A stretch of DNA of 64,000 nt, from positions 1 through 64,000 of the forward strand of contig CAJVYQ010000016.1 of assembly GCA_913009825.1 (NCBI GenBank), written 5' to 3'. The DNA comes from an uncultured Deferribacteres bacterium. GTDB taxonomy: Bacteria > Zhuqueibacterota > JdFR-76 > DREG01. Of this stretch, positions 1 through 64,000 are shown piece after piece. Both the position numbers and the translations under genes were made by a program. How positions within the stretch are numbered: the first letter of the stretch is position 1; the number at the start of each line of letters is the position of its first letter. The notes below the pieces were generated by a model that saw only the letters and a list, made by a program, of their open reading frames with translations, was not told the DNA's origin and did no database searches.

Positions 1-136
1 GACGCGGAGGGCGCAGAGAAATTGAAAAAATCGTCTGCCTGTTCAGCACGCGAATTACACGAAATCATACGAATAGGACAAAATAGTTAACGATTCTCGT
101 TTTTTAGCGATATTAGCGGGCAACCTGAATAGTTAC
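1..136. mobile_element. Family A element, right part (truncated by window edge)
   Basis: Bases 1-140 match 23022-23161 with 6 mismatches and no gaps by eye (about 96% identity). The segment ends in CTGAATAGTTAC at 125-136, the inverted form of the GTAACTATTCAG terminus found throughout the window. It corresponds to the right part of the complete 349-bp element at 22809-23157. The left end lies before the window, so its target duplication cannot be checked. Confidence 0.8.
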
Positions 137-174
137 AATTAATTAATTTTAACCGGTTGTTCATATTTTTTTTG

Positions 175-282
175 TCCTGAACTGAGCGATTGCAGGGCGA
201 TTCGCTGAATCGCCAACCGGATTTACATTAAAAAATGAAAATCTGTTCAGTAAAAAAACAAGAGAATCGCTCATTTTAGGTT
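175..282. repeat. Family B palindromic intergenic repeat (copy B1)
   Basis: The left end CCTGAACTGAGCGATT and right end AATCGCTCATTTTAGG are imperfect inverted repeats. Inside is the hairpin GGCGATTCGCTGAATCGCC. Related copies lie at 8806-8924, 15696-15816 and 49475-49727. It sits just upstream of the peptide transporter genes. Whether it is mobile or a REP-like structural element is not known. Confidence 0.75.
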
Positions 283-350
283 CGTGTTATTAGAAATGTT
301 TTGTGGACTACCGGAGTAGTTACAGGCATCAACAAATTGGGATAAAACAG

Positions 351-1958
351 ATGAAAAAGGTTTTTATCTTTATTCTCAGCTTCGTTTTGCTCGTCTCGGT
401 ATTTGCCGTTGTGATTATGAAAAATGAACCCGGCGATGAGGCAGTTGCATCATCCGGAGGCGGCACGCTGATTGTCGGCATCACCAACGATGTGGATTCC
501 TTTAACCCCTTGTTTGGCGAGTCCAGCATGGCGAAGGAAATAACCCATCTGTTGCTCCTGGGGCTTGCCGACCTGAACGACCGTTCCGAATTTGTCGGCG
601 AGTTGGCGGAGACCTGGGAACACTCGCCGGATTTTCTCTCCGTGACCTACAACCTGCGCCGCGATGCCTGGTGGTCCGACGGGGTGCAGATTACTGCCGC
701 CGATGTTAAGTTTACATTTGATCTGTTGGCCGATACTCTGGTTGCCAGCCCAAATAGCTGGGTGATGGATTACATAAAAAATGTAGAAATCGTTTCGCCA
801 TTTATGGTAAAATTTGAATTTGCCAAAGCTTACCCCGATCAGATTTTTGATACTGCCGGTGAAATTGTGCCGAAACATATTTTTGAACATGTTGACCGGA
901 AAGAAATCCGCAGCCACACATTTGGACAGAAACCGGTCTCATCCGGTCCCTTCATTTTAAAACGCCGGGTAAAAAATCAATTCATAGAATTGGTGCGCAA
1001 CAAGAACTATTTCGGCAAAAAGCCCAATCTGGAACGGGTTATTTTTAAAATTGTACCCGATAAAACCAGTCTTTTGTTGCAGTTGAAAAACGGTGAAATC
1101 GATATGATGGCCGGAGTGAATCCAGACCATGTAGCGGATTTGCAAAGCTCCAATCCTGATATAGCCCTTTATCGTGTTTCCGGAAGGACCTATTATTACA
1201 TCGGTTACAATGAAAAAAATCCTCTTTTTAAAGAAAAACAAGTAAGAAGAGCTTTAACCATGGCCATCGACAGGAATGGTTTGATTGAAGCGACATTACA
1301 AGGATATGGCAAACCGTGTACCGGGCCGGTTCCACCCATAGTTTCCTGGGCTTATAATGATAGCATTCCCCCAATTCCATTTAATGTGGCCGGGGCAAAA
1401 AATCTGCTGGCAAACGCCGGATGGAAGGATCATGACGGCGACGGCTGGCTGGATAAAGACGGTCGTGATTTTAAATTTGTTTTGCGAACCAATGCCGGCA
1501 ACCAGATAAAGGCCGACCTGGCCGTGATTGTGCAGGATCAGTTAAAAAAGATAGGCGTGAAAGTGGACATCCGCAGTCTGGAATGGACAGCGTTCATGGA
1601 TAAATTACGCCGGAAAGAATTTGATGCTTATATCGGCGGTTGGAGCACTTCGTTCAATGTGGATCCAACGCCGATTTTTCATTCTACCGCAACAAACTTA
1701 TTCAATTACATCGGTTACAACAATCCGCAGGTGGATCAACTGATCGAGGCCGGCAGGGAAGAGATGAACCGGCAAAAAGCGGCAAAAATCTGGAAAACCA
1801 TGCAGGATGAAATTTATCGGGATCAGCCGTACACTTTTTTGTTCTGGCTGGATAAAATTGTCGCGGTTAATTCAAAATTTAAAAATGTAACACCGATTCC
1901 GTTGAGCATGTTTTACGGATTGGAAAACTGGTATGAAGCAAAAATTTCAACCGATTAA
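351..1958 (+). CDS. Peptide ABC transporter substrate-binding protein (SBP family 5)
   Basis: This is the extracytoplasmic receptor of a dipeptide/oligopeptide ABC importer, 535 residues from ATG 351, a normal size for the family. The frame extends upstream to a GTG at 303, but the ATG at 351 immediately precedes a typical export segment (MKKVFIFILSFVLLV), so it is preferred. No lipobox cysteine follows, so the protein may be released or stay anchored by this segment. The family-5 signature is visible in WWSDGVQITAADVKFTF (DG-x-x-x-x-A-x-DV). Downstream are two ATPases and two permeases on the same strand; the next start (1933) lies inside this gene's 3' end, which indicates translational coupling. 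Substrate specificity (di-, oligopeptide or another family-5 ligand) cannot be told from sequence. Confidence 0.93.
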   Translation: MKKVFIFILSFVLLVSVFAVVIMKNEPGDEAVASSGGGTLIVGITNDVDSFNPLFGESSMAKEITHLLLLGLADLNDRSEFVGELAETWEHSPDFLSVTYNLRRDAWWSDGVQITAADVKFTFDLLADTLVASPNSWVMDYIKNVEIVSPFMVKFEFAKAYPDQIFDTAGEIVPKHIFEHVDRKEIRSHTFGQKPVSSGPFILKRRVKNQFIELVRNKNYFGKKPNLERVIFKIVPDKTSLLLQLKNGEIDMMAGVNPDHVADLQSSNPDIALYRVSGRTYYYIGYNEKNPLFKEKQVRRALTMAIDRNGLIEATLQGYGKPCTGPVPPIVSWAYNDSIPPIPFNVAGAKNLLANAGWKDHDGDGWLDKDGRDFKFVLRTNAGNQIKADLAVIVQDQLKKIGVKVDIRSLEWTAFMDKLRRKEFDAYIGGWSTSFNVDPTPIFHSTATNLFNYIGYNNPQVDQLIEAGREEMNRQKAAKIWKTMQDEIYRDQPYTFLFWLDKIVAVNSKFKNVTPIPLSMFYGLENWYEAKISTD

Positions 1959-2808
1959 ACGAACCGATTCATCAACAAAAATGATTGGCAAGATACTCCA
2001 CTCTGATGAACCGCTGCTGGAAGTAAATAATCTCAGCATTCAGGTGAGCCAGCCGGATGCTAATTTTTTTGCCGTGAAAAAAGTCGGTTTTCGCCTTTTC
2101 AGGGGAGAAATATTTGCTATTGTGGGGGAATCCGGATCGGGCAAAACACTGACGGCGCTATCCGTTCTGGATCTGCTGCCCGCTCAGGCGGAGATGACCG
2201 GCGGCAAAATATGCTACGCCGGCCGCGAGTTATCCCGCAAAGGGACGTTTACTTACGCTGGAATTCGGGGCAAAAAGGTTGCGATGATTTTCCAAAATCC
2301 GCTTTCCGCTCTCAACCCTGTTTTTCGCATCGGCCGCCAGATGAGAGATGTACTGCAGACTCATGCTGCAATCTCATCTGCTGAAGCGGAAGGGGAAATT
2401 TTAACTTTGTTACGGCGGGTCGGTTTCCACGATGCCGGTGAGGTTTATCGGGCCTATTCCCACCAATTGAGCGGTGGCATGGCGCAGCGGGTGATGATCG
2501 CCATGGCGCTAAGTTGTCGGCCGGAATTGATTATTGCAGATGAACCGACCACAGCCCTCGATGTGACCACACAAGCAACGATTTTGCGGCTTATCGTCAG
2601 TCTCCGGGAAAAATACGGTTTTTCCCTGCTGCTGATCAGCCACGATCTGTCGGTGGTTTCTGAGTTGTCCGACCGGATTGCCGTGATGAAAGATGGCGCC
2701 TTTGTAGAGGAGAATAGTACACGACAATTGCTGGAGCAGCCCCGGAATGAATACACCCGGTTGTTGTTAATGTCGATACCGGAATTCAGTCCGTCTGTTC
2801 TTGTTTAG
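1933..2808 (+). CDS. Peptide ABC transporter ATP-binding protein (DppD/OppD-like)
   Basis: This is one of the two nucleotide-binding subunits that power the peptide importer. Visible motifs are Walker A GESGSGKT, the ABC signature LSGGMAQRV, Walker B LIIADEPT and the switch histidine in LLISHDLS. Its 291 residues make it slightly shorter than many DppD proteins: it stops just after the ATPase core and lacks most of the oligopeptide-type C-terminal extension. The start overlaps the binding-protein gene by 26 bases; an ATG at 1981 is an alternative. A repeat-rich stretch of about 380 bases separates it from the partner ATPase. Confidence 0.93.
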   Translation: MKQKFQPIKRTDSSTKMIGKILHSDEPLLEVNNLSIQVSQPDANFFAVKKVGFRLFRGEIFAIVGESGSGKTLTALSVLDLLPAQAEMTGGKICYAGRELSRKGTFTYAGIRGKKVAMIFQNPLSALNPVFRIGRQMRDVLQTHAAISSAEAEGEILTLLRRVGFHDAGEVYRAYSHQLSGGMAQRVMIAMALSCRPELIIADEPTTALDVTTQATILRLIVSLREKYGFSLLLISHDLSVVSELSDRIAVMKDGAFVEENSTRQLLEQPRNEYTRLLLMSIPEFSPSVLV

Positions 2809-3189
2809 AGAAAGTTATCGATTTGATTTGCTGTAAACCCGGTTTTCTTAAACCGTAACAGCGTAGTTTTTTGAAGCGACACACCAAGTTGTCATTCCCG
2901 CAAGCTTTAAGCGGCCTGCCTGTGCAGGCAGGCCGATAGGATCATTCGGGAGTGACAGTTCTATAATTGCCTGCTGTTTTTTGGGCTAAAGCCCGGAGAA
3001 CAGCGATTACTAATCTACTACGAGCTTGGCGAAGCCATCCCTACGGGGAAAGCTCGTGGTAATGAAAAAGGGAAAACTATTTCATAATCACGATCTTTAT
3101 CGTAGCTGACGACGGATGCCTAATATTTGAGGTTTTAGCCTAATTGTGTTCTTAATGATATTTTGAAATTACGGCCGGTATATTGTAAA
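2809..3189. other. Repeat-rich spacer splitting the transporter operon
   Basis: No credible coding frame is present. A strong hairpin lies at 2891-2956: outer arms GTCATTCCCG and CGGGAGTGAC enclose an inner palindrome with 10-base arms at 2913-2934 (GGCCTGCCTG). A second imperfect hairpin spans about 3005-3065, with CTACGAGCTT and AAGCTCGTGG arms. Both look like REP-type repeats. They could attenuate transcription or stabilise RNA between the two halves of the operon, but no T-run follows either hairpin, so no terminator is called. Confidence 0.6.
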
Positions 3190-4182
3190 ATGATTCTGTT
3201 AAAAATAAAACATCTGTCCAAAACGTACAGCGAAAAGAATCTGTTTAGCCGTTCGCGGAAAGCAGAGAAAAAAGTTGTCAGGAGTGTTTCTCTGGATGTT
3301 TTACAAGGTGAAATATTGGCATTGGTAGGGGAATCCGGCAGCGGAAAAACCACGCTGGCGCGGGCGGTCCTGCGGCTTGTGGAACCATCTTCCGGTGAAA
3401 TCATTTATAGGGGAAAGGATCTGCTTCGGTTAAATCGGAAACAGTTTCGGCCGTACCGTCGCCATTTCCAGATGATTTTTCAGCATCCGGACCGGGCGTT
3501 CGATCCCCGGCAAACCGTAGCCGCTGTGTTATCGGAAGCAATTAAAATGAACCGCAACCTCGGAAAAGAAGATCGGACTGTGCGTACCCGGGAGATGCTC
3601 GAATTGGTTCATCTGCATGAAAACTATCTGACCCGGTACCCTCACGAGTTAAGCGGCGGGGAACAACAGCGCTTACTGGTTGCCCGGGCGCTGGCAGTGA
3701 CGCCGGAATTCCTGATTGCAGACGAACCAACCTCCAGTCTGGATGCCGTCGTGAAACAGGACATTCTGAACCTTCTTATCAATCTGAAAGAGAAGCTGGG
3801 ATTAACCCTGCTTTTTATCTCTCATGATTTGGGCGCCGTGCACCGGGTAGCGGATCGTATAGCCGTAATGTACAAAGGCAGGATTATTGAATTGGGCAGC
3901 CGGAGCGATATTTATGGTGAGGCGAGGCATCCGTACACAAAAATGCTGCTGCATTCGATCCATTTCCGAAAGAACAAAACCTCTGCTGTAACAGAAGAAC
4001 ATCTTTCTTTCCCTGAAACGGATTCATCTTGTGATTTTGCCCCTCGTTGTCAGGAAGCAACGGAATATTGCCGGCATAAGATACCGCTATTCAAACAGAT
4101 GTCACCGGGGCATCGTGCTGCATGTCATTTTTTTCAGCAGGAAACAGCGGAACAGCCGGCAGCGGTAGCAGCCGGAATGTGA
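3190..4182 (+). CDS. Peptide ABC transporter ATP-binding protein (DppF/OppF-like)
   Basis: This is the second ATPase subunit of the importer. Motifs: Walker A GESGSGKTT, signature LSGGEQQRL, Walker B LIADEPTSS and the H-loop in LFISHDLG. Unlike its partner it keeps the oligopeptide-transporter C-terminal region, with a cysteine cluster (CDFAPRC, then EYC and AAC) that in related proteins can bind an iron-sulfur cluster. ATG 3190 is chosen over a TTG at 3163 because homologues start close to the MILLKIKHLSKTY segment. No clear ribosome-binding site is visible. The 3' end leads, 8 bases later, into the permease gene. Confidence 0.92.
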   Translation: MILLKIKHLSKTYSEKNLFSRSRKAEKKVVRSVSLDVLQGEILALVGESGSGKTTLARAVLRLVEPSSGEIIYRGKDLLRLNRKQFRPYRRHFQMIFQHPDRAFDPRQTVAAVLSEAIKMNRNLGKEDRTVRTREMLELVHLHENYLTRYPHELSGGEQQRLLVARALAVTPEFLIADEPTSSLDAVVKQDILNLLINLKEKLGLTLLFISHDLGAVHRVADRIAVMYKGRIIELGSRSDIYGEARHPYTKMLLHSIHFRKNKTSAVTEEHLSFPETDSSCDFAPRCQEATEYCRHKIPLFKQMSPGHRAACHFFQQETAEQPAAVAAGM

Positions 4183-4190
4183 GATGCATC

Positions 4191-5162
4191 ATGATTGGAT
4201 ATATTGGTAAAAGAATCTTTTGGTCGCTGGTGATTGTGTTGGGTATTTTGACCCTGACCTTCATCATCATCCATCTGGCTCCCGGAGACCCTGCCTCCAT
4301 TTACATCCGGCCGGAGATCGATGCCAAAACCGTTGCAACAATACGCCGGCAGATGGGATTGGAAAAACCGCTGTTGCAGCAATATATTATCTGGTTAAAG
4401 GAATTTACCACGGGGAATTTCGGCATTTCGTTTTCTCATAAAAGAGCGGTGAGCAGCGTTATTGGTGAAGCGACTTGGAATACACTGCAATTAACCGTCA
4501 TTGTCTTCGTTTTTCAACTGATTGTTGGGGTTTGTTTGGGGATGTATGCAGCGATCCGGCACAATACGCGATCAGACCAAAGCATCAATTCCCTGCTGCT
4601 TTTTTTCTATTCTCTGCCCGGTTTTTGGCTGGCGCTGATGTTGATCTCCTTGTTTTCCCTGAAACTGGGCTGGCTGCCATCGGGTCAAATGAAATCCATT
4701 ATTCTGACCGGTGGAATCGTGCAGCAGGTTTTCGATCGGATAAAACATCTGATTTTGCCTGCTTTCATTCTTTCCCTGCCATTCATCGCTATCACAACCC
4801 GCTTTGTCCGTGGCAGTTTACTGGACGTGTTGGGCCAGGATTACATCCGAACCGCCCGGGCCTACGGCCTGCCCCGGAATAAAATTCTGTTTCTCTATGC
4901 GTTAAAAAATGCTCTGTTGCCCCTGGTTACGCTGCTGGGTTTGTATTTGCCCTTTTTGCTGGGTGGTTCGGTGATCATCGAAAATGTTTTTGCCTGGCCG
5001 GGAATGGGCAGGGTTACGGTGAATGCCATTTTTGCCCATGATTTTCCGCTGATTCTGGCAACCAATTTTATCGCCGCACTAACCATCGTGATCGGCAATC
5101 TGATTTCGGATATTCTATATTTTTATGTTGATCCCAGGATAAGAATGGGAGGAATCGGTTAA
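4191..5162 (+). CDS. Peptide ABC transporter permease (DppB/OppB-like)
   Basis: This inner-membrane permease subunit is 323 residues long. The N-terminus MIGYIGKRIFWSLVIVLGIL is the family's first membrane segment. It is followed by the typical periplasmic loop APGDPASIYI and a cytoplasmic EAA-type coupling loop (YIRTARAYGLPRNKILFLYA). About six hydrophobic segments are visible. The open frame extends upstream to 4122 inside the ATPase gene, but the ATG at 4191 gives the standard N-terminus. It is followed without a gap by the second permease gene. Confidence 0.93.
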   Translation: MIGYIGKRIFWSLVIVLGILTLTFIIIHLAPGDPASIYIRPEIDAKTVATIRRQMGLEKPLLQQYIIWLKEFTTGNFGISFSHKRAVSSVIGEATWNTLQLTVIVFVFQLIVGVCLGMYAAIRHNTRSDQSINSLLLFFYSLPGFWLALMLISLFSLKLGWLPSGQMKSIILTGGIVQQVFDRIKHLILPAFILSLPFIAITTRFVRGSLLDVLGQDYIRTARAYGLPRNKILFLYALKNALLPLVTLLGLYLPFLLGGSVIIENVFAWPGMGRVTVNAIFAHDFPLILATNFIAALTIVIGNLISDILYFYVDPRIRMGGIG

Positions 5163-6032
5163 ATGATGTGGGCAGGCAGAACAAAAGAAACCGTTTTTTT
5201 TAAGAGAAGATTCTGGCGACAATTTAAAAAACAAAAGCCGGCTCTGATTTGTCTGTCATTCATTTTATTATTAGGGATAGCCACAACTTTCAGCGCTTAC
5301 CTGACCGGTTACCAGCCCGATGTTCAGGGCAATCTGGTAACAGAACGGTATCAAAAACCGTCGTTGCAGCATTATTTCGGCACGGATAAATTTGGCCGGG
5401 ATCTTTTCAGTCGTGTGCTTTACGGCGGCCGGATTTCACTAACCATTGCTTTGAGTGTGGTCCTCCTTGCCCTGAGCATCGGTCTTATGTACGGAATGAT
5501 TGCCGGCTATTACGGCGGCATAGTCGATGCCGTTATGATGCGTTTCCTCGATTTCTGGCTGGCGTTCCCGGCTATTTTTTTGATTATGACCGTAGTGGCG
5601 CTTTTTCGGCCTAATCCGTTCATTTTAATTGTGCTGTTGAGCGTTACCAGTTGGATGGAAACAGCCAGGTTGGTTCGGGCGGAGGTGCTTTCTCTCAAAT
5701 CCCGGGAATTTGTTCTGGCCGCAAAAGGGTTGGGAATCTCCGATATGCAGGTTTTACTGAAACATATTTTGCCCAACAGCTTAAATCCCATTTTTGTCTC
5801 GGCGCCGCTGAAGGTTGGGGAAATGATCCTGTTGGAATCAGCGCTCAGTTTTCTGGGGATTGGGGTGCAGCCGCCAATGGCCAGTTGGGGCAGTATCATC
5901 AATGATGGCAGAGATGTTTTATTGCAGGCCTGGTGGGTGGCCGCCATCCCCGGTCTATTCATTGTGTTGACTGTTTTGAGCTTCAACCTGATCGGCGAAG
6001 GATTGCGGGAGAGTATGGGGATCAGAAAATGA
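5163..6032 (+). CDS. Peptide ABC transporter permease (DppC/OppC-like)
   Basis: This is the partner permease of the heterodimeric membrane channel, 289 residues. Its N-terminal region (FFKRRFWRQFKKQKPALI) is the basic segment plus first helix of the OppC N-terminal domain. HYFGTDKFGRDLFSRVLYG is the classical OppC periplasmic motif, and EFVLAAKGLGISDMQVLLKH is the EAA coupling loop. The start codon follows the stop of the upstream permease directly, so the two are coupled. It is the last transport gene; the regulator begins 85 bases later. Confidence 0.94.
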   Translation: MMWAGRTKETVFFKRRFWRQFKKQKPALICLSFILLLGIATTFSAYLTGYQPDVQGNLVTERYQKPSLQHYFGTDKFGRDLFSRVLYGGRISLTIALSVVLLALSIGLMYGMIAGYYGGIVDAVMMRFLDFWLAFPAIFLIMTVVALFRPNPFILIVLLSVTSWMETARLVRAEVLSLKSREFVLAAKGLGISDMQVLLKHILPNSLNPIFVSAPLKVGEMILLESALSFLGIGVQPPMASWGSIINDGRDVLLQAWWVAAIPGLFIVLTVLSFNLIGEGLRESMGIRK

Positions 6033-6117
6033 GGCGTGCTTTGCATTAAGAAAAATGGACAAAATTCCGATATTAATACTTAGGCATAGAATCATAAAAG
6101 GATAAAACCGAAGGCAA

Positions 6118-7161
6118 ATGTATCGTCCACAAAACAAAACAACAAAATTTGAAGAAACCATTGTCGGCGAATCGCCACAGATTAAAGCAGTGATTGCTCA
6201 ATCGAAAAAAATTGCCAAAGGCGCCTCTTTTACGACCCTCATTACCGGAGAGAGCGGTACGGGTAAAGAGCTGTTCGCCAGGTTGCTGCATAACTTCAGT
6301 CCTATCTCCAATCAACCGTTTGTTGATATCAATTGTGGCGCCATCCCGGAAACATTGTTGGAATCGGAGCTGTTCGGTTATGAAAAAGGCGCCTTTACCG
6401 GCGCACATTTGCGTAAACAGGGGCTGTTTGAATTGGCCAACGGCGGCACCATCTTCCTTGATGAAATCGGCAATACCACGACAAATTTTCAGATGAAACT
6501 GTTAAAAGCGGTGGAGAATAAAAAATTCCGCCGCATCGGCGGATTGAATGAAGTGCAGATTTCAACACGCATTGTGGCTGCCACAAATGTGAATATGGAA
6601 GAAGCGGTAAAAAATGGAAAATTTCGCGAAGATCTATATTACCGGTTAAACGTTTTTCAAATCAGAATTCCGCCGTTGCGGGAACGGGGCGATGATATTT
6701 TTGTCCTGGCGAACTATTTCATCGACCAATTTAATAAGGAGTATGACAGGCAAGTAAGGGGATTGACACCATCGGCAAAAGCTTTGTCGGCAGAATATCA
6801 CTGGCCGGGGAATGTGAGACAGTTGAAGAATGCCATCGAACGAGCTGTGCTGGTGGAAACAGATGATTGGATTGAGGATGTTCATCTGTCGCTGGATTCA
6901 AACCGGAATAACGGCTCTCACAAAAAAACAGAGATAAAACCACAGAAAGAGGAACCGAAAATTCTCAATCATTTCAATCGTTTTGATATCCCCGATGAAG
7001 GGATCTCTTTGGAGGAGATTGAAAAAGATATTATCCTGAGCGCCATCGATAAAGCAGAGGGGAATTTAAGTAAAGCGGCCCGATTGTTGCGGATGACCAG
7101 GGGAAAATTCCGCTACCGGATTGACCGGTTGGATATCTCCTTGCAGGAACTTGTCGCCTGA
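6118..7161 (+). CDS. Sigma-54-interacting transcriptional regulator, no N-terminal sensory domain
   Basis: This AAA+ activator of RNA polymerase sigma-54 has 347 residues. The central domain begins near residue 14, with Walker A GESGTGKE (44-51), the sigma-54-contacting GAFTGA loop (91-96) and Walker B TIFLDE (111-116). The C-terminus carries a Fis-type helix-turn-helix (about 300-347, NLSKAARLLRMTRGKFRYR). There is no receiver, PAS or GAF domain, so activity must be controlled by abundance or a partner protein, as in PspF-type regulators. It lies 85 bases after the peptide permease on the same strand and may regulate that operon or other sigma-54 promoters. I did not find a convincing -24/-12 promoter by eye. 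Confidence 0.93.
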   Translation: MYRPQNKTTKFEETIVGESPQIKAVIAQSKKIAKGASFTTLITGESGTGKELFARLLHNFSPISNQPFVDINCGAIPETLLESELFGYEKGAFTGAHLRKQGLFELANGGTIFLDEIGNTTTNFQMKLLKAVENKKFRRIGGLNEVQISTRIVAATNVNMEEAVKNGKFREDLYYRLNVFQIRIPPLRERGDDIFVLANYFIDQFNKEYDRQVRGLTPSAKALSAEYHWPGNVRQLKNAIERAVLVETDDWIEDVHLSLDSNRNNGSHKKTEIKPQKEEPKILNHFNRFDIPDEGISLEEIEKDIILSAIDKAEGNLSKAARLLRMTRGKFRYRIDRLDISLQELVA

Positions 7162-7683
7162 ACAAGTTAACAGTCAGACGCTATCATTCCGGGGAATCAA
7201 AATCTACCTGCCTGATTCGACAAATTTGCCAACAATGGTTTTTTATGATTGAGGAGGAGGAAGTGACAAAATATTCAGGGAATTGCCGTAATCTTCGGCT
7301 ATTTTGAGTTAGTTGTAAGTCGCCGTCTCTTTCTCATGAATAATGACCCGGCAAATAAAAATCATACTTCATATAATGATTCTGTTGATTAATTAAACTT
7401 CCAAAGTTTCCCCCGGGGCGTTTGTCAACATATTGTATGTTCTAAAAATATAAATCACATTTTGCAGAATTGATCAAAAACTTTGGAAGTTTTTTGCATT
7501 AAATCAACAAACTCATATAATTATGTTGAATTTAAATAATTTCATTGTTAATTTGAATGGTTCGGTAAGACATAGTGGTTATGAAAGTTGTTTTACACTC
7601 CCCGTGCACGGGGAGTGTCTCCTCTGTCTGCTTGAATATTTAAGATTTACCGAATGAAAAGAACCGGATGCTGAGAGGAAAGA
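7162..7683. other. Noncoding region before the PorV-like gene
   Basis: No coding frame is supported. It contains the inverted repeat described at 7367-7525. At about 7576-7646 lies a degenerate relative of the 22494-22611 element: both have a GAAAGTGTTTTACA-like segment leading into a GC-rich hairpin, here CTCCCCGTGCACGGGGAG at 7597-7614. No promoter could be assigned with confidence. Confidence 0.5.
7367..7525. repeat. Large imperfect inverted repeat, MITE-like
   Basis: The core arms AAACTTCCAAAGTTT (7395-7409) and AAACTTTGGAAGTTT (7478-7492) are perfect 15-base inverted repeats. The symmetry continues outward imperfectly (TGTTGATTAATT against AAATCAACAA, then CATATAATGATT against ACTCATATAATTATG), giving arms of about 40 bases around an AT-rich centre. 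It contains no gene. The structure fits a small non-autonomous element, but no second copy or target duplication was found here. Confidence 0.55.
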
Positions 7684-8637
7684 ATGCGAATCAGATTTAT
7701 TTCTTTTTTTGTACTACTGGGCATAATGGGACATGCCGCCGGCGGAATGGCCGGACAGCCGGGTTATGAGTTTTTACGCACCTATGTTGGCGCCAGGCCT
7801 GCTGCTATGGGAGGCGCTTTTTTAAGTATCACCGGAGATGTCCATTCCGTCTATTATAATCCCGCCGCGTTGGCATCGCTGAATTCACAGCAGCTGACTT
7901 TTTCATATCTGAACAGTTTTCTAGATTTTCAATCCGGATTTTTGGCGTACAGCCGCCGGCTGGAGAAGTACGGCCATTTCGGTATCGGTGCCCATTTTCA
8001 AAGTTACGGCGATTTTACGGAGACAGATGAAGCTGGAAATGAGGTCGGTAAATTCAGCGCCGGCGATCTGCTTGTGATGGGTGATTATGCGTTCAAATTC
8101 AGTGAAGATTTTTATCTGGGTGTCAGTTTAAAATTTATCCATTCAACTTTAGCCGGTTATACATCGACTGCGATCGCTGGTGATTTTGGCCTGATTTATC
8201 GCTTTCCCAACCAGGATTTGCAGATCGGTTTTGGCGTATTTAATTTTGGCACCGTAACCAGCGCATTTATCGAAACCAAAGATGACTTGCCGATGAATTA
8301 CCGGCTTGGTTTTAGTAAAAAATTGGCTCATTTACCTTTGCTGCTCAGTGTGGAAGGATTCCAATATCAAAATGAGAAATTCCATTTTATTGTAGGCGGC
8401 GAATTTACGGTAACTCCGTTCCTGTTTTTACGTCTGGGTTACAATTCAATCGGCAAGGATCAAAAAATCCGCAGCGGCAGCCAGTTTGCCGGTGTCTCTA
8501 TCGGCATCGGTATAACACTGGCCAATGCCGTGCAGTTTAAAAATACGTTTTGGCAGCGTTTCAGTTTTGATTATGCGCTTACTTCCGCGGGTGCAATTGG
8601 CCGGCTCAATCGCATTTCCGTTGGATTTCGTCTGTGA
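7684..8637 (+). CDS. PorV/PorQ-family outer-membrane barrel protein
   Basis: A predicted beta-barrel of 317 residues with an N-terminal signal peptide (MRIRFISFFVLLGIMGHAAGGMAG). The family signature is clear near the mature N-terminus: YEFLRTYVGARPAAMGGAF followed by HSVYYNPAALA. The rest is made of alternating beta strands ending in an aromatic-containing strand (ISVGFRL) typical of outer-membrane insertion. PorV-type proteins carry T9SS cargo to the surface sortase and PorQ-type proteins form associated barrels. Two T9SS-tagged proteins in the window (11128-13956 and 54463-58683) are plausible clients. It cannot be assigned to PorV versus PorQ by eye. The gene stands alone and ends at a strong terminator. 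Confidence 0.82.
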   Translation: MRIRFISFFVLLGIMGHAAGGMAGQPGYEFLRTYVGARPAAMGGAFLSITGDVHSVYYNPAALASLNSQQLTFSYLNSFLDFQSGFLAYSRRLEKYGHFGIGAHFQSYGDFTETDEAGNEVGKFSAGDLLVMGDYAFKFSEDFYLGVSLKFIHSTLAGYTSTAIAGDFGLIYRFPNQDLQIGFGVFNFGTVTSAFIETKDDLPMNYRLGFSKKLAHLPLLLSVEGFQYQNEKFHFIVGGEFTVTPFLFLRLGYNSIGKDQKIRSGSQFAGVSIGIGITLANAVQFKNTFWQRFSFDYALTSAGAIGRLNRISVGFRL

Positions 8638-8643
8638 TGTCAG

Positions 8644-8675
8644 AAGCTAACCTTCTAAAAGAAGGTTAGCTTTTT
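8644..8675 (+). terminator. Rho-independent terminator after the PorV-like gene
   Basis: A perfect 12-base stem (AAGCTAACCTTC / GAAGGTTAGCTT) with a 5-base loop is followed by a T-run, six bases after the stop codon. The same AAGCTAACCTT stem recurs as a palindrome at 11048-11080. Confidence 0.9.
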
Positions 8676-8805
8676 AAACCCGGTAAAAAAACTGCCTGTC
8701 CTTTTGTCCTCAAACTAAACCGAATACCTGTTTTCTTTCCGCCAAAATCATTGATTTTATAGAATAATCATGCTATATTGTCTCTTGTTTCAATAATTTA
8801 TGTGT

Positions 8806-8924
8806 AACCTGAATCGATCGATTGCAGGGCAATTCGCTGAATCGCCAACCGGATTTTCATAAATAAATGAAACTTGTCCGGTAACAGCAACAAACTTAAT
8901 AAGCGGAGAATCGCTCAATACAGG
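8806..8924. repeat. Family B palindromic repeat (copy B2)
   Basis: The left end AACCTGAATCGATCGATT and right end AATCGCTCAATACAGG flank a hairpin-forming GGCAATTCGCTGAATCGCC. The internal CCGGATTTTCAT is uninterrupted here and serves as the empty-site comparison for the insertion at 49533-49656. It lies in the leader region of nifS; the ribosome-binding site is 20 bases beyond its end. Confidence 0.75.
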
Positions 8925-8957
8925 CAGAGAAAGTGAGGAAAAAGAAGGAGAACGTTC

Positions 8958-10112
8958 GTGCGTGAAATTTATATGGATCACAGCGCAACAACTCCGGTCG
9001 ATGGTGCTGTTCTGGAAACAATGTTACCGTATTTCAGGGAAAAATTTGGCAATGCGTCGAGTATTCATCAGTTCGGGCAGGAAGCTCGCAATGTTGTTGA
9101 GGAAGCCCGCGAAAGAGTTGCCGGTTTCATTGGTGCAAAAAGTTCAGAGATCACATTTTTGAGCGGCGGTAGCGAGGCAGATAATTTTGCTTTACAGGGT
9201 CTTACTTCTGCATACAGCGGAAGGGGGAAGCATATTATCACTACATCGATTGAGCATCCGGCTATCATTGAAACTGCAAATTATCTGGAACAGAACGGAA
9301 TCAGTGTTACATACCTGCAACCGGATAAATATGGTTTGATCCATCCGCATCAGGTGGAAGATGCCATTCGCCCGGAAACATTCCTGATTTCGGTGATGCA
9401 TGTAAATAATGAACTTGGCACGATGAACCCAATCGGAGAAATCGGTGCGATCGCTCAGAATCATGGCATTCTGTTTCATACGGATGCCGTGCAGGCATTT
9501 GGGAAATTACCCATTGATGTTGTAGCCATGAATATTGATCTGTTGTCCGCTTCTTCACATAAAATATATGGCCCCAAAGGAGTGGGAATTCTGTTTATAA
9601 AGGAAGGGACCCAAATTGACAAACTGATCCACGGCGCCGCTCACGAGCGCAACCGGCGCGCCGGAACGGAAAATGTAGCGGGAATTGTCGGTTTCGACAA
9701 AGCTGTGGAAATTTGTGAGAACGTGATGACCGAAGAAGCGGCACGACTCACTGTCCTCCGGGAATATTTTTGGAATAAGATAGAGACTTCGATTCCGGAT
9801 GTGATTCAAAACGGCCATCCTACAGAAAAAATTCCCGGCATATTGAACATGTCCTTCAAGGGTGTTGAAGGCGAATCACTACTCATTTCACTGGATATGA
9901 AAGGAATTGCCGCTTCCAGCGGTTCAGCTTGTTCTTCCGGCAGTAACAAACCTTCGCATGTTTTGCAATCCATTCGGCTGGCACCGGAATTATTGAACGG
10001 AACTTTACGATTTTCTTTGGGGCGTTCCAATACGGAAGATGATATCGATTATACAGTGGATGCGTTGAGTGAAATTGTTGAGCGGCTCAGAGCTATGGCT
10101 CCTGTGTCATGA
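8958..10112 (+). CDS. nifS: Cysteine desulfurase (NifS/IscS class)
   Basis: This PLP enzyme removes sulfur from cysteine and passes it as persulfide to scaffold or thiolation proteins. It has 384 residues, the normal class-I size. The N-terminus YMDHSATTPVD is typical, the PLP lysine is K202 in SASSHKIYGPKG, and the active-site cysteine is C325 in ASSGSACSSGS. The GTG start at 8958 is supported by an AAGGAG site at 8944-8950. The scaffold gene nifU follows, but a family A element lies between them. MnmA at 16189 is another likely sulfur acceptor. Whether it serves NIF- or ISC-type assembly cannot be settled from sequence alone. Confidence 0.95.
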   Translation: MREIYMDHSATTPVDGAVLETMLPYFREKFGNASSIHQFGQEARNVVEEARERVAGFIGAKSSEITFLSGGSEADNFALQGLTSAYSGRGKHIITTSIEHPAIIETANYLEQNGISVTYLQPDKYGLIHPHQVEDAIRPETFLISVMHVNNELGTMNPIGEIGAIAQNHGILFHTDAVQAFGKLPIDVVAMNIDLLSASSHKIYGPKGVGILFIKEGTQIDKLIHGAAHERNRRAGTENVAGIVGFDKAVEICENVMTEEAARLTVLREYFWNKIETSIPDVIQNGHPTEKIPGILNMSFKGVEGESLLISLDMKGIAASSGSACSSGSNKPSHVLQSIRLAPELLNGTLRFSLGRSNTEDDIDYTVDALSEIVERLRAMAPVS

Positions 10113-10428
10113 CAGCCGGATGGCAACCCGATCGATTCAAAGAAGAAGTAATTTGTTGGCGATTGAAACCTTCGGTGTCTGAATGAATACCGGATAGCAT
10201 TAAAATGTTACAAAAATCGTAACTATTCAGATATGTCGATTTCCAGATGGATGATCAGCCTTCGACTGAGTTTATCCTGAGCCCTTCGACAAGCTCAGGA
10301 TAAACTTGTCGAAGGGCTCGGGCTGGCTTAATAGCCATGCTGAGCGAAGTCGAAGCGTGAAACCGGTTAGTATTATAGAACATACCTGAATAGTTACCCG
10401 AAATCGTTCGATACGGAGGCTTTTGAAA
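10113..10428. other. nifS-nifU spacer occupied by an inserted element
   Basis: Most of this spacer is the family A element at 10219-10397. The remaining flanks show no gene. The GGAGG at 10415-10419 is the ribosome-binding site of nifU. A transcript running from nifS would have to cross the element's hairpins. Confidence 0.7.
10219..10397. mobile_element. Family A non-autonomous element (copy A2)
   Basis: Terminal inverted repeats GTAACTATTCAG (10219-10230) and CTGAATAGTTAC (10386-10397) bound 179 bp without an open frame. Flanking octamers CAAAAATC (10211-10218) and CCGAAATC (10398-10405) match at 6 of 8 positions, compatible with a decayed target duplication. The interior contains nested CTTCGAC...GTCGAAG inverted repeats related to those in the copy at 24811-24976. 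Confidence 0.8.
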
Positions 10429-10815
10429 GTGTATAGCCGGAAAGTGATGGATCATTTCACTAATCCGTGCAATGTGGGTGAAATAGAAAATCCGGATGGT
10501 GTAGGTGAAGTGGACAATCCCACCTGCGGTGATATGATGCGGATTACCATTCGTGTGGAAGAAGGTGTAATAACCGATATTAAATTTAAAACATTCGGCG
10601 GCGGCGCGGCTATTGCCGCCAGTAGTATGGTTACCGAACCGGTGAAAGGCAAGCCCCTGAAAGAAACCGTAAAAATTACCAATAAAGATGTTGCAGAAGA
10701 ATTAGATGGCTTGCCAAAAGTGAAATTGCACTGCTCGCTTTTAGCTGAAAATGGCTTAAAGGCGGCGCTTGATGATTATTATAAAAAAATTAGTTATCCC
10801 TATTTCATAATGTAA
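10429..10815 (+). CDS. nifU: NifU/IscU-type iron-sulfur scaffold with a substituted cysteine
   Basis: This is the scaffold on which iron-sulfur clusters are built with sulfur from NifS; 128 residues, single-domain IscU type. GTG 10429 is preferred because GGAGG lies 9 bases upstream and the protein then begins MYSRKVMDHF like its relatives; TTG 10423 is an alternative. Two of the three conserved cysteines are present: C33 in NPTCGD and C102 in LHCSLLAE. The middle one, normally in the FGCGAAIA motif, reads FGGGAAIA (G58, codon GGC at 10600-10602). One TGC-to-GGC change explains this. An additional cysteine occurs at position 14 (NPCNVG, usually Arg or Lys). Either the scaffold is altered or impaired, or the base call is wrong. 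Confidence 0.9.
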   Translation: MYSRKVMDHFTNPCNVGEIENPDGVGEVDNPTCGDMMRITIRVEEGVITDIKFKTFGGGAAIAASSMVTEPVKGKPLKETVKITNKDVAEELDGLPKVKLHCSLLAENGLKAALDDYYKKISYPYFIM

Positions 10816-11127
10816 ATTGATTCAGCAAATCGACCCGCAATTCGATTTTAATTCTCCTGACGGCGAAGGTGTTACACAACACAGCCCGGGGCTGCGCAGC
10901 ATCCCCGGGTAAAAAATGCAATGTAATTCACAAACCCTTAAAGGGTTTCACAAATGAATATTTCCTTTCATTTGTACGGAAATAGTATCATGTTATTTTT
11001 ACACCCCCAATAGACATCCTGTTTTTTCAGAATAAATTTCGGGAAATAGAAGCTAACCTTTTTAAAAAAGGTTAGCTTCTAAAGAACAATCAAAAATAGG
11101 GAGAGCCAAAAATGATCATAAAAAAGG
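10816..11127. other. Noncoding region between nifU and the dockerin/cohesin protein
   Basis: No gene is seen. It holds several hairpins: GCCCGGGGCTGCGCAGCATC-like GC-rich folding near 10882-10910, AACCCTTAAAGGGTTT near 10934-10949, and the perfect palindrome at 11048-11080. An ATG at 11112 preceded by a purine-rich GGGAGAG may be the true start of the next gene (see that entry). Confidence 0.5.
11048..11080. repeat. Perfect palindrome sharing its stem with the 8644 terminator
   Basis: AGAAGCTAACCTTTTT and its complement form arms of about 16 bases with almost no loop. The AAGCTAACCTT stem is the same as in the terminator at 8644-8675. No T-run follows here, so it is called a palindrome rather than a terminator. 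It could still act bidirectionally. Confidence 0.7.
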
Positions 11128-13956
11128 TTGTTTTCCGTCCGTCCTGTTCTTTCTGTAATTTTTTTCATTATTTTTTTCAGCGCCCCGGTTAACTTTCTTT
11201 TCGCCCAGGACTCTTCCTGGACCTTCCACTCCATTCCGCTCAACAATGGCGATATCGAGGATTTTTATTTTCTTGATAAAGATACCGGCTGGGTCGTTGG
11301 CTCTGACTATGACACAACCGCGATCCTCTCCACACAAAACGGCGGGCAGGACTGGATCGATCAGTCTCCGAATATCTCCGGTGGTCTCTCCGGAGTTTAT
11401 TTTGTGGATGCAAACATTGGCTACGCAGTTGGCGAAGACTATAACGGCAGCATTCCGCCGATCATATTAAAAACAACAGATGGCGGCAGCGCCTGGAATC
11501 GGCAAACCGCACCGGGCAACAGCGGCGGCTTGTCGGACGTTTTTTTTACCGGCGCGACAAATGGCATTGCCGTTGGAATTGACACGAACGACAAGACACT
11601 TATTCTGAAAACCGGCGATGGAACCACCTGGACCAGCGTAAATCATATCCAACAGGATGGCAGGTTCAAAAAAGTGTTCTTTGCTGATGAAAACCACGGC
11701 TGGGCAATTGGTTACGATGCAAATCATTTGCTGTCTTATGTTTTCGCCACCAACGACGGCGGGAGTACCTGGACAAAGCAACCGGCGCCGGCGAATAACA
11801 GTCAATTTGAAGACCTGTTTTTTGTCAATCCGGATACCGGCTGGGTGGTTGGACAAGTAAATCCAAACGGTCTGATTCTAAAGACAACCGACGGCGGTGT
11901 AAACTGGAGCTCTGTAAACGCGCCTCCGTCACGGGATATTTCCGCAATAAATTTCATTTCACCTGTTCACGGATTTCTATCCGTCCATGGTAATTCAGCA
12001 GCTTCCTTTGCTACGGTTTTTGAAACGGAAGACGGCGGCGATTCCTGGACCGAGTTATCGGAGCGGGTTAGCGCTGGTCATATTTCAGCGTTAATTGTAA
12101 AGCAGGGGAGCATCCATGTTTTTGCATTTTTTTACCCGATGACGATTGGTGTTATTAATATTGCCACCCAGTTAGTGAGCATTGCAATTACGCCCCCAAA
12201 TCCCACTCTTCAGGTAGGAGAGTCTACCGTATTCACGGCTCAGGGTTACGATGTTTATGGAGACCCCGTCCCAATAAGCGATCCTCAATGGGAAGGTGAC
12301 GGCACTAACGGTGCGATTATACCCGACCCGAACGATCCCAGTAAATACACCTACATGGCGAACTCAACCGGCTCCGGATATGTGATATGTTACGAAGGCC
12401 CGCCGCCTGTAGCGACTATTCACGGTTCGACGGATATAACAATAGTGCCGATCGGTTCAGAGTTGGATCGAATAGATGTAACTCCAAGCTCTGTGAGCAT
12501 ACTGATAGTGGAGCATACACAATTCACCGCCAAGGGTTATGATCAGAATGGCGACGAAATAACTATAACCCCAAATTGGTCTACAGATGGCGGCACTATT
12601 GACCAAACCGGAAACTACCAGGCGACAATGGAGGGGGATTACACCGTAACGGCTTCCGTTACGGGCAGCACGGTCACCGGTACGGCTACGGTTAAAGTAA
12701 TAAAACCGGACGTGAATGACGATTTAGTGGTTGACGGAAAAGATTTGCGCGAAACTTTGGCTGCGATACTCAACCACAGCCAGGATTTAAAATTCGACGT
12801 AAACGGCGACGGGCGGGTTGACGGCCGGGATTTGCAGGAAATCCTGAATGCAATTGCAACAGGTGCCCAACGCGCCGCCGCAGGAAATCCCAGCCCTTCG
12901 CAGCTCGGGAACCGGACAGATTTAGAGGGTCTTATCGGGAACAGTTTTACAGAGAACAATCTACTCTCCATTTCAGCCGTTTCGGGAACGGTGGGAAGCG
13001 ACTCCAACCGGGTAGCAGTAAATCTCACTAACGATTCAACTGTGGCGCTTTTGCAAATGGATGTTTCCTACGACAGCACCGTACTGCGACCCACCGTGGT
13101 TACTCTTGCCGCAAGAACATCCGGCTTTGCCGCGGTTTTCTCCGACACTACCATTGATATGCCGGCCTTATCAGTAATTCAACCCGGCCTGCTGCGTATC
13201 CTGCTCTTCGATTTTAATGAAGACCGTCTCACCCAACAGCTCGTTTCGCCGGGCAGCGGCGCCATGCTGGAAATTCTGTTTGATGTGAACGGACAAGCGC
13301 CATTGGGCGACACTCCCTTAGGCGTTGTTGATCCACTTGCGGTCACTATCGATGCTGATTCGCTGCCCATTTTGTCGCAGGATGGTGTGTTCACGGTTAC
13401 AGCAGGAGCATTAGTTCGAATCGAGGTATCACCCGATTCGGTAAGTCTGCAGCCTGGTCAGATTCAGCAGTTTACTGCCGCGGGAGAGGATACACTTGGC
13501 AATCCCGTATCTTTCCAACCTCTCTGGAGCGCTACCGGCGGTGACATCGACAGCAGTGGACTTTATACTGCCGCTTCAGATACCGGCTATTTTCAGGTTA
13601 TTGCCCGGGATTCGCTGAGTAAAATTAAAGGAGTTGCCAATATTCACATCCAAATTCCGACCGCTGTGACAACAGAACGGAGCAAATTACCAACCAAATT
13701 TGCCCTGAAACAAAATTACCCCAATCCCTTCAACCCGGAGACAACCATTGAATTCAGTGTGGCAAAATCCTGCCGGGTAAAATTAACCGTTTACGATATT
13801 CACGGCAGCGCCGTTTCAATTTTGACTGATGACAACTATTCGCCCGGAAGATACGAGGTTAAATTTAACGCCGCCGATCTGCCTTCCGGTTTGTATCTCT
13901 ATAAAATTAAGATGGGAAATTTCCAGGATGTGAAAAAGATGGTGGTGTTGAAATAA
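11128..13956 (+). CDS. Secreted multidomain protein: Ycf48-like repeats, dockerin, cohesin, T9SS sorting domain
   Basis: A predicted surface or secreted protein of 942 residues. Order: hydrophobic export segment (1-26); Ycf48/BNR-type propeller repeats with recurring LKTTDGG-x-x-W (about 30-350); two bacterial Ig-like domains (about 350-520); a dockerin with paired calcium loops DVNDDLVVDGKD and DVNGDGRVDGRD (about 528-580); a cohesin-like domain (about 611-760); another Ig-like domain (about 762-845); and a C-terminal T9SS type A domain with NYPNPFNPETTI and a final KKMVVLK strand. The frame opens at TTG 11128. An ATG at 11112 in another frame encodes MIIKKVVF, a natural signal-peptide beginning, and the CGTCCGTCC run in between suggests a 4-base slip or sequencing error. 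The function is unknown; attachment or assembly through cohesin-dockerin contacts is an inference. Confidence 0.85.
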   Translation: MFSVRPVLSVIFFIIFFSAPVNFLFAQDSSWTFHSIPLNNGDIEDFYFLDKDTGWVVGSDYDTTAILSTQNGGQDWIDQSPNISGGLSGVYFVDANIGYAVGEDYNGSIPPIILKTTDGGSAWNRQTAPGNSGGLSDVFFTGATNGIAVGIDTNDKTLILKTGDGTTWTSVNHIQQDGRFKKVFFADENHGWAIGYDANHLLSYVFATNDGGSTWTKQPAPANNSQFEDLFFVNPDTGWVVGQVNPNGLILKTTDGGVNWSSVNAPPSRDISAINFISPVHGFLSVHGNSAASFATVFETEDGGDSWTELSERVSAGHISALIVKQGSIHVFAFFYPMTIGVINIATQLVSIAITPPNPTLQVGESTVFTAQGYDVYGDPVPISDPQWEGDGTNGAIIPDPNDPSKYTYMANSTGSGYVICYEGPPPVATIHGSTDITIVPIGSELDRIDVTPSSVSILIVEHTQFTAKGYDQNGDEITITPNWSTDGGTIDQTGNYQATMEGDYTVTASVTGSTVTGTATVKVIKPDVNDDLVVDGKDLRETLAAILNHSQDLKFDVNGDGRVDGRDLQEILNAIATGAQRAAAGNPSPSQLGNRTDLEGLIGNSFTENNLLSISAVSGTVGSDSNRVAVNLTNDSTVALLQMDVSYDSTVLRPTVVTLAARTSGFAAVFSDTTIDMPALSVIQPGLLRILLFDFNEDRLTQQLVSPGSGAMLEILFDVNGQAPLGDTPLGVVDPLAVTIDADSLPILSQDGVFTVTAGALVRIEVSPDSVSLQPGQIQQFTAAGEDTLGNPVSFQPLWSATGGDIDSSGLYTAASDTGYFQVIARDSLSKIKGVANIHIQIPTAVTTERSKLPTKFALKQNYPNPFNPETTIEFSVAKSCRVKLTVYDIHGSAVSILTDDNYSPGRYEVKFNAADLPSGLYLYKIKMGNFQDVKKMVVLK

Positions 13957-13979
13957 GGGGAAAGATTTACGAATAAGGA

Positions 13980-14063
13980 ATACCGATTCCTCGACTTCGT
14001 CCCGATAAAAACCATCGGGACTCCGCTCGGAATGACAAGTTTTACCGGTTTTCGGACAGACAC
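13980..14063. mobile_element. Family D element, right half only (copy D2)
   Basis: It matches the right part of the element at 15251-15420 (the shared block runs from ATTCCTCGACTTCGTCCCG through CGGAATGACA) and ends in the same terminus, TTTTCGGACAGACAC. It is followed by TAATTA (14064-14069), the same hexamer that flanks the complete copy. The left half is missing. Confidence 0.75.
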
Positions 14064-14069
14064 TAATTA

Positions 14070-14120
14070 GTGATATAACACCCTCCCTTACAAACATTCA
14101 CAGGGAGGGTGTTATATCAC
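14070..14120. repeat. Long perfect inverted repeat abutting element D2
   Basis: GTGATATAACACCCTCCCT and its exact complement (19-base arms, 20 with the flanking A/T) surround a 13-base loop. The arms start with GTG and end with CAC like family D termini and are adjacent to TAATTA on the left, so this may be a minimal hairpin element. No T-run follows on either strand that would make it a good terminator. Confidence 0.6.
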
Positions 14121-14199
14121 TAACGTCATCAAAAAAGAGTAACTTATATTGTGCTAGTTGTCAGCTAATATTTAAAAAGATTCCTCTTGAATGACATGA

Positions 14200-14219
14200 G
14201 AATCGCTCAATTTAGGTTC
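14200..14219. repeat. Family B repeat, right end fragment (B3)
   Basis: GAATCGCTCAATTTAGGTTC matches the right end of the family B copies. The matching left half is absent, so this is a remnant. It lies 30 bases upstream of the Bro-N-like gene. Confidence 0.6.
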
Positions 14220-14248
14220 ATGTTTGATAAAGTGGTTGGAGAAACATT

Positions 14249-15079
14249 ATGGAAACCAGAATAGCATTATTTAAGGGAAAAGAAATTCGGAAAACCATAC
14301 ACGATAACGAGTGGTGGTTTTCAGTCGTTGATATAATAGAAGCCCTGACAGATAGCAAAAAACCAAGGGATTATTGGTATCGTCTCAAAAAACGTGAGAA
14401 AGAAGGTTCGGGTGTAGAGTTGTCGACATTTTGTCGACAACTGAAAATAAAGTCATCAGATGGGAAAAAATACCTAACAGATGTTGTGAATACGGAAAAC
14501 GCTTTCCGAATCATCCAATCAATTCCATCACCCAAAGCTGAACCTTTCAAACGTTGGCTGGCAAAAGTAGGTTATGAACGTATTCAGGAAATTGAAGATC
14601 CTGAATTGGCAACCAAAAGAACCCGTGCGCTATATAAAGCCAAAGGATATTCGGACGATTGGGTCGAAAAACGGATGCGTGGAATTGCTATTCGGGAAGA
14701 ACTCACGGATGAATGGAAAAATCGTGGTGTTAAAGAACAAAGGGACTATGTTATTCTTACGGCGGAAATATCCAAAGCCTCATTCGGAATAACTCCTTCA
14801 GAATATAAAAAATTAAAAAGACTTGAAAAAGAAAATCTTCGGGATCATTTTAATGATTTGGAGTTAATCTTTTCGATGCTGGGTGAAGCCGCGACTACAG
14901 AGATCACACGAAACAAAGACGCCCAGGGATTTGAAGAAAACAAAGATGCCGCAAATCGTGGTGGAAAAATTGCCGGTGATGCCAGAAAGAAATTGGAATC
15001 AGAAACAGGCAAAAATGTCTCTACTTCAGAAAACTATCTCGCTGAACCTGAATCCAAAAAGAAATTGAAAGGTAAATAA
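14249..15079 (+). CDS. Bro-N / DinD-like protein
   Basis: A 276-residue protein with an N-terminal Bro-N-type domain: the EIRKTIHDNEWWFSVVDIIE segment is the signature, followed by KYLTDVVNTENAFRIIQSIP. The C-terminal part resembles DNA-damage-inducible protein D and related phage antirepressor-type proteins, including the conserved VKEQRDYVILTAEISKA and DLELIFSMLGEAATTEI stretches. The tail is lysine-rich and hydrophilic. Such genes are common in phage remnants and in accessory islands next to restriction or helicase genes, which fits the decayed helicase overlapping its stop codon. It probably binds DNA; the exact role is unknown. It appears intact. Confidence 0.8.
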   Translation: METRIALFKGKEIRKTIHDNEWWFSVVDIIEALTDSKKPRDYWYRLKKREKEGSGVELSTFCRQLKIKSSDGKKYLTDVVNTENAFRIIQSIPSPKAEPFKRWLAKVGYERIQEIEDPELATKRTRALYKAKGYSDDWVEKRMRGIAIREELTDEWKNRGVKEQRDYVILTAEISKASFGITPSEYKKLKRLEKENLRDHFNDLELIFSMLGEAATTEITRNKDAQGFEENKDAANRGGKIAGDARKKLESETGKNVSTSENYLAEPESKKKLKGK

Positions 15080-15695
15080 TGCCGTCTGCCATCATAGATA
15101 ACCGCAACCGTTTACTTGTTGATGAAATAAACACGCAGTTGACCCACACGGTGAAAGCCAAAATCGCCGTCGGCTATTTCTTTCTTTCCGGATTAAAAGC
15201 TATTCAGGAAAAACTGGATGCAAAAGATGAAAACGGCGAATATTTAATTAGTGTCTGTCCGAAAATACCCTTTTTTGTCATTTCGATCCGACAAAAGGCG
15301 GAGAGAAATCTGTTTAACCCTTTAAGTTATTGTAACATACAGATTCCTCGACTTCGTCCCGATAAAAACCATCGGGACTTCGCTCGGAATGACATATTTC
15401 TCGAGTTTTCGGACAGACACTAATTAACGAGATCCGTCTATTGATTGGCAATACAACCAACAGACAGACAGTAGAGGAATTAGCCCGCAGTTATCGTTTG
15501 GTAGACCGGATTCAGGAACGGCCGGAGAAATTAAAGCGGCCGGGCGCTGCTGAAAAGAAAATGGAAAAAGATGTCGCCAGCAGGAAATCCGCACCGTTAT
15601 CAGCGACCTGGACCAATCAGAAGAACATATCCGTTTGCTTGAACAGGTTTACACCATGATTACCGATAACCGGCTGAAAGTTAAAATTTATATTA
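15079..15695 (+). pseudogene. Decayed PLD-type helicase N-terminus, interrupted by element D1
   Basis: The start overlaps the stop of the Bro-N-like gene (TAATG). The first part, with INTQLTHTVKAKIAVGYFFL and GLKAIQEKLD, resembles the phospholipase-D-like N-terminus of large SNF2-type helicases. Family D element D1 interrupts it at codon 58. Beyond it the same frame resumes (EIRLLIGNTTNRQTVEELA). Removing the 170-bp element and one TAATTA copy restores the frame as EYLINEIRLLIG. A further frameshift lies near 15570-15585, after which homology continues as EIRTVISDLDQSEEHIRLLE and RLKVKIYIK, where family B element B4 ends it. The ATPase domains are gone. The family assignment is from recognition of the sequence pattern. 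Confidence 0.75.
15251..15420. mobile_element. Family D non-autonomous element, complete (copy D1)
   Basis: Perfect 15-base inverted termini GTGTCTGTCCGAAAA and TTTTCGGACAGACAC bound 170 bp. The hexamer TAATTA flanks both sides (15245-15250 and 15421-15426) as a target duplication, and the host gene frame is restored if element plus one hexamer are removed. It has no coding capacity. The interior has an ATTCCTCGAC...GGAATGACA segment shared with D2. The transposase family is not assigned. Confidence 0.88.
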
Positions 15696-15816
15696 AACCT
15701 GAATTGAGAGATTCTCTTGTTTTTATGCTTATAATTGTCACCAAACAGGTTTTCCTTTTTAACGGAATTCTTGTTGGCGATTCAGCGAATTGCTCTACAA
15801 TCGCTCAATTCAGGTT
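15696..15816. repeat. Family B palindromic repeat (copy B4)
   Basis: The ends AACCTGAATTGAGAGATT and AATCGCTCAATTCAGGTT are near-perfect inverted repeats around 121 bp. The internal hairpin (GGCGATTCAGCGAATTGC) is in the orientation opposite to B1 and B2. It lies where the helicase pseudogene loses homology, so its insertion or an associated deletion probably truncated the gene. Confidence 0.78.
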
Positions 15817-16188
15817 AAAAATATGAATGACCGGTTGAAATTTAAAACAAAAATCAGTCTTCGACTCCACTCAGACCGGCTTAAACAGGAAACCATAGTG
15901 AGCGGAGTCGAACTGTGGCGGGTATAGAACTAAGATTGGTAGCTATTCAGATATCAGCCAAAAACAATAAAATCTCTGTGTAACTCGATCGTTTTAATTC
16001 TTGCTCTCTTTTTTAACACAGAGGACGCTGAGAGCGCAGAGAGATCGCAAAAGGGAAAAAGCTGTATCCGTTTAAAAAACCGGAGCAAATATCTTTTCAT
16101 TTAATCGGATAATTAATGAAAAAAGTGTCCTCGGAATGAAAAAATGCCGTTGTAGTGATAACTTAAGTAAAAATTTGAACTGTCATTA
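15817..16188. other. Noncoding region upstream of mnmA
   Basis: No gene is seen. It contains a lone family A terminus GTAGCTATTCAG at 15939-15950, a CTTCGACTCC...GGAGTCGAA inverted pair (about 15857-15911), and an ACACAGAGGACGCTGAGAGC-type tract like those at 1-20, 23017-23041 and 37823-37850. These look like element debris. Confidence 0.5.
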
Positions 16189-17328
16189 ATGAAAAAATCC
16201 AAACCAAACAATCTTGCCGTAGTTGTTGCCATGAGCGGCGGTGTGGACAGCTCCGTGGCCGCAGCCTTGTTGGTGCGGCAGGGGTACCGCGTCATCGGCG
16301 CGACCATGAAATTGTGGGAATTTCAGGATGTGGGCGGCAACATCCGCGGCGACTCTGCCTGCTGCTCCGTTGAATCCATGAATGACGCCCGAACCGTGTG
16401 CCAAACCCTGGGCATGCCACATTATGTTTTCGATTTTCAGCAGCAATTTAATGAATGTGTGGTGAGCAATTTCGTATCAGAATATCTCCGCGGCCGTACG
16501 CCCAATCCCTGCGTGCTGTGCAATACCAAAATCAAATGGGAAACACTGCTGAAAAAAACAGAGGAATTGGGTGCGGATTTCATCGCCACCGGTCATTATG
16601 CAAGAATTGAATATCATAGCGGGCGGAAGCGATATATTTTGCGCAAAGGGCTGTATCGTGAAAAGGATCAGTCTTATGCGCTGTGGGGACTGACACGGGA
16701 AAGTTTGCAAAAAACGCTGTTTCCTCTGGGTGAACTCACCAAAACGGAGGTCAGAAAGATTGCCGGGGAATTCGGGCTCAAAACAGCGGCAAAAGGGGAG
16801 AGTCAGGATATTTGCTTTGTTCCCGACAATGATTACCGGCGATTGATCCGGGAACGTACTGCCGGTAAAAATGAAAGGCTAATCCGGGATGGCGAAATTG
16901 TAACCACAACCGGAACCGTGGTTGGCCGACATCACGGTTATCCCAATTACACCATTGGCCAGCGCAAAGGGTTGGGAGTTGCAATGGGAAAACCGGTTTA
17001 TGTAGTGGATATCCGGCCGGAGGAGAACCAAATTATCATCGGCGGCAAAGAGGAGTTGTCGGGCAGCGGATTAATTGCAGATCAGGTAAATTGGATTGCC
17101 ATAGAAACATTGCCTGTCCCGGCCCGTTATTTTGTCAAGATTCGCTACCGGGACAGAGGTTCTTTCGCTCAGGTTTTCCCCCGGGAAGACGGCTCGGTTC
17201 GTGTAAAATTTGAAATACCACAGGCAGCCGTCACCCCCGGCCAGTCGGTGGTTTTTTATGATGATGACATTGTGGTTGGCGGCGGTATCATTCAGAGAAA
17301 AATGAGGGATGAAAGCGATGGAATCTAA
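16189..17328 (+). CDS. mnmA: tRNA-specific 2-thiouridylase MnmA
   Basis: This enzyme adds sulfur to C2 of the wobble uridine of tRNA-Lys, -Glu and -Gln in the cytoplasm, using ATP to activate the base and persulfide sulfur from a cysteine desulfurase. It has 379 residues, a normal length. The PP-loop SGGVDSS is at 16-22. The catalytic pair is in NPCVLC (C108 or C111) and SQDICF (C209). YTIGQRKGLG, a conserved MnmA motif, precedes the C-terminal beta-barrel. Sulfur could come from the NifS at 8958. It is transcribed alone; no promoter was identified. Confidence 0.96.
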   Translation: MKKSKPNNLAVVVAMSGGVDSSVAAALLVRQGYRVIGATMKLWEFQDVGGNIRGDSACCSVESMNDARTVCQTLGMPHYVFDFQQQFNECVVSNFVSEYLRGRTPNPCVLCNTKIKWETLLKKTEELGADFIATGHYARIEYHSGRKRYILRKGLYREKDQSYALWGLTRESLQKTLFPLGELTKTEVRKIAGEFGLKTAAKGESQDICFVPDNDYRRLIRERTAGKNERLIRDGEIVTTTGTVVGRHHGYPNYTIGQRKGLGVAMGKPVYVVDIRPEENQIIIGGKEELSGSGLIADQVNWIAIETLPVPARYFVKIRYRDRGSFAQVFPREDGSVRVKFEIPQAAVTPGQSVVFYDDDIVVGGGIIQRKMRDESDGI

Positions 17329-17395
17329 TTTATCCGCACAAGAACCGATACAACTCATTGACACCGATTTTTCTTTGCGACGGGAGGATAAAAAT

Positions 17396-17509
17396 ATGGC
17401 CATCATCGTCGGCGTCCCGGATGCCGCTATACCGGATCATGAAAAATGGCGAATCCGGTGGGAGCCGGCCTGTACATGGTTCAAAAATTTACAAACCGGG
17501 TTAACATGA
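17396..17509 (+). CDS. Possible 37-residue protein of unknown function
   Basis: A short frame beginning MAIIVGVPDAAIPDHEKW has a good ribosome-binding site (GGGAGGA at 17382-17388, 7 bases before the ATG). The frame is open upstream to 17309, overlapping the end of mnmA. I recognise no family. It may be a fragment of a lost gene rather than a functional peptide; the ribosome-binding site is the only support. Confidence 0.25.
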   Translation: MAIIVGVPDAAIPDHEKWRIRWEPACTWFKNLQTGLT

Positions 17510-17827
17510 TTGGGACTGGAAAAAATCGTTTTGATGCAGGACGAAGAGTATGCTGTTTTCTGAAAATATGCGATGATTTTTATAACATTTCTTGTAACCG
17601 GTCACAGGAGTAAAAATTAACCCTCGCCTGAAGCTGAAGCAACAGGCTTAAATATGGAAGCACTCTAAAGGGCGCTTTAGCGTCCTGCCACTTTTGAGCC
17701 TGAGGGTTTATCCTCAGGCGGTATTGCGAACATCCCTGTGATTGGTTACCATTGCTTTTCTTCCTGATCCGTTGCCAAACAGCTTCATCAAAAAAACAAG
17801 CGCAAAATAAAATTTTAAGGAGGATAA
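17510..17827. other. Noncoding region upstream of the GH20 gene
   Basis: Mostly family C element C1 (17594-17749). The AGGAGG at 17818-17823 is the ribosome-binding site of the hexosaminidase. Nothing else is recognisable. Confidence 0.6.
17594..17749. mobile_element. Family C non-autonomous element (copy C1)
   Basis: The termini GTAACCGGTCACAGG and CCTGTGATTGGTTAC are inverted repeats bounding 156 bp. The copy at 46533-46688 is the same length with 4 mismatches by eye. Flanking octamers CATTTCTT and CATTGCTT match at 7 of 8 positions, indicating an 8-bp target duplication. The interior has CCTGAGG...CCTCAGG-type inverted repeats and no open frame. GTAA termini with 8-bp duplications are characteristic of IS66-family transposition. 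Confidence 0.88.
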
Positions 17828-20176
17828 ATGAAAAGGTTATTGCTGATGATAATTTTATTTGGAATTGCTGCGTTGAGCGGTTGCGCTAAGAGCCAAATGG
17901 CAGGCATCGATATTATTCCAAAACCGCTTCAGATGAAAAAAGGATCGGGCGTTTTCGTTGTCGATGGCGAAACGAAATTGATTATTGGCAAGAATGATTT
18001 GCAAATACGGCAGGTTGCCCGATATTTATCAGATCGTTTTCGCCTGGTCGCCGGTTTCAATTTACAGCTTGTGGCGTATTCTCCGGAAAACGGTGAGAAT
18101 TGTATTCTCTTTGATCAAATTTCGGATCCCAAACTCGGTAATGAAGGGTACCGGTTAGTAGTGGAGAAAGGTGGAATCAAACTGTCGGCGAACAAACCGA
18201 ACGGATTGTTCTATGGGGTTCAAACCATTTTGCAATTACTGCCGCCGCAAATTTACGCCGGTAAAAAGATTGCTGATGTAAACTGGGTAATCCCAGCCGT
18301 GACAGTGGTCGATAAACCTCGCTATTCCTGGCGGGGAATGATGTTAGATGTTTCCCGTCATTTTTTTCCGAAGGATTTTGTGAAACAATACATCGATTAT
18401 CTGGCCATGCACAAGATGAACACTTTTCACTGGCATCTGAACGACGACCAGGGCTGGCGCATCGAAATTAAAGCATATCCCAAATTGACAAAAGTTGGCG
18501 CCTGGCGGGTGGACCGTGAGGCTTATAATTGGAACGCCCGGGAAGCGCAAAAACCGGGCGAGAAAGCCACGTACGGCGGTTTTTACACCCAGGATGATAT
18601 CCGGGAAATTGTGGCGTACGCCAAAAGCCGTTTTGTCACCATAGTGCCGGAAATTGAAATGCCCGGTCATTGTCTGGCGGCCCTGTCCGCATATCCGCAA
18701 TATTCCTGCACCGGCGGCCCGTTCACGGTACCTCCCGGCGGTGTGTGGCCCATTAAAGATGTTTACTGTGCCGGCAATGAAGACACGTACAAATTTTTAC
18801 AGGATATTCTCAGCGAAGTCATCGATCTGTTTCCCGGAAAATATATTCATATCGGCGGTGATGAAGTGAACAAGCAGGAATGGGAAAAATGTCCCAAATG
18901 CCGGGCGCGCATCAAAGCCGAAGGGCTGAAGGATGAAAAGGAGCTGCAAAGTTATTTTATCAAAAGGATGGAAAAATTTATCAATGCCAAAGGGAAACGG
19001 CTCATCGGCTGGGATGAAATACTGGAAGGCGGCCTGGCTCCCAATGCCACTGTAATGTCCTGGCGCGGGATGAAAGGCGGCATCCAGGCAGTAGAGCAGA
19101 ATCATGATGTGGTGATGACGCCCACATCTCACTGTTATTTTGATTATTATCAGGGCGATCCGGACAACGAACCGCCGGCAATCGGCGGGTTTTTACCGTT
19201 GCAAAAAGTCTATTCATTTGAACCCACTCCGCAGGCATTGAGCGTGACGGAAGCAAAACATATTTTGGGCGCTCAGGCCAACCTGTGGACGGAATATATT
19301 GCCACGCCGGAACAGGCGCAGTACATGACATTTCCCCGTATTGCTGCCATTGCCGAAGTCGGTTGGACGGCGAAAGAGCTGAAAGACTGGGACGATTTTA
19401 CTAACCGGATGAGAAAGCAGTTCCGCCGTTACGATTATGCCGGCATTAATTACGCCAAAAGTGCCTATGCAGTCCGTGTTCTGCCGCAGTTTGATGATCG
19501 AACTCATCAATTGACGGTGAAACTGGAGACGGAAACCTGTCAGCCGGAAATTCATTTTACTCTGGATGGAAATGAGCCTTCGGCAACCTCGCCGGTTTAC
19601 AGCAAACCGCTTGCCCTCATAAATACCAGCGTGTTAAAAGCCGGAACCTTTTTGGCTGGGAAGTTGCTCGGACCGGTTACGGAGACAAAATTTTTTGTGC
19701 ACAAAGCGATCGGCAGACCGGTGAAACTAACCTTTCCGTATCAGAAAAAATACCGCGCTGGGGGGCAGTTCGGATTGACAAACGGCTTGCGTGGTTCCAA
19801 ATCCATGCGCGATGGCAGGTGGCAGGGTTTTGAAGGCGTCGATCTGATAGCCGAAATCGATCTCGGCAAACTGCAGCCCATTCAAAAAATAACCGCCGGA
19901 TTTTTACAGAATATAAGCTCGTGGATTTTTTTACCGTTAACTGTGGAGTTTTCTGTTTCGGCTGACGGCAAACATTTTCAAACACTGGCCACGCTCAAAA
20001 ATGACGTTTCGCCGAAAGCGGCAGAAATTGTTAAGAAGGATTTTACCGCCGGATTTCCGGAAACGGTGGTTCGTTTTATCCGGGTTCATGCGAAAAACAG
20101 GGGCGTCTGTCCTCCGTGGCATGCCGGCGCCGGTAGAAAAGCCTGGCTGTTTGCAGATGAGATCATTGTTGAGTAG
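17828..20176 (+). CDS. Beta-N-acetylhexosaminidase, GH20 lipoprotein
   Basis: This enzyme removes terminal N-acetylglucosamine or N-acetylgalactosamine from glycans. It has 782 residues, with a lipoprotein signal ending at C19 (LSGC), so it is probably an outer-membrane or periplasmic lipoprotein. Order: GH20b beta-rich domain (about 30-165); TIM-barrel GH20 catalytic domain with the catalytic Asp-Glu pair D345-E346 in HIGGDEV and substrate motif HWHLNDDQGWRIEI; chitobiase-type C-terminal domain (HFTLDGNEPSATSPVYSKP, about 570-620); and a discoidin-like C-terminal domain (about 636-782). The last domain is clearly related to that of the sulfatase at 50100-52079. AGGAGG lies 5 bases before the ATG. 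It opens the carbohydrate-use region. Confidence 0.95.
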   Translation: MKRLLLMIILFGIAALSGCAKSQMAGIDIIPKPLQMKKGSGVFVVDGETKLIIGKNDLQIRQVARYLSDRFRLVAGFNLQLVAYSPENGENCILFDQISDPKLGNEGYRLVVEKGGIKLSANKPNGLFYGVQTILQLLPPQIYAGKKIADVNWVIPAVTVVDKPRYSWRGMMLDVSRHFFPKDFVKQYIDYLAMHKMNTFHWHLNDDQGWRIEIKAYPKLTKVGAWRVDREAYNWNAREAQKPGEKATYGGFYTQDDIREIVAYAKSRFVTIVPEIEMPGHCLAALSAYPQYSCTGGPFTVPPGGVWPIKDVYCAGNEDTYKFLQDILSEVIDLFPGKYIHIGGDEVNKQEWEKCPKCRARIKAEGLKDEKELQSYFIKRMEKFINAKGKRLIGWDEILEGGLAPNATVMSWRGMKGGIQAVEQNHDVVMTPTSHCYFDYYQGDPDNEPPAIGGFLPLQKVYSFEPTPQALSVTEAKHILGAQANLWTEYIATPEQAQYMTFPRIAAIAEVGWTAKELKDWDDFTNRMRKQFRRYDYAGINYAKSAYAVRVLPQFDDRTHQLTVKLETETCQPEIHFTLDGNEPSATSPVYSKPLALINTSVLKAGTFLAGKLLGPVTETKFFVHKAIGRPVKLTFPYQKKYRAGGQFGLTNGLRGSKSMRDGRWQGFEGVDLIAEIDLGKLQPIQKITAGFLQNISSWIFLPLTVEFSVSADGKHFQTLATLKNDVSPKAAEIVKKDFTAGFPETVVRFIRVHAKNRGVCPPWHAGAGRKAWLFADEIIVE

Positions 20177-20188
20177 TTAGTAAGTAAA

Positions 20189-20207
20189 AAAAACCTGCCA
20201 GGTTTTT
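20189..20207 (+). terminator. Probable terminator after the GH20 gene
   Basis: A short stem AAAAACCT / AGGTTTTT with a 3-base loop and U-rich 3' arm lies 12 bases after the stop codon. The stem is short, so read-through to the next gene is possible. Confidence 0.5.
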
Positions 20208-20271
20208 GCTATCAGGAAGGTTTGAAGGCGCTGAAAAGTTTGAACATATTCCCAAAAGGACGTGTTGATCT

Positions 20272-21513
20272 GTGAACTCAAGAGAAAGAATTTTAGCCGC
20301 AGTTGATCACCGGGAACCTGACCGGGTTCCCGTCGATTTAGGCGCGACGCCCAGTTCGGGAATTTCCGCCATGGCTTACGGCAATCTGAAGAAACAGTTG
20401 CATATCGCCGGCGGTCACACGCGCATTTATGACGTAGTGCAGCAACTGGCGCAGCCGGAAGAAGAAATATTGAACCGTTTTCGTATCGATGTTGTAGATG
20501 TGGGCAGGATGTTCAACACTGCGGATGATGATTGGTACGATATAAAAATGGCGAACGGGGAGACGGCTCAGTATCCCAAATGGTTTCATCCGCAACAAGA
20601 GAAAGACGGTTCCCGGCATGCTTATATAGCGAATGGCGCTCTTATCGCAACAATGCCGGCCGGCGGCGCTTTTTTTGATCAAACCTATTTTCCATATTTG
20701 GACGAATATCCTCCTAATTTCAAAAATCTGCCCGATGCCATGAATAAAGTTCTCTGGGCTGCGCTGGTGCACAGTCCGTGGGACAATGCTGGAAAACCGG
20801 ATTTCTGGCAGCAATTGCGCGAACGGACAATGGCGCTGCGCCGCCGGACAGATCGTGCTCTGATGGTTGTCGTCGGCTGCAACTTGTTCGAATGGGGCAC
20901 CTTTTTGCGCCGCATCGATAATTTTCTCATGGATCTGGTCACCGATCAGCAGCATGTTGAAGCGCTGTTGGATGCGCTGATGGAAATTCATCTGGTCACG
21001 CTGGAGAAAGTCTGTCGGGAGGTTGGCGATCTTGCCGATATTCTCCGTTTCGGTGACGACCTGGGCATGGACAGCGGGCCGTTTATGTCCCCGGAAATTT
21101 ATCGGAAATTGTTTAAACCGCGCCACAAAATGTTGTGCGATTATGTGAAAAAAAACAGCGGTATGCGCACTTTTTTACACAGTTGCGGTTCCGTGTATAA
21201 ACTGATTCCCGATCTGATTGAGGCGGGATATGAAATTCTTAATCCCGTGCAGACCAACTGTACCGATATGGAACCGGAAAAATTAAAGAAAGAATTTGGC
21301 CGGGACATTACTTTCTGGGGCGGCGGCGCCGATACTCGTTTTGTTTTAAACCGCGCTGCGCCGGACGAGGTGAAAGAACATGTGAAAAAGCGTCTGGATA
21401 TTTTTATGCCCGGCGGAGGGTTTGTATTCAATACGGTTCACAATATCCTGCCGGAAGTTCCACCGGAAAACATTATTGCCATGTTTGAAGCTGTCGAAGA
21501 ATTCAACGGATGA
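20272..21513 (+). CDS. Uroporphyrinogen decarboxylase-family protein
   Basis: A 413-residue TIM-barrel protein of the UroD/MtaA/CmuA superfamily. The N-terminus MNSRERILAAVDHREPDRVP is the superfamily signature. The C-terminal half has FGDDLGMDSGPFMSPEIYRK and the conserved FLHSCGSVYKLIPDLIEAG, where His and Cys resemble the zinc-binding residues of methyltransferase members rather than heme-pathway HemE. It is longer than HemE (about 350). Members of this branch are often found beside sugar-degradation genes in uncultured bacteria and their reaction is not established. The GTG start at 20272 gives the expected N-terminus. It lies between GH20 and a mutarotase-like gene on the same strand, probably co-transcribed. 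Confidence 0.8.
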   Translation: MNSRERILAAVDHREPDRVPVDLGATPSSGISAMAYGNLKKQLHIAGGHTRIYDVVQQLAQPEEEILNRFRIDVVDVGRMFNTADDDWYDIKMANGETAQYPKWFHPQQEKDGSRHAYIANGALIATMPAGGAFFDQTYFPYLDEYPPNFKNLPDAMNKVLWAALVHSPWDNAGKPDFWQQLRERTMALRRRTDRALMVVVGCNLFEWGTFLRRIDNFLMDLVTDQQHVEALLDALMEIHLVTLEKVCREVGDLADILRFGDDLGMDSGPFMSPEIYRKLFKPRHKMLCDYVKKNSGMRTFLHSCGSVYKLIPDLIEAGYEILNPVQTNCTDMEPEKLKKEFGRDITFWGGGADTRFVLNRAAPDEVKEHVKKRLDIFMPGGGFVFNTVHNILPEVPPENIIAMFEAVEEFNG

Positions 21514-21614
21514 GATTAGACAGACTGCGCTTCTGTCCGGTAATTAAAAGAGTTGTACCGGAAACTGCACGATTACCGGAAAATTTATGAGGAATTGGTG
21601 GAGGGAAAAAGAGT

Positions 21615-22388
21615 ATGAAAACGAAAAGAATAGTTTATTTTCTTATTTTTACCCTCGCTGCTGTTTTTTACTGGCAATGCCGGGAAAATGAAAATATTGG
21701 AGAGGAGAAGAAAATGACGCAAATTCTGCGTCAGGGAAGTCTGATCGGTCTGAAAAATGAGTATGAAGAACGCTACATTATTCTGCACAAACATGTATTT
21801 CCGGGTGTGCTGCATCGTCTGCGTAAATGTAATATTCACAATTATTCCATTTTCCTGAGAGATGGGATTCTGTTTTCCTATTTTGAATATACCGGCAGCG
21901 ATTACGCCGCCGATATGGCCGCAATGGCGGATGAAGAGACGAAAGATTGGTGGAAATTAACCGATCCCATGCAGCGGCCGTTGGAAAACCGGAAAGAGGG
22001 GGAATGGTGGGCATCCATGGAACTGCTCTACCGGATGGATAAAAACAAAGTTTCCGGTAAGCGGGCGAAACGATTTGCTTACACGGGATCATTACAGAAA
22101 GGGAACGTACAAAAATTCAAATCGGCGTTGCAGCAAATTGATTCTGATCTGGTAAATATGATTCTCATGGCCAACTTGCAGAATCTTTCATTTTATGTTA
22201 AGGAGAATCAGGTTTATTTTTACTATGAATATGTGGGGGATGATCTGAAACTGGATATGAAACGGTTGGAAGCCGGCGATTCATTTAAAAAACTGAACGC
22301 TCGTTTGTCCCAACTGATGAAACCGGTTTCGGATGACCAACAGCACCGAACCTGGCAGGAGATGAAGGAGGTTTTTCATACAGAGTAG
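21615..22388 (+). CDS. Tandem L-rhamnose-mutarotase-like protein with export segment
   Basis: A 257-residue protein with two copies of the RhaM fold. RhaM interconverts sugar anomers. Domain 1 (about 36-140) keeps RhaM hallmarks: histidine in LHKHVFPGVL, CNIHNYSIFL, WWKLTDPM and a closing SMELLYRMD. Domain 2 (about 152-257) aligns in pattern but lacks the histidine pair (QNLSFYV) and WWK, so it is probably structural. The first 33 residues are a hydrophobic segment with a cysteine at 22 in an atypical lipobox context (FYWQC). An internal ATG at 21714 has its own strong GGAGAGGAG site and would give a cytosolic form starting MTQILRQG. The true substrate sugar is unknown. Confidence 0.78.
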   Translation: MKTKRIVYFLIFTLAAVFYWQCRENENIGEEKKMTQILRQGSLIGLKNEYEERYIILHKHVFPGVLHRLRKCNIHNYSIFLRDGILFSYFEYTGSDYAADMAAMADEETKDWWKLTDPMQRPLENRKEGEWWASMELLYRMDKNKVSGKRAKRFAYTGSLQKGNVQKFKSALQQIDSDLVNMILMANLQNLSFYVKENQVYFYYEYVGDDLKLDMKRLEAGDSFKKLNARLSQLMKPVSDDQQHRTWQEMKEVFHTE

Positions 22389-22493
22389 GTGTCGGTTCCG
22401 GTGAGTGATGCTATCATTCGGAGCTTCTTAATGACGATAAAAATAAAACGAGTTTTGCGAGTAAAAATTAGAAATTTGATATGAAGGTTATTG

Positions 22494-22611
22494 GTAACTA
22501 TTCAGTATACAATACGATTATATTGAAAGTGTTTTACATCCCCTGTACCCTCCCCCGCGAGGGCCATGAGGGGGTACGGGGGATGTCCCTTCAACCTGCC
22601 TGAATAGTTAC
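22494..22611. mobile_element. Family A non-autonomous element (copy A3)
   Basis: Termini GTAACTATTCAG and CTGAATAGTTAC bound 118 bp. Flanking octamers GGTTATTG and GCTTATTG match at 7 of 8 positions. The interior is a GC-rich hairpin (CATCCCCTGTACCCTCCCCC with its complement downstream). No coding capacity. Confidence 0.88.
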
Positions 22612-22808
22612 GCTTATTGTAACATCTTTATGTTTTGAGAAACCGTAATTTCCAGGAAGACCGGTTATTATTTCCGAATGCTCTTATCGGCCTGTCTGCT
22701 GCGGACAGACCGTTTGAATCGTGCGGGAGTAGCAACTTCGCGTATCGCTTCAAACACTAAATCCTGTTCCTTAATGCAATATTTCCCGGATAGAAACAAC
22801 AATTGAAC

Positions 22809-23157
22809 GTAACTATTCAGCTCACGTCTGTCTGACACAGGCAGAAAGCGCACGAAACAATCGAATGATCTCATCTAACTTTTTTCCTGTTTTTTTTTTG
22901 AGTCTTTCGCGGGCTGCCTGAGTAGTGACAATACCGTAATACTTTAGTTTTTTGAACAAATCCGCTTCCTTTGCGCTCTCTGCGTCTCTGCGTTTTAAAG
23001 CGCCTGTTTTTTTAACGCAGAGACGCGGAGGGCGCAGAGAAATTGAAAAAATCGTTTGCCTATTCAGCCCGCGAATTACACGAAATCATACGAATAGGAC
23101 AAAATAGTTAACGATTCGCGTTTTTTAGCGATATCAGCGGGCCACCTGAATAGTTAC
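22809..23157. mobile_element. Family A element, complete 349-bp copy with perfect target duplication (A4)
   Basis: It starts GTAACTATTCAG and ends CTGAATAGTTAC. The octamer AATTGAAC is exactly duplicated on both sides (22801-22808 and 23158-23165). The interior contains the inverted CTCTGCGTCTCTGCGTT / AACGCAGAGACGCGGAG tract and no open frame. The right 136 bases are repeated at the window start. An internal CCTGAGTAGTGAC at 22917-22929 resembles a degraded terminus, so the element may itself be composite. Confidence 0.9.
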
Positions 23158-23211
23158 AATTGAACAATTTAATATCAAAACGAACCGGCATTCTATGAAG
23201 GGAAATTGATC

Positions 23212-24786
23212 ATGCAACCGGATGTCCAAAGCCTTGCCCAAATCGATTTTGTCATTATTGGTGTGTACATTTTAATTTTAGTTGTCATCGGCATGATGCG
23301 CGGCCGGCAGCTCCACGGCGATGAGGATTTCTTTCTTGCCGGCCGTAATCTGAAATGGCCCAATATCGGTTTCTCCATTTTTGCCAGCAATATTTCCGCC
23401 GAACATCTGGTCGGTTTGGCGGGCGCAGGTTATATGTTCGGTTTGCTGCATGGGAATTATGAGTGGATGGCCTTCGGCAGTCTGCTGCTTCTGGCGTTCG
23501 TTTTTGCCCCTTTCTATCTCGCTACCCGGGTCAGCACCATGCCGGAATTTTTAGAGAGGAGATACAGCAGCCGCTGCCGCGATTTTTTAAGCTATTTGAA
23601 TGTCCTCACCACCATCTTTATTCGTCTGGGTGTATCTCTGTACGCCGGCGGTTTGGTCATCCATCTGTTTTTAGGCTGGAGTTTACAAACCTGTATTCTG
23701 GCGCTCTCGGTTATCGCAACCAGTTACACCATTGTGGGCGGGTTGGCCGCCATTGTCATCACCGACACATTTCAGGCTGTCATCATGATTTCCGGTTCGG
23801 TTGCTCTCACCATTATTGGTCTGGCAAAAGTAGGAGGCATTCATGAACTGATTGCCCATGTCCCGGCGAATTACTGGGTCATGCTGCGCCCCGCTTCGGA
23901 TCCGGAAATGCCCTGGTACGCCATTATTTTTGGTTATCCTGTTTTGGGAATCTGGTATTGGTGCACGGATCAATTGATGGTGCAGCGGGTGTTGGGTGCA
24001 AAAAATCTGCGCCACGGGCAAACCGGTATTATTTTCGCGGCATTTTTGAAAATATTACCGGTTTTCATCTTTGTTTTGCCCGGTGTGATCCTCTTTGCCC
24101 TCAATCCGAACCTTGCCAACGGCGATTACGCTTACACCACCATCGTTAGTAGCTGGCTGCCGGCAGGCATACGGGGAATTATGATCGCCGTGCTGATTGC
24201 GGCGCTGCTGAGCACCATCGATTCTGCGCTGAACGCCATCAGCACTATCTTCACACTGGATATCTTTAAAAAATGGCTGCCCAATTCCAGTCATGAGAAA
24301 CTTCTGTTAATCGGCCGCATCGCCACCGGCGTGAGTATGGTGATTGCCATTATCTGGTCGCCCATGATCGGCAAGTTTCCCAAAGGAATATTTATCGCCA
24401 TTAATCAATTGATTGCGGCCGTTGCGCCGCCGTTGACCGCGCTGTTTCTCATGGGTGTGTTGTGGAAACGAACCACCGCCAGAGCCGCCGAATGGACCCT
24501 CTGGTTCGGCAGTCCCGTTTGTGTGGCGCTGGGGATAGCCCAGGGTTTGGGCTGGCCGGAGAATTTCTGGCCACACCGGCTTAATTTTATGTTCCTGGCG
24601 TTTTTGATGCTGATTGGTATTATCCTTTTTATGGTCATCGTCTCTTTCTTTACAGAACCGGTGCGATCGGAAAAAACGCTGCCTTCGCTGGCTGAAATAA
24701 ACCGGAATGAGAGAAACGGAAAATCTTATCTGTTTGCAAGTGTATTGACAATGATCATGGTTGGGTTGTATATTATTTTCAGTTGA
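23212..24786 (+). CDS. Sodium:solute symporter (SSS family), sugar-type
   Basis: An inner-membrane symporter that would import a solute with sodium. 524 residues from ATG 23212, with GAAGGGA just upstream. About 14 hydrophobic segments are visible. The family signature region includes FFLAGRNLKWPNIGFSIFAS near the N-terminus and GIMIAVLIAALLSTIDSALN later (the SSS small-residue and sodium-site helix). The SGLT-like layout and location among glycosidase genes suggest a monosaccharide substrate, but substrate cannot be read from sequence. It is isolated from upstream genes by two mobile elements. Confidence 0.93.
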   Translation: MQPDVQSLAQIDFVIIGVYILILVVIGMMRGRQLHGDEDFFLAGRNLKWPNIGFSIFASNISAEHLVGLAGAGYMFGLLHGNYEWMAFGSLLLLAFVFAPFYLATRVSTMPEFLERRYSSRCRDFLSYLNVLTTIFIRLGVSLYAGGLVIHLFLGWSLQTCILALSVIATSYTIVGGLAAIVITDTFQAVIMISGSVALTIIGLAKVGGIHELIAHVPANYWVMLRPASDPEMPWYAIIFGYPVLGIWYWCTDQLMVQRVLGAKNLRHGQTGIIFAAFLKILPVFIFVLPGVILFALNPNLANGDYAYTTIVSSWLPAGIRGIMIAVLIAALLSTIDSALNAISTIFTLDIFKKWLPNSSHEKLLLIGRIATGVSMVIAIIWSPMIGKFPKGIFIAINQLIAAVAPPLTALFLMGVLWKRTTARAAEWTLWFGSPVCVALGIAQGLGWPENFWPHRLNFMFLAFLMLIGIILFMVIVSFFTEPVRSEKTLPSLAEINRNERNGKSYLFASVLTMIMVGLYIIFS

Positions 24787-24810
24787 AATGAAAAACAGGA
24801 TGATGTGATC

Positions 24811-24976
24811 GTGACTACTCGAGTATACTTATCGTTTAATGGCAAAAAGCCTTCGACAAGTTTATCCTGTCAGGATAAACTTGTCGAAGGGAGGGCTCAG
24901 GCCGGCTTAAATAGCCATGCCGTGCGAAGTCGAAGTGTGATTACAGCTAATTCATGGAGCATACCTGAGCAGTTAC
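24811..24976. mobile_element. Family A non-autonomous element (copy A5, diverged ends)
   Basis: Ends GTGACTACTCGAG and CCTGAGCAGTTAC are diverged versions of the family A termini. The interior has CTTCGACAAGTTTATCCTG and its complement, closely related to copy A2. The flanking octamers do not match convincingly, so it may be old. It fills the spacer between the symporter and the GH36-like gene. Confidence 0.7.
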
Positions 24977-25017
24977 GTACGATTAAAAACTACCTGAATC
25001 TATGAAAGGATAAAAAA

Positions 25018-27828
25018 ATGCTGTGTTTAAAATCTTTTGCATTTGGCAGAAAAACTGTTTTCTCAATTTTAATGCCGGCGCTGTATTTTTCCTGTTTTTT
25101 GCCGAAACCGGGTTCGGCACAGGATGTTTCCTGCCGGATCGAAAAAGCGGCGGCTTTCCAATCGTTTGTCCTGGAAAACGATAAAATAAAATGTACGGTG
25201 ACGGTTGACCGAAAGCATCTTATTGGCGAAAAAATCTCCGGACAACCGGACTGGTTGGCGAAGTATGGGACAAATGATATTTCTTTGCAAACCGACGGCG
25301 GTTTTGCACTGGACTTGATGTGGACCGGCTGGCGCGCCCCCGGCAAAAAAAATAACGGAGATAATTTTATCTCACTGTCACAGAATGATTTTATGTTCAG
25401 CAATTTTTTGCGGCAGGATTTAGAGGATGGCGGCAAAGAAATCAATTTATATTTTAACCAGAAAAATTCTAAAATTCAGCTTGCCGTTACCTACCGGCTC
25501 CAACAAAATGATTTTTTTATCCGCCGGAAAATAGCTGTCAGAGATACCGTCTTCGGCGAACATTTTCTGCACCGTATCTGGCCGCTTCAAACAAAAACAG
25601 ACGCTGATATTACCGTATTAAAAAATGGCGGATTCGGGCAGCCGGCGGCCTTTTTACTTGGCGATGGTGGTGTGTTTGCCGGTCTGGAGTACCCGGCTTC
25701 ACGGGAAGAGCTGCGGCAAGTCGATCATCAAAAGATGAAATTGAAATGTGGTCAGGAAGTAGGGCAGAGAATCGGCAGAGAGTGGTTCTCTTCGGCCTGG
25801 GCGGTTACCGGATTATCGCCGAATCATTATGTGAAATTATGGTTCAACAAATATGTGGACAAAATTCGCGTAGCGCCGTTGCGGCCGTTTTTACTCTACA
25901 ACAGTTGGTACGATGTTCGGGCGCCGGAGTATACCAAGCGACAGGAAGATGTGATGAATGAAACCAATCTGTTGCGTATCATTCGTGATTTTAAACGGGA
26001 GATGGTGGATCGGTATAATCTGAAGCTGAATGCCTTCGTTCTGGACGATGGCTGGGATATTTACAAAAGCGACTGGGTATTGCGCAAAAAAGAATTTCCC
26101 AACGGTCTGCAGCCGGTTGTTACCGAGCTGCAAACATTGGGTGCAAAACTGGGTATCTGGTTTGGTCCCATCGGCGGCTACTCGCACCGCGATTGGCGGG
26201 TGAACTGGATGAAGGAGCACGGATACGAAGTGACCGGCAATCAACTCTGTCTGGGCGGAAAGAATTACCACCGGTTATTCAAAAAACGGGTAATGGATTT
26301 TGTGCGTAACGATGGAGTGGGCTATTTCAAATGGGACGGTATTCAATTTTCATGCAGCGAACCGGACCACGGCCACCCTGTCGGCATCTATTCGCGCCGT
26401 GCCATCATGGATTCGGTCATCGATCTTTGTGATGCCGTCCGCAGTGTGGATCCGGATATTTTTCTCAATATCACTTCCGGCACCTGGCTTAGTCCCTGGT
26501 GGGTGCAATACGCCAACACTATCTGGATGCAGGGTGGCGATTTCGGCTATTCCGATGTGCCGTCCATCAACCGGCGCGATGCAGCCATTACGTACCGCGA
26601 TTTTGTGCTCTATGAAGATTTTCAAAAAAATAATTTCTGGTTTCCCATCGCCAATCTGATGACACATGGGATCGTCAAGGGTCATCTGCTCAAATTGGGC
26701 GGAGAAGCGGAACCATTGGACAAATTTACCGACAATGCCGTTCTCTACGTTGCCCGCGGCGTAGCTATGTGGGAATTGTATGTTTCACCCAATTTATTGA
26801 CCGGAGGTGAATGGAATGCCGTTTCAAAATCAATTGAATGGGCCAAAGACCGTTTTGATGTTTTGCAATATACCGAAATGATCGGCGGTGATCCGGGCGA
26901 AAAGAAACCGTACGGTTATGTTCATTTTTCCGGCGGGAAAGGAATTGTGGTTGCCCGTAATCCATTCATCGAACCGCGCGCGCTGACGGTTGATCTGTCT
27001 CCGGCGCAGGGACTCGATCCCGATGCCGCTTCTTTGGTGGTGGAACGCATCTATCCTGACCGGTGGATTTCATCGGAGCTGACCGCGGTGGGCGCAACGC
27101 TGCAAATTCCGCTTTCCGGCTATGAAACCGCAATTTATGAAATTTATCAGCTCGAGGATGCGAAACTGCCTTTACTGGCCGGACCCCGTTTAGGGAATTA
27201 CAAAATAAACGGCAACAAATGCGACCTGACTTTTTACAACAACGAGGGAGAATTTCGCTTATTGAATCCTGAAACTGTAGCCGAAATAACCTATCGCAAC
27301 AAAAAAGTGAATCTGGCCGATTTGAACCTTGCGTTAACGGAACCGGTTGAGCCGGCGCGGCAAACTTCCATCTCCTCGTCCGATGCCGGGAAACGTTCGG
27401 AAATAAAGGTTCAATTTATATCGGATCAATCGGTACAATCGGGGAACTTTTCGCTTTTAGTGCAACCCGGAGAAAAGTTCAGGAAGGGAAAATTACCGGA
27501 AGTTACCATCTGGCTGGATGAAAAAAAGGTCAGTCCGCGTCCCGAGAAACAGAAGGGGCGCTGGGCGTGGTTTTCCGTTCCGGTTGAAGCCGGAAAACAT
27601 ACGGCAAAAATTGAAATGAAACTTGCGGATAAAAAAGCGGTGTGGCAGGGTAGCGTTTCCGCCTGGCTGATTTTGCTGCAGCAACAACCGGAGGATGAGA
27701 TAACTTTTACTTGTATAGATCCGGTGCAGGATCGTGCCATGCCGCCGCGGCCCTACGCGGCGGAAGTAACCAAAAGAAAAATCAGTATCGGCCGGGTACG
27801 GGTAAATATCGGTCATTCCGGTTCCTGA
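25018..27828 (+). CDS. GH36-like (clan GH-D) secreted glycosidase
   Basis: A 936-residue protein with an export signal (PALYFSCFLPKPGSAQ). A beta-sandwich N-terminal region (about 40-280) precedes a TIM barrel. The clan GH-D landmarks are LYNSWYDV, LNAFVLDDGWDIYKSDW, LGIWFGPIGGYS and GYFKWDGIQFSC. D440 in KWDG is the expected nucleophile, and D508 in QGGDFGYSD a candidate acid/base. The region after about 700 is beta-rich. Relatives are annotated as alpha-galactosidase or misleadingly as enterotoxin. Alpha-galactosidase or alpha-N-acetylgalactosaminidase activity is the likeliest; the exact linkage is uncertain. It precedes the GH38 gene by about 150 bases. Confidence 0.85.
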   Translation: MLCLKSFAFGRKTVFSILMPALYFSCFLPKPGSAQDVSCRIEKAAAFQSFVLENDKIKCTVTVDRKHLIGEKISGQPDWLAKYGTNDISLQTDGGFALDLMWTGWRAPGKKNNGDNFISLSQNDFMFSNFLRQDLEDGGKEINLYFNQKNSKIQLAVTYRLQQNDFFIRRKIAVRDTVFGEHFLHRIWPLQTKTDADITVLKNGGFGQPAAFLLGDGGVFAGLEYPASREELRQVDHQKMKLKCGQEVGQRIGREWFSSAWAVTGLSPNHYVKLWFNKYVDKIRVAPLRPFLLYNSWYDVRAPEYTKRQEDVMNETNLLRIIRDFKREMVDRYNLKLNAFVLDDGWDIYKSDWVLRKKEFPNGLQPVVTELQTLGAKLGIWFGPIGGYSHRDWRVNWMKEHGYEVTGNQLCLGGKNYHRLFKKRVMDFVRNDGVGYFKWDGIQFSCSEPDHGHPVGIYSRRAIMDSVIDLCDAVRSVDPDIFLNITSGTWLSPWWVQYANTIWMQGGDFGYSDVPSINRRDAAITYRDFVLYEDFQKNNFWFPIANLMTHGIVKGHLLKLGGEAEPLDKFTDNAVLYVARGVAMWELYVSPNLLTGGEWNAVSKSIEWAKDRFDVLQYTEMIGGDPGEKKPYGYVHFSGGKGIVVARNPFIEPRALTVDLSPAQGLDPDAASLVVERIYPDRWISSELTAVGATLQIPLSGYETAIYEIYQLEDAKLPLLAGPRLGNYKINGNKCDLTFYNNEGEFRLLNPETVAEITYRNKKVNLADLNLALTEPVEPARQTSISSSDAGKRSEIKVQFISDQSVQSGNFSLLVQPGEKFRKGKLPEVTIWLDEKKVSPRPEKQKGRWAWFSVPVEAGKHTAKIEMKLADKKAVWQGSVSAWLILLQQQPEDEITFTCIDPVQDRAMPPRPYAAEVTKRKISIGRVRVNIGHSGS

Positions 27829-27981
27829 TAATTTTTTCTGTTATTTTGCAGGTTCGTTTTAACTGAACAGATTATCGCAAAATGTAAATAGTTTGTGTCA
27901 GACCGAAAGCTATGAAAAATTGGGACATTTTAGTTTTTTGAAAAACGAAAGTATTACGTTTTTTCCACCGGAGGTTGATGC

Positions 27982-30900
27982 ATGATCGATGAAGAAAGGA
28001 TACTGTACGAAAAGCGAATTGATCTGTTTATCGACAGGATTAAATCTCTTTTTTACGAAGACGAAATACTCATGAAAGCAGAATATTCCCGCTTCAACGG
28101 CGATTTACCGTTCGGGCAAAGATTGCATATCAAATACTCTGAAATAGAAGTGGGGGATTCCTGGGGCAGAGATTGGCAGCGGGCCTGGTTCCACCTGCAG
28201 GGCAGTGTGCCGGAAAAATGGCGGGGTAAATGCATTGCAGTCCGGGTTAATCTGGGTGGAGAAGCGTTGTTATTTTCCCCGGACGGGGCGCCCGTTTTGG
28301 GGCTTAGTGTCCATACCGTCTGGGAAAATTCCGAATTTCGCCGGGACCGGATAATGATTGCGGAACAAGCGAAAGGCGGAGAGAAAATTGATTTCTGGCT
28401 GGAGGTTACCGCCGGTCAATTATTCGGTTTGAAATTGACTTCAGAAAAAGGGGATGTGCAGCCGGAAGTTTACGGCCGCTACGAGGCGGCGGTGCAGGAT
28501 TTGGCATTGGGCATTTTCCGCAAGGATATCTGGCATCTGTATCTGGATTGTTTTGTGCTCAACGATCAGATGAAAGCGCTGCCGGAGAAAAGTGTACGCC
28601 GCGCCGTAATTTTGCATGCTTTGAACCGCGCCATCGACTGCTTTCTCGGCGATGAACAAACCACGCAGCAGGCGCGGGAATTTTTGCAGCCGGAATTAGC
28701 AAAACCTGCATCCGCTTCCGGTCTGACAACTTATGCAGTGGGACACGCCCATCTGGATACAGCCTGGCTCTGGCCCATTCATGAGACAATCCGTAAATGC
28801 GCCCGGACTTTTTCTTCGCAAATTGATCTGCTGGAAAAATATCCGGAATATATTTTCGGCGCCTCTCAGGCGCAGCAGTATGAATTTGTTAAACAATATT
28901 ATCCCGCCCTCTACCGGAAAATCAAAGAGAAAATAGCCGCGGGCCGTTGGGAACCGCTCGGCGGCATGTGGGTGGAGGCGGATTGCAACCTGATCAGCGG
29001 TGAATCAATGGTGCGGCAGATTTTGCACGGGAAAAACTTTTTTATGGCAGAATTCGGCCTGGAAGTCAAAAATCTGTGGCTGCCGGATGTATTCGGTTAC
29101 AGCGCCGCCATGCCGCAAATTCTCAGAAAAAGCGGCATCGATTTTTTTGTTACACAGAAGCTCTCCTGGAATCAGTTCAATAAAATTCCTCATCATTCTT
29201 TTATTTGGCGGGGCATCGACGGATCCGGGGTGGTTGCCCATTTTCCGCCCGAGGACAATTACAACAGCGATCTGCGGCCGTCTGCTCTGATTTATGCGCA
29301 GGAGAATTTCCACGAAAAAGGATTCTTGGCTGAATTTTTAACCCTGTTCGGCATCGGCGACGGCGGTCACGGCCCAACAGAAGAAATAATCGAAACCGGC
29401 CTGCGCCAGAAAAATCTGGAAGATTCGCCAAAAGTTCAATTCAGTCATGCACAGGATTTTTTTGACCGCCTGACAGAACAGAAAGACAAACTGCCTCTCT
29501 GGGTGGGTGAGCTCTATTTTGAATTGCATCGCGGCACATTGACCACGCAGGCGTACAACAAAAAGATGAACCGGTTTATGGAATTGAAATTGCGAGAGCT
29601 GGAAATCCTGTTTTCGATGCTGCCTTATGCCAACTATCCCGCAGAACAACTGGACAGAATGTGGAAAAATGTGCTTCTACAGCAATTTCATGATATTATT
29701 CCCGGTTCCGGCATCACGCCTGTTTACGAAGACAGCCGCAAAGAATATGAAAAATTACAGGCGCAGGCGGAGCTGTTATTCAAACAGGCGGGTGAGTTGC
29801 TGTTGTCAAAAAAGGAGGATCGCATTTGTCTCATCAATACTTTATCATTTTCTTATTTTCGATCCGTTCAGTTGCCGGTTTCCTGGTTACAGTATGAAAT
29901 TACGGATCAGGACGGCAATCCTGTTCCTGTGCAGGATGAAGAAGGGCAGCCGGTTGCGCTGGTGAACATTCCACCGTTGTCTGTAGTTACTCTGCGGAAA
30001 ATACGCAGGAAGAAAAAAATGCCATTCCCGCAGACTGACAGGGAATTTGTTCTGCAAAATGAGTTGATTCGCTATGAATTTGACGATGCCGGCCGGCTCG
30101 AAGCCGCTTTTGATAATGAGTGCCAAAAACAGATTTTACCGGACAAAACATTCGGGAATCTGCTCTGTCTTTATGATGACCGGCCTGCCGCCTGGGATGC
30201 CTGGGATATCGATATTTTCTATGAAAATCAACTAATTGAAACCGCTCATTTAATATCACGACGCTGGATTTCTTACGGAAATGTGCGGCAGGGGATACAA
30301 CAAACTTTCAAAATCGGGGATTCGGAAATTGTTCAGCATATTTATCTGACGGCAAATTCCAAACGGATCGATTTTATTACAAGCGTAATCTGGCGGGAAA
30401 ATCATAAAATGCTGCGGGTTTCGTTTCCGGTAGCTGTGAAGTCGGATACCGCCGTTTTCGAAATCCAATACGGTCATATCCGGCGGAATACGCACCGGAA
30501 TACCAGTTGGGATCTGGCAAAATTTGAAGTAGTCGGCCACCGGTTTGCCGATTTATCCGACCGGGATTACGGCGCCGCGCTGCTCAATGACAGCAAATAC
30601 GGCTACAAAATTTTAGACAATGTGCTCGATTTGAATTTGCTGCGTGCCACCACCATGCCGGATCCGAATGCAGATCGCGGTCGTCATCAATTCACCTACA
30701 GCTTTTTACCGCATAAAAATGAATTAATCGATGCGCCGGTTTTATCGGAAGCCGCACAGCTCAATCAACCCCCGGCCATTTTCCTTGGATACGCCGGCGC
30801 AAATTTATCATTTCCTTTTTCTCTGAACTCGGATGCCGTTGTACTGGAGGTAATTAAAAAAGCTGAAAAGGAAGATGCAGCCATTTTAAGGTTCTATGAA

Positions 30901-31068
30901 CCTTACGGCAAAAAGGCATCGGTTCAATTGAAAATAAACCGGGAGCATGTAGCTGTTTTCAAAACCGATTTGATGGAAAACAATCTACAACTTTTGAACG
31001 TATCGAACGGGTTGGTAACACTGGATTTTTCGCCGTTTGAAATTAAAACGTTGAAGGTTGTGGAGTAG
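27982..31068 (+). CDS. Alpha-mannosidase, GH38
   Basis: This zinc-dependent enzyme removes alpha-linked mannose, as in N-glycan trimming. It has 1028 residues, typical for bacterial GH38. Metal ligands are in VGHAHLDTAWLWP (H255, H257 and D259), and the nucleophile is D369 in LPDVFGYS. HFPPEDNYNSD and QQFHDIIPGSG are further GH38 motifs. The C-terminal half is the family's large beta-sandwich. No signal peptide is visible, so it probably acts in the cytoplasm on imported oligosaccharides. GGAGG precedes the ATG at 27982. It ends at a shared bidirectional terminator with the convergent MATE gene. Confidence 0.95.
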   Translation: MIDEERILYEKRIDLFIDRIKSLFYEDEILMKAEYSRFNGDLPFGQRLHIKYSEIEVGDSWGRDWQRAWFHLQGSVPEKWRGKCIAVRVNLGGEALLFSPDGAPVLGLSVHTVWENSEFRRDRIMIAEQAKGGEKIDFWLEVTAGQLFGLKLTSEKGDVQPEVYGRYEAAVQDLALGIFRKDIWHLYLDCFVLNDQMKALPEKSVRRAVILHALNRAIDCFLGDEQTTQQAREFLQPELAKPASASGLTTYAVGHAHLDTAWLWPIHETIRKCARTFSSQIDLLEKYPEYIFGASQAQQYEFVKQYYPALYRKIKEKIAAGRWEPLGGMWVEADCNLISGESMVRQILHGKNFFMAEFGLEVKNLWLPDVFGYSAAMPQILRKSGIDFFVTQKLSWNQFNKIPHHSFIWRGIDGSGVVAHFPPEDNYNSDLRPSALIYAQENFHEKGFLAEFLTLFGIGDGGHGPTEEIIETGLRQKNLEDSPKVQFSHAQDFFDRLTEQKDKLPLWVGELYFELHRGTLTTQAYNKKMNRFMELKLRELEILFSMLPYANYPAEQLDRMWKNVLLQQFHDIIPGSGITPVYEDSRKEYEKLQAQAELLFKQAGELLLSKKEDRICLINTLSFSYFRSVQLPVSWLQYEITDQDGNPVPVQDEEGQPVALVNIPPLSVVTLRKIRRKKKMPFPQTDREFVLQNELIRYEFDDAGRLEAAFDNECQKQILPDKTFGNLLCLYDDRPAAWDAWDIDIFYENQLIETAHLISRRWISYGNVRQGIQQTFKIGDSEIVQHIYLTANSKRIDFITSVIWRENHKMLRVSFPVAVKSDTAVFEIQYGHIRRNTHRNTSWDLAKFEVVGHRFADLSDRDYGAALLNDSKYGYKILDNVLDLNLLRATTMPDPNADRGRHQFTYSFLPHKNELIDAPVLSEAAQLNQPPAIFLGYAGANLSFPFSLNSDAVVLEVIKKAEKEDAAILRFYEPYGKKASVQLKINREHVAVFKTDLMENNLQLLNVSNGLVTLDFSPFEIKTLKVVE

Positions 31069-31077
31069 AATGATTAT

Positions 31078-31110
31078 AAAACCCCGGAATCTTAAAGACC
31101 CCGGGGTTTT
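31078..31110. terminator. Bidirectional intrinsic terminator
   Basis: A 10-base perfect stem AAAACCCCGG / CCGGGGTTTT with a 13-base loop has A- and T-rich outer arms. It lies between the convergent GH38 and MATE genes and would terminate both. Confidence 0.88.
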
Positions 31111-31125
31111 ATATCCCGGAGTTTT

Positions 31126-32493
31126 TTATTTGGTTTTTGATGAAATTTGTGAACCGTGCTTGTTCAATTCTCTTTTAATCCAAATATAAGCCAATCCCGC
31201 CGAAACAAAATTTGCAACCACTGCGGCGCTGAATATTCCTGTCAGCGCAAAAAAGTGAGAGCCTAAAAATGCCAGCGGAACGTAGAGTGTAAACATTCTG
31301 ATCAACATCAGAGCAGAGGCAGGAACAGGTTTGTTGAGGGCGTTGAATACCCCGGCTGACAGCATCATGATTCCCAATCCAGAAAAGCTGAACGATACAA
31401 TTTTAAGATAGATTGTTGTTGTATGGACAATTTCCGGGTTGGTATTAAACAACCTGGCAATAAATGCCGCTGCTATCTGGAAGAGAAAAAAGAGAAATCC
31501 TCCCCAAACGGAGGATGCCTTGTAGCTGAACAGGATGGCTTCTTTGATCCTGCCTATTCTTTTTGCACCCCAGTTTTGGCCGACAAAAGGAGTAAGGACA
31601 GCGCCCAGAGAGATCATTATCGACATGGAAAACATCTGGATGCGCGAACCTACGCCAAAACCGGCAACGGCGGTGGCGCCGTAAATAGCCACCAGCCTGG
31701 TGACAATCCCCATGGAAACCGGCATGATCAGGTTGGTGCCGCCGGCCGGAAGGCCGATATAGAGTATCTTTTTCCATGATTGGAACATATCCTTCAATCC
31801 TGGGAACTCGAAGGTAATCATCTTTTCTCTGTGATAAAGGACCCAGAGTGAGAGGAGCATGGTTATACTCCGGGCGATCACCGTGGCGGCGGCCGCGCCG
31901 GCCAATTCCCATCTTGGCAATGGACCGGGACCGAATATCAGCAGCGGATCCAACAATAAATTAACCGCAACAGCACAAAGCATGATCATGCTGGGAGTTT
32001 TCGTATCGCCGGTTGCCCGGATCGCGTTATTGCCTACCATGGGAATGACGACGAACGGCATGCCAAAATACCAGATTCTCATATATGATTTGATGAAGGC
32101 GAGAATTTCTTCCGTAGCGCCTAAAGCGCGAAACAGAGGTGTAATGGTGGTCATGCCGATGAGAACAAAAATTGTGACAATCATCAGGGAAAGAATCAGG
32201 GAATCCGTTGTTAAACGGCGTACTTTGGCAGAATTTCCTTCCCCGATGGCACGGGAGATTACGGAGGATGTTCCGATTCCCAATCCTAATGTCAGACTGT
32301 TGATCACCAGCACAACCGGAAAAGTGAATCCCATTGCCGCAAGTTCATTGGCTCCCAATTGGCCGATAAAAAATGTATCGATCAGATTGAATGCCTGCAT
32401 AGCAATGATTCCGACAAACATCTGCAGAGACAATTTTATCAGTGTCCGGTTGACGTTTCCCTCGGTAAGGATTGATCTGGTGCTGTCTTTCAT
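31126..32493 (-). CDS. MATE-family efflux transporter
   Basis: An inner-membrane exporter of the multidrug and toxic compound extrusion family, 455 residues, with two homologous halves of six helices. The N-terminus is typical (LSLQMFVGIIAMQAFNLIDTFFIG); IGTSSVISRAIGEG and FVGQNWGAKR are the corresponding loops of halves one and two. It is the only minus-strand gene in the window and sits divergently from the GH29 gene. Substrate is unknown; drugs, flavins or metabolic products are possible. ATG at 32493 reading leftward is well placed. Confidence 0.94.
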   Translation of the reverse strand: MKDSTRSILTEGNVNRTLIKLSLQMFVGIIAMQAFNLIDTFFIGQLGANELAAMGFTFPVVLVINSLTLGLGIGTSSVISRAIGEGNSAKVRRLTTDSLILSLMIVTIFVLIGMTTITPLFRALGATEEILAFIKSYMRIWYFGMPFVVIPMVGNNAIRATGDTKTPSMIMLCAVAVNLLLDPLLIFGPGPLPRWELAGAAAATVIARSITMLLSLWVLYHREKMITFEFPGLKDMFQSWKKILYIGLPAGGTNLIMPVSMGIVTRLVAIYGATAVAGFGVGSRIQMFSMSIMISLGAVLTPFVGQNWGAKRIGRIKEAILFSYKASSVWGGFLFFLFQIAAAFIARLFNTNPEIVHTTTIYLKIVSFSFSGLGIMMLSAGVFNALNKPVPASALMLIRMFTLYVPLAFLGSHFFALTGIFSAAVVANFVSAGLAYIWIKRELNKHGSQISSKTK

Positions 32494-32599
32494 TGGATTC
32501 TTATTGTTTTATCCGTAAAATTCGATCATTCTAATTCTTTGCATCTTTTTTAATGTGCAAAAAATATTTTAAATAAGAAAGATGTTTTCATTACTTGTA

Positions 32600-32632
32600 A
32601 AACCTTCCAGGTTTTTAAAACCTGAAAGGTTT
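32600..32632. repeat. Hairpin in the divergent MATE / GH29 promoter region
   Basis: Arms AAACCTTCCAGGTT and AACCTGAAAGGTTT are nearly perfect inverted repeats around a 5-base centre, within the divergent intergenic region 32494-32793. It could be an operator or a small repeat; nothing distinguishes these. No promoter elements were assigned. Confidence 0.5.
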
Positions 32633-32793
32633 CTTAGCAACAAAAGGCCCAAACCCTTTTTTACTTGTGAAAAAATAAATTTATATTTATACTTAAAAGA
32701 CCTTTCAAACCTGTTGCCGTCGGTAACAATTTCACTAAGATGTAATTGGATTGGCAAATGTAAAACATGAACCACTAATTGATGAGGAATAAT

Positions 32794-34371
32794 ATGTATT
32801 CATTCAATTTCAATTTTGCCTGGGGAAAGTTCTTTTTTATTCTCCTGTCTGTTTTATTTTTCTTTTCCTGTTCTTCCCGAAAAAATGAGAAAAAGACTAA
32901 TATTGTTTACATCGATTCCGGCGATACCATGACCGAAATTGTGAAAAAAGCGGCCAATGTAACGCCTTCCGCACGACAGTACGCCTGGCAGCAATTGGAA
33001 TTTACCGCCTTCGTCCATTTTACTATTAACACATTTACTAATAAGGAATGGGGTGATGGAACGGAATATCCGGCACTGTTCAATCCAACCGAACTGGATG
33101 CCGATCAGTGGGCAAAAGTTTGCCGGGATGCCGGCATGAAACAGATCATCGTCACCGCCAAACATCACGATGGTTTCTGTCTCTGGCCCAGTAAATATAC
33201 GGAACATTCGGTGAAAAACAGTCCCTGGCGAAATGGCAAAGGCGATGTAGTGAGAGAAGTTTCCGATGCCTGCCGGAAAGCAGGTTTAAAGTTCGGCATT
33301 TATCTTTCGCCCTGGGACCGGCACGAACCGTCATACGGCGATTCTCCCGGATACAACGAACATTTTAAAAACCAGTTGCGGGAATTGTTAACCAATTACG
33401 GTTCTATTTCAGAAGTATGGTTCGACGGAGCATGTGGCGAAGGGCCCAACGGGAAACGACAGGTTTACGATTGGCAGGGGTACTATAAAGTGATCCGCGA
33501 ACTGCAGCCGCAGGCGGTGATTGCTATTATGGGGCCCGATGTGCGTTGGGTTGGCACCGAGAGCGGTTACGGGCGTAAAACCGAATGGAGCGTCATCCCC
33601 GCCGCGTTACGGGACAACGAGAGAACCGCCCGGGAATCTCAGCAGGATTTGGTTTATATTCCTCCGGAAGATCGAACCGCGGAGGATCTGGGTAGTCGCG
33701 AAAAAATCAAGCAGGCTAAAAAATTGGTGTGGTATCCGTCGGAAGTGGATGTCTCCATTCGTCCCGGCTGGTTTTATCACGCAAACCAGGATGACCGGGT
33801 AAAAACGCCGGTAAAATTGGTGGATATTTACTACAGCTCCGTGGGCAGAAATTCACTTTTGCTGCTTAATCTACCGCCGGATCGCCGCGGTTTGATCCGT
33901 GAAAATGATATTGCCGGTCTGATGGAGATGCGGCGGATTTTAGATGCAACTTTTGCTGATAATATGTTGAACGGTGCCGTAATCAAGGCTTCCGATTTAC
34001 GTAAAGGGCACCCCGCCGTTTGTATGGTTGACGGTAAAATAGATACTTACTGGACAACAAATAAAGGAGTGGAATCTGCTGTCATTGAGTTTATCTTGCC
34101 GCAGGTACAACGGTTTGATCGGTTGATGCTGCAGGAAAATATTCGCGTTGGTCAGAGAATTGAGCGGTTTATCGTGGAAGTCGAAACGAAAGAGGGTTGG
34201 CGGAAAATTTGTGAGGGAACCACGGTGGGCTACAAACGCCTGCTCCGTTTTCCAGTTGTAAAAGCACAAAAAATCCGGCTGCAAATATTGCAATCCCGCG
34301 CCAGTCCGACACTGAACAATCTGGGCTTGTATGCTTCGCCGGCGGCTGCTGCCGGGGATGTTGAGAAATAG
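32794..34371 (+). CDS. Alpha-L-fucosidase, GH29 lipoprotein
   Basis: This enzyme removes L-fucose from glycan termini. 525 residues from ATG 32794, chosen because GAGG lies 7 bases upstream and the protein then starts with a lipoprotein signal (FFILLSVLFFFSC). The catalytic domain shows the GH29 pattern: FVHFTINTF, VTAKHHDGFCLWPS, and SEVWFDGACG with nucleophile D211. A beta-sandwich domain with discoidin-like features (VDGKIDTYWTTNKG, about 405-520) ends the protein. The layout resembles the GH29-B subfamily that prefers branched alpha-1,3/4-fucose, an inference from motif style only. It starts a same-strand run with the racemase, flavin-reductase-like and GH13 genes. Confidence 0.94.
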   Translation: MYSFNFNFAWGKFFFILLSVLFFFSCSSRKNEKKTNIVYIDSGDTMTEIVKKAANVTPSARQYAWQQLEFTAFVHFTINTFTNKEWGDGTEYPALFNPTELDADQWAKVCRDAGMKQIIVTAKHHDGFCLWPSKYTEHSVKNSPWRNGKGDVVREVSDACRKAGLKFGIYLSPWDRHEPSYGDSPGYNEHFKNQLRELLTNYGSISEVWFDGACGEGPNGKRQVYDWQGYYKVIRELQPQAVIAIMGPDVRWVGTESGYGRKTEWSVIPAALRDNERTARESQQDLVYIPPEDRTAEDLGSREKIKQAKKLVWYPSEVDVSIRPGWFYHANQDDRVKTPVKLVDIYYSSVGRNSLLLLNLPPDRRGLIRENDIAGLMEMRRILDATFADNMLNGAVIKASDLRKGHPAVCMVDGKIDTYWTTNKGVESAVIEFILPQVQRFDRLMLQENIRVGQRIERFIVEVETKEGWRKICEGTTVGYKRLLRFPVVKAQKIRLQILQSRASPTLNNLGLYASPAAAAGDVEK

Positions 34372-34460
34372 TTAATTGAAATTACTTTTCATAACTGTAG
34401 ATCGACTCGCCGAATCGACTTACAATGATGATATGGTTTAGTTTAGGAAGAAGGCTAAAA

Positions 34461-35225
34461 ATGGTACCAGATAAAATGATCGGCATTGTTGGCGGTGTGG
34501 GCCCTTATGCGGGGCTGGATTTGATGAAGAAAATCTTTGATGAAACGGCAGCTTCCAATGATCAGGAACATCTTCCTGTTGTGATGATCTCGGAATCTCA
34601 TAAAATTGCGGACCGGACTTCATTTTTACTGGACAAAACCAAAACCAATCCCGCTTTTGCCATTGTAGAGGTGATTAAAAAATTGGTATCTGTCGGGGCA
34701 ACTGTGGTTGGTATTCCGTGCAATACGGCACATTCTCCGCACATTTTTCAGGTGATCAAACAGCAATTGCGGGAGTCTGCCACTAAGGTAACCTTGTTGC
34801 ACATGGTTGAAGAAACGGCCAGATATCTGACGGACAAAGTGGCTGAGGTCAAAAAGATCGGTGTTCTCTCAACTACCGGAACCCATAAAACAAAAATTTA
34901 CCCTCAAATTTTGCAGCGGTTTGGTTTGCAAGCTATTCTTCCTGATACAACATTACAAAAACAGGTTCATCGAGCGATTTATGATCCTGAATTCGGCATC
35001 AAAACGTTTTCCAATCCCGTGAATGAGAAAGCCAAAGAAATACTTATCGATGCCATTTCTCAGTTGGAACAGGCCGGAGCTGATATTGTGGTCTTAGGCT
35101 GTACAGAACTTCCCCTTGCTATCACTCAACGGAAAATTGGCAATTGTCCAATCATCGACCCGACGCGCATTCTGGCCAAAGCATTAATTCGGGCGGTTGA
35201 TCCAAATAAATTATTTCCTTTTTAA
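34461..35225 (+). CDS. Aspartate/glutamate racemase-family protein
   Basis: A cofactor-independent amino-acid racemase of 254 residues. Two catalytic cysteines are visible: C87 in GIPCNTAHS and C214 in VLGCTELPL. The N-terminus IGIVGGVGPYAGLDL is the AspR/YgeA-type signature. The frame opens further upstream at 34425, but ATG 34461 follows an AAGAAGG site by about 8 bases. It follows the fucosidase by about 90 bases. Aspartate, glutamate or broad specificity cannot be told. Its presence in a glycan region may be incidental. Confidence 0.9.
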   Translation: MVPDKMIGIVGGVGPYAGLDLMKKIFDETAASNDQEHLPVVMISESHKIADRTSFLLDKTKTNPAFAIVEVIKKLVSVGATVVGIPCNTAHSPHIFQVIKQQLRESATKVTLLHMVEETARYLTDKVAEVKKIGVLSTTGTHKTKIYPQILQRFGLQAILPDTTLQKQVHRAIYDPEFGIKTFSNPVNEKAKEILIDAISQLEQAGADIVVLGCTELPLAITQRKIGNCPIIDPTRILAKALIRAVDPNKLFPF

Positions 35226-35242
35226 TTTGTGCTGAGGTGATT

Positions 35243-35752
35243 ATGACTGATCAATTTAAAGAGATTCAACCGCAGAAAATCCCGGATAATCCGTTCAAGC
35301 TGATCGGTTCGGACTGGATGTTAATTACGGCAAAAACGGGAGACGGGTTCAATTCAATGACTGCCAATTGGGGAGGTTTAGGATTTTTGTGGGAGAAAAA
35401 TGTCTGTTTCTGTTTCATCCGGCCGCAGCGATACACATTTCAATTTTTGGATCGATCCGATCTGTTTGCACTTTCATTTTTTCCCGAAAAGTACCGGGAA
35501 GCTCTGGAACTGTTCGGCACCAAATCCGGGCGGGATGTAGATAAAGTTGCGCTCACCGGTTTGCATCCGTTGAACCAACCGGATGGCACGGTTTGGTACC
35601 GGGAAGCCAGGCTGGTGATTGTGTGCCGGAAAATCTATTACCAGGATTTGATTCCCGGGAATTTTATTGATACAGAAATTGACAAATTTTACCAAAGCCA
35701 TGATTATCACCGCATGTTTATCGGTGAAATACAGAAGTGTCTGGTAAAATGA
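35243..35752 (+). CDS. Flavin reductase-like / FMN-binding split-barrel protein
   Basis: A 169-residue protein of the flavin reductase-like family, which bind FMN in a split barrel. The signature ITAKTGDGFNSMTANWGGLG corresponds to the flavin-binding SMTASWG-type motif, followed by CFCFIRPQRYTFQFLDRSD. The ATG at 35243 has a GAGGTG site; the frame continues upstream to 35237. It lies 17 bases after the racemase gene and is probably co-transcribed. The partner enzyme and substrate are unknown. Confidence 0.85.
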   Translation: MTDQFKEIQPQKIPDNPFKLIGSDWMLITAKTGDGFNSMTANWGGLGFLWEKNVCFCFIRPQRYTFQFLDRSDLFALSFFPEKYREALELFGTKSGRDVDKVALTGLHPLNQPDGTVWYREARLVIVCRKIYYQDLIPGNFIDTEIDKFYQSHDYHRMFIGEIQKCLVK

Positions 35753-35849
35753 GGCTGCGAAAAAAATGAGCGGGATGAAACCGGATTTAACAGTTTGGGT
35801 TTTTAGTGCGTTTTAGCGCATGTTCTGAGCATATACAAAAGAGGAAAAT

Positions 35850-37670
35850 ATGAAGTGTAAATATGGGTCAATTGCCGCAGTCATGATTTTATCCGGCCTT
35901 TTAGCCTGCCGAAGTACGGGGCAAAAAAATGAAATGAAAAGCAATCTGGATTGGGCGAAAGGCGCTGTCTGGTACCAGATATTTCCGGAAAGATTTTGCA
36001 ACGGGAGCGCGGCCGACGACCCCGTCGTTGCCGAAGTGCCGGAGACCGATAATCCCCATTGGCGCATTTCTCCCTGGACAAGCGACTGGTATAGAATGCA
36101 GCCCTGGGAGAAAGAACAGAAGAAGCCTTTTTACGACGGCAGCGTAGTTTTTGCCCGGCGTTACGGCGGCGATCTGATCGGTGTGATGGAAAAACTGGAT
36201 TATTTATCCGAACTGGGAATCGATGCTATCTATTTTAATCCTGTTTTTGAGGCGGCAAGTCTGCACAAATACGATGGTTCCACCTTTCATCATATCGATG
36301 ACAATTTTGGGCCGGATCCTGTTGCCGATAAAAAGAAATTAACCTCTGCCTGTGAGACGGAAGCCCCGGCAACCTGGGTCTGGACGAAAGCTGATTCGCT
36401 GTTTTTACAATTGATCAGAGAAGCCCATTCCCGGGGGATTAAAATTGTCATCGACGGCGTATTTAATCATACCGGCCGGGAGTTTTTTGCTTTTGCCGAT
36501 ATTTTAAAACATGGCCGGAAATCCAAATATGCAGACTGGTATGAAATTGAACGCTGGGATGACCCGGCAACGCCGCAAAATGAATTTTCTTACAAAGGCT
36601 GGTGGGGCGTAAAATCATTGCCGGAATTTGCCGAAGATGAAAACGGACTGGTCGCCGGGCCGCGTAATTATGTTTTTGCTGCCACCAAACGTTGGCTGGA
36701 TCCCAACGGGGACGGCGATCCTTCGGACGGCATTGACGGCTGGAGGCTGGATGTTGCCGGGGATGTTGCGCCGCCGTTCTGGCGGGATTGGTACACTTTG
36801 GTGAAATCGATCAATCCCGGCGCCATTACGGTTGCGGAAATCTGGAATGACGCTTCCGGTTGGATCAAGGATAAACGAATGGATGATACTATGAATTATT
36901 TGTTCGCTTATGCGGTAACCGATTTTTTCATCGATCGCCGCACCGCCATTTCCGGCAGCGAATTTGTGCGGAAATTAGAGAAAATAATTAGCCTTTACGG
37001 AGAGAAAAGAGCGCTCATTTTATGGAATTTGATCGATTCCCATGACACGGATCGTCTGGCTTCGATGATCATCAATCCGGATCGCGATTACGACCGTAAT
37101 AACGGGCTGCGGGATAACCCAAATTATGATGTTCGCAAACCCAATAATATAGAACGGAAAATACAAAAACAGGTAGCGGCCTTCCAGATGATGTTCATCG
37201 GCGCTCCGGTGGTCTATTACGGCGATGAAGCAGGCATGTGGGGCGCCGACGATCCGGATGACCGCAAACCGATGCTCTGGCCGGAGATGAAATATGATGT
37301 GGAAAAAAGTCATCCCATTCCCGGAAAATTCCGGCCGGCGGATAAAAATGTTTTTGACCGCGATCTGTTTGCCTTTTACAAAAAAATGATTGCAATTCAC
37401 CGGAATAATCCGGCGCTCAAAAAAGGTGATCTCGCATTTTTAAGCGAACTTACACAGCCTGATCTGATCGCTTTCTCCCGTTACGCAGATTCACAGCAGG
37501 CGATCGTTCTGTTCAACCGGTCGGATGCAGAAGTATCGGTAAAAATTGCCAAAGACCGGTTGCAAAGCTCCCGGTATCTTAATTTGATGGATGAGAAAAG
37601 AATCGATGCCGAAAATGGAATAACAATAAAAATTCCGGCGAGATGGTTTGTGATGTTGGGGACATTGTAG
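35850..37670 (+). CDS. Alpha-amylase-family lipoprotein, GH13
   Basis: A 606-residue glycoside hydrolase of the GH13 TIM-barrel family with a lipoprotein signal ending in LLAC. The N-terminus WAKGAVWYQIFPERFCNG is typical of cyclomaltodextrinase/neopullulanase-like members, although their N-terminal CBM34 domain is absent. Conserved regions: DGVFNHTG (I), DGWRLDVAGDV with nucleophile D301 (II), VAEIWND with acid/base E330 (III) and NLIDSHDTDR with D399 (IV). It likely cleaves alpha-glucans such as maltooligosaccharides or pullulan. It is the last gene of the same-strand run from the fucosidase. Confidence 0.94.
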   Translation: MKCKYGSIAAVMILSGLLACRSTGQKNEMKSNLDWAKGAVWYQIFPERFCNGSAADDPVVAEVPETDNPHWRISPWTSDWYRMQPWEKEQKKPFYDGSVVFARRYGGDLIGVMEKLDYLSELGIDAIYFNPVFEAASLHKYDGSTFHHIDDNFGPDPVADKKKLTSACETEAPATWVWTKADSLFLQLIREAHSRGIKIVIDGVFNHTGREFFAFADILKHGRKSKYADWYEIERWDDPATPQNEFSYKGWWGVKSLPEFAEDENGLVAGPRNYVFAATKRWLDPNGDGDPSDGIDGWRLDVAGDVAPPFWRDWYTLVKSINPGAITVAEIWNDASGWIKDKRMDDTMNYLFAYAVTDFFIDRRTAISGSEFVRKLEKIISLYGEKRALILWNLIDSHDTDRLASMIINPDRDYDRNNGLRDNPNYDVRKPNNIERKIQKQVAAFQMMFIGAPVVYYGDEAGMWGADDPDDRKPMLWPEMKYDVEKSHPIPGKFRPADKNVFDRDLFAFYKKMIAIHRNNPALKKGDLAFLSELTQPDLIAFSRYADSQQAIVLFNRSDAEVSVKIAKDRLQSSRYLNLMDEKRIDAENGITIKIPARWFVMLGTL

Positions 37671-38299
37671 AAATTTGTAACTATTCAAATGTTAATTTTT
37701 AACAGGATAAATCCCAACCGTTCGGGAACCGGATAATATTTATCCTGTTCATCCCTGCCTGTAGCAGGCAGGCTGTAAATCCTGTCAAATAACAACCTGA
37801 ATAGCTACAAGATTTTAATAAACGCAGAGTCGCAGTGGACGCAGAGAGAATTATAAAAGAGGAATTTTGTAAAATAGATAAAACCGAAACTCTTGACATA
37901 CCTCAGACTAAACGAGAAGCAACTGGGATTAATAATCAATTTTCAACTTGCAGTGATGAATAAGTGAGAGGATAATTTTTAATATGTTCTTTATCTACGA
38001 TCTACGCGCGTTGAGTAACGGTATTTCATCGTAAAGATAAAATAAAGTGATTTTATCAAAGAATCCGATCCAGACGTAGCTACGGGTGATATTTTTACTA
38101 TTCAACAAAAACAGGTACAAACACCGGTCGTGACGGGAGGCGGTGATTAGCCACTGTATGAGCAGTATGAAAACGCATTTTTAGCCCCGGAAATTGGTCT
38201 TGTGAAAACATATAAGGTAAGCGGGTAACATGATCATTATTTTATAAGTAAAAAAGAATTAATTGATTTTCATATCGATAAATAAAAGGAAACGGAAAA
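37671..38299. other. Noncoding region between GH13 and tag
   Basis: Contains the family A element at 37677-37808, then a CGCAGAGTCGCAGTGGACGC tract (37823-37844) like those in A1 and A4. The remaining 450 bases are AT-rich with no convincing gene. Some short frames exist (for example near 37850-37960) but match nothing recognised. Confidence 0.5.
37677..37808. mobile_element. Family A non-autonomous element (copy A6)
   Basis: Ends GTAACTATTCAA and CTGAATAGCTAC bound 132 bp. Flanking octamers AGAAATTT and AAGATTTT match at only 5 of 8 positions. The interior has ACAGGATAAAT / ATTTATCCTGT inverted arms and a GCCTGCCTG-type palindrome. It begins seven bases after the stop codon of the GH13 gene. 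Confidence 0.75.
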
Positions 38300-38866
38300 A
38301 TGGAAAAACGCTGCGACTGGGTGCCGGAAAATGTGCCGATTTATGTGGATTATCACGACAAAGAATGGGGCGTGCCGGTGCATGACGACCGGAAACTGTT
38401 TGAATTTCTGATCCTCGATGCATTTCAGGCCGGGTTGAGTTGGCTGACTATTTTGCGCAAGCGGGATCATTTTCGCAAAGTATTTGATAACTTCGATGCG
38501 GGAAAAATTGCCGGTTACGGAAATGAAAAAGTGAAACAATTATTGCAGGATCCGGGTATTATCCGCAACCGGCTGAAAGTGGGGGCAGCCATCAAAAATG
38601 CCCGGGCCTTTCTGCAGGCGCAGCAGGAATTTGGTAGTTTTGATCGTTATATTTGGGGATTTGTCGGCGGTAAAACCATCCAAAACCGGTGGCATGTGAT
38701 TAGTGAGATTCCGACAAAAAGTAAGGAGTCGGATACTATGAGCGAAGACATGAAAAAACGCGGTTTCAGTTTTGTCGGTTCCACGATTTGTTATGCTTTT
38801 ATGCAGGCCGCCGGTTTGGTGAATGATCATACAGTGGACTGCTTTCGTTATGAAGAATTCGGATAA
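38300..38866 (+). CDS. tag: DNA-3-methyladenine glycosylase I
   Basis: This base-excision repair enzyme removes 3-methyladenine from alkylated DNA. 188 residues, the standard length. The N-terminus KRCDWVPENVPIYVDYHDKEWG contains the zinc cysteine and the conserved Y-HD-x-EWG. ILDAFQAGLSWLTILRKR is the helix-hairpin signature with the catalytic Glu position replaced by Asp/Gln context as in many Tag proteins, and the C-terminal NDHTVDCFRY supplies the remaining zinc ligands. It is a housekeeping gene with no operon partner. Confidence 0.95.
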   Translation: MEKRCDWVPENVPIYVDYHDKEWGVPVHDDRKLFEFLILDAFQAGLSWLTILRKRDHFRKVFDNFDAGKIAGYGNEKVKQLLQDPGIIRNRLKVGAAIKNARAFLQAQQEFGSFDRYIWGFVGGKTIQNRWHVISEIPTKSKESDTMSEDMKKRGFSFVGSTICYAFMQAAGLVNDHTVDCFRYEEFG

Positions 38867-39209
38867 GATTTTATGGATATTGCCCACGAATAATAGTACT
38901 AACCGGTGATCTTTAAAATTGTAACTTTTCAAAAAGTTACAAAGATGGGGCCACAGAAAAAGCAAAAAATAAATTCATTTTTGGTTAAAACTCTCTCCGG
39001 GCAATAAAAATATTAGCTCATTCTAAAGTTTGTGAATTACATGTTTTTGCCGATAAAACTTTTACTGCAGCAGCGTATGTTCACAAATATAAATTCAACC
39101 TTTTTCGGGTTCCTGTTGTAATTTATTTTATCTTCTTGATTTTTAGAGAATCCTTTTGTGTTTATGTCGTAAATCATTTAAACAACCCCTAAAAGAAGGA
39201 GAACCTGAA
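38867..39209. other. Noncoding AT-rich spacer
   Basis: No gene is seen. A perfect small palindrome GTAACTTTTCAAAAAGTTAC lies at 38921-38940; its GTAAC ends recall family A and C termini, so it may be a collapsed element. AAGGAG at 39196-39201 is the ribosome-binding site of the S9 peptidase. Confidence 0.5.
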
Positions 39210-41573
39210 ATGTGGAAAAGAATCATCTGGTCCGGTTATTTGCTGCTATTTTTTATTAACCCTGTTTTTTCGCAAAAGGCCAATTTTCAACTGGCGGAAA
39301 AATTTGCGCCGGGAAAGATAAAAAAAATGGCAGGTTCCACCTCTGTGCGCCCCCACTGGCTGCACAAATCCAACAAGTTTTGGTACAGTTACAAAACCAG
39401 CGACGGCACTAATTTCTATCTGGTCGATCCGGAAAAGAAACAGAAACGACTGCTGTTTGATAATCTGTATATGGCAACGGAACTGATCAAATTGTTGGAA
39501 AAACCGTTCAACGAAAAAAATCTGCCCATCAAGAATATTAAATTCAAAAAAAACAATGACCTGTTCACCTTTCAGATCGATAGTGTGAAATTGAAGTACA
39601 TTTTAGCCACACGTAAAGTTTCCATCGTGGATACACTCAGGAAAAAGGAGGAGAAGAAAAAACTGGTCAATCAAAAATGGGCTAATTTTTCCCCGGACAG
39701 CGCTTATGTAGCGTATGCAAAAAATCACAATTTGTTTATCATGCGGAACAATGATCCCGATAGTGTGGAAATCCAACTGACCCAAAATGGCGAGCGGTGG
39801 TACAGTTACGCTTATGATCGGGAAGATACATCCAAAACAAAGAAATTGCGTGCGCGTGCGCGCTGGTTCAAGGATTCTAAAAAGCTGTTTGTTGTGCGGC
39901 AGGACAGCCGGAAAGTGAAGGAACTTTGGGTGATCAATTCGTTGAAAAATCCGCGGCCGACGCTGGAAACCTACAAATACGCCATGCCGGGCGAGGAAGA
40001 AGTGCCGCAAAGCGAACTGCTTATCATCGACATCGACACCACTAAAAAGATTGTAAAAATCGATACAAAAAAATGGATTGATCAGACCATTCGCGCTTAT
40101 CCTACGGCAAAAAAATCGGACAAAATCTACTTTATCCGCCAGGATCGCACCTACAGCAAAATTGAATTGTGCGTTGCCGATACCAGAACGGGAAAATCGA
40201 AAATGCTGATCAGCGAAGTTGCAAAGCCGTACATTTACAGTCCGCAGGTTGCCATACTCAACGAAGGGAAGGATATTATCTGGTGGTCGGAAAAGGACGG
40301 TTGGGGACATTTTTATCTGTATGACGGCAACGGGCATCTGAAAAACAGGATTACGCAGGGAAATTTTGTTGTGGACCGGATTACCAAGATCGATACGACA
40401 GGCCGAACCCTCTATTTTCCCGCGTATGGCCGCGAAAAGGGGATCGATCTCTATTACACGCTGTACTATCGTGTGGGATTCGATGGCAAAAGGATGAAAC
40501 TGCTGACGACGGAGAACGCCACCCATTCGCTGCGTACCTCTTCATTGGAATTGGTGAAGTATTTTGTGGATACTTATTCCCGGGTGGATGAAGTGCCCAA
40601 ATCGGTTTTACGCGACCGGTACGGAAATGTCGTGCTGGAATTAAGCAAAACGGATATCTCCCGTCTGGTTGAAGCGGGCTGGAAAATGCCGGAAACCTTC
40701 CGGGTAAAAGCGGACGATGGCGTTACGGATCTGTTCGGCGTGATGTGGAAGCCGTTTGATTTGGATCCGGAGAAAAAATATCCGATCATCGCGTATTGTT
40801 ATCCGGGCCCGCAGACGGAGCCGGTGCCGAGGTCGTTCTCGTTAAGTTCCAATGTGGCGTTAGCTCAGCTTGGCTTTATCGTGGTGGCGGTTGGCAACCG
40901 CGGCGGCAGTCCCAAACGGTCAAAATATTTTCATGACTGGGGATACTGGAACAACCGGGATTATCCTTTGGCGGACAACAAATATGCCATCGAACAGCTT
41001 GCCGACCGCTATTCATTCATCGATATCAACAAGGTTGGGATTTACGGCCATTCCGGCGGAGGGAACATGACTGCTGCCGCCATGTTTACCTATCCCGATT
41101 TTTATAAAGTAGGCGTCTCGTCATCGGGAAATCATGATAACAATATTTACAATAAATGGTGGGGTGAAATCCATTACGGTGTAAAAGTAGTAGAGAAAAA
41201 GAAGGAGAAAAAGAAGAAAGAGGACATGAAAAAGTCATCGGAGAAAAAGAAAGGGAAAAAGGGAAAAGAGGAGAAGATTAAATTCGAAACCAAAATCAAA
41301 ACCAACCAGGAAATAGCTAAAAACCTGAAAGGACATCTGTTACTGGTGACCGGCGACATCGATAATAACGTTCATCCGGCTAACACAATCCGGGTGGTGA
41401 ATGCGCTGATAAAGGCCGGTAAACGGTTCGATTTTATGATTATGCCGGGGAAACGACATGGATACGGAAATTACCGGAAATATTTCCAGCGTATGATGTG
41501 GCGCTATTTTGCCCAGCATCTGTTAGGTGATTACCGGACGGATGTGGATATTTACCTGTATGAGAATTCATAA
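39210..41573 (+). CDS. Secreted S9 prolyl-oligopeptidase/DPP IV-family peptidase
   Basis: A serine peptidase of 787 residues with a signal peptide (MWKRIIWSGYLLLFFINPVFSQ). The N-terminal two-thirds form a DPP IV-type beta-propeller, with FSPDSAYVAYAKNHNLFI-like repeats. The alpha/beta-hydrolase domain carries the triad S615 in GHSGGG, D718 in GDIDNNVH and H750 in KRHGYG. DPP IV-like enzymes remove dipeptides from peptide N-termini in the periplasm or at the surface. A lysine/glutamate-rich insertion (about residues 656-692) sits between the nucleophile and aspartate. ATG 39210 has an AAGGAG site; a longer frame starts at 39156 but lacks a signal. Two M14 proteins follow. Confidence 0.92.
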   Translation: MWKRIIWSGYLLLFFINPVFSQKANFQLAEKFAPGKIKKMAGSTSVRPHWLHKSNKFWYSYKTSDGTNFYLVDPEKKQKRLLFDNLYMATELIKLLEKPFNEKNLPIKNIKFKKNNDLFTFQIDSVKLKYILATRKVSIVDTLRKKEEKKKLVNQKWANFSPDSAYVAYAKNHNLFIMRNNDPDSVEIQLTQNGERWYSYAYDREDTSKTKKLRARARWFKDSKKLFVVRQDSRKVKELWVINSLKNPRPTLETYKYAMPGEEEVPQSELLIIDIDTTKKIVKIDTKKWIDQTIRAYPTAKKSDKIYFIRQDRTYSKIELCVADTRTGKSKMLISEVAKPYIYSPQVAILNEGKDIIWWSEKDGWGHFYLYDGNGHLKNRITQGNFVVDRITKIDTTGRTLYFPAYGREKGIDLYYTLYYRVGFDGKRMKLLTTENATHSLRTSSLELVKYFVDTYSRVDEVPKSVLRDRYGNVVLELSKTDISRLVEAGWKMPETFRVKADDGVTDLFGVMWKPFDLDPEKKYPIIAYCYPGPQTEPVPRSFSLSSNVALAQLGFIVVAVGNRGGSPKRSKYFHDWGYWNNRDYPLADNKYAIEQLADRYSFIDINKVGIYGHSGGGNMTAAAMFTYPDFYKVGVSSSGNHDNNIYNKWWGEIHYGVKVVEKKKEKKKKEDMKKSSEKKKGKKGKEEKIKFETKIKTNQEIAKNLKGHLLLVTGDIDNNVHPANTIRVVNALIKAGKRFDFMIMPGKRHGYGNYRKYFQRMMWRYFAQHLLGDYRTDVDIYLYENS

Positions 41574-41714
41574 GTGAACCGTTCAAAATGATCGCAACTA
41601 TAAAGGTGTCCGGTCTAAACAATTATTTTGAACCTATCAATTTTACCGTTTGTAGGATGGATGTTATCTGCATCGGATCGAAAACGGTTCAAACAGAAAA
41701 GAAAATTTGCATTC

Positions 41715-42069
41715 GTAACTATTTAGAATCTGTCCGAAAACTATGAAAAATTACAAAAAATATCATTCCTGCGAAAGCGGGAATGACAGAAAAAGGTAAT
41801 TTTCGGAAAGACACTATTTAGTGTCTTAACGAAAAGTGGAAAACATGCATCTTGCTTGTTTTATAAACTGTTTCGTTTCCTGCTTTTCAATAAGATTATA
41901 ATTCAAACAAGATGTTTGATATACAATTTAGATACTTTTCGTTCAGCCTCTATTTATGTATGCCGGTTTTCTGAGCCCGACCAGGAAAGCCATGCTGAGC
42001 CCTTCGTCAGGCTCTGGATAAACTCCAGCCGAAGCGTGGTTAATATTATAAACATACCTGAATAGCTGC
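41715..42069. mobile_element. Family A element carrying a nested family D insertion (copy A7)
   Basis: The left end GTAACTATTTAG and right end CTGAATAGCTGC bound 355 bp including an 89-bp insert. Flanking octamers TTGCATTC and ATGTATTC match at 6 of 8 positions. The right part has GCTGAGCCCTTCG and CGAAGCGTGG segments like copies A2 and A5. Both ends are slightly diverged, so it is probably old. Confidence 0.7.
41726..41814. mobile_element. Family D element nested in A7 (copy D3)
   Basis: Ends GAATCTGTCCGAAAA and TTTTCGGAAAGACAC are the family D termini with 2 and 1 changes. The hexamer TATTTA flanks both sides (41720-41725 and 41815-41820), matching the 6-bp duplication seen at D1. The interior is a single hairpin TCATTCCTGC / GCGGGAATGA. 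It lies within the left terminus of A7, so it inserted after A7 did. Confidence 0.78.
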
Positions 42070-42123
42070 ATGTATTCTATAAAATTTAGCTGGAAAATCA
42101 TCACAGAAACGAAGGAGGTAAAC

Positions 42124-44055
42124 GTGTCAAAAACATCAGCATCATTTTTTCTCAGGTCTTCACTAAGGATATTTGTCCTTTTTTTGTTGGGGGCTAACCT
42201 GTCCGGATGGGCCAATGCGCAGGATTATGCTAAATACCAATCGTACGATGAGATGACGAAGTCGTTGAAGCAGATGGTGAAATCCGGCAAAAAGTTTGCC
42301 AAACTGGAGTCCATCGGCAAAACGTTGCAGGGGCGGAATATCTGGCTGGTGACCCTCGCTAATCCCGATGGAGCAGCGCTGAACGATCGTCCCGGTTTAC
42401 TTGCGGCCGCTAATTTTGAGGGTGATCATCTGATTGGCAGTCAGCTTTCATTGGAGATGATCGATTATCTGCTGAAAAATTACAGTACAGATGCAGAAGT
42501 AAAAAAGACCATGGATGAACATGTTTATTATTTCATTCCCCGGATGAATCCTGACGGTGCAGAAGCCATGTTTGCCAAGATCAAAACCGGAAAAAAGACC
42601 AATGCCCACAAATTTGACGACGACAACGACGGCAGGTTGGACGAAGACGGGCCGGAAGATTTGAACAAAGACGGGTATATCACCGTAATGCGTTTAAAAG
42701 ATGCAAACGGCCGTTACATGGTTGATCCGAAAGATGCGCGGCTGATGAAAAAAGCAGATCCCGCCCAGGGTGAGACGGGAGTTTACAAACTTTATTGGGA
42801 AGGGGTGGATAACGACGGCGATGGTTTTATTGATGAAGACCCGCCCGGCGGCACAGACCTGAACCGGAATTTTCAGCATGCTTATCCCTATTACAAGCCG
42901 GATGCGGGAAAATACATGGTGAGCGAGGCCGAATCCCGCGCGCTGATGGATTGGGTGGTTGCACACAGAAACGTGGCGGCTGTACTTACATTTAGTGAAA
43001 GTGACAATTTGATTGTACCACCCAATGCAAAAGGTAAGCTAAGCTCGGACAAGAGCATCGATCTGTTTCAATTTGCCGGTGAAAGCAACAGCGAAGTACG
43101 AAAAGTGGGAATGATTACCGCCCCGCGCCGGTTCGGAAGATTTGGCGGCATGTCCATGTTTCGGCGTTCGCAGCAACAGCAGTCCGGCAGGTCTCGTATA
43201 CCGCGAAAACCGGTTACAACCGTAAATAAAGCTGATCTTGCTTATTTTACCAAAATCAGCAAAAAATATAGGGAGATCACCGGCATTAAAAACCAGCCGC
43301 CGCTCAGAACTCCCGAAGGGGCCTTTTTTCAGTACGGCTATTTTCAGTACGGCGTTCCTTCCTTTTCAACACCGGGGTGGGGCTTACATGAGCCTGCCGG
43401 AAAAAAGGAAAAAACGGCCGGATCGATGGGTTCGAAAGAAGGCGTGAAAGCCGGAAGTTCTGCCATGCGCGGCAGGATGATGGGCGCAGGAAGAGGGGTA
43501 GCGAAAGGGAACAAGCGGGGCATGGACGCTAAGCTGTTAAAATGGATGGACCGGGAAAAAATAAACGGGTTTATCGACTGGCAAACGTTCAAACATCCCA
43601 CATTGGGGCAGGTGGAGATCGGAGGTTTTATTCCCTACGCCGTAACCAATCCTCCGGCAGGAAGAATAAAAGAGCTGGGAGAAAAGCACGGTAAATTTGC
43701 CGTCTATCTATCTTCGCTGTTTCCACGTATCCGCATCGCTAAGACAGAGGTTGAAAACCACGGCGGCGGCATTTTCACCGTGAAGGCGGAAATTGAAAAC
43801 AGCGGTTTTCTGCCCACCGCTTTGCAGCATGGCGTGGTATCCGGATCGGTTAAACCGACGATGGTTCAGCTTGAAGTGAAACCCGATCAGATTATTTCCG
43901 GGAATAATAAAACGAATTTTTTCCAGTCTTTAGCCGGTTCGAAGAATCGCCAAAAATATGAATGGATCATAAAAGGAAAAACCGGCGCCAAGATTGAATT
44001 GAAAGTTGTATCACAAAAAGCCGGTTCGGATAAAACTGTGATCACGTTACAATAA
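42124..44055 (+). CDS. M14-like metallocarboxypeptidase with degenerate active site
   Basis: A 643-residue exported protein of the zinc carboxypeptidase fold. The GTG start at 42124 has AAGGAGG 5 bases upstream and gives a signal peptide (LRIFVLFLLGANLSGWANA). The fold is recognisable from IGKTLQGRNIWLVTLANPDG, FIPRMNPDGAEAM and GTDLNRNF, with calcium-loop-like insertions (DDDNDGRLDEDGPEDLNKDG and DNDGDGFIDED). The canonical H-x-x-E zinc motif is E99-GD-H102 (NFEGDHLIG), the third histidine region reads LTFSESDN, and the catalytic Glu region reads PSFSTPGWG. Compare the neighbour at 44104, which keeps all of these. It may be a non-peptidase or use a rearranged site. Confidence 0.85.
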   Translation: MSKTSASFFLRSSLRIFVLFLLGANLSGWANAQDYAKYQSYDEMTKSLKQMVKSGKKFAKLESIGKTLQGRNIWLVTLANPDGAALNDRPGLLAAANFEGDHLIGSQLSLEMIDYLLKNYSTDAEVKKTMDEHVYYFIPRMNPDGAEAMFAKIKTGKKTNAHKFDDDNDGRLDEDGPEDLNKDGYITVMRLKDANGRYMVDPKDARLMKKADPAQGETGVYKLYWEGVDNDGDGFIDEDPPGGTDLNRNFQHAYPYYKPDAGKYMVSEAESRALMDWVVAHRNVAAVLTFSESDNLIVPPNAKGKLSSDKSIDLFQFAGESNSEVRKVGMITAPRRFGRFGGMSMFRRSQQQQSGRSRIPRKPVTTVNKADLAYFTKISKKYREITGIKNQPPLRTPEGAFFQYGYFQYGVPSFSTPGWGLHEPAGKKEKTAGSMGSKEGVKAGSSAMRGRMMGAGRGVAKGNKRGMDAKLLKWMDREKINGFIDWQTFKHPTLGQVEIGGFIPYAVTNPPAGRIKELGEKHGKFAVYLSSLFPRIRIAKTEVENHGGGIFTVKAEIENSGFLPTALQHGVVSGSVKPTMVQLEVKPDQIISGNNKTNFFQSLAGSKNRQKYEWIIKGKTGAKIELKVVSQKAGSDKTVITLQ

Positions 44056-44103
44056 TTATTATTATCGGATAAAACTCATTCATGAAAAAATGGAGAATTT
44101 TCA

Positions 44104-45891
44104 ATGAAGATATTTCAAAATAATTGTGTATTTATATCGACCCTGTTTTTTGTATTTTATCTTTCATCCTCTCTGGTTTTTGCCCAGAAAAAATATGCCT
44201 CGGATCCGCAATTCAAGGTGAAGATCGATTTTGACCGCTGGCATGATGTGCATGAACTGGACGATGATATGAAGCGTCTGGAAAAAACCTATCCCAAATT
44301 TCTGAAAACCATCGTCATCGGCAAAAGTTATAACGGTCTGCCTTTCATGGGAACCATCATCAACAACCCGGATACGGGACCGGAGATGAGCAAAGCCGCC
44401 ATGTATATCGAAGCCAATGTGCACGGCAACGAAATCCAGGGCGGCGAGGTTTGCCTTTATACAATCTGGTATTTGATGGAAAATTACGGCCGTATCGACA
44501 AAGTGACCCAATTGGTCGATGAGCGAGTATTTTATATTTTCCCCACTGTTAACCCGGACGGCCGTCAGTATTTTCTGGAAGGAACCGGCGGCGGCGCCAG
44601 ATCCGGACAAGTGCCGGTGGATAACGACAACGACGGCTTGTATGACGAGGATGGTCCCAACGATTTGAACGGAAACGGCGTTATCGAGCAGATCATCAAA
44701 TATGTTCCCGGTAAAGGGGATTATCGGAAAAATGTGGACGATCCGCGTATTTTGGAACGGGTGAAATTCGGTGAAAAAGGCGATTACATCCTGTTGGGTT
44801 CGGAAGGGATCGATGATGACGGCGATGGGATGGTGAACGAAGACGGCCCCGGCGGATACGATCCCAACCGGAATTATGCCGCGGACTGGCAGCCGAACTA
44901 TATTCAGAACGGCGCCATGGATTATCCGTTTCAGCTTCCCCATTCCCGGGCGGAGAATGAATTTTGGTTAGCCCATCCGAATATTGCCGGCGTTCAGTCT
45001 TATCATAATGCCGGCGGCATGATTTTGCGCGGCCCCGGCGCCAAATGGCAGGGCGAATACCCCGGCAAGGATATTTCCGTTTATGATAAGCTGGGTAAAA
45101 AGGGCGAGCGGATTCTGCCTTTTTATCGCTACATGATCATCTGGAAGGACCTGTACACGGTTCACGGCGGCTCCATCGATTGGACCAACGACGGTCTGGG
45201 AATTATCTCTTTTTCCAATGAATTATGGAGTCGCAGGCAATATTTTACCAGTTCTGAACTTCAGAAACAGACCGGGGATCCCAACAGCCCCATTTCCCGT
45301 CAGAAAAGTCGTTATTTTTTTAACGACCGTCTTGAATTCGGCGATGAGTTTGTGGATTGGCACGAGTTCAATCATCCTCAGTATGGCAAAGTAGAAATGG
45401 GCGGCCGGTGGAAAAAGACCATGGGCCGTCTGCCGCCGCGGTTCATGAACGAAGAATTGTGTCATCGCAATATGGCATTTTCTCTCTATCAGGCAGATCA
45501 GATGCCGTTGATGCAAGCCGGCGAGCATTCTGTTAAAAAACTGGGAGGCAATGTTTATCGTGTCTGGGTCGATTTTATCAATCCGAAACTGGCGCCCACC
45601 ATTACCGCTAAAGCAGCAGAAAATTCTGTTGTACAACCCGATTTGCTGCTGCTGAAAGGCAACGTGGATGTGGTTTCGGTGAGTCTGGTTCGCGACAAAA
45701 AAACACAGGATTACATTAAACCGGTCACAAAACGAATCGACCAGCATGATCTGAAACGGATTATGATTCGCAACGGACATCCGGGAAAAACCACCCGAAC
45801 ATTCCAGTATCTCGTAAAGGGCTCCGGGAAAATAACCGTTATTTATGATAGTGTAAAGGGTGGAAAGGCGAGTACGTCTTTTTCTCTGTGA
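44104..45891 (+). CDS. M14 zinc carboxypeptidase, intact active site
   Basis: A 595-residue exported metallocarboxypeptidase with a signal peptide (ISTLFFVFYLSSSLVFAQ). Zinc ligands are H107 and E110 in ANVHGNEIQ, and H301 in QSYHNAGG. Substrate-binding NPDGR and DPNRNYAADW are present, and the catalytic glutamate is probably E373 in SFSNELW. DDNDGLYDEDG-type insertions resemble calcium loops and are shared with the upstream paralogue. It should remove C-terminal residues from peptides outside the cytoplasm. It starts about 50 bases after the degenerate paralogue, suggesting joint expression, and ends at a strong terminator. Confidence 0.93.
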   Translation: MKIFQNNCVFISTLFFVFYLSSSLVFAQKKYASDPQFKVKIDFDRWHDVHELDDDMKRLEKTYPKFLKTIVIGKSYNGLPFMGTIINNPDTGPEMSKAAMYIEANVHGNEIQGGEVCLYTIWYLMENYGRIDKVTQLVDERVFYIFPTVNPDGRQYFLEGTGGGARSGQVPVDNDNDGLYDEDGPNDLNGNGVIEQIIKYVPGKGDYRKNVDDPRILERVKFGEKGDYILLGSEGIDDDGDGMVNEDGPGGYDPNRNYAADWQPNYIQNGAMDYPFQLPHSRAENEFWLAHPNIAGVQSYHNAGGMILRGPGAKWQGEYPGKDISVYDKLGKKGERILPFYRYMIIWKDLYTVHGGSIDWTNDGLGIISFSNELWSRRQYFTSSELQKQTGDPNSPISRQKSRYFFNDRLEFGDEFVDWHEFNHPQYGKVEMGGRWKKTMGRLPPRFMNEELCHRNMAFSLYQADQMPLMQAGEHSVKKLGGNVYRVWVDFINPKLAPTITAKAAENSVVQPDLLLLKGNVDVVSVSLVRDKKTQDYIKPVTKRIDQHDLKRIMIRNGHPGKTTRTFQYLVKGSGKITVIYDSVKGGKASTSFSL

Positions 45892-45900
45892 TTTTTTTGT

Positions 45901-45940
45901 GCCCGGGCAGGAAACGAATCCCGCCCGGGCAATTTTTTTT
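45901..45940 (+). terminator. Rho-independent terminator after the M14 gene pair
   Basis: GCCCGGGC repeated as inverted arms (45901-45908 and 45923-45930) with a 14-base loop is followed by AATTTTTTTT. It lies 10 bases after the stop codon and before the RidA gene. Confidence 0.92.
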
Positions 45941-45968
45941 AACGCAGAGATATGATAGGAGAGTAAGT

Positions 45969-46346
45969 ATGAAAACTGTTTTTACGCAAAATGCGCCTGT
46001 ACCGGCCGGTCATTATTCCCAGGCGGTGGCACACAACGGCATGGTTTATATTTCCGGGCAGTTGGCTGTCGATCCCGAAACGGGAGAGAAAAAATTAGAG
46101 ACCATAGAAGAACAGACAGAACAGGTACTTAAAAATGTTGCTGCGATACTAAAAGCGGCGGGAAGCAGTTTGGATAAAGTGCTGAAAACAACTGTTTATA
46201 TTGCCGACATCGAACTTTGGGGACGAGTGAATGAGATTTATGCGGCATTTTTTGGTGAACACAAACCTGCCCGCGCTGTGGTGCCGACGAAAAATCTGCA
46301 TTTCGGTTTTCTCATTGAAATGGAAGCTGTTGCCTGGGTAGATTGA
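45969..46346 (+). CDS. RidA-family enamine/imine deaminase
   Basis: A 125-residue trimeric YjgF/YER057c/UK114 protein. RidA hydrolyses reactive 2-aminoacrylate-type enamines produced by PLP enzymes. The N-terminal APVPAGHYSQAVAHNGMVYISGQ and the C-terminal KPARAVVPTKNLHFGFLIEMEAVA (here split by convention at the arginine of ARAVV, the catalytic Arg) match the active RidA subfamily. ATG 45969 follows an AGGAGAG site; the frame extends upstream into the terminator and is not used. It stands alone. Confidence 0.93.
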   Translation: MKTVFTQNAPVPAGHYSQAVAHNGMVYISGQLAVDPETGEKKLETIEEQTEQVLKNVAAILKAAGSSLDKVLKTTVYIADIELWGRVNEIYAAFFGEHKPARAVVPTKNLHFGFLIEMEAVAWVD

Positions 46347-47124
46347 GAATTGCAGCTCATTCACCGAATCGGCAGCTTGTCGGGCAAACGGCAAAACAAT
46401 TTTTGGGAAAAAAGAATGTTAATCTCTCATTATGACCAGTTTAGCTTTAGTCATTTCAAATACTGTGTCTCATAGGACACTCTTATTTGAGGCATTATCT
46501 TTGACTTGATACTCTCCGACAATCCCTCAGTTGTAACCGGTCACAGGAGTAAAAATTAACACTCGCCTGAAGCTGAAGCAACAGGCTTAAATATTGAAGC
46601 ACCCTAAAGGGCGCTTCAGCGTCCTGCCACTTTTGAGCCTGAGGGTTTATCCTCAGGCGGTATTGCGAACATCCCTGTGATTGGTTACCCTCAGTTGTAT
46701 GCAACCGCCAGGTTGAAGATGGTTTTTATGTCCCAAAGGACAATTTGAAAATAATCCCGACATGAATGCCGGAGCTATTTTCAATATATCCATTTGGGAT
46801 AAGAAGATCAAAGCGAAAACAAACCATGAACCATGAATGTTTTCTGCTCACAACATAAAACCAAAAGTCAAGGAAAACTTATGGGTAATGCTAAGCTCTT
46901 AAGAGGGGACTTTTGCCTTCCCTTTTATAGAGAACGGATTATAGAATAACAATTATATCCGGAATATGTCGATCACGATTCCCAATTTGACGGGATAAAG
47001 AATCTCAAATTTATGTGGTCAGAGATTTCTTACTTCTTGTCTTTGGGCAGGTCCGTCCCTTCGAAAACCACCCTGAAGAAAACTTCGGTGGCAGAAATAG
47101 AAATAATATGGGAGGTTATTTATC
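46347..47124. other. Noncoding region with family C element and degraded repeat
   Basis: Holds family C element C2 (46533-46688). At about 46729-46800 lies an imperfect inverted repeat (TCCCAAAGGACAATTTGAAAAT against ATTTTCAATATATCCATTTG), perhaps another old element. A frame is open across about 46950-47120 in front of the next gene but shows no recognisable protein. GGGAGG at 47109-47114 serves the beta-helix gene. Confidence 0.5.
46533..46688. mobile_element. Family C element with perfect target duplication (copy C2)
   Basis: Termini GTAACCGGTCACAGG and CCTGTGATTGGTTAC bound 156 bp, with 4 mismatches to C1 at 17594. The octamer CCTCAGTT is exactly duplicated (46525-46532 and 46689-46696). 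The high identity of the two copies suggests recent activity, so an active transposase is probably encoded elsewhere in the genome. Confidence 0.92.
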
Positions 47125-49263
47125 ATGAAAAAAACGGGTCATCATCCCTGCGGATTGTTCATGGGAACGATAGCAATTACGATCTTTGCGTTTTTTGTTC
47201 TCTTCTTTTCCCACCAAAGTTTTGCAGGAACAAAAATCGTTTATGTGTCCCCCCACGGCAACGATGGAAATCCGGGCACACAGCAAAAACCGGTGCAATC
47301 ACTTACGGGAGCACGGAATCTGATTCGGAAATGGAAGATAAAAAGTCCCGCTGCGGATACTGTTATTGTGGAAGTAGCGGATGGCGTTTATTTGATGAAA
47401 CAACCGTTGGTGCTGGAACCGCCGGACAGCGGCACAAAGACCTGGCCGGTTATTTATCAAGCGGCTGCCGGTGCTCATCCGGTTTTTAGCGGCGGAAGAA
47501 TAATAGCCGGGTTTGAGGTGACCGGTGCGGGATTGTGGAAAGCTTTTGTGCCGGAAACAGCGTTTAAAGGATTTTACTTCGAACAACTATACGTGAATGG
47601 TAAACGCGCGGTTCGGGCAAAAAGCCCCAATGCGGGTTATTTTCACATGATTTCGGTTCGGGAAAATGTGTGGCAGCGAGGTAAGGGACGCGCGCCGGAA
47701 AAAGCGCAGCAAATTCTGACAGTGAAAACCGCCGACATCGCACCGTTGAAAAATCTTTCTCAACAGGAATTTGCAGATGTGGTGATGACTGTTTTTCATA
47801 AATGGGACATCACAAAAAGGCATCCGGACGGCATTTCCGACTCGTCGCAAATCATCACTTCGGGGCAGGGGATGAAACCTTGGAACTCCTGGCAGAAGGG
47901 GCAGCGTTATATTCTGGAAAATTTCAAAAGCGCGTTGGATGCCCCCGGAGAATGGTTTCTGGAACGTAACGGCATGCTGTGGTATTTACCTCTTCCCGGC
48001 GAAAAACCGGAAAATAGCCGTGTGGTAGCGCCGGTACTGAAAAAATTTGTGGTGATTCAGGGAAAACCGTCACAGAATCGGTATGTGCAGTACGTGCAAC
48101 TGAAAGGTCTCACATTTACTTGTTCGGCATACCGCCTTCCGGCTACCGGGTTTGAACCGGCGCAGGCCGCCAGTCCTATCGAAGCGGTGATTCAAATGGA
48201 TGGAGCGAGGAATATTCGAATCACCGGTTGCGAAATTGCTCACACCGGCATTTATGGTATCTGGTTTCGTCGCGGCTGTTCCCATTGTTTGGTAGAAAAA
48301 TGCTTCATCCACGATTTGGGAGCCGGGGGTGTTCGCATCGGAGAAACGGTGATCAGGGAGAATGAACCGGAGAAAACCGGGCATATCCGGCTGGAGAATA
48401 ATATTATTCGCTCCGGTGGATATCTTTTCCCGCCTGCTGTCGGTGTCTGGATCGGACACAGTGGCGATAATATTGTTACCCACAACGAAATCAGCGATTT
48501 CTTCTACACAGGCGTTTCGGTTGGCTGGCGTTGGGGATATGACAACAGTCCGGCCAAACGAAACCAAATTACATACAACCATATTCATCACATCGGTTGG
48601 GGAGTGCTTAGCGATATGGCCGGAGTTTATACGCTGGGCCCGTCGCAGGGCACCGTGGTAAACAACAACCACATTCATCATATTTACGCCTACTCTTACG
48701 GCGGTTGGGGATTGTACACCGATGAAGGATCCAGTCGTATCGTCATGGAAAACAATTTAGTGCATCATACAAAAACCGGCGGATTTCACCAGCATTACGG
48801 CAAAAAGAATATTATTCGCAACAATATTTTTGCTTTCAATAAATTGTACCAATTGCAATGCACGCGTGTGGAGAATCATCTCTCTTTTACTTTTACAAAT
48901 AATATCGTTTATTACAATGAAGGCATCTTGTTTCAGGGTCCGTGGACAAAGATAAAAATTGATTTGGACAGGAATTGTTACTGGAATCCCCATAATAGTC
49001 AACCGCTATTTTTGAAAGGTAGTTTTAAGGAATGGCAACAGCATGGTTTGGACAGGCACTCGATCATTGCCGATCCACATTTCAAAGATCCGGAACATTT
49101 GGATTTCAATTTCAGCGATGCTGCAACGTACAAGCAAATTAACTTTGAACCCTTCGATTACAGCAGCGCCGGTGTTTACGGAGAACCTGCCTGGATAAAA
49201 TTGGCAAAATTAACGCAAAAAAAACGGCAAAAATTTGAGAAGTTGTTTGAAGATAACCGGTAA
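47125..49263 (+). CDS. Secreted right-handed beta-helix protein, GH141/polysaccharide-lyase-like
   Basis: A 712-residue protein with a signal peptide (about 1-34, ending HQSFAG). The N-terminal [20 protein letters not shown] and [17 protein letters not shown] segments are characteristic of the beta-helix family that includes GH141 enzymes. The central region (about 340-600) has parallel beta-helix repeats with INNNHIHHI-, ENNLVHH- and IRNNIF-type rungs. GH141 members act on fucosylated or xylose-containing polysaccharides, but related beta-helix proteins are lyases, so activity is uncertain. GGGAGG lies about 10 bases before the ATG. It precedes the sulfatase by 836 noncoding bases. Confidence 0.85.
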
Positions 49264-49474
49264 TTTTAGGCTTTCTCCGGTAAGTGAAATATAGATTTAC
49301 ATTTGAGAACCCATTCTGGCGCGGAATTTATTTATCAAAAACAGAATATGTTGCAAGCCGGTTAGAGATTCAATTATGATGTGGAATCGTACGCTTTGGG
49401 ATTTGGTTTGAAATTCCGAATATCCGGCATTTCAGCCACAATGGATTACGCCATAAACAGCGCTAATTATTTAA

Positions 49475-49727
49475 AACCTGAATTGAGCGATTCTCCTGTT
49501 TTTTAGCTTTGTGCTATGACCAAACGGATTTTGTAACTGTTCAGCCTGTCATTCTGGAAGAATCTTGTGGCAACTGAAAAACTTTGCCAATTACTCGACT
49601 ATGTTTATATATTTTACAAGATCCCTACGGGATGACAGAACAGGCTGAACAGTTACCGGATTTTCATTTTTTAGTGTGAATTCTATTGGCGATTAAACAA
49701 ATCACCCTGCAGTCGCTTAATTCAGGT
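49475..49727. repeat. Family B repeat interrupted by a family A element (copy B5)
   Basis: Ends AACCTGAATTGAGCGATT and AGTCGCTTAATTCAGGT are family B termini. The 253-bp span is about twice the other copies because element A8 plus an 8-bp duplication is inserted; without them it is about 121 bp, the same as B4. Confidence 0.82.
49533..49656. mobile_element. Family A element nested in B5 with perfect target duplication (copy A8)
   Basis: Ends GTAACTGTTCAGCCTGT and ACAGGCTGAACAGTTAC-type termini bound 124 bp. CGGATTTT is exactly duplicated on both sides (49525-49532 and 49657-49664). The uninterrupted sequence CCGGATTTTCAT is seen in copy B2 at about 8850, giving an empty-site comparison. Inverted repeats here extend to about 20 bases. 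Confidence 0.92.
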
Positions 49728-50099
49728 CAAAGATATTAGCGGGTTTGCGATTCAATTTACATCTTGACAGGTGACTTTATTGAAGGTACTCAAATTACAC
49801 TATTCAGGTTAAAAAAAACAAGAGTAGCTAATGAAAAAGGAGAACTCGAGGCGATGCTTCTGCACAAATAATAAGCGGATGATGTTCATAACTATCGATA
49901 TGATCTTTTCCCGGGGATACTGTGTAAACCAAAATGAAATTATATTCAGATATTGACAATCATGATTCGATTGTTTATTTTGAAGTGGATATTTTTCAAT
50001 AGTAAACTGAACTGAATGATTTAAGTCGCCTGAAAAATAACGATTTTTATTCGGAAAAAGAAGCACGGGAAGAAACTTGCAAAATGAAAGGGTCTTTTT

Positions 50100-52079
50100 A
50101 TGCCGGCAGAGGAAAAAACCCGTCGGGAATTTTTAAAAATTGTCGGAGTTGGCGCATCATCGCTGGCGCTAAGCGGCGGTGCGGGATTGCTGAGTTGTCA
50201 GAAAGGAAATGAGAAACCGCCCAATATCGTCATTATTTTTATCGATGACCAGGGCTATGCCGATGTGGGTGCCTTTGGCGCCAAAGGGTTCAGTACACCC
50301 AACATCGACCGTATGGCTGCCGAGGGAATAAAATTTACCGATTTTTGTGTTTCTGAGGCTGTTTGCAGTGCTTCCCGGGCATCCTTACTGACCGGTTGTT
50401 ATTCCGAGCGAGTTGGTATCCGGGGCGCGTTGGGACCAAACTCGCGTATCGGTTTGAATCCGGAAGAGGAAACTATTGCGGAAATCCTGAAAAAACGGGG
50501 CTACGCAACCGGTATTTTTGGTAAATGGCACTTGGGAGATAATAAGAAATTTTTGCCGTTGCAACAAGGTTTTGATGAATATTTGGGACTGCCCTATTCC
50601 AATGATATGTGGCCGGTATGGTACGACGGCAAACCGGCAACTAAAGGCCGTAAAAGTAAATATCCTCCCTTGCCACTCATCGATGGCAATGAAAAAGTGG
50701 CTGAGATCAAAACCCTGGATGATCAGGCAACATTGACAACCCGTTACACTGAAAGAGCGGTGCAATTCATAGAAAAAAATAAAGATCGCCCCTTTTTTCT
50801 ATACGTGCCTCACTCCATGGTGCATGTGCCGTTGGGAGTATCGAAAAAATTCCGCGGCAAAAGTGAACAGGGTATGTACGGAGATGTCTGCATGGAAGTG
50901 GACTGGTCGGTAGGGGAGATTCTGGCAGTCTTGAAAAAGAACGGATTGGCTGAAAATACACTGGTCATTTACACCAGCGATAACGGCCCCTGGTTGAATT
51001 TTGGCAACCACGCCGGATCGGCTTATCCGCTGCGGGAGGGGAAAGGGACCATGTGGGAAGGCGGCGTGCGGGAACCATGCATCATGCGCTGGCCGGGACA
51101 TATTCCCGCAAATACTGTTTGTGACAAAATGGCGGCAACCATCGATATATTACCGACCGTGGCCGCTATAACAGGGGCGCCGCTGCCGGAAAAGAAAATA
51201 GATGGCATGAATATTTTACCACTCATGGAAGGGAAGATAGGGGCCAATCCACGCAACGAGTACCTTTATTACTATGGCGGTGAACTGAGAGCGGTTCGAC
51301 GGGGAAAATGGAAGCTGTTTTTCCCCCATAAAAGCAGATCCTATGTGGGAGTTGAACCGGGCCATGATGGATTCCCCGGACCTTATGCCACGCTGCAGGT
51401 AGGATTGGAGTTGTACAACTTGGAAAATGATATCGGTGAAAAAAATAATATAGCGGCTCAACACCCCGGTGTAGTAGCAAGGCTGAAAAAATCAGCTCAA
51501 AAGGCCCGGTTGGATTTGGGTGATCGGCTGACGGGAGTGCAGGGAAAAGGAGTTAGAGAACCCGGCCGCATAGGTCCGGTTGCGAAGAAACGAAAAATAC
51601 ACCATTTAGCCGTTGGGAAAGAGATCGCTTTACAATATTTCTATTCTCCTAAATATCCAGCCGGTGGAGAGACGGCACTGATAGACGGAATCCGGGGTAC
51701 AAGCGATTTCCGCGACGGCGCCTGGCAAGGATATGAAAAAAATGATCTGGTTGCCGTCATCGATTTGGGAAAACAAACCACAGTGAGCAAGATTAGCTGT
51801 GGCTTTTTACAGAATCAAAATTCCTGGATATTTTTCCCTTCTGCAGTGGAATTTGCTATTTCTGCGGATGGCATGCGGTTTAAAACATTGAAACGTATTC
51901 AGCAAAAAAAAATCAAACCGGATTATTCTGTATTGATCAAAGATTATAGCGCAGAATTTAAACCGCTGCAAACCTTCCTTATTCGGATTACGGCTAAAAA
52001 TATTGGGGTCTGTCCGGAGTGGCATGAAGGCGCCGGCGGTAAAGCGTGGGTATTTGCCGATGAAATTATTGTGAAATGA
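50100..52079 (+). CDS. Sulfatase (S1 family) with CSASR maturation motif and shared C-terminal domain
   Basis: This enzyme hydrolyses sulfate esters, probably on polysaccharides, and is exported. 659 residues. The N-terminal [20 protein letters not shown] is a twin-arginine-like signal, with a possible lipobox cysteine in GLLSC. Metal residues are in [12 protein letters not shown]; the modified cysteine is C89 in [17 protein letters not shown] and YTSDNGPW are further S1 motifs. Alanine replaces the usual proline (C-x-P-x-R) in the formylglycine motif; C-x-A-x-R variants are associated with radical-SAM (anSME) maturation. The C-terminal domain (about 520-659) is discoidin-like and close to that of the GH20 enzyme. 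It precedes a HAD phosphatase by 15 bases. Confidence 0.94.
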
Positions 52080-52094
52080 AAAATAAGGATCTTT

Positions 52095-52784
52095 ATGAAG
52101 ATTGTTTTATTTGATATCGATGGTACCCTGCTTCATTCGGGTGGCGCCGGGAAAAATGCCATGATGCAAACATTTGAAGAATTATTTCGCATAAAAAATG
52201 GGTTCGCCGGTATTTCGATGGCGGGAAAAACCGATCCGCTTATTATAAAAACCGCTTTTGAAAATCACAGCATCAACCCAACTGCGGACATCGTGGATCA
52301 ATTTAAAAAAAGATATTTTGAGCTGTTGGCAGAGAATATAAAATTGAATTATGCAAAGAAAAAAATTTATCCCGGCGTCTCCGATCTACTGGATGCCCTG
52401 GCAGAACATCCCGAAATTATAATGGGCTTACTCACCGGAAATTGGCAGGAGGGGGCACGGATCAAACTGAGTTATTTTAATTTTGACCGCTATTTTTCAT
52501 TTGGTGCATTCGGCAGCGATTCAATCGACCGGAATGAACTTTTACCCATTGCTCTGAAAAGATGTGAAATAGACAATCGGAATGGATGGAAAAACCGGGA
52601 TGTTGTTGTTATCGGCGACACTCCCAATGATGTTCAGTGCGCCAAGGTACATAACGCCCTGGCTCTTGCCGTGGCAACCGGAACTTATTCCGTAGATGAC
52701 CTATACCGGAGCGGCGCGGATCTTGCTCTGGATGATTTGAGTGATGTGGAAAGTATAAAAAATTGGATACTGAAAAAAAAATAG
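52095..52784 (+). CDS. HAD-family phosphatase (phosphoglycolate-phosphatase-like)
   Basis: A 229-residue haloacid dehalogenase-superfamily hydrolase. Motif I FDIDGTLLH with the nucleophile and acid/base aspartates, motif II GLLTGN, and motif IV VVIGDTPNDV are visible. An alpha-helical cap (about 15-90) fits subclass C1. Likely substrates are small phosphorylated metabolites such as phosphoglycolate or sugar phosphates. It starts 15 bases after the sulfatase stop, so the two are probably co-transcribed and it may dephosphorylate products of sugar breakdown. Confidence 0.92.
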   Translation: MKIVLFDIDGTLLHSGGAGKNAMMQTFEELFRIKNGFAGISMAGKTDPLIIKTAFENHSINPTADIVDQFKKRYFELLAENIKLNYAKKKIYPGVSDLLDALAEHPEIIMGLLTGNWQEGARIKLSYFNFDRYFSFGAFGSDSIDRNELLPIALKRCEIDNRNGWKNRDVVVIGDTPNDVQCAKVHNALALAVATGTYSVDDLYRSGADLALDDLSDVESIKNWILKKK

Positions 52785-53036
52785 GATCGTTCATAAATTT
52801 GGATGGGGGTAATAATCTCTGCTCTGCGGGAAATATTGATTCTGTTTCAACTTTTTTGGTTGAAATATGAAATATATTTCATTATTTTTAAGGCTAATTT
52901 TTGTAACTGTTCAGGCTGCCCGCGAAAGACTAGAAAAAACACGAAAAAAATTGTTACAATCGTTACATGATTTTTAATCAAAACAGTTCTCAATTTTTTA
53001 TTTAAATACAGTCTCCCGGAGAGAAAAAGGAATGGA
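52785..53036. other. Noncoding spacer with a family A end fragment
   Basis: GTAACTGTTCAGGCTG at 52903-52918 is a family A terminus. A possible degraded partner (ATCGTTAC) lies near 52959-52966, but flanks do not match. AAAAGGAA at about 53025-53032 is the ribosome-binding site of the barrel gene. Confidence 0.5.
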
Positions 53037-54485
53037 GTGGTTTTGGCAAAACGTATTGATTTAACTCTTTACATCGTAATTTTTCTTTTTACTCAAAATG
53101 TCTTTGCCCAGGACCCGACGAGTCGGATTGAAAAATTACGGTTAGGGTCCATAACCGGAAGTTTCTCTTTTTCGGGAGCCTCTCTGAGCGGTGAAACATG
53201 GGGCCGTTTTTCCAACGGGAATTATTATCCCTGGTTCAGCATTTTTGAAAATCCGGCCTTTTTCTCCGGAATCCGTTCTCCCCGGATTTTATTTCAATTC
53301 GATCCCGGACAAAAATACAGCATCACAAATCTCGCCCATATTTCCTCTACGGTGAATGAAGAAATTGATAATAATATCCAAAAATACCGCGCCGATGATT
53401 TGCAGGTAGGCTATCCGGCCATGAAAGTTGAATTTGACAGAAAAATTAACTGGCCGGAAGGGATGTTTCTTTTTCCTGTTGAAAAATTTACATTAGGGCT
53501 TTATTTTTTCAGGGCTATGCAGATGTCACTGGATTTTGATGTGATTGGCGTAGAATCTTCCATATCGACAGTGATGAATACCGGTGGCGGCACGAATCGT
53601 GTTGTTCTCAATAATTATATCGATGCTGTTAACAGAATTCATTTTGGTTCTACAAACGCAGGTATTTTCATTACAAGAGTGCTGAGTCATCGATTTATTG
53701 CCAGCCTGATGCTGGAACGTCAATATTATAATTTCAACATAAATAGTGATTTAAATATTCAGGGTTCCATGTATTTCAACGGCAAAGAATATCTGTTCAA
53801 TGATCCCGGAACTCTCTGGCCAACCAATATTTCACAGATTCTTCATGCCGGCTATGCCGGCAGCGCCTGGCGAATTAATTGGGCCGGAATTTATATTTTC
53901 CGCAGGAACCTGATTTTTGACGGTGTGTTGGGATTTGTCTCATCCAGCAATTTATCCGGCTCCCTGACGGGGGAAAGGAATAAAATTCCCGCTTTAAATT
54001 TTGATGCCCTTAAAGGAGGGGGGGGCGTAGATGAAATTTTGGATGCTGCCAAACTAGATCCCAGCAAATTGACTTACACGGAAAATGTCGGTTGGGAGAA
54101 TCATCCTGAGTTACAATACTATGTTCCGAATCAATTGAAGATAGGAATTCTTTACCGGCTGGCAAAATGGTCATTCTACCTCTCTAACAGATTTTATCTG
54201 GGCAGCTACAATTTGGGTTATGGCAAAGATTTTGTGGAACTGAAGCCTAAAATTTTTAGCAAACTTTATATCAGCCGCGGCGGATTTTTTACTAAGTTGG
54301 GCGTTTTTGCTTTCAGTTATTATGCACCGGAATCTCAGGATTTTTCTTCCGATACATCGACGATTCCCAGCCCGTTTCTGACGCTTGGCTATGGCAGGGA
54401 GATGATGAAGCGGTTAGCGCTGATCGGGAATCTGGATATTTTACCAATACCATGGGTTAGTTTTGGTGTTCAATATAAATTTTAA
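53037..54485 (+). CDS. Predicted outer-membrane beta-barrel protein (DUF5723-like)
   Basis: A 482-residue exported protein with a signal peptide (LYIVIFLFTQNVFAQ). The body alternates hydrophobic and polar residues as in beta-barrels, with many aromatic girdle residues, and the last strand WVSFGVQYKF ends in phenylalanine, as expected for outer-membrane insertion. The N-terminal EKLRLGSITGSFSFSGASLS and FENPAFFSGIRSP resemble conserved-hypothetical barrels (DUF5723 type) of FCB bacteria. The start is GTG 53037. The next gene begins 23 bases before this one ends. It may be the outer-membrane anchor or port for the giant secreted proteins downstream; that is inference from synteny. Confidence 0.75.
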   Translation: MVLAKRIDLTLYIVIFLFTQNVFAQDPTSRIEKLRLGSITGSFSFSGASLSGETWGRFSNGNYYPWFSIFENPAFFSGIRSPRILFQFDPGQKYSITNLAHISSTVNEEIDNNIQKYRADDLQVGYPAMKVEFDRKINWPEGMFLFPVEKFTLGLYFFRAMQMSLDFDVIGVESSISTVMNTGGGTNRVVLNNYIDAVNRIHFGSTNAGIFITRVLSHRFIASLMLERQYYNFNINSDLNIQGSMYFNGKEYLFNDPGTLWPTNISQILHAGYAGSAWRINWAGIYIFRRNLIFDGVLGFVSSSNLSGSLTGERNKIPALNFDALKGGGGVDEILDAAKLDPSKLTYTENVGWENHPELQYYVPNQLKIGILYRLAKWSFYLSNRFYLGSYNLGYGKDFVELKPKIFSKLYISRGGFFTKLGVFAFSYYAPESQDFSSDTSTIPSPFLTLGYGREMMKRLALIGNLDILPIPWVSFGVQYKF

Positions 54486-57400
54486 ATATAAAAACATTTT
54501 TCTCTCGTATCCGGCGTTCATTTTTTTCCTGCTGATGGCCGGGATTAAATCCGGTTATACACAAGGATTAACGGTGGTCGAATATCCTTTTTATTTAGCG
54601 GATCAGAATGAAACAGTTACAATTCGTTGGGTAGAAAGTGTAAACGCAACGGTTCGCTACGGCACCCGACAAGGTGTTTATGGCCATCAAATATCTGTTT
54701 CAGGACTTGGTAAGGTGGAATTTGTTCCATCTGCTGAGGGAATGGTGCCGGGGATCTATTATTGCCGCGTATCCAACGGTTTGATTCATTCAAATGAATT
54801 CCCTGTTTATATTGAATCGCCACAGGCGCCGGCTGGTCGTGAACCACAAAACGGCGCCGTCATCAACACCATTTCGCCGAAATTTACCTGGGATGCGGTT
54901 CCCGGCGTCCCGTTTTATCATTTCATTTTGACGGATCAACCGGTGCAAATTGTGAGGGATGAATTTGGCGATCTCCAGATTCAGGGAGCCAATATTATTT
55001 ATCAGGCCATCACCGGTAAAACTGAGCTGCTTTACGGCGACAACGATCCTTCCGGTTTTTTCAACCAGGTAAATGGAATTGTGCCGCCTCTCCTGAACGA
55101 AAAAACCTACAACTGGATCATTTTAAATAATTACGGCAATAATCCCGTTTTTAGCTCCATTGTCCAATCCGGAGTGCAAAGTTTTACTGTGAATGTTCCG
55201 GTGAATATAAATGCCCCGGCGCTGTTGGCACCGGCACATAACGCCATACTTTCCTCACGGGAAATTAAGTTTTCCTGGTCGCCTGTCAGCGGGGCCAATT
55301 CGTATCAGTTTGAAGTGTTTGAAATTATTGAAGAAAGCGGTTCATCTTCTACTTTTCCTGTCTGGCAGGTTGTTACTACCAATACAAAAATTGATCTTTT
55401 GGCGCGGCAGATGTTAAAGAGCAGTTACTATGAATGGCATGTCATTGCCTTGATTGTTTCCGGGGCGGGAAAGGTGAGTGCAAAAAGAAATTTTACCTAC
55501 GATGTGCCCACCGGCGAATTGAATATTCGCACCCGCACTATCTCCGGTAACACAGTGCCGCGGGCAAATGTTAGTATCAAGCCGCTGCAGGGGAGTGGTG
55601 AAAATAACGGATATCTGACCTCCGATTCGGGTATCCTTAATTTAAAGGTTCAACCCGGTGTCTATGAAGTGTCTGCAATGAAAACCGGATTTAAAGATAC
55701 TACCGTCACAGCAGAAGTGGAAGTCAATCATTCCACGGCTGTTCTCCTTGATTTTGAGTTGCTGCCTCGTTTTGTCATCGGAAAGATAGAATCCGATTCG
55801 GGCCTCCCGATTGGTAATTCAACCGTAGTTGCCAAAAATGAGATATCGCGAAAAAAATATAAGACGATCAGCGATCTGTCGGGAAATTTTCATCTGCCTC
55901 TTTCCGCCTCGATCTATTCAATTTACGCTGCTAAAAATGATTATACTTCTGCCGATACGGTAATCGTTGATTTGCGCAATCAGTTTGACATCACGCTGCC
56001 GTCTCCGCTCCGTTTGATCAGAAACAGCGGCGCTCTTTCGGGCAAAGTTACAAGCCAGACCGGTGTACCGATTTTTGGTGTGCGCATTACTGCTCGACAA
56101 AATGCGACAAGAGTGACAACCGTTTCAGATATTAATGGCGCTTTCCAATTTACACTGGGAACCGGAAACTGGCAATTTCTGGCAGAAAAAGCCGGTTATA
56201 GTCAGGGTAATATTCGAACCGTTTCCATTGCAGCAAATCAAACGATCAACCTTGCACAGGATTTGGTTTTAAATTCCCTGGCAGCGAATGTGAGCGGTAT
56301 GATCAACGACGGAAATCGCGGCCTTGAACAAGCAGAAATCCGTGCCACACCCCAGGAAGGCGCACCATTCACCGGCAGGAGCAACGCAAAGGGGAGTTTC
56401 AATATAAGTCTGCCGGCCAATCAATATGATTTCTTTTTTCACAAAGAGGGATTTATCGATCCGCTGCCACAACATTTTGATCTGTCGCCCGGTCAGTCCC
56501 TGAACAATCTGGTCATCAAGCTGAATCCTGCTCCCATCACGGTTTCGGGACATGTAACCAGCGGCGGCACTCCGCTTTCCGGAGTGGTTGTTACCAGTGG
56601 TTCCGCTTTGGATACTTCCAGAATAAATGGTGCTTATCTGCTTTTCCTGCCGAGCGGCAGCCATAAGATCAGCGCAGCAAAACGGGGATATTTTTTGAAG
56701 CAGCCTGTCGAAATATCCCTTTCTTCAGGTGATTTGAATAAAACCAAAGATATTCAATTGCAGCCGCAAGCAGCAATAATCAAAGGCACTGTGAAGACTA
56801 ACGGGACGGTTATCGCCTTCAGTTCTGTTTTTGCGATCATGAATACCGACACCGTACGAACCGGCAGCAATGAAAACGGCGGATTTTTATTCTCTGTTCA
56901 GGCTGGGACCTGGAATGTTGAAGCGCAGAAAGAGGGATTTTCCGGGGATCGGTTCAGCGGCATTACGGTACAGCCCGGCCAGACAATTCAAGGAATTGAT
57001 TTGAACCTTCAACCGGATTTCGGCACTATAACCGGACGTGTCGGGGATGATCATGGAAATTTATTAGCCAATGCTGCGGTGATCTGTTTGGAGCGGGGTA
57101 AAAAAGCGCTTACTAATGATGACGGCGTTTATCAGTTCCTGTTGGGACCGGGTGATGTTACGCTGGAGGCAAACCGGGAAGGGTATGGTTCACAGAATCG
57201 CCCTATCACCATAATCCGTAATCAAACGAAAAATTTAGACTTCAGTTTGAGCACATTCGGTACCATTACCGGTATTATTACATCATCCTCAGGAAATCCG
57301 GTCAATCAGGTATCTATCTTTCTGATTCAGGGAACCGACACGTTGCGGGGAAATTCCGATTATACCGGTGAATATCGTTTGCATCTTGCCGGCGGCAGTT

Positions 57401-58683
57401 ACCGGCTTTTTGCCGATAAATTAGGGTATGCTTCCGCCCAACAACAAATAAGTATCCAAAATGGAGCGAAACTGACCCGGAATTTGCAGCTTCAACCGAA
57501 ACCGGAAGAACTGGCAAAGATTTCCGGTAAAATTTCTTTGGATCAAAAATTGCCTTTATCGTCTGTTGTGATGACTGTTTCGGGGAAGATGAACAAAACA
57601 ACCCAAACAAATTTAGACGGGAATTACAGCATAGAAAAACTGGAATCAGGTCTGTCATATTTGCTGCGACCGGCGAAAAGACGATATTTTTTTATTCCGG
57701 AGCAAATGTTTTATCAACCTCTGGCCGGGAATAAAAACAATCAAAATTTTACAGCTTCCCCTTACGGTGATTTAAGTGGCAATCAGGAAGTCAGCTCTTT
57801 CGACGGATCTTTAATCTTACGAATAAGCGCCCGAAAAAATGTAACGCCGTATTTCAGCAATTTTCCCCGTGATTCTTTAGCCGGCGATGTGAGCGGCAAT
57901 AAAAGGATCAGTTCGTTCGACGCCTCACTGATTTTTCGCTATGTTGTCGGACTGATCAATATATTCCCGGCCGAACAGAAATCCTTCGGTAAAAAAAATA
58001 TGAACATTGAAAAAAATCCGGTTGAAATATTTGTCAACAAGAAATGGCTTGATCCGCAAACACTGCAGGTCTGTTTCCGCGTGTCGGCGCCGATTTCGTT
58101 TTATTCACTGGATGCTGAACTTGAACTGCCTTCGGCTGGCCTGGAGCCGCTTTCTTTTCATGCTGCCGGAAGAATGGCGCGGGCATATCGGGAGTGGAAT
58201 TATGCCCGGGGAAGAATGAATATCGCTGTTGCGGCGACGGAACAAATAACCTGCAACGACTCTCTTTTTTCTATTGTTTTCAGCAGGATGGCTGTTGGCG
58301 CTAGGCTAAATATTTCTTATATTCATATCAAAAAAATAGAACTGGATGAAGGAGCCGTCCCCGTTTCCATTTCAGACGATCCGGTTATCCCGGGTCATTT
58401 TTCTTTATCCCAGAACTATCCGAATCCTTTTAATCAGAGTACTGAAGTTCGTTTATCGCTGCCGGGCAGCAGAGAACAGAAGCACGAACTTGTAATCACT
58501 GTGTATAATTCTCTGGGGCAAAAGGTGAAAAAAGTTGTAAAAAAAGCTGTTTTACCCGGGACTTATACGGTTCGATGGCAGGGAGATTCCGATGCCGGGA
58601 TTTCTCTGGCCAGCGGATTGTATCTGTTGCAAGTCCGCTATGCTGCATTTCACGCGGTAAAAAAAATGATCCTGATTCGATGA
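54463..58683 (+). CDS. Giant secreted protein: carboxypeptidase-regulatory-like repeats, dockerin, cohesin-like domain, T9SS sorting domain
   Basis: A 1406-residue predicted surface protein. Order: signal segment (SYPAFIFFLLMAGIKSGYTQ); Ig/FN3-like modules (about 35-350); about nine tandem CarboxypepD_reg-like beta-sandwiches (about 355-1095), each opening with a GTITGRV- or ALSGKV-type motif; a dockerin-like domain with paired GDLSGNQEVSSFD and GDVSGNKRISSFD loops (about 1101-1175); a cohesin-like domain (about 1195-1305); and a T9SS type A domain with SQNYPNPFN and a closing KKMILIR (about 1315-1406). It starts (TTG 54463 or GTG 54466) inside the barrel gene, so translation is coupled. The dockerin could bind the cohesin-like modules of the next gene product. 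The function is unknown. Confidence 0.85.
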   Translation: MVFNINFKYKNIFLSYPAFIFFLLMAGIKSGYTQGLTVVEYPFYLADQNETVTIRWVESVNATVRYGTRQGVYGHQISVSGLGKVEFVPSAEGMVPGIYYCRVSNGLIHSNEFPVYIESPQAPAGREPQNGAVINTISPKFTWDAVPGVPFYHFILTDQPVQIVRDEFGDLQIQGANIIYQAITGKTELLYGDNDPSGFFNQVNGIVPPLLNEKTYNWIILNNYGNNPVFSSIVQSGVQSFTVNVPVNINAPALLAPAHNAILSSREIKFSWSPVSGANSYQFEVFEIIEESGSSSTFPVWQVVTTNTKIDLLARQMLKSSYYEWHVIALIVSGAGKVSAKRNFTYDVPTGELNIRTRTISGNTVPRANVSIKPLQGSGENNGYLTSDSGILNLKVQPGVYEVSAMKTGFKDTTVTAEVEVNHSTAVLLDFELLPRFVIGKIESDSGLPIGNSTVVAKNEISRKKYKTISDLSGNFHLPLSASIYSIYAAKNDYTSADTVIVDLRNQFDITLPSPLRLIRNSGALSGKVTSQTGVPIFGVRITARQNATRVTTVSDINGAFQFTLGTGNWQFLAEKAGYSQGNIRTVSIAANQTINLAQDLVLNSLAANVSGMINDGNRGLEQAEIRATPQEGAPFTGRSNAKGSFNISLPANQYDFFFHKEGFIDPLPQHFDLSPGQSLNNLVIKLNPAPITVSGHVTSGGTPLSGVVVTSGSALDTSRINGAYLLFLPSGSHKISAAKRGYFLKQPVEISLSSGDLNKTKDIQLQPQAAIIKGTVKTNGTVIAFSSVFAIMNTDTVRTGSNENGGFLFSVQAGTWNVEAQKEGFSGDRFSGITVQPGQTIQGIDLNLQPDFGTITGRVGDDHGNLLANAAVICLERGKKALTNDDGVYQFLLGPGDVTLEANREGYGSQNRPITIIRNQTKNLDFSLSTFGTITGIITSSSGNPVNQVSIFLIQGTDTLRGNSDYTGEYRLHLAGGSYRLFADKLGYASAQQQISIQNGAKLTRNLQLQPKPEELAKISGKISLDQKLPLSSVVMTVSGKMNKTTQTNLDGNYSIEKLESGLSYLLRPAKRRYFFIPEQMFYQPLAGNKNNQNFTASPYGDLSGNQEVSSFDGSLILRISARKNVTPYFSNFPRDSLAGDVSGNKRISSFDASLIFRYVVGLINIFPAEQKSFGKKNMNIEKNPVEIFVNKKWLDPQTLQVCFRVSAPISFYSLDAELELPSAGLEPLSFHAAGRMARAYREWNYARGRMNIAVAATEQITCNDSLFSIVFSRMAVGARLNISYIHIKKIELDEGAVPVSISDDPVIPGHFSLSQNYPNPFNQSTEVRLSLPGSREQKHELVITVYNSLGQKVKKVVKKAVLPGTYTVRWQGDSDAGISLASGLYLLQVRYAAFHAVKKMILIR

Positions 58684-58687
58684 AATT

Positions 58688-61600
58688 ATGCTAAAATTTT
58701 TGAAAATTATTCTTACTGTTTTTGGACTTCTCTGGCAAACCTGCGTTTTATTTGCTCAGAACGTTACAGTTACTATTCCGGACGTCGGCGCTCCGGCAGG
58801 TAAAAATGTGAACGTGGATATTTCAGTTTCCGATTTGAGCGGTTTACAAGTATTTTCCATGGATTTTAAACTGCTGTATAATCGGAATCAACTGGAAAAT
58901 ATTGGCGTAACCGGTTCGGGATCGATCAGTTCTTCGTGGGGCTCACCAACCGTTAATAATGTACCCGGTCAGGTTAGTGTTGCTTTTGCCGGCGATCACC
59001 CTTTATCCGGAAGCGGACGCTTACTTCGCCTGCAATTTCATGTGTCTGAAAAGGCAGCAACGGGAAGTTCTTCTCAACTGGTATTTTTAAGTTTCAAATT
59101 CAATGAAGAACAACCACAGACCTCTCTTAAAAACGGCACGTTTACGGTTACAGCGGACCAGGAGCCACCGGTTATCACCAGTGGGCCGACAGTTACGCAA
59201 AAAAATTATCATGATGTTAAAATATTTATTCGGACAGATGAACCGTCGACAGTGGAACTATTTTATGGAGAGTCAACCAATTACGGTGAAAAATATTCCG
59301 ATAAAAATCTTGATACAAAACATACGTTGCAATTAGCCAATCTTATAGAAACAACTACTTATCACTATAAAATTCAGCTCACGGATTCTCTGGCAAATGG
59401 CCCGCGTGTTTCAACCGATTATTCTTTTCAAACAAAAGCGGTGTCAATCAATCTACCGGATTTTACGGCAGATCCCGGTACCGGGTTTGAAGTTCCCGTC
59501 ACTGTTTCCGATCTGTCTCCTTTAAATGTTACGAAAAGCGATCTGTCTTTTCAATTTGATAACAATCAGTTACAAATTTCCGGTATTAAGACAACAGGTA
59601 CGATTTTGAAAAATTGGCCGGCCCTGCAGGTTACTATTTCCAACGGGGAATTTACACTTCATGCCGTCGGCAGCGCTCCACTGGGCGCCGGGGACAAACT
59701 GTTTTTTATTAAAGGAACGATCCCGCAATCGGCCATACTGGATAATCAATCGGCTCTAATATGGACGACTGCGAGTTTCAATGATCGCGCGATCCGGCTG
59801 GTTTCCGGAAACGGTTCGGTGACCGTAAAAGACCGAATGCCTCCTTTGATTATTTCCGGGCCGGATTTAACCGAAATCAGCTATCAATCGGTGAAAATTC
59901 TCTGGCAAACAAATGAGCCGGCAACAAGCCTGATCGACTACGGGGAATCGGCCGCCTATTCTTTCCAAAAGCATATTGACCGGTTCGTCACAAACCATGA
60001 CTTACAACTTACCGGTCTCGATCCGGCAACCCGGTATCATTTTAGAATCGGCGGGAAAGATGCCAGTAACAACGGACCTACCTGGACCGGAGATGCAACG
60101 TTTACAACCGGATCGGCGGATGTTCTTGTTGAAGTTGCGAATAAATCCACCACTGCGAACAGCATATTCCGGCTACCGGTTAAAACGACAGACATCACCG
60201 GATATGCGATTAAGAAGTGGGAAGCGCTCATTGGTTACGATCCTGAGCTCCTGATCTATGTGGGGGCGGATCAAAACGGAAGCTTAAGCCAAAGTTGGAA
60301 TCCCATTGAAAGTGTGGAGAATGCGGGATTTATTTCCCTTTCGGCAACCGGTTCTTCGGCGCTGTCGGGAATGGGGAATGTAATATTATTGGGATTTCAG
60401 GCAAAATCTGTGCAGGGAAACAAGCAAACTCAGATCGATCTGCTTTCATTTCGATACGATGACGGATGGCCGGCAGCGGCAAAAAAAAGTGGCATCGTAA
60501 GTATAAGTGGAACTCAAGATCAGACGGCGCCCCGTATTATTTGGGGACCGTATGTGGATCAAATCACCGGTCGATCTGCTCGTCTGAACTGGCGCACAGA
60601 TGAAACGGCCAGGGCTGGTGTTGAATATGGCACATCATATTCCTATGGCAATCAATTTCAGGAAAGCGAATTTGATTCGATTCATCATGTTACACTCACC
60701 GGATTGCAGACTAATACCGAATATCACTATCGTTTACAAAATCAGGATATTGCCGGAAATATTTCTCCCTATTCTTCAGATAGTTTATTTACTACACTAA
60801 CAGGGAACAGCGTTCCGGTTTCTGTTCCTGATTTATCAGTTATTCCGGGTGCAACAGTGGAGGTTCCACTACAAGTTGGAAATATCACCGGCCAAAATAT
60901 TTTTTCTTTTGATATTACCATTCTGTATGATCAAAACAAACTTACCGCTCAGTCGGTCGGCAGTAACGGCACTATTTCTTCATCATGGAATCCTGTCTAT
61001 TCGCTGTTTCCGGGACAAGTGGTAATTGCTTCCGGGGGAATCCAGGCATTACAGGGGAGCGGGAAGCTGGTGAAAATCAGATTCAAAGTGAATAATGATA
61101 TCCGGATTGGCGAACAAACTTTTATCCAATTTGCCAGTTTTGTGTTTAATGATGGATCGCCTCCGGTGACGTACAAAAATGGTGTATTGAAAATTAAAGA
61201 TCGGCAACCGCCGGTTTTAAGTGACGGTCCTTTTGCTTTTAATGTAAAAACTCATTCTGCCGTTATCGCCTGGCGTACAGATGAAATATCGGATTCCCGC
61301 ATTTTTTATGGCATGAATGCTCCAAATGAGCTGATAACGATCGATGAATTTTTGTATAAATCACATTCCATTTTGCTGGATGGATTGGTCGCAGATACCG
61401 GCTATCGGTATCAAATTGCATCCCGCGATTCTTCGGGAAATGAATGGAGATCGGGACAAACGTATTCGTTTACTACCAAACCGGAGCATCCGGTTCAATT
61501 TCAGGTCGGTAACGGAGCAAGCGATGTGAATCAACCGGTCTCCATTCCTTTATCAATTTCCGGTAATGGTTCACGTCCCTTATTTGACATCAAGTTTGTT

Positions 61601-64000
61601 GTGATGTTTAATGATCAACTTATTCAATATCAAAGCTATTCAGTCAGCTCGCCTGGATTATCCGATTGGACGGCCGCGGTTAATACTGTAAGTGAAGGAA
61701 GGTTGAGTTTTCATCTTTACGGTGATCAACCCTTTACCCGGGAAGGTGAATTTCTGAAAATACGTTTCCGGTCGCAGGCGGGCGATTATGGTTCGAAAAG
61801 CGATATCGGGATGCAGGAATTATTCGTCAACAACCGGAACACCAGTCTTTCCGTGCAAAACGGAAGTTTTCTTCTTATCGATCGAACTCCTCCTCAATTT
61901 TTAACGAATCCGGTTGCCAGCCAAATTCATGAAAATTCGGTCAATATTTCCTGGCAGGCAGATGAACCGGTGCGCAGCCTTTTAGCTTACGGTTCAGCTC
62001 TCGAGGATACCATCAGAATAACTTCTGCATCTGCTGCTGTTGAATATAATCTGACTAATTTGCAACCGGGAACTGCCTATAAATTCCGTATTGGTATCAC
62101 GGATACTATCGGTAACGGACCCATTTGGAGTGTTACGGAACAGTTTACTACATCGTTAGGTAATGAAGTCGATATTGTATTGCCGGATACATCATTTGCG
62201 ATAGGGGATACTGTATTAATACCTGTAATGATCGGCGAACCCGGTACTGCAAATATTTTAAAATACCGGTTTCTGCTCGTACATCCGGCAGACCAATTGA
62301 AATTTTTAACTACGGTCCACACCGCAAGTTTAACGGAAAGTTGGTCCAAACCGGAAATTGCACAAGTGGCGGATACTGTTTCTATCTCTCAATCATTTTC
62401 GCAAAAAGTAACCCATTCCGGTGTGCTGCTGTATCTGAAATTTTTAATCAGGAAAAATGTCGCACACAACCGGCAGCTCTTCCTGCGTTTGAAAGAATTC
62501 GTCTTCAACAATGGCGTTCCTCCTGCGGCTGTTTCAAACGGTTCAATTTTATGCAAAGATGAAACACCGCCGCTGTTCCTTTCATCACCGGAACAGGTTT
62601 TGGCGCGCTTGAAATCCGTTCTATTAAGAATCCGTACCGATGAATTTAGCCGGTTGAAGATTCATTACGGACAGACAGCCGGTTCGACAACCAATCTGCT
62701 GAACATCGACGATCCGGATACAACCCATGTTGTTGAAATAAAGGAACTGCTGCCGAATCAAAACTATTCCTACCAGGTGGCAGCTTTTGATTCTCTCAAT
62801 AACGGGCCTGCCCTGAGCGAAATTTTATCTTTTCACACATCTGAGGCTGCCATCAAATTGTCTTTACCGGATACATCGATCACGGCTAACACGGAATTTT
62901 TACTGCCGGTCTCCATTTCCGATGTTACCGATTTCGACATCACCCGGTATGAACTTCAATTCCATTACAACAGCCGGTTTTTACAGCCGTTGAGCGTGGT
63001 TGTTGCGCATAGTCTATCTTCAACATGGGTAAACAGCAGTTTTTCTAATGAGAATGCAACGATTCATTTCAGTAATTCAGGTGATAAACCGCTTACCGGC
63101 CATGGAACTCTGTTCGTTTTACATTTTCAAGTTACGCCGAGTGCCGTGCCGGGGGACAGCGCCCGGGTTTTTATTGAACAGGCTTCTTTTCAAAATAATC
63201 TGTTTCCGGTAACAACCGACACTAATTGGATATTCTTCAAGCAGCCGGTTGTTGAAAATCTTGAACTGTTCACTCCGGATACCACAGCTTATCTGGATTC
63301 TGATATCAACACTTATGTTAAAATTTCCGACATATCTGATTTTAATGTTTTTTCCTACTCGTTAATTGTAAAAATTGACCGTCAGGTTTTGGCTTTTCAG
63401 GCAATTTCCACTAATAATACAATGACTGCGTCGTGGCAAACGCCAAACCTGTTTTTTATCGGGGACAGTTTATTTGTTAAACATTCGGGTGAACCGGCGT
63501 TACACGGTTCAGGGAAGTTATTTACTCTAAATTTTTCGCCGCAGCAAAATATCACAAACGGAATAAAATCAAATGTGGAACTTATTGACTTTCAATTGAA
63601 TAATGCCCCTGTTCCGGCAAATATTAAAAATGGATCCATCACATTCATAGACCGGGTATCAAAAATAGCCGGTTTTATCAAAGATGTTCGAAGCCGGGAA
63701 ATAATCCCCGATGCTAAGATATTCGCATTGGATTCTCTGCAGCAGGTAATTTCCAGCGCTACTTCAAATTCAGACGGATATTTTGAACTGCTTCATTTAA
63801 AGGAATATTCCCATTACGATATTTTTGCCACAAAATCAGACTATACGCCATCGGACACCTTGCGCCATATTTCTCCGGGGCTTTCAATCAATACCTTGTT
63901 TCTTATGAAACAGGACGGCGTTATTTCCGGAAAATTGACGGACATGGGTGGAAATCCCATCGATGGCGCAATCATTGTTCTGAATAATTCTCACGGATTC
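58688..64000 (+). CDS. Giant multi-cohesin-like / FN3 scaffold protein (3' end beyond window)
   Basis: The frame is open from ATG 58688 to the window end, 1771 codons without a stop. It starts four bases after the upstream stop. A signal peptide (MLKFLKIILTVFGLLWQTCV) is followed by eight cohesin-like modules at about 24-155, 251-381, 477-608, 706-838, 934-1065, 1158-1291, 1387-1517 and 1518-1654. Each opens with a VxVPD-type strand and has L-x-Y-(D/N)-x-(N)-x-L and SSSW-NP elements. Six FN3 modules, with RTDEP-x-x-x-x-x-x-YG and LTGL-x-x-x-T-x-Y motifs, lie between the first seven. CarboxypepD_reg-like modules begin at about 1656 and continue past the edge. It resembles a scaffoldin in layout. 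Dockerin binding is not shown; a T9SS domain, if any, lies outside. Confidence 0.88.
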   Translation, partial: MLKFLKIILTVFGLLWQTCVLFAQNVTVTIPDVGAPAGKNVNVDISVSDLSGLQVFSMDFKLLYNRNQLENIGVTGSGSISSSWGSPTVNNVPGQVSVAFAGDHPLSGSGRLLRLQFHVSEKAATGSSSQLVFLSFKFNEEQPQTSLKNGTFTVTADQEPPVITSGPTVTQKNYHDVKIFIRTDEPSTVELFYGESTNYGEKYSDKNLDTKHTLQLANLIETTTYHYKIQLTDSLANGPRVSTDYSFQTKAVSINLPDFTADPGTGFEVPVTVSDLSPLNVTKSDLSFQFDNNQLQISGIKTTGTILKNWPALQVTISNGEFTLHAVGSAPLGAGDKLFFIKGTIPQSAILDNQSALIWTTASFNDRAIRLVSGNGSVTVKDRMPPLIISGPDLTEISYQSVKILWQTNEPATSLIDYGESAAYSFQKHIDRFVTNHDLQLTGLDPATRYHFRIGGKDASNNGPTWTGDATFTTGSADVLVEVANKSTTANSIFRLPVKTTDITGYAIKKWEALIGYDPELLIYVGADQNGSLSQSWNPIESVENAGFISLSATGSSALSGMGNVILLGFQAKSVQGNKQTQIDLLSFRYDDGWPAAAKKSGIVSISGTQDQTAPRIIWGPYVDQITGRSARLNWRTDETARAGVEYGTSYSYGNQFQESEFDSIHHVTLTGLQTNTEYHYRLQNQDIAGNISPYSSDSLFTTLTGNSVPVSVPDLSVIPGATVEVPLQVGNITGQNIFSFDITILYDQNKLTAQSVGSNGTISSSWNPVYSLFPGQVVIASGGIQALQGSGKLVKIRFKVNNDIRIGEQTFIQFASFVFNDGSPPVTYKNGVLKIKDRQPPVLSDGPFAFNVKTHSAVIAWRTDEISDSRIFYGMNAPNELITIDEFLYKSHSILLDGLVADTGYRYQIASRDSSGNEWRSGQTYSFTTKPEHPVQFQVGNGASDVNQPVSIPLSISGNGSRPLFDIKFVVMFNDQLIQYQSYSVSSPGLSDWTAAVNTVSEGRLSFHLYGDQPFTREGEFLKIRFRSQAGDYGSKSDIGMQELFVNNRNTSLSVQNGSFLLIDRTPPQFLTNPVASQIHENSVNISWQADEPVRSLLAYGSALEDTIRITSASAAVEYNLTNLQPGTAYKFRIGITDTIGNGPIWSVTEQFTTSLGNEVDIVLPDTSFAIGDTVLIPVMIGEPGTANILKYRFLLVHPADQLKFLTTVHTASLTESWSKPEIAQVADTVSISQSFSQKVTHSGVLLYLKFLIRKNVAHNRQLFLRLKEFVFNNGVPPAAVSNGSILCKDETPPLFLSSPEQVLARLKSVLLRIRTDEFSRLKIHYGQTAGSTTNLLNIDDPDTTHVVEIKELLPNQNYSYQVAAFDSLNNGPALSEILSFHTSEAAIKLSLPDTSITANTEFLLPVSISDVTDFDITRYELQFHYNSRFLQPLSVVVAHSLSSTWVNSSFSNENATIHFSNSGDKPLTGHGTLFVLHFQVTPSAVPGDSARVFIEQASFQNNLFPVTTDTNWIFFKQPVVENLELFTPDTTAYLDSDINTYVKISDISDFNVFSYSLIVKIDRQVLAFQAISTNNTMTASWQTPNLFFIGDSLFVKHSGEPALHGSGKLFTLNFSPQQNITNGIKSNVELIDFQLNNAPVPANIKNGSITFIDRVSKIAGFIKDVRSREIIPDAKIFALDSLQQVISSATSNSDGYFELLHLKEYSHYDIFATKSDYTPSDTLRHISPGLSINTLFLMKQDGVISGKLTDMGGNPIDGAIIVLNNSHGF

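Follow-up and report, generated by a model that had tools for sequence, protein, structure and literature searches.

Pairing of cohesins with dockerins is known mainly as a means of collecting enzymes. The locus described here shares with the clostridial cellulosome (CipA/ScaA-type scaffoldin) a non-catalytic protein with many cohesins and a dockerin with two calcium-loop repeats; the nearest solved dockerin is that of Acetivibrio cellulolyticus ScaB, which likewise joins scaffoldins. Unlike the cellulosome, it is predicted from sequence to depend on Gram-negative T9SS export, the candidate partner is a single giant encoded next door in which no catalytic domain is recognised, the cohesins are strongly diverged while their number is nearly fixed across genera, and no large set of dockerin enzymes accompanies them. 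Cohesins and dockerins also occur outside cellulosomes in Archaeoglobus fulgidus and Clostridium perfringens, where the proteins have few cohesins, and we know of no split-giant relationship among them. SprB/SprF and the PorV-dependent proteins of Bacteroidota resemble our locus in placing a giant repeat protein beside outer-membrane barrels, with a barrel that in our locus is probably of the PorV family. However, the first barrel of our locus is FadL-like without a PorP/SprF match, the tails are of type A/FlgD_ig, and to our knowledge SprB has no cohesin-dockerin pair.

A T9SS-tailed cohesin scaffold has been proposed earlier for Ca. Stygibacter (Cloacimonadota), with a large tandem-cohesin protein, a T9SS-type C-terminal domain and dockerin proteins in the genome (PMC8542988). 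That system has CBM domains, dockerin enzymes and peptidases (PMC8542988), whereas our locus has FN3 spacers and a CnaB/ZU5-like stem, and its operon also includes two barrels and a dedicated giant bearing the dockerin. Non-cellulosomal cohesins are known as well; our search of the open-access literature found no split-giant operon of this kind and no dockerins from KSB1, the uncultured phylum from which new dockerin and cohesin candidates are gained here. Here the pairing would belong to a conserved operon for surface proteins and involve one dedicated partner. If the joint proposed below is true, the snap-lock of cellulose-degrading complexes serves construction here rather than the holding of enzymes. 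Relatives whose version of this backbone is a single covalent chain offer a natural comparison. Two questions are opened to testing, namely how a secreted giant might have a peptide bond replaced by a non-covalent lock, and which functions arrays of many cohesins have where there is no cellulosome.

Organization of the locus and its proteins

The stretch of DNA analysed here (the window) comprises bases 1-64000 of an 83-kb contig from a draft genome of 5.1 Mb that is 96% complete. A sequence-only reading had described three tightly packed genes at its end as a coupled candidate scaffold system. The packing is as described, with an overlap of 23 bases between g1 and g2 (with a TTG start for g2) and a gap of 4 bases between g2 and g3, all on the plus strand (Table 1). 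The gene g3, which that reading proposed to follow past position 64000, was retrieved in full; its stop lies at contig position 65407 and the protein is 2239 aa long. The three genes are scaffold-like as claimed, but the set has four genes, the last of which encodes a probable PorV-family barrel (g4). In scans for promoters and terminators, matches were roughly as frequent in shuffled sequence as in the real one. Directly after g4 lies a gene (L011:13844-15256) whose 470-aa product is probably an outer-membrane protein and matches no Pfam family; it precedes a ComF-like gene and the genes for GAPDH, PGK and TPI.

Table 1. Positions of the genes and modules of the locus (window numbering, except for g4)
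Feature	Position	Strand	Remarks
g1	53037..54485	+	predicted outer-membrane beta-barrel, probably FadL superfamily (FadL/BamG-like)
g2	54463..58683	+	1406-aa predicted exported protein: g2N - CnaB x9 - dockerin - cohesin - T9SS tail
g2N domain	54562..55509	+	conserved region at the N-terminus; 7 orthologues average 52% identity
nine CnaB/CarboxypepD_reg repeats	55528..57741	+	E 2.4e-80; ninth abuts dockerin
g2 dockerin	57742..57981	+	two F-hand repeats
g2 cohesin-like module	58015..58389	+	poorly conserved: 22% identity, 3/125 invariant
g2 T9SS type A-like sorting domain	58402..58680	+	TIGR04183; Por_Secre_tail/FlgD_ig
g3, window part	58688..64000	+	signal peptide, eight cohesins, six FN3-like spacers, first CnaB repeats
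g3 cohesin 1	58757..59155	+	conserved, Ser-x-Asp (aa 57, 59)
g3 FN3-like spacer 1	59156..59434	+	first of six
g3 cohesin 2	59435..59830	+	
g3 cohesin 3	60113..60508	+	
g3 cohesin 4	60806..61198	+	conserved, Ser-x-Asp (aa 740, 742)
g3 cohesin 5	61487..61879	+	
g3 cohesin 6	62162..62557	+	
g3 cohesin 7	62846..63238	+	
g3 cohesin 8	63254..63649	+	directly behind cohesin 7
g4	contig about 65404 or 65413 to 66363, from g3 stop		probable PorV-family barrel, just past window

The suggestion that g1 is an outer-membrane barrel agrees with its AF2 model, a beta-barrel with a mean pLDDT of 88.5. The best PDB matches in Foldseek were BamG (9hjm_F, E 2.5e-6) and EcFadL (E 3e-6), with TM values of about 0.4-0.5. 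While g1 itself has no Pfam match, 7 of its 23 homologues match Toluene_X, and homologues are present in 26 of 59 relatives. Membership of the PorP/SprF family was set aside because its profile (PF11751) matches none of the 23 homologues. For g4, the PorV/PorQ profile NF033709 gives 68.9 bits (E 5.5e-19) against a cut-off of 90; the family profile is matched by 13 of 14 g4 homologues, and g4 matches PorV in the PDB (6h3i, E 4e-6). SprA, the T9SS translocon component covered by our search, is present in the same genome with 876 bits over the frame. Both g2 and g3 combine a signal peptide (judged by eye) with a C-terminal sorting domain, as T9SS cargo does. The tail of g2 reaches 27.1 bits against TIGR04183 (T9SS sorting; cut-off 23), and that of g3 matches FlgD_ig only (27.7 bits, cut-off 27).

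The dockerin of g2 alone scores 16.3 bits against Pfam PF00404, below the cut-off of 22.9, and 32.9 bits when its neighbours in the frame are included. Orthologous dockerins exceed the cut-off (24.4 and 24.6 bits), and a profile built from four g2 dockerins retrieves dockerins of known structure with an E of 4e-12. The presumed calcium-loop ligand positions 1, 3, 5, 9 and 12 are occupied by D, S, N, S and D in both repeats, which also have identical Ser-Phe at 10/11 and Arg at 18. The AF2 model of the g2 tail gives the dockerin a pLDDT of only 30-37, hence no confident prediction of it. The cohesin, which lies 11 aa from the dockerin, is not detected in this protein by the Pfam profile; the fold predicted for it agrees with cohesins of solved structure (2xdh of A. 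fulgidus, TMt 0.61; 3ul4, 0.60). The orthologous dockerins, this fold match and the sorting-domain score bear out the dockerin, cohesin and T9SS end that had been read from g2.

The full g3 consists of eight cohesins with six FN3-like spacers, three CnaB repeats, a ZU5-like domain and a FlgD_ig-type tail, where ZU5-like is our own label for a conserved region of 230 aa without a Pfam match. Pfam Cohesin (PF00963) is matched with an E of 8e-62 by the window part and of 9.5e-59 (198 bits) by the full-length protein, and with 284.7 bits over 8 stretches by an orthologue; the spacers match Pur_ac_phosph_N/fn3. Cutting into modules gave exactly 8 cohesins, in line with the cohesin array proposed earlier; six of them are followed by an FN3-like spacer, and cohesins 7 and 8 adjoin.

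Conservation in the phylum and fused relatives

The gene coupling recurs in relatives. The order g1-g2-g3-g4 is intact in four genomes (G005, G006, G011 and G073), the same genes are present in G019 and G075, and pieces are found in G042, G050 and G061, all of these latter loci being broken at contig ends. The ten g3 proteins that are complete or nearly so are 2213-2376 aa long; local models count 8 cohesins with 6 FN3 modules in nine of them and 7 cohesins in the one from G011. The eight-module layout is common to several families of the phylum. The best-segment identity of the other g3 proteins to this one is 27-47%. A scan of named genomes found three loci only, and KSB1 bacteria are among the nearest relatives that bear a name.

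A g3-type C-terminal domain is present in 13 of the 82 phylum genomes and is accompanied by g2 in 10 of these 13, while no case of g2 without g3 was found among the 82. Two genomes of one family (G069 and G070, 100 and 93% complete) keep an octa-cohesin g3 and g4 but no g2, and g3 must therefore act without g2 there. In G062, a g3-type C-terminus is likewise found without g2, but this genome is fragmentary and its sister G042 carries g2. The loci L093 and L094 encode an octa-cohesin g3 and g4 without g1 or g2, and the contact Asp (see below) is absent from their modules 1 and 4.

In 27 proteins from 20 genomes, g2N and the g3 C-terminal domain lie in a single ORF. These fused giants were paired by contig and frame length, and the layout, verified in four of them and seen in a fifth protein, is g2N, 11-22 CnaB repeats, the ZU5-like domain and the tail. 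Some add an N-terminal metallophosphatase domain, and the fused giants adjoin homologues of g1 and g4. The split pair has 9+3=12 CnaB repeats in total; two fused giants, the one on C28 and one of 1663 aa, have 11. The paralogue on contig C28 of the same genome (L107:514-7098) comprises an N-terminal calcineurin-like phosphoesterase domain, g2N, 11 CnaB repeats, the ZU5-like domain and the tail, and is followed by g4-like and g1-like barrels. By their domain composition, g2 and g3 correspond to two halves of one protein of the relatives. Fusion of their domains in one ORF elsewhere argues that g2 and g3 work together (the 'Rosetta stone' argument), and it makes the neighbouring g2 the leading candidate for what the g3 cohesins bind.

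The proposed dockerin-cohesin joint

We consider it fairly probable that the surface giant consists of two T9SS-exported chains which are rejoined non-covalently by the g2 dockerin in a g3 cohesin. The single-chain giant of the relatives (g2N, CnaB, ZU5-like and sorting domains) would then be present here as two polypeptides. The distal arm would be g2, with g2N, nine CnaB repeats and the dockerin at its end, and the stem would be g3, with its eight cohesins and FN3 spacers, three CnaB repeats, ZU5-like domain and sorting domain. One or two of the g3 cohesins, in all likelihood 1 and 4, would receive the dockerin, and the remaining ones would mostly be spacers or might bind other things. The PorV-like g4 would pass the sorting tails to the T9SS sortase, and the FadL-like g1 might serve as an outer-membrane partner or anchor. 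While the domains, the conserved operon, the fused relatives, the conservation pattern and SprA are observed, we infer the g2-g3 binding, the choice of modules 1 and 4, the roles of g1 and g4 and an end use as surface fibre or matrix; for the latter, the appendage or adhesive matrix of the sequence-only reading is a guess.

Conservation within g2 points to a binding partner outside it. The dockerin has a mean pairwise identity of 71% with 42 of 80 positions invariant, and with about 72% it ranks first among the 259 80-aa windows of g2 (median 39%). It is the only dockerin of g2 type in this genome. The neighbouring cohesin, in turn, is the least conserved domain of g2. It could be argued that the dockerin pairs inside g2, onto the adjacent cohesin or in a head-to-tail chain of g2 molecules, g3 being a separate adhesin. 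The short distance between dockerin and cohesin, the occurrence of the same tandem at the end of other KSB1 proteins and the retention of an (S/A)-x-D motif by the g2 cohesin in 5 of 7 orthologues are in line with such pairing. However, the motif is lost in G005 and G006 while the dockerin is nearly fixed, and since the dockerin is the most conserved part while that cohesin drifts, the neighbour is not a likely partner; we therefore regard pairing inside g2 as unlikely. As the g2 tail (CnaB, dockerin, cohesin and sorting domain) resembles a cassette on other proteins of the phylum, the dockerin may also be inherited baggage of this cassette, though its conservation would argue otherwise.

On the side of g3, the cohesins are not interchangeable. 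Their pairwise identity within the protein is 11-35%. Across genomes, the best cohesin matches between species lie at the same position in 164 of 240 cases, where 30 are expected by chance, and the modules thus have positional identity. Modules 1 and 4 are the most conserved of them (mean 44 and 40%, other modules 26-35%). In the CipA cohesin, Asn37 and Asp39 touch the Ser/Thr motif of the dockerin (PMC5772552). In profile alignments, Ser-x-Asp in cohesins 1 and 4 falls on the corresponding residues of solved cohesins (Asn-x-Asp in 4ums, Ser-x-Asp in 3ul4), so that its equivalence to CipA Asn37/Asp39 is one of alignment rather than structure. All 7 genomes with a proven g2 dockerin show Ser-x-Asp in modules 1 and 4, and 4 of these 7 show it in module 5 too; the remaining modules hardly have it, and it is common in cohesins at large. 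It is absent from modules 1 and 4 of the g2-less G069 and G070, a loss that counts as one evolutionary case, and G062 retains it in module 1 only.

Eight equal docking sites, which we also considered, are unlikely, given the divergence of the g3 cohesins and a contact motif that is universal in modules 1 and 4 only, and were set aside. The binding modules for the g2 dockerin are, as far as such residues can tell, probably 1 and 4 only. The symmetry of the dockerin repeats (Ser-Phe at 10/11, Arg at 18) appears to be of the kind linked with dual-mode binding, which has been connected with internal dockerin symmetry (PMC8063739). A further proposal, which we put forward tentatively and at somewhat less than even weight, is that the joint is an exchangeable one within a two-chain giant T9SS surface fibre, where cohesins 1 and 4 would be the sockets that take the g2 arm and the remaining six would be retired sockets kept as spacers. 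Counting against the joint, eight cohesins exceed the needs of a two-part connection, and G061, whose g3 is divided over contigs, has at least nine.

The low identity between modules, the absence of Ser-x-Asp from 6 of the 8 modules in this genome and the array kept without g2 in G069/G070 would all suit g3 cohesins that do not bind dockerins and merely space out a long adhesin as plain structural beta-sandwiches. But plain spacers would leave the higher conservation of modules 1 and 4 unaccounted for, as well as their retention of the contact residues wherever the dockerin is present, and the strongly conserved dockerin requires a partner, which makes this explanation quite improbable.

Dockerin proteins elsewhere and the cellulosome question

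With eight cohesins in a single non-catalytic, predicted exported protein, g3 resembles a scaffoldin that could gather dockerin-bearing enzymes from the whole genome, and a similar case has been proposed for Ca. Stygibacter (PMC8542988). Candidate clients are encoded in a cluster on contig C50 of the same genome, which includes a GDSL esterase whose dockerin exceeds the Pfam cut-off. It also encodes RGL11, GH88 and CBM96 proteins, a few of them ending in dockerin-like or cohesin modules. However, the C50 dockerins have lost their first calcium loop, their match to the g2 profile spans mainly a single repeat, and the g3 cohesins are far more diverged than clostridial scaffoldin repeats, which are usually near-identical. 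Moreover, G005 and G011 keep an octa-cohesin g3 with one dockerin protein each besides g2. In G005 there are two dockerin proteins genome-wide, g2 among them, and in G011 g2 and one weak match, with every cohesin match lying within g3.

Our genome has 6 dockerin matches at E<=0.05, and the dockerin of the GH88 protein falls below the cut-off. A set of dockerin-bearing glycoside hydrolases was found neither in this genome nor in G005 and G011, and the cellulosome, being left with a single dockerin protein besides g2 in some genomes, was set aside as quite improbable. The caution of the sequence-only reading that the assembly may not be a cellulosome is upheld by these counts. Its remark that the enzymes of the window are without dockerins holds only in part, as an ORF at 11128-13956 has a dockerin, a cohesin and a T9SS tail, and enzymes of C50 carry dockerin-like modules. 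It is possible that g3 has a minor role as a dock for the C50 tails. Under loose criteria, which ask for one protein with two cohesins and one dockerin-bearing GH (PMC11557425), this genome would be a borderline cellulosome case.

The ORF at 11128-13956 encodes a 942-aa Ycf48/BNR-like repeat protein that also has a Big_2 domain; its dockerin is not of g2 type. C50 (L013:2039-20000 and L014:1-8261) encodes large predicted exported proteins, including the RGL11 lyase, GH88 and GDSL esterase proteins as well as CBM96, FG-GAP/laminin-G and parallel-repeat proteins. Several of them terminate in CnaB, a half-dockerin, a cohesin and a T9SS tail, and the cluster is likely a pectin/rhamnogalacturonan locus with its own type of tail. 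A 2612-aa protein of C50 (L013:15927 to L014:3765) begins with a lone cohesin that shares 35% identity with g3 cohesin 1 and continues with numerous repeats of InlB-B/PEGA type. Over their whole genomes, G019 and G075 have 28 cohesin and 18 dockerin matches each, so that the cohesin-dockerin network of some KSB1 bacteria may be richer than the one in this genome.
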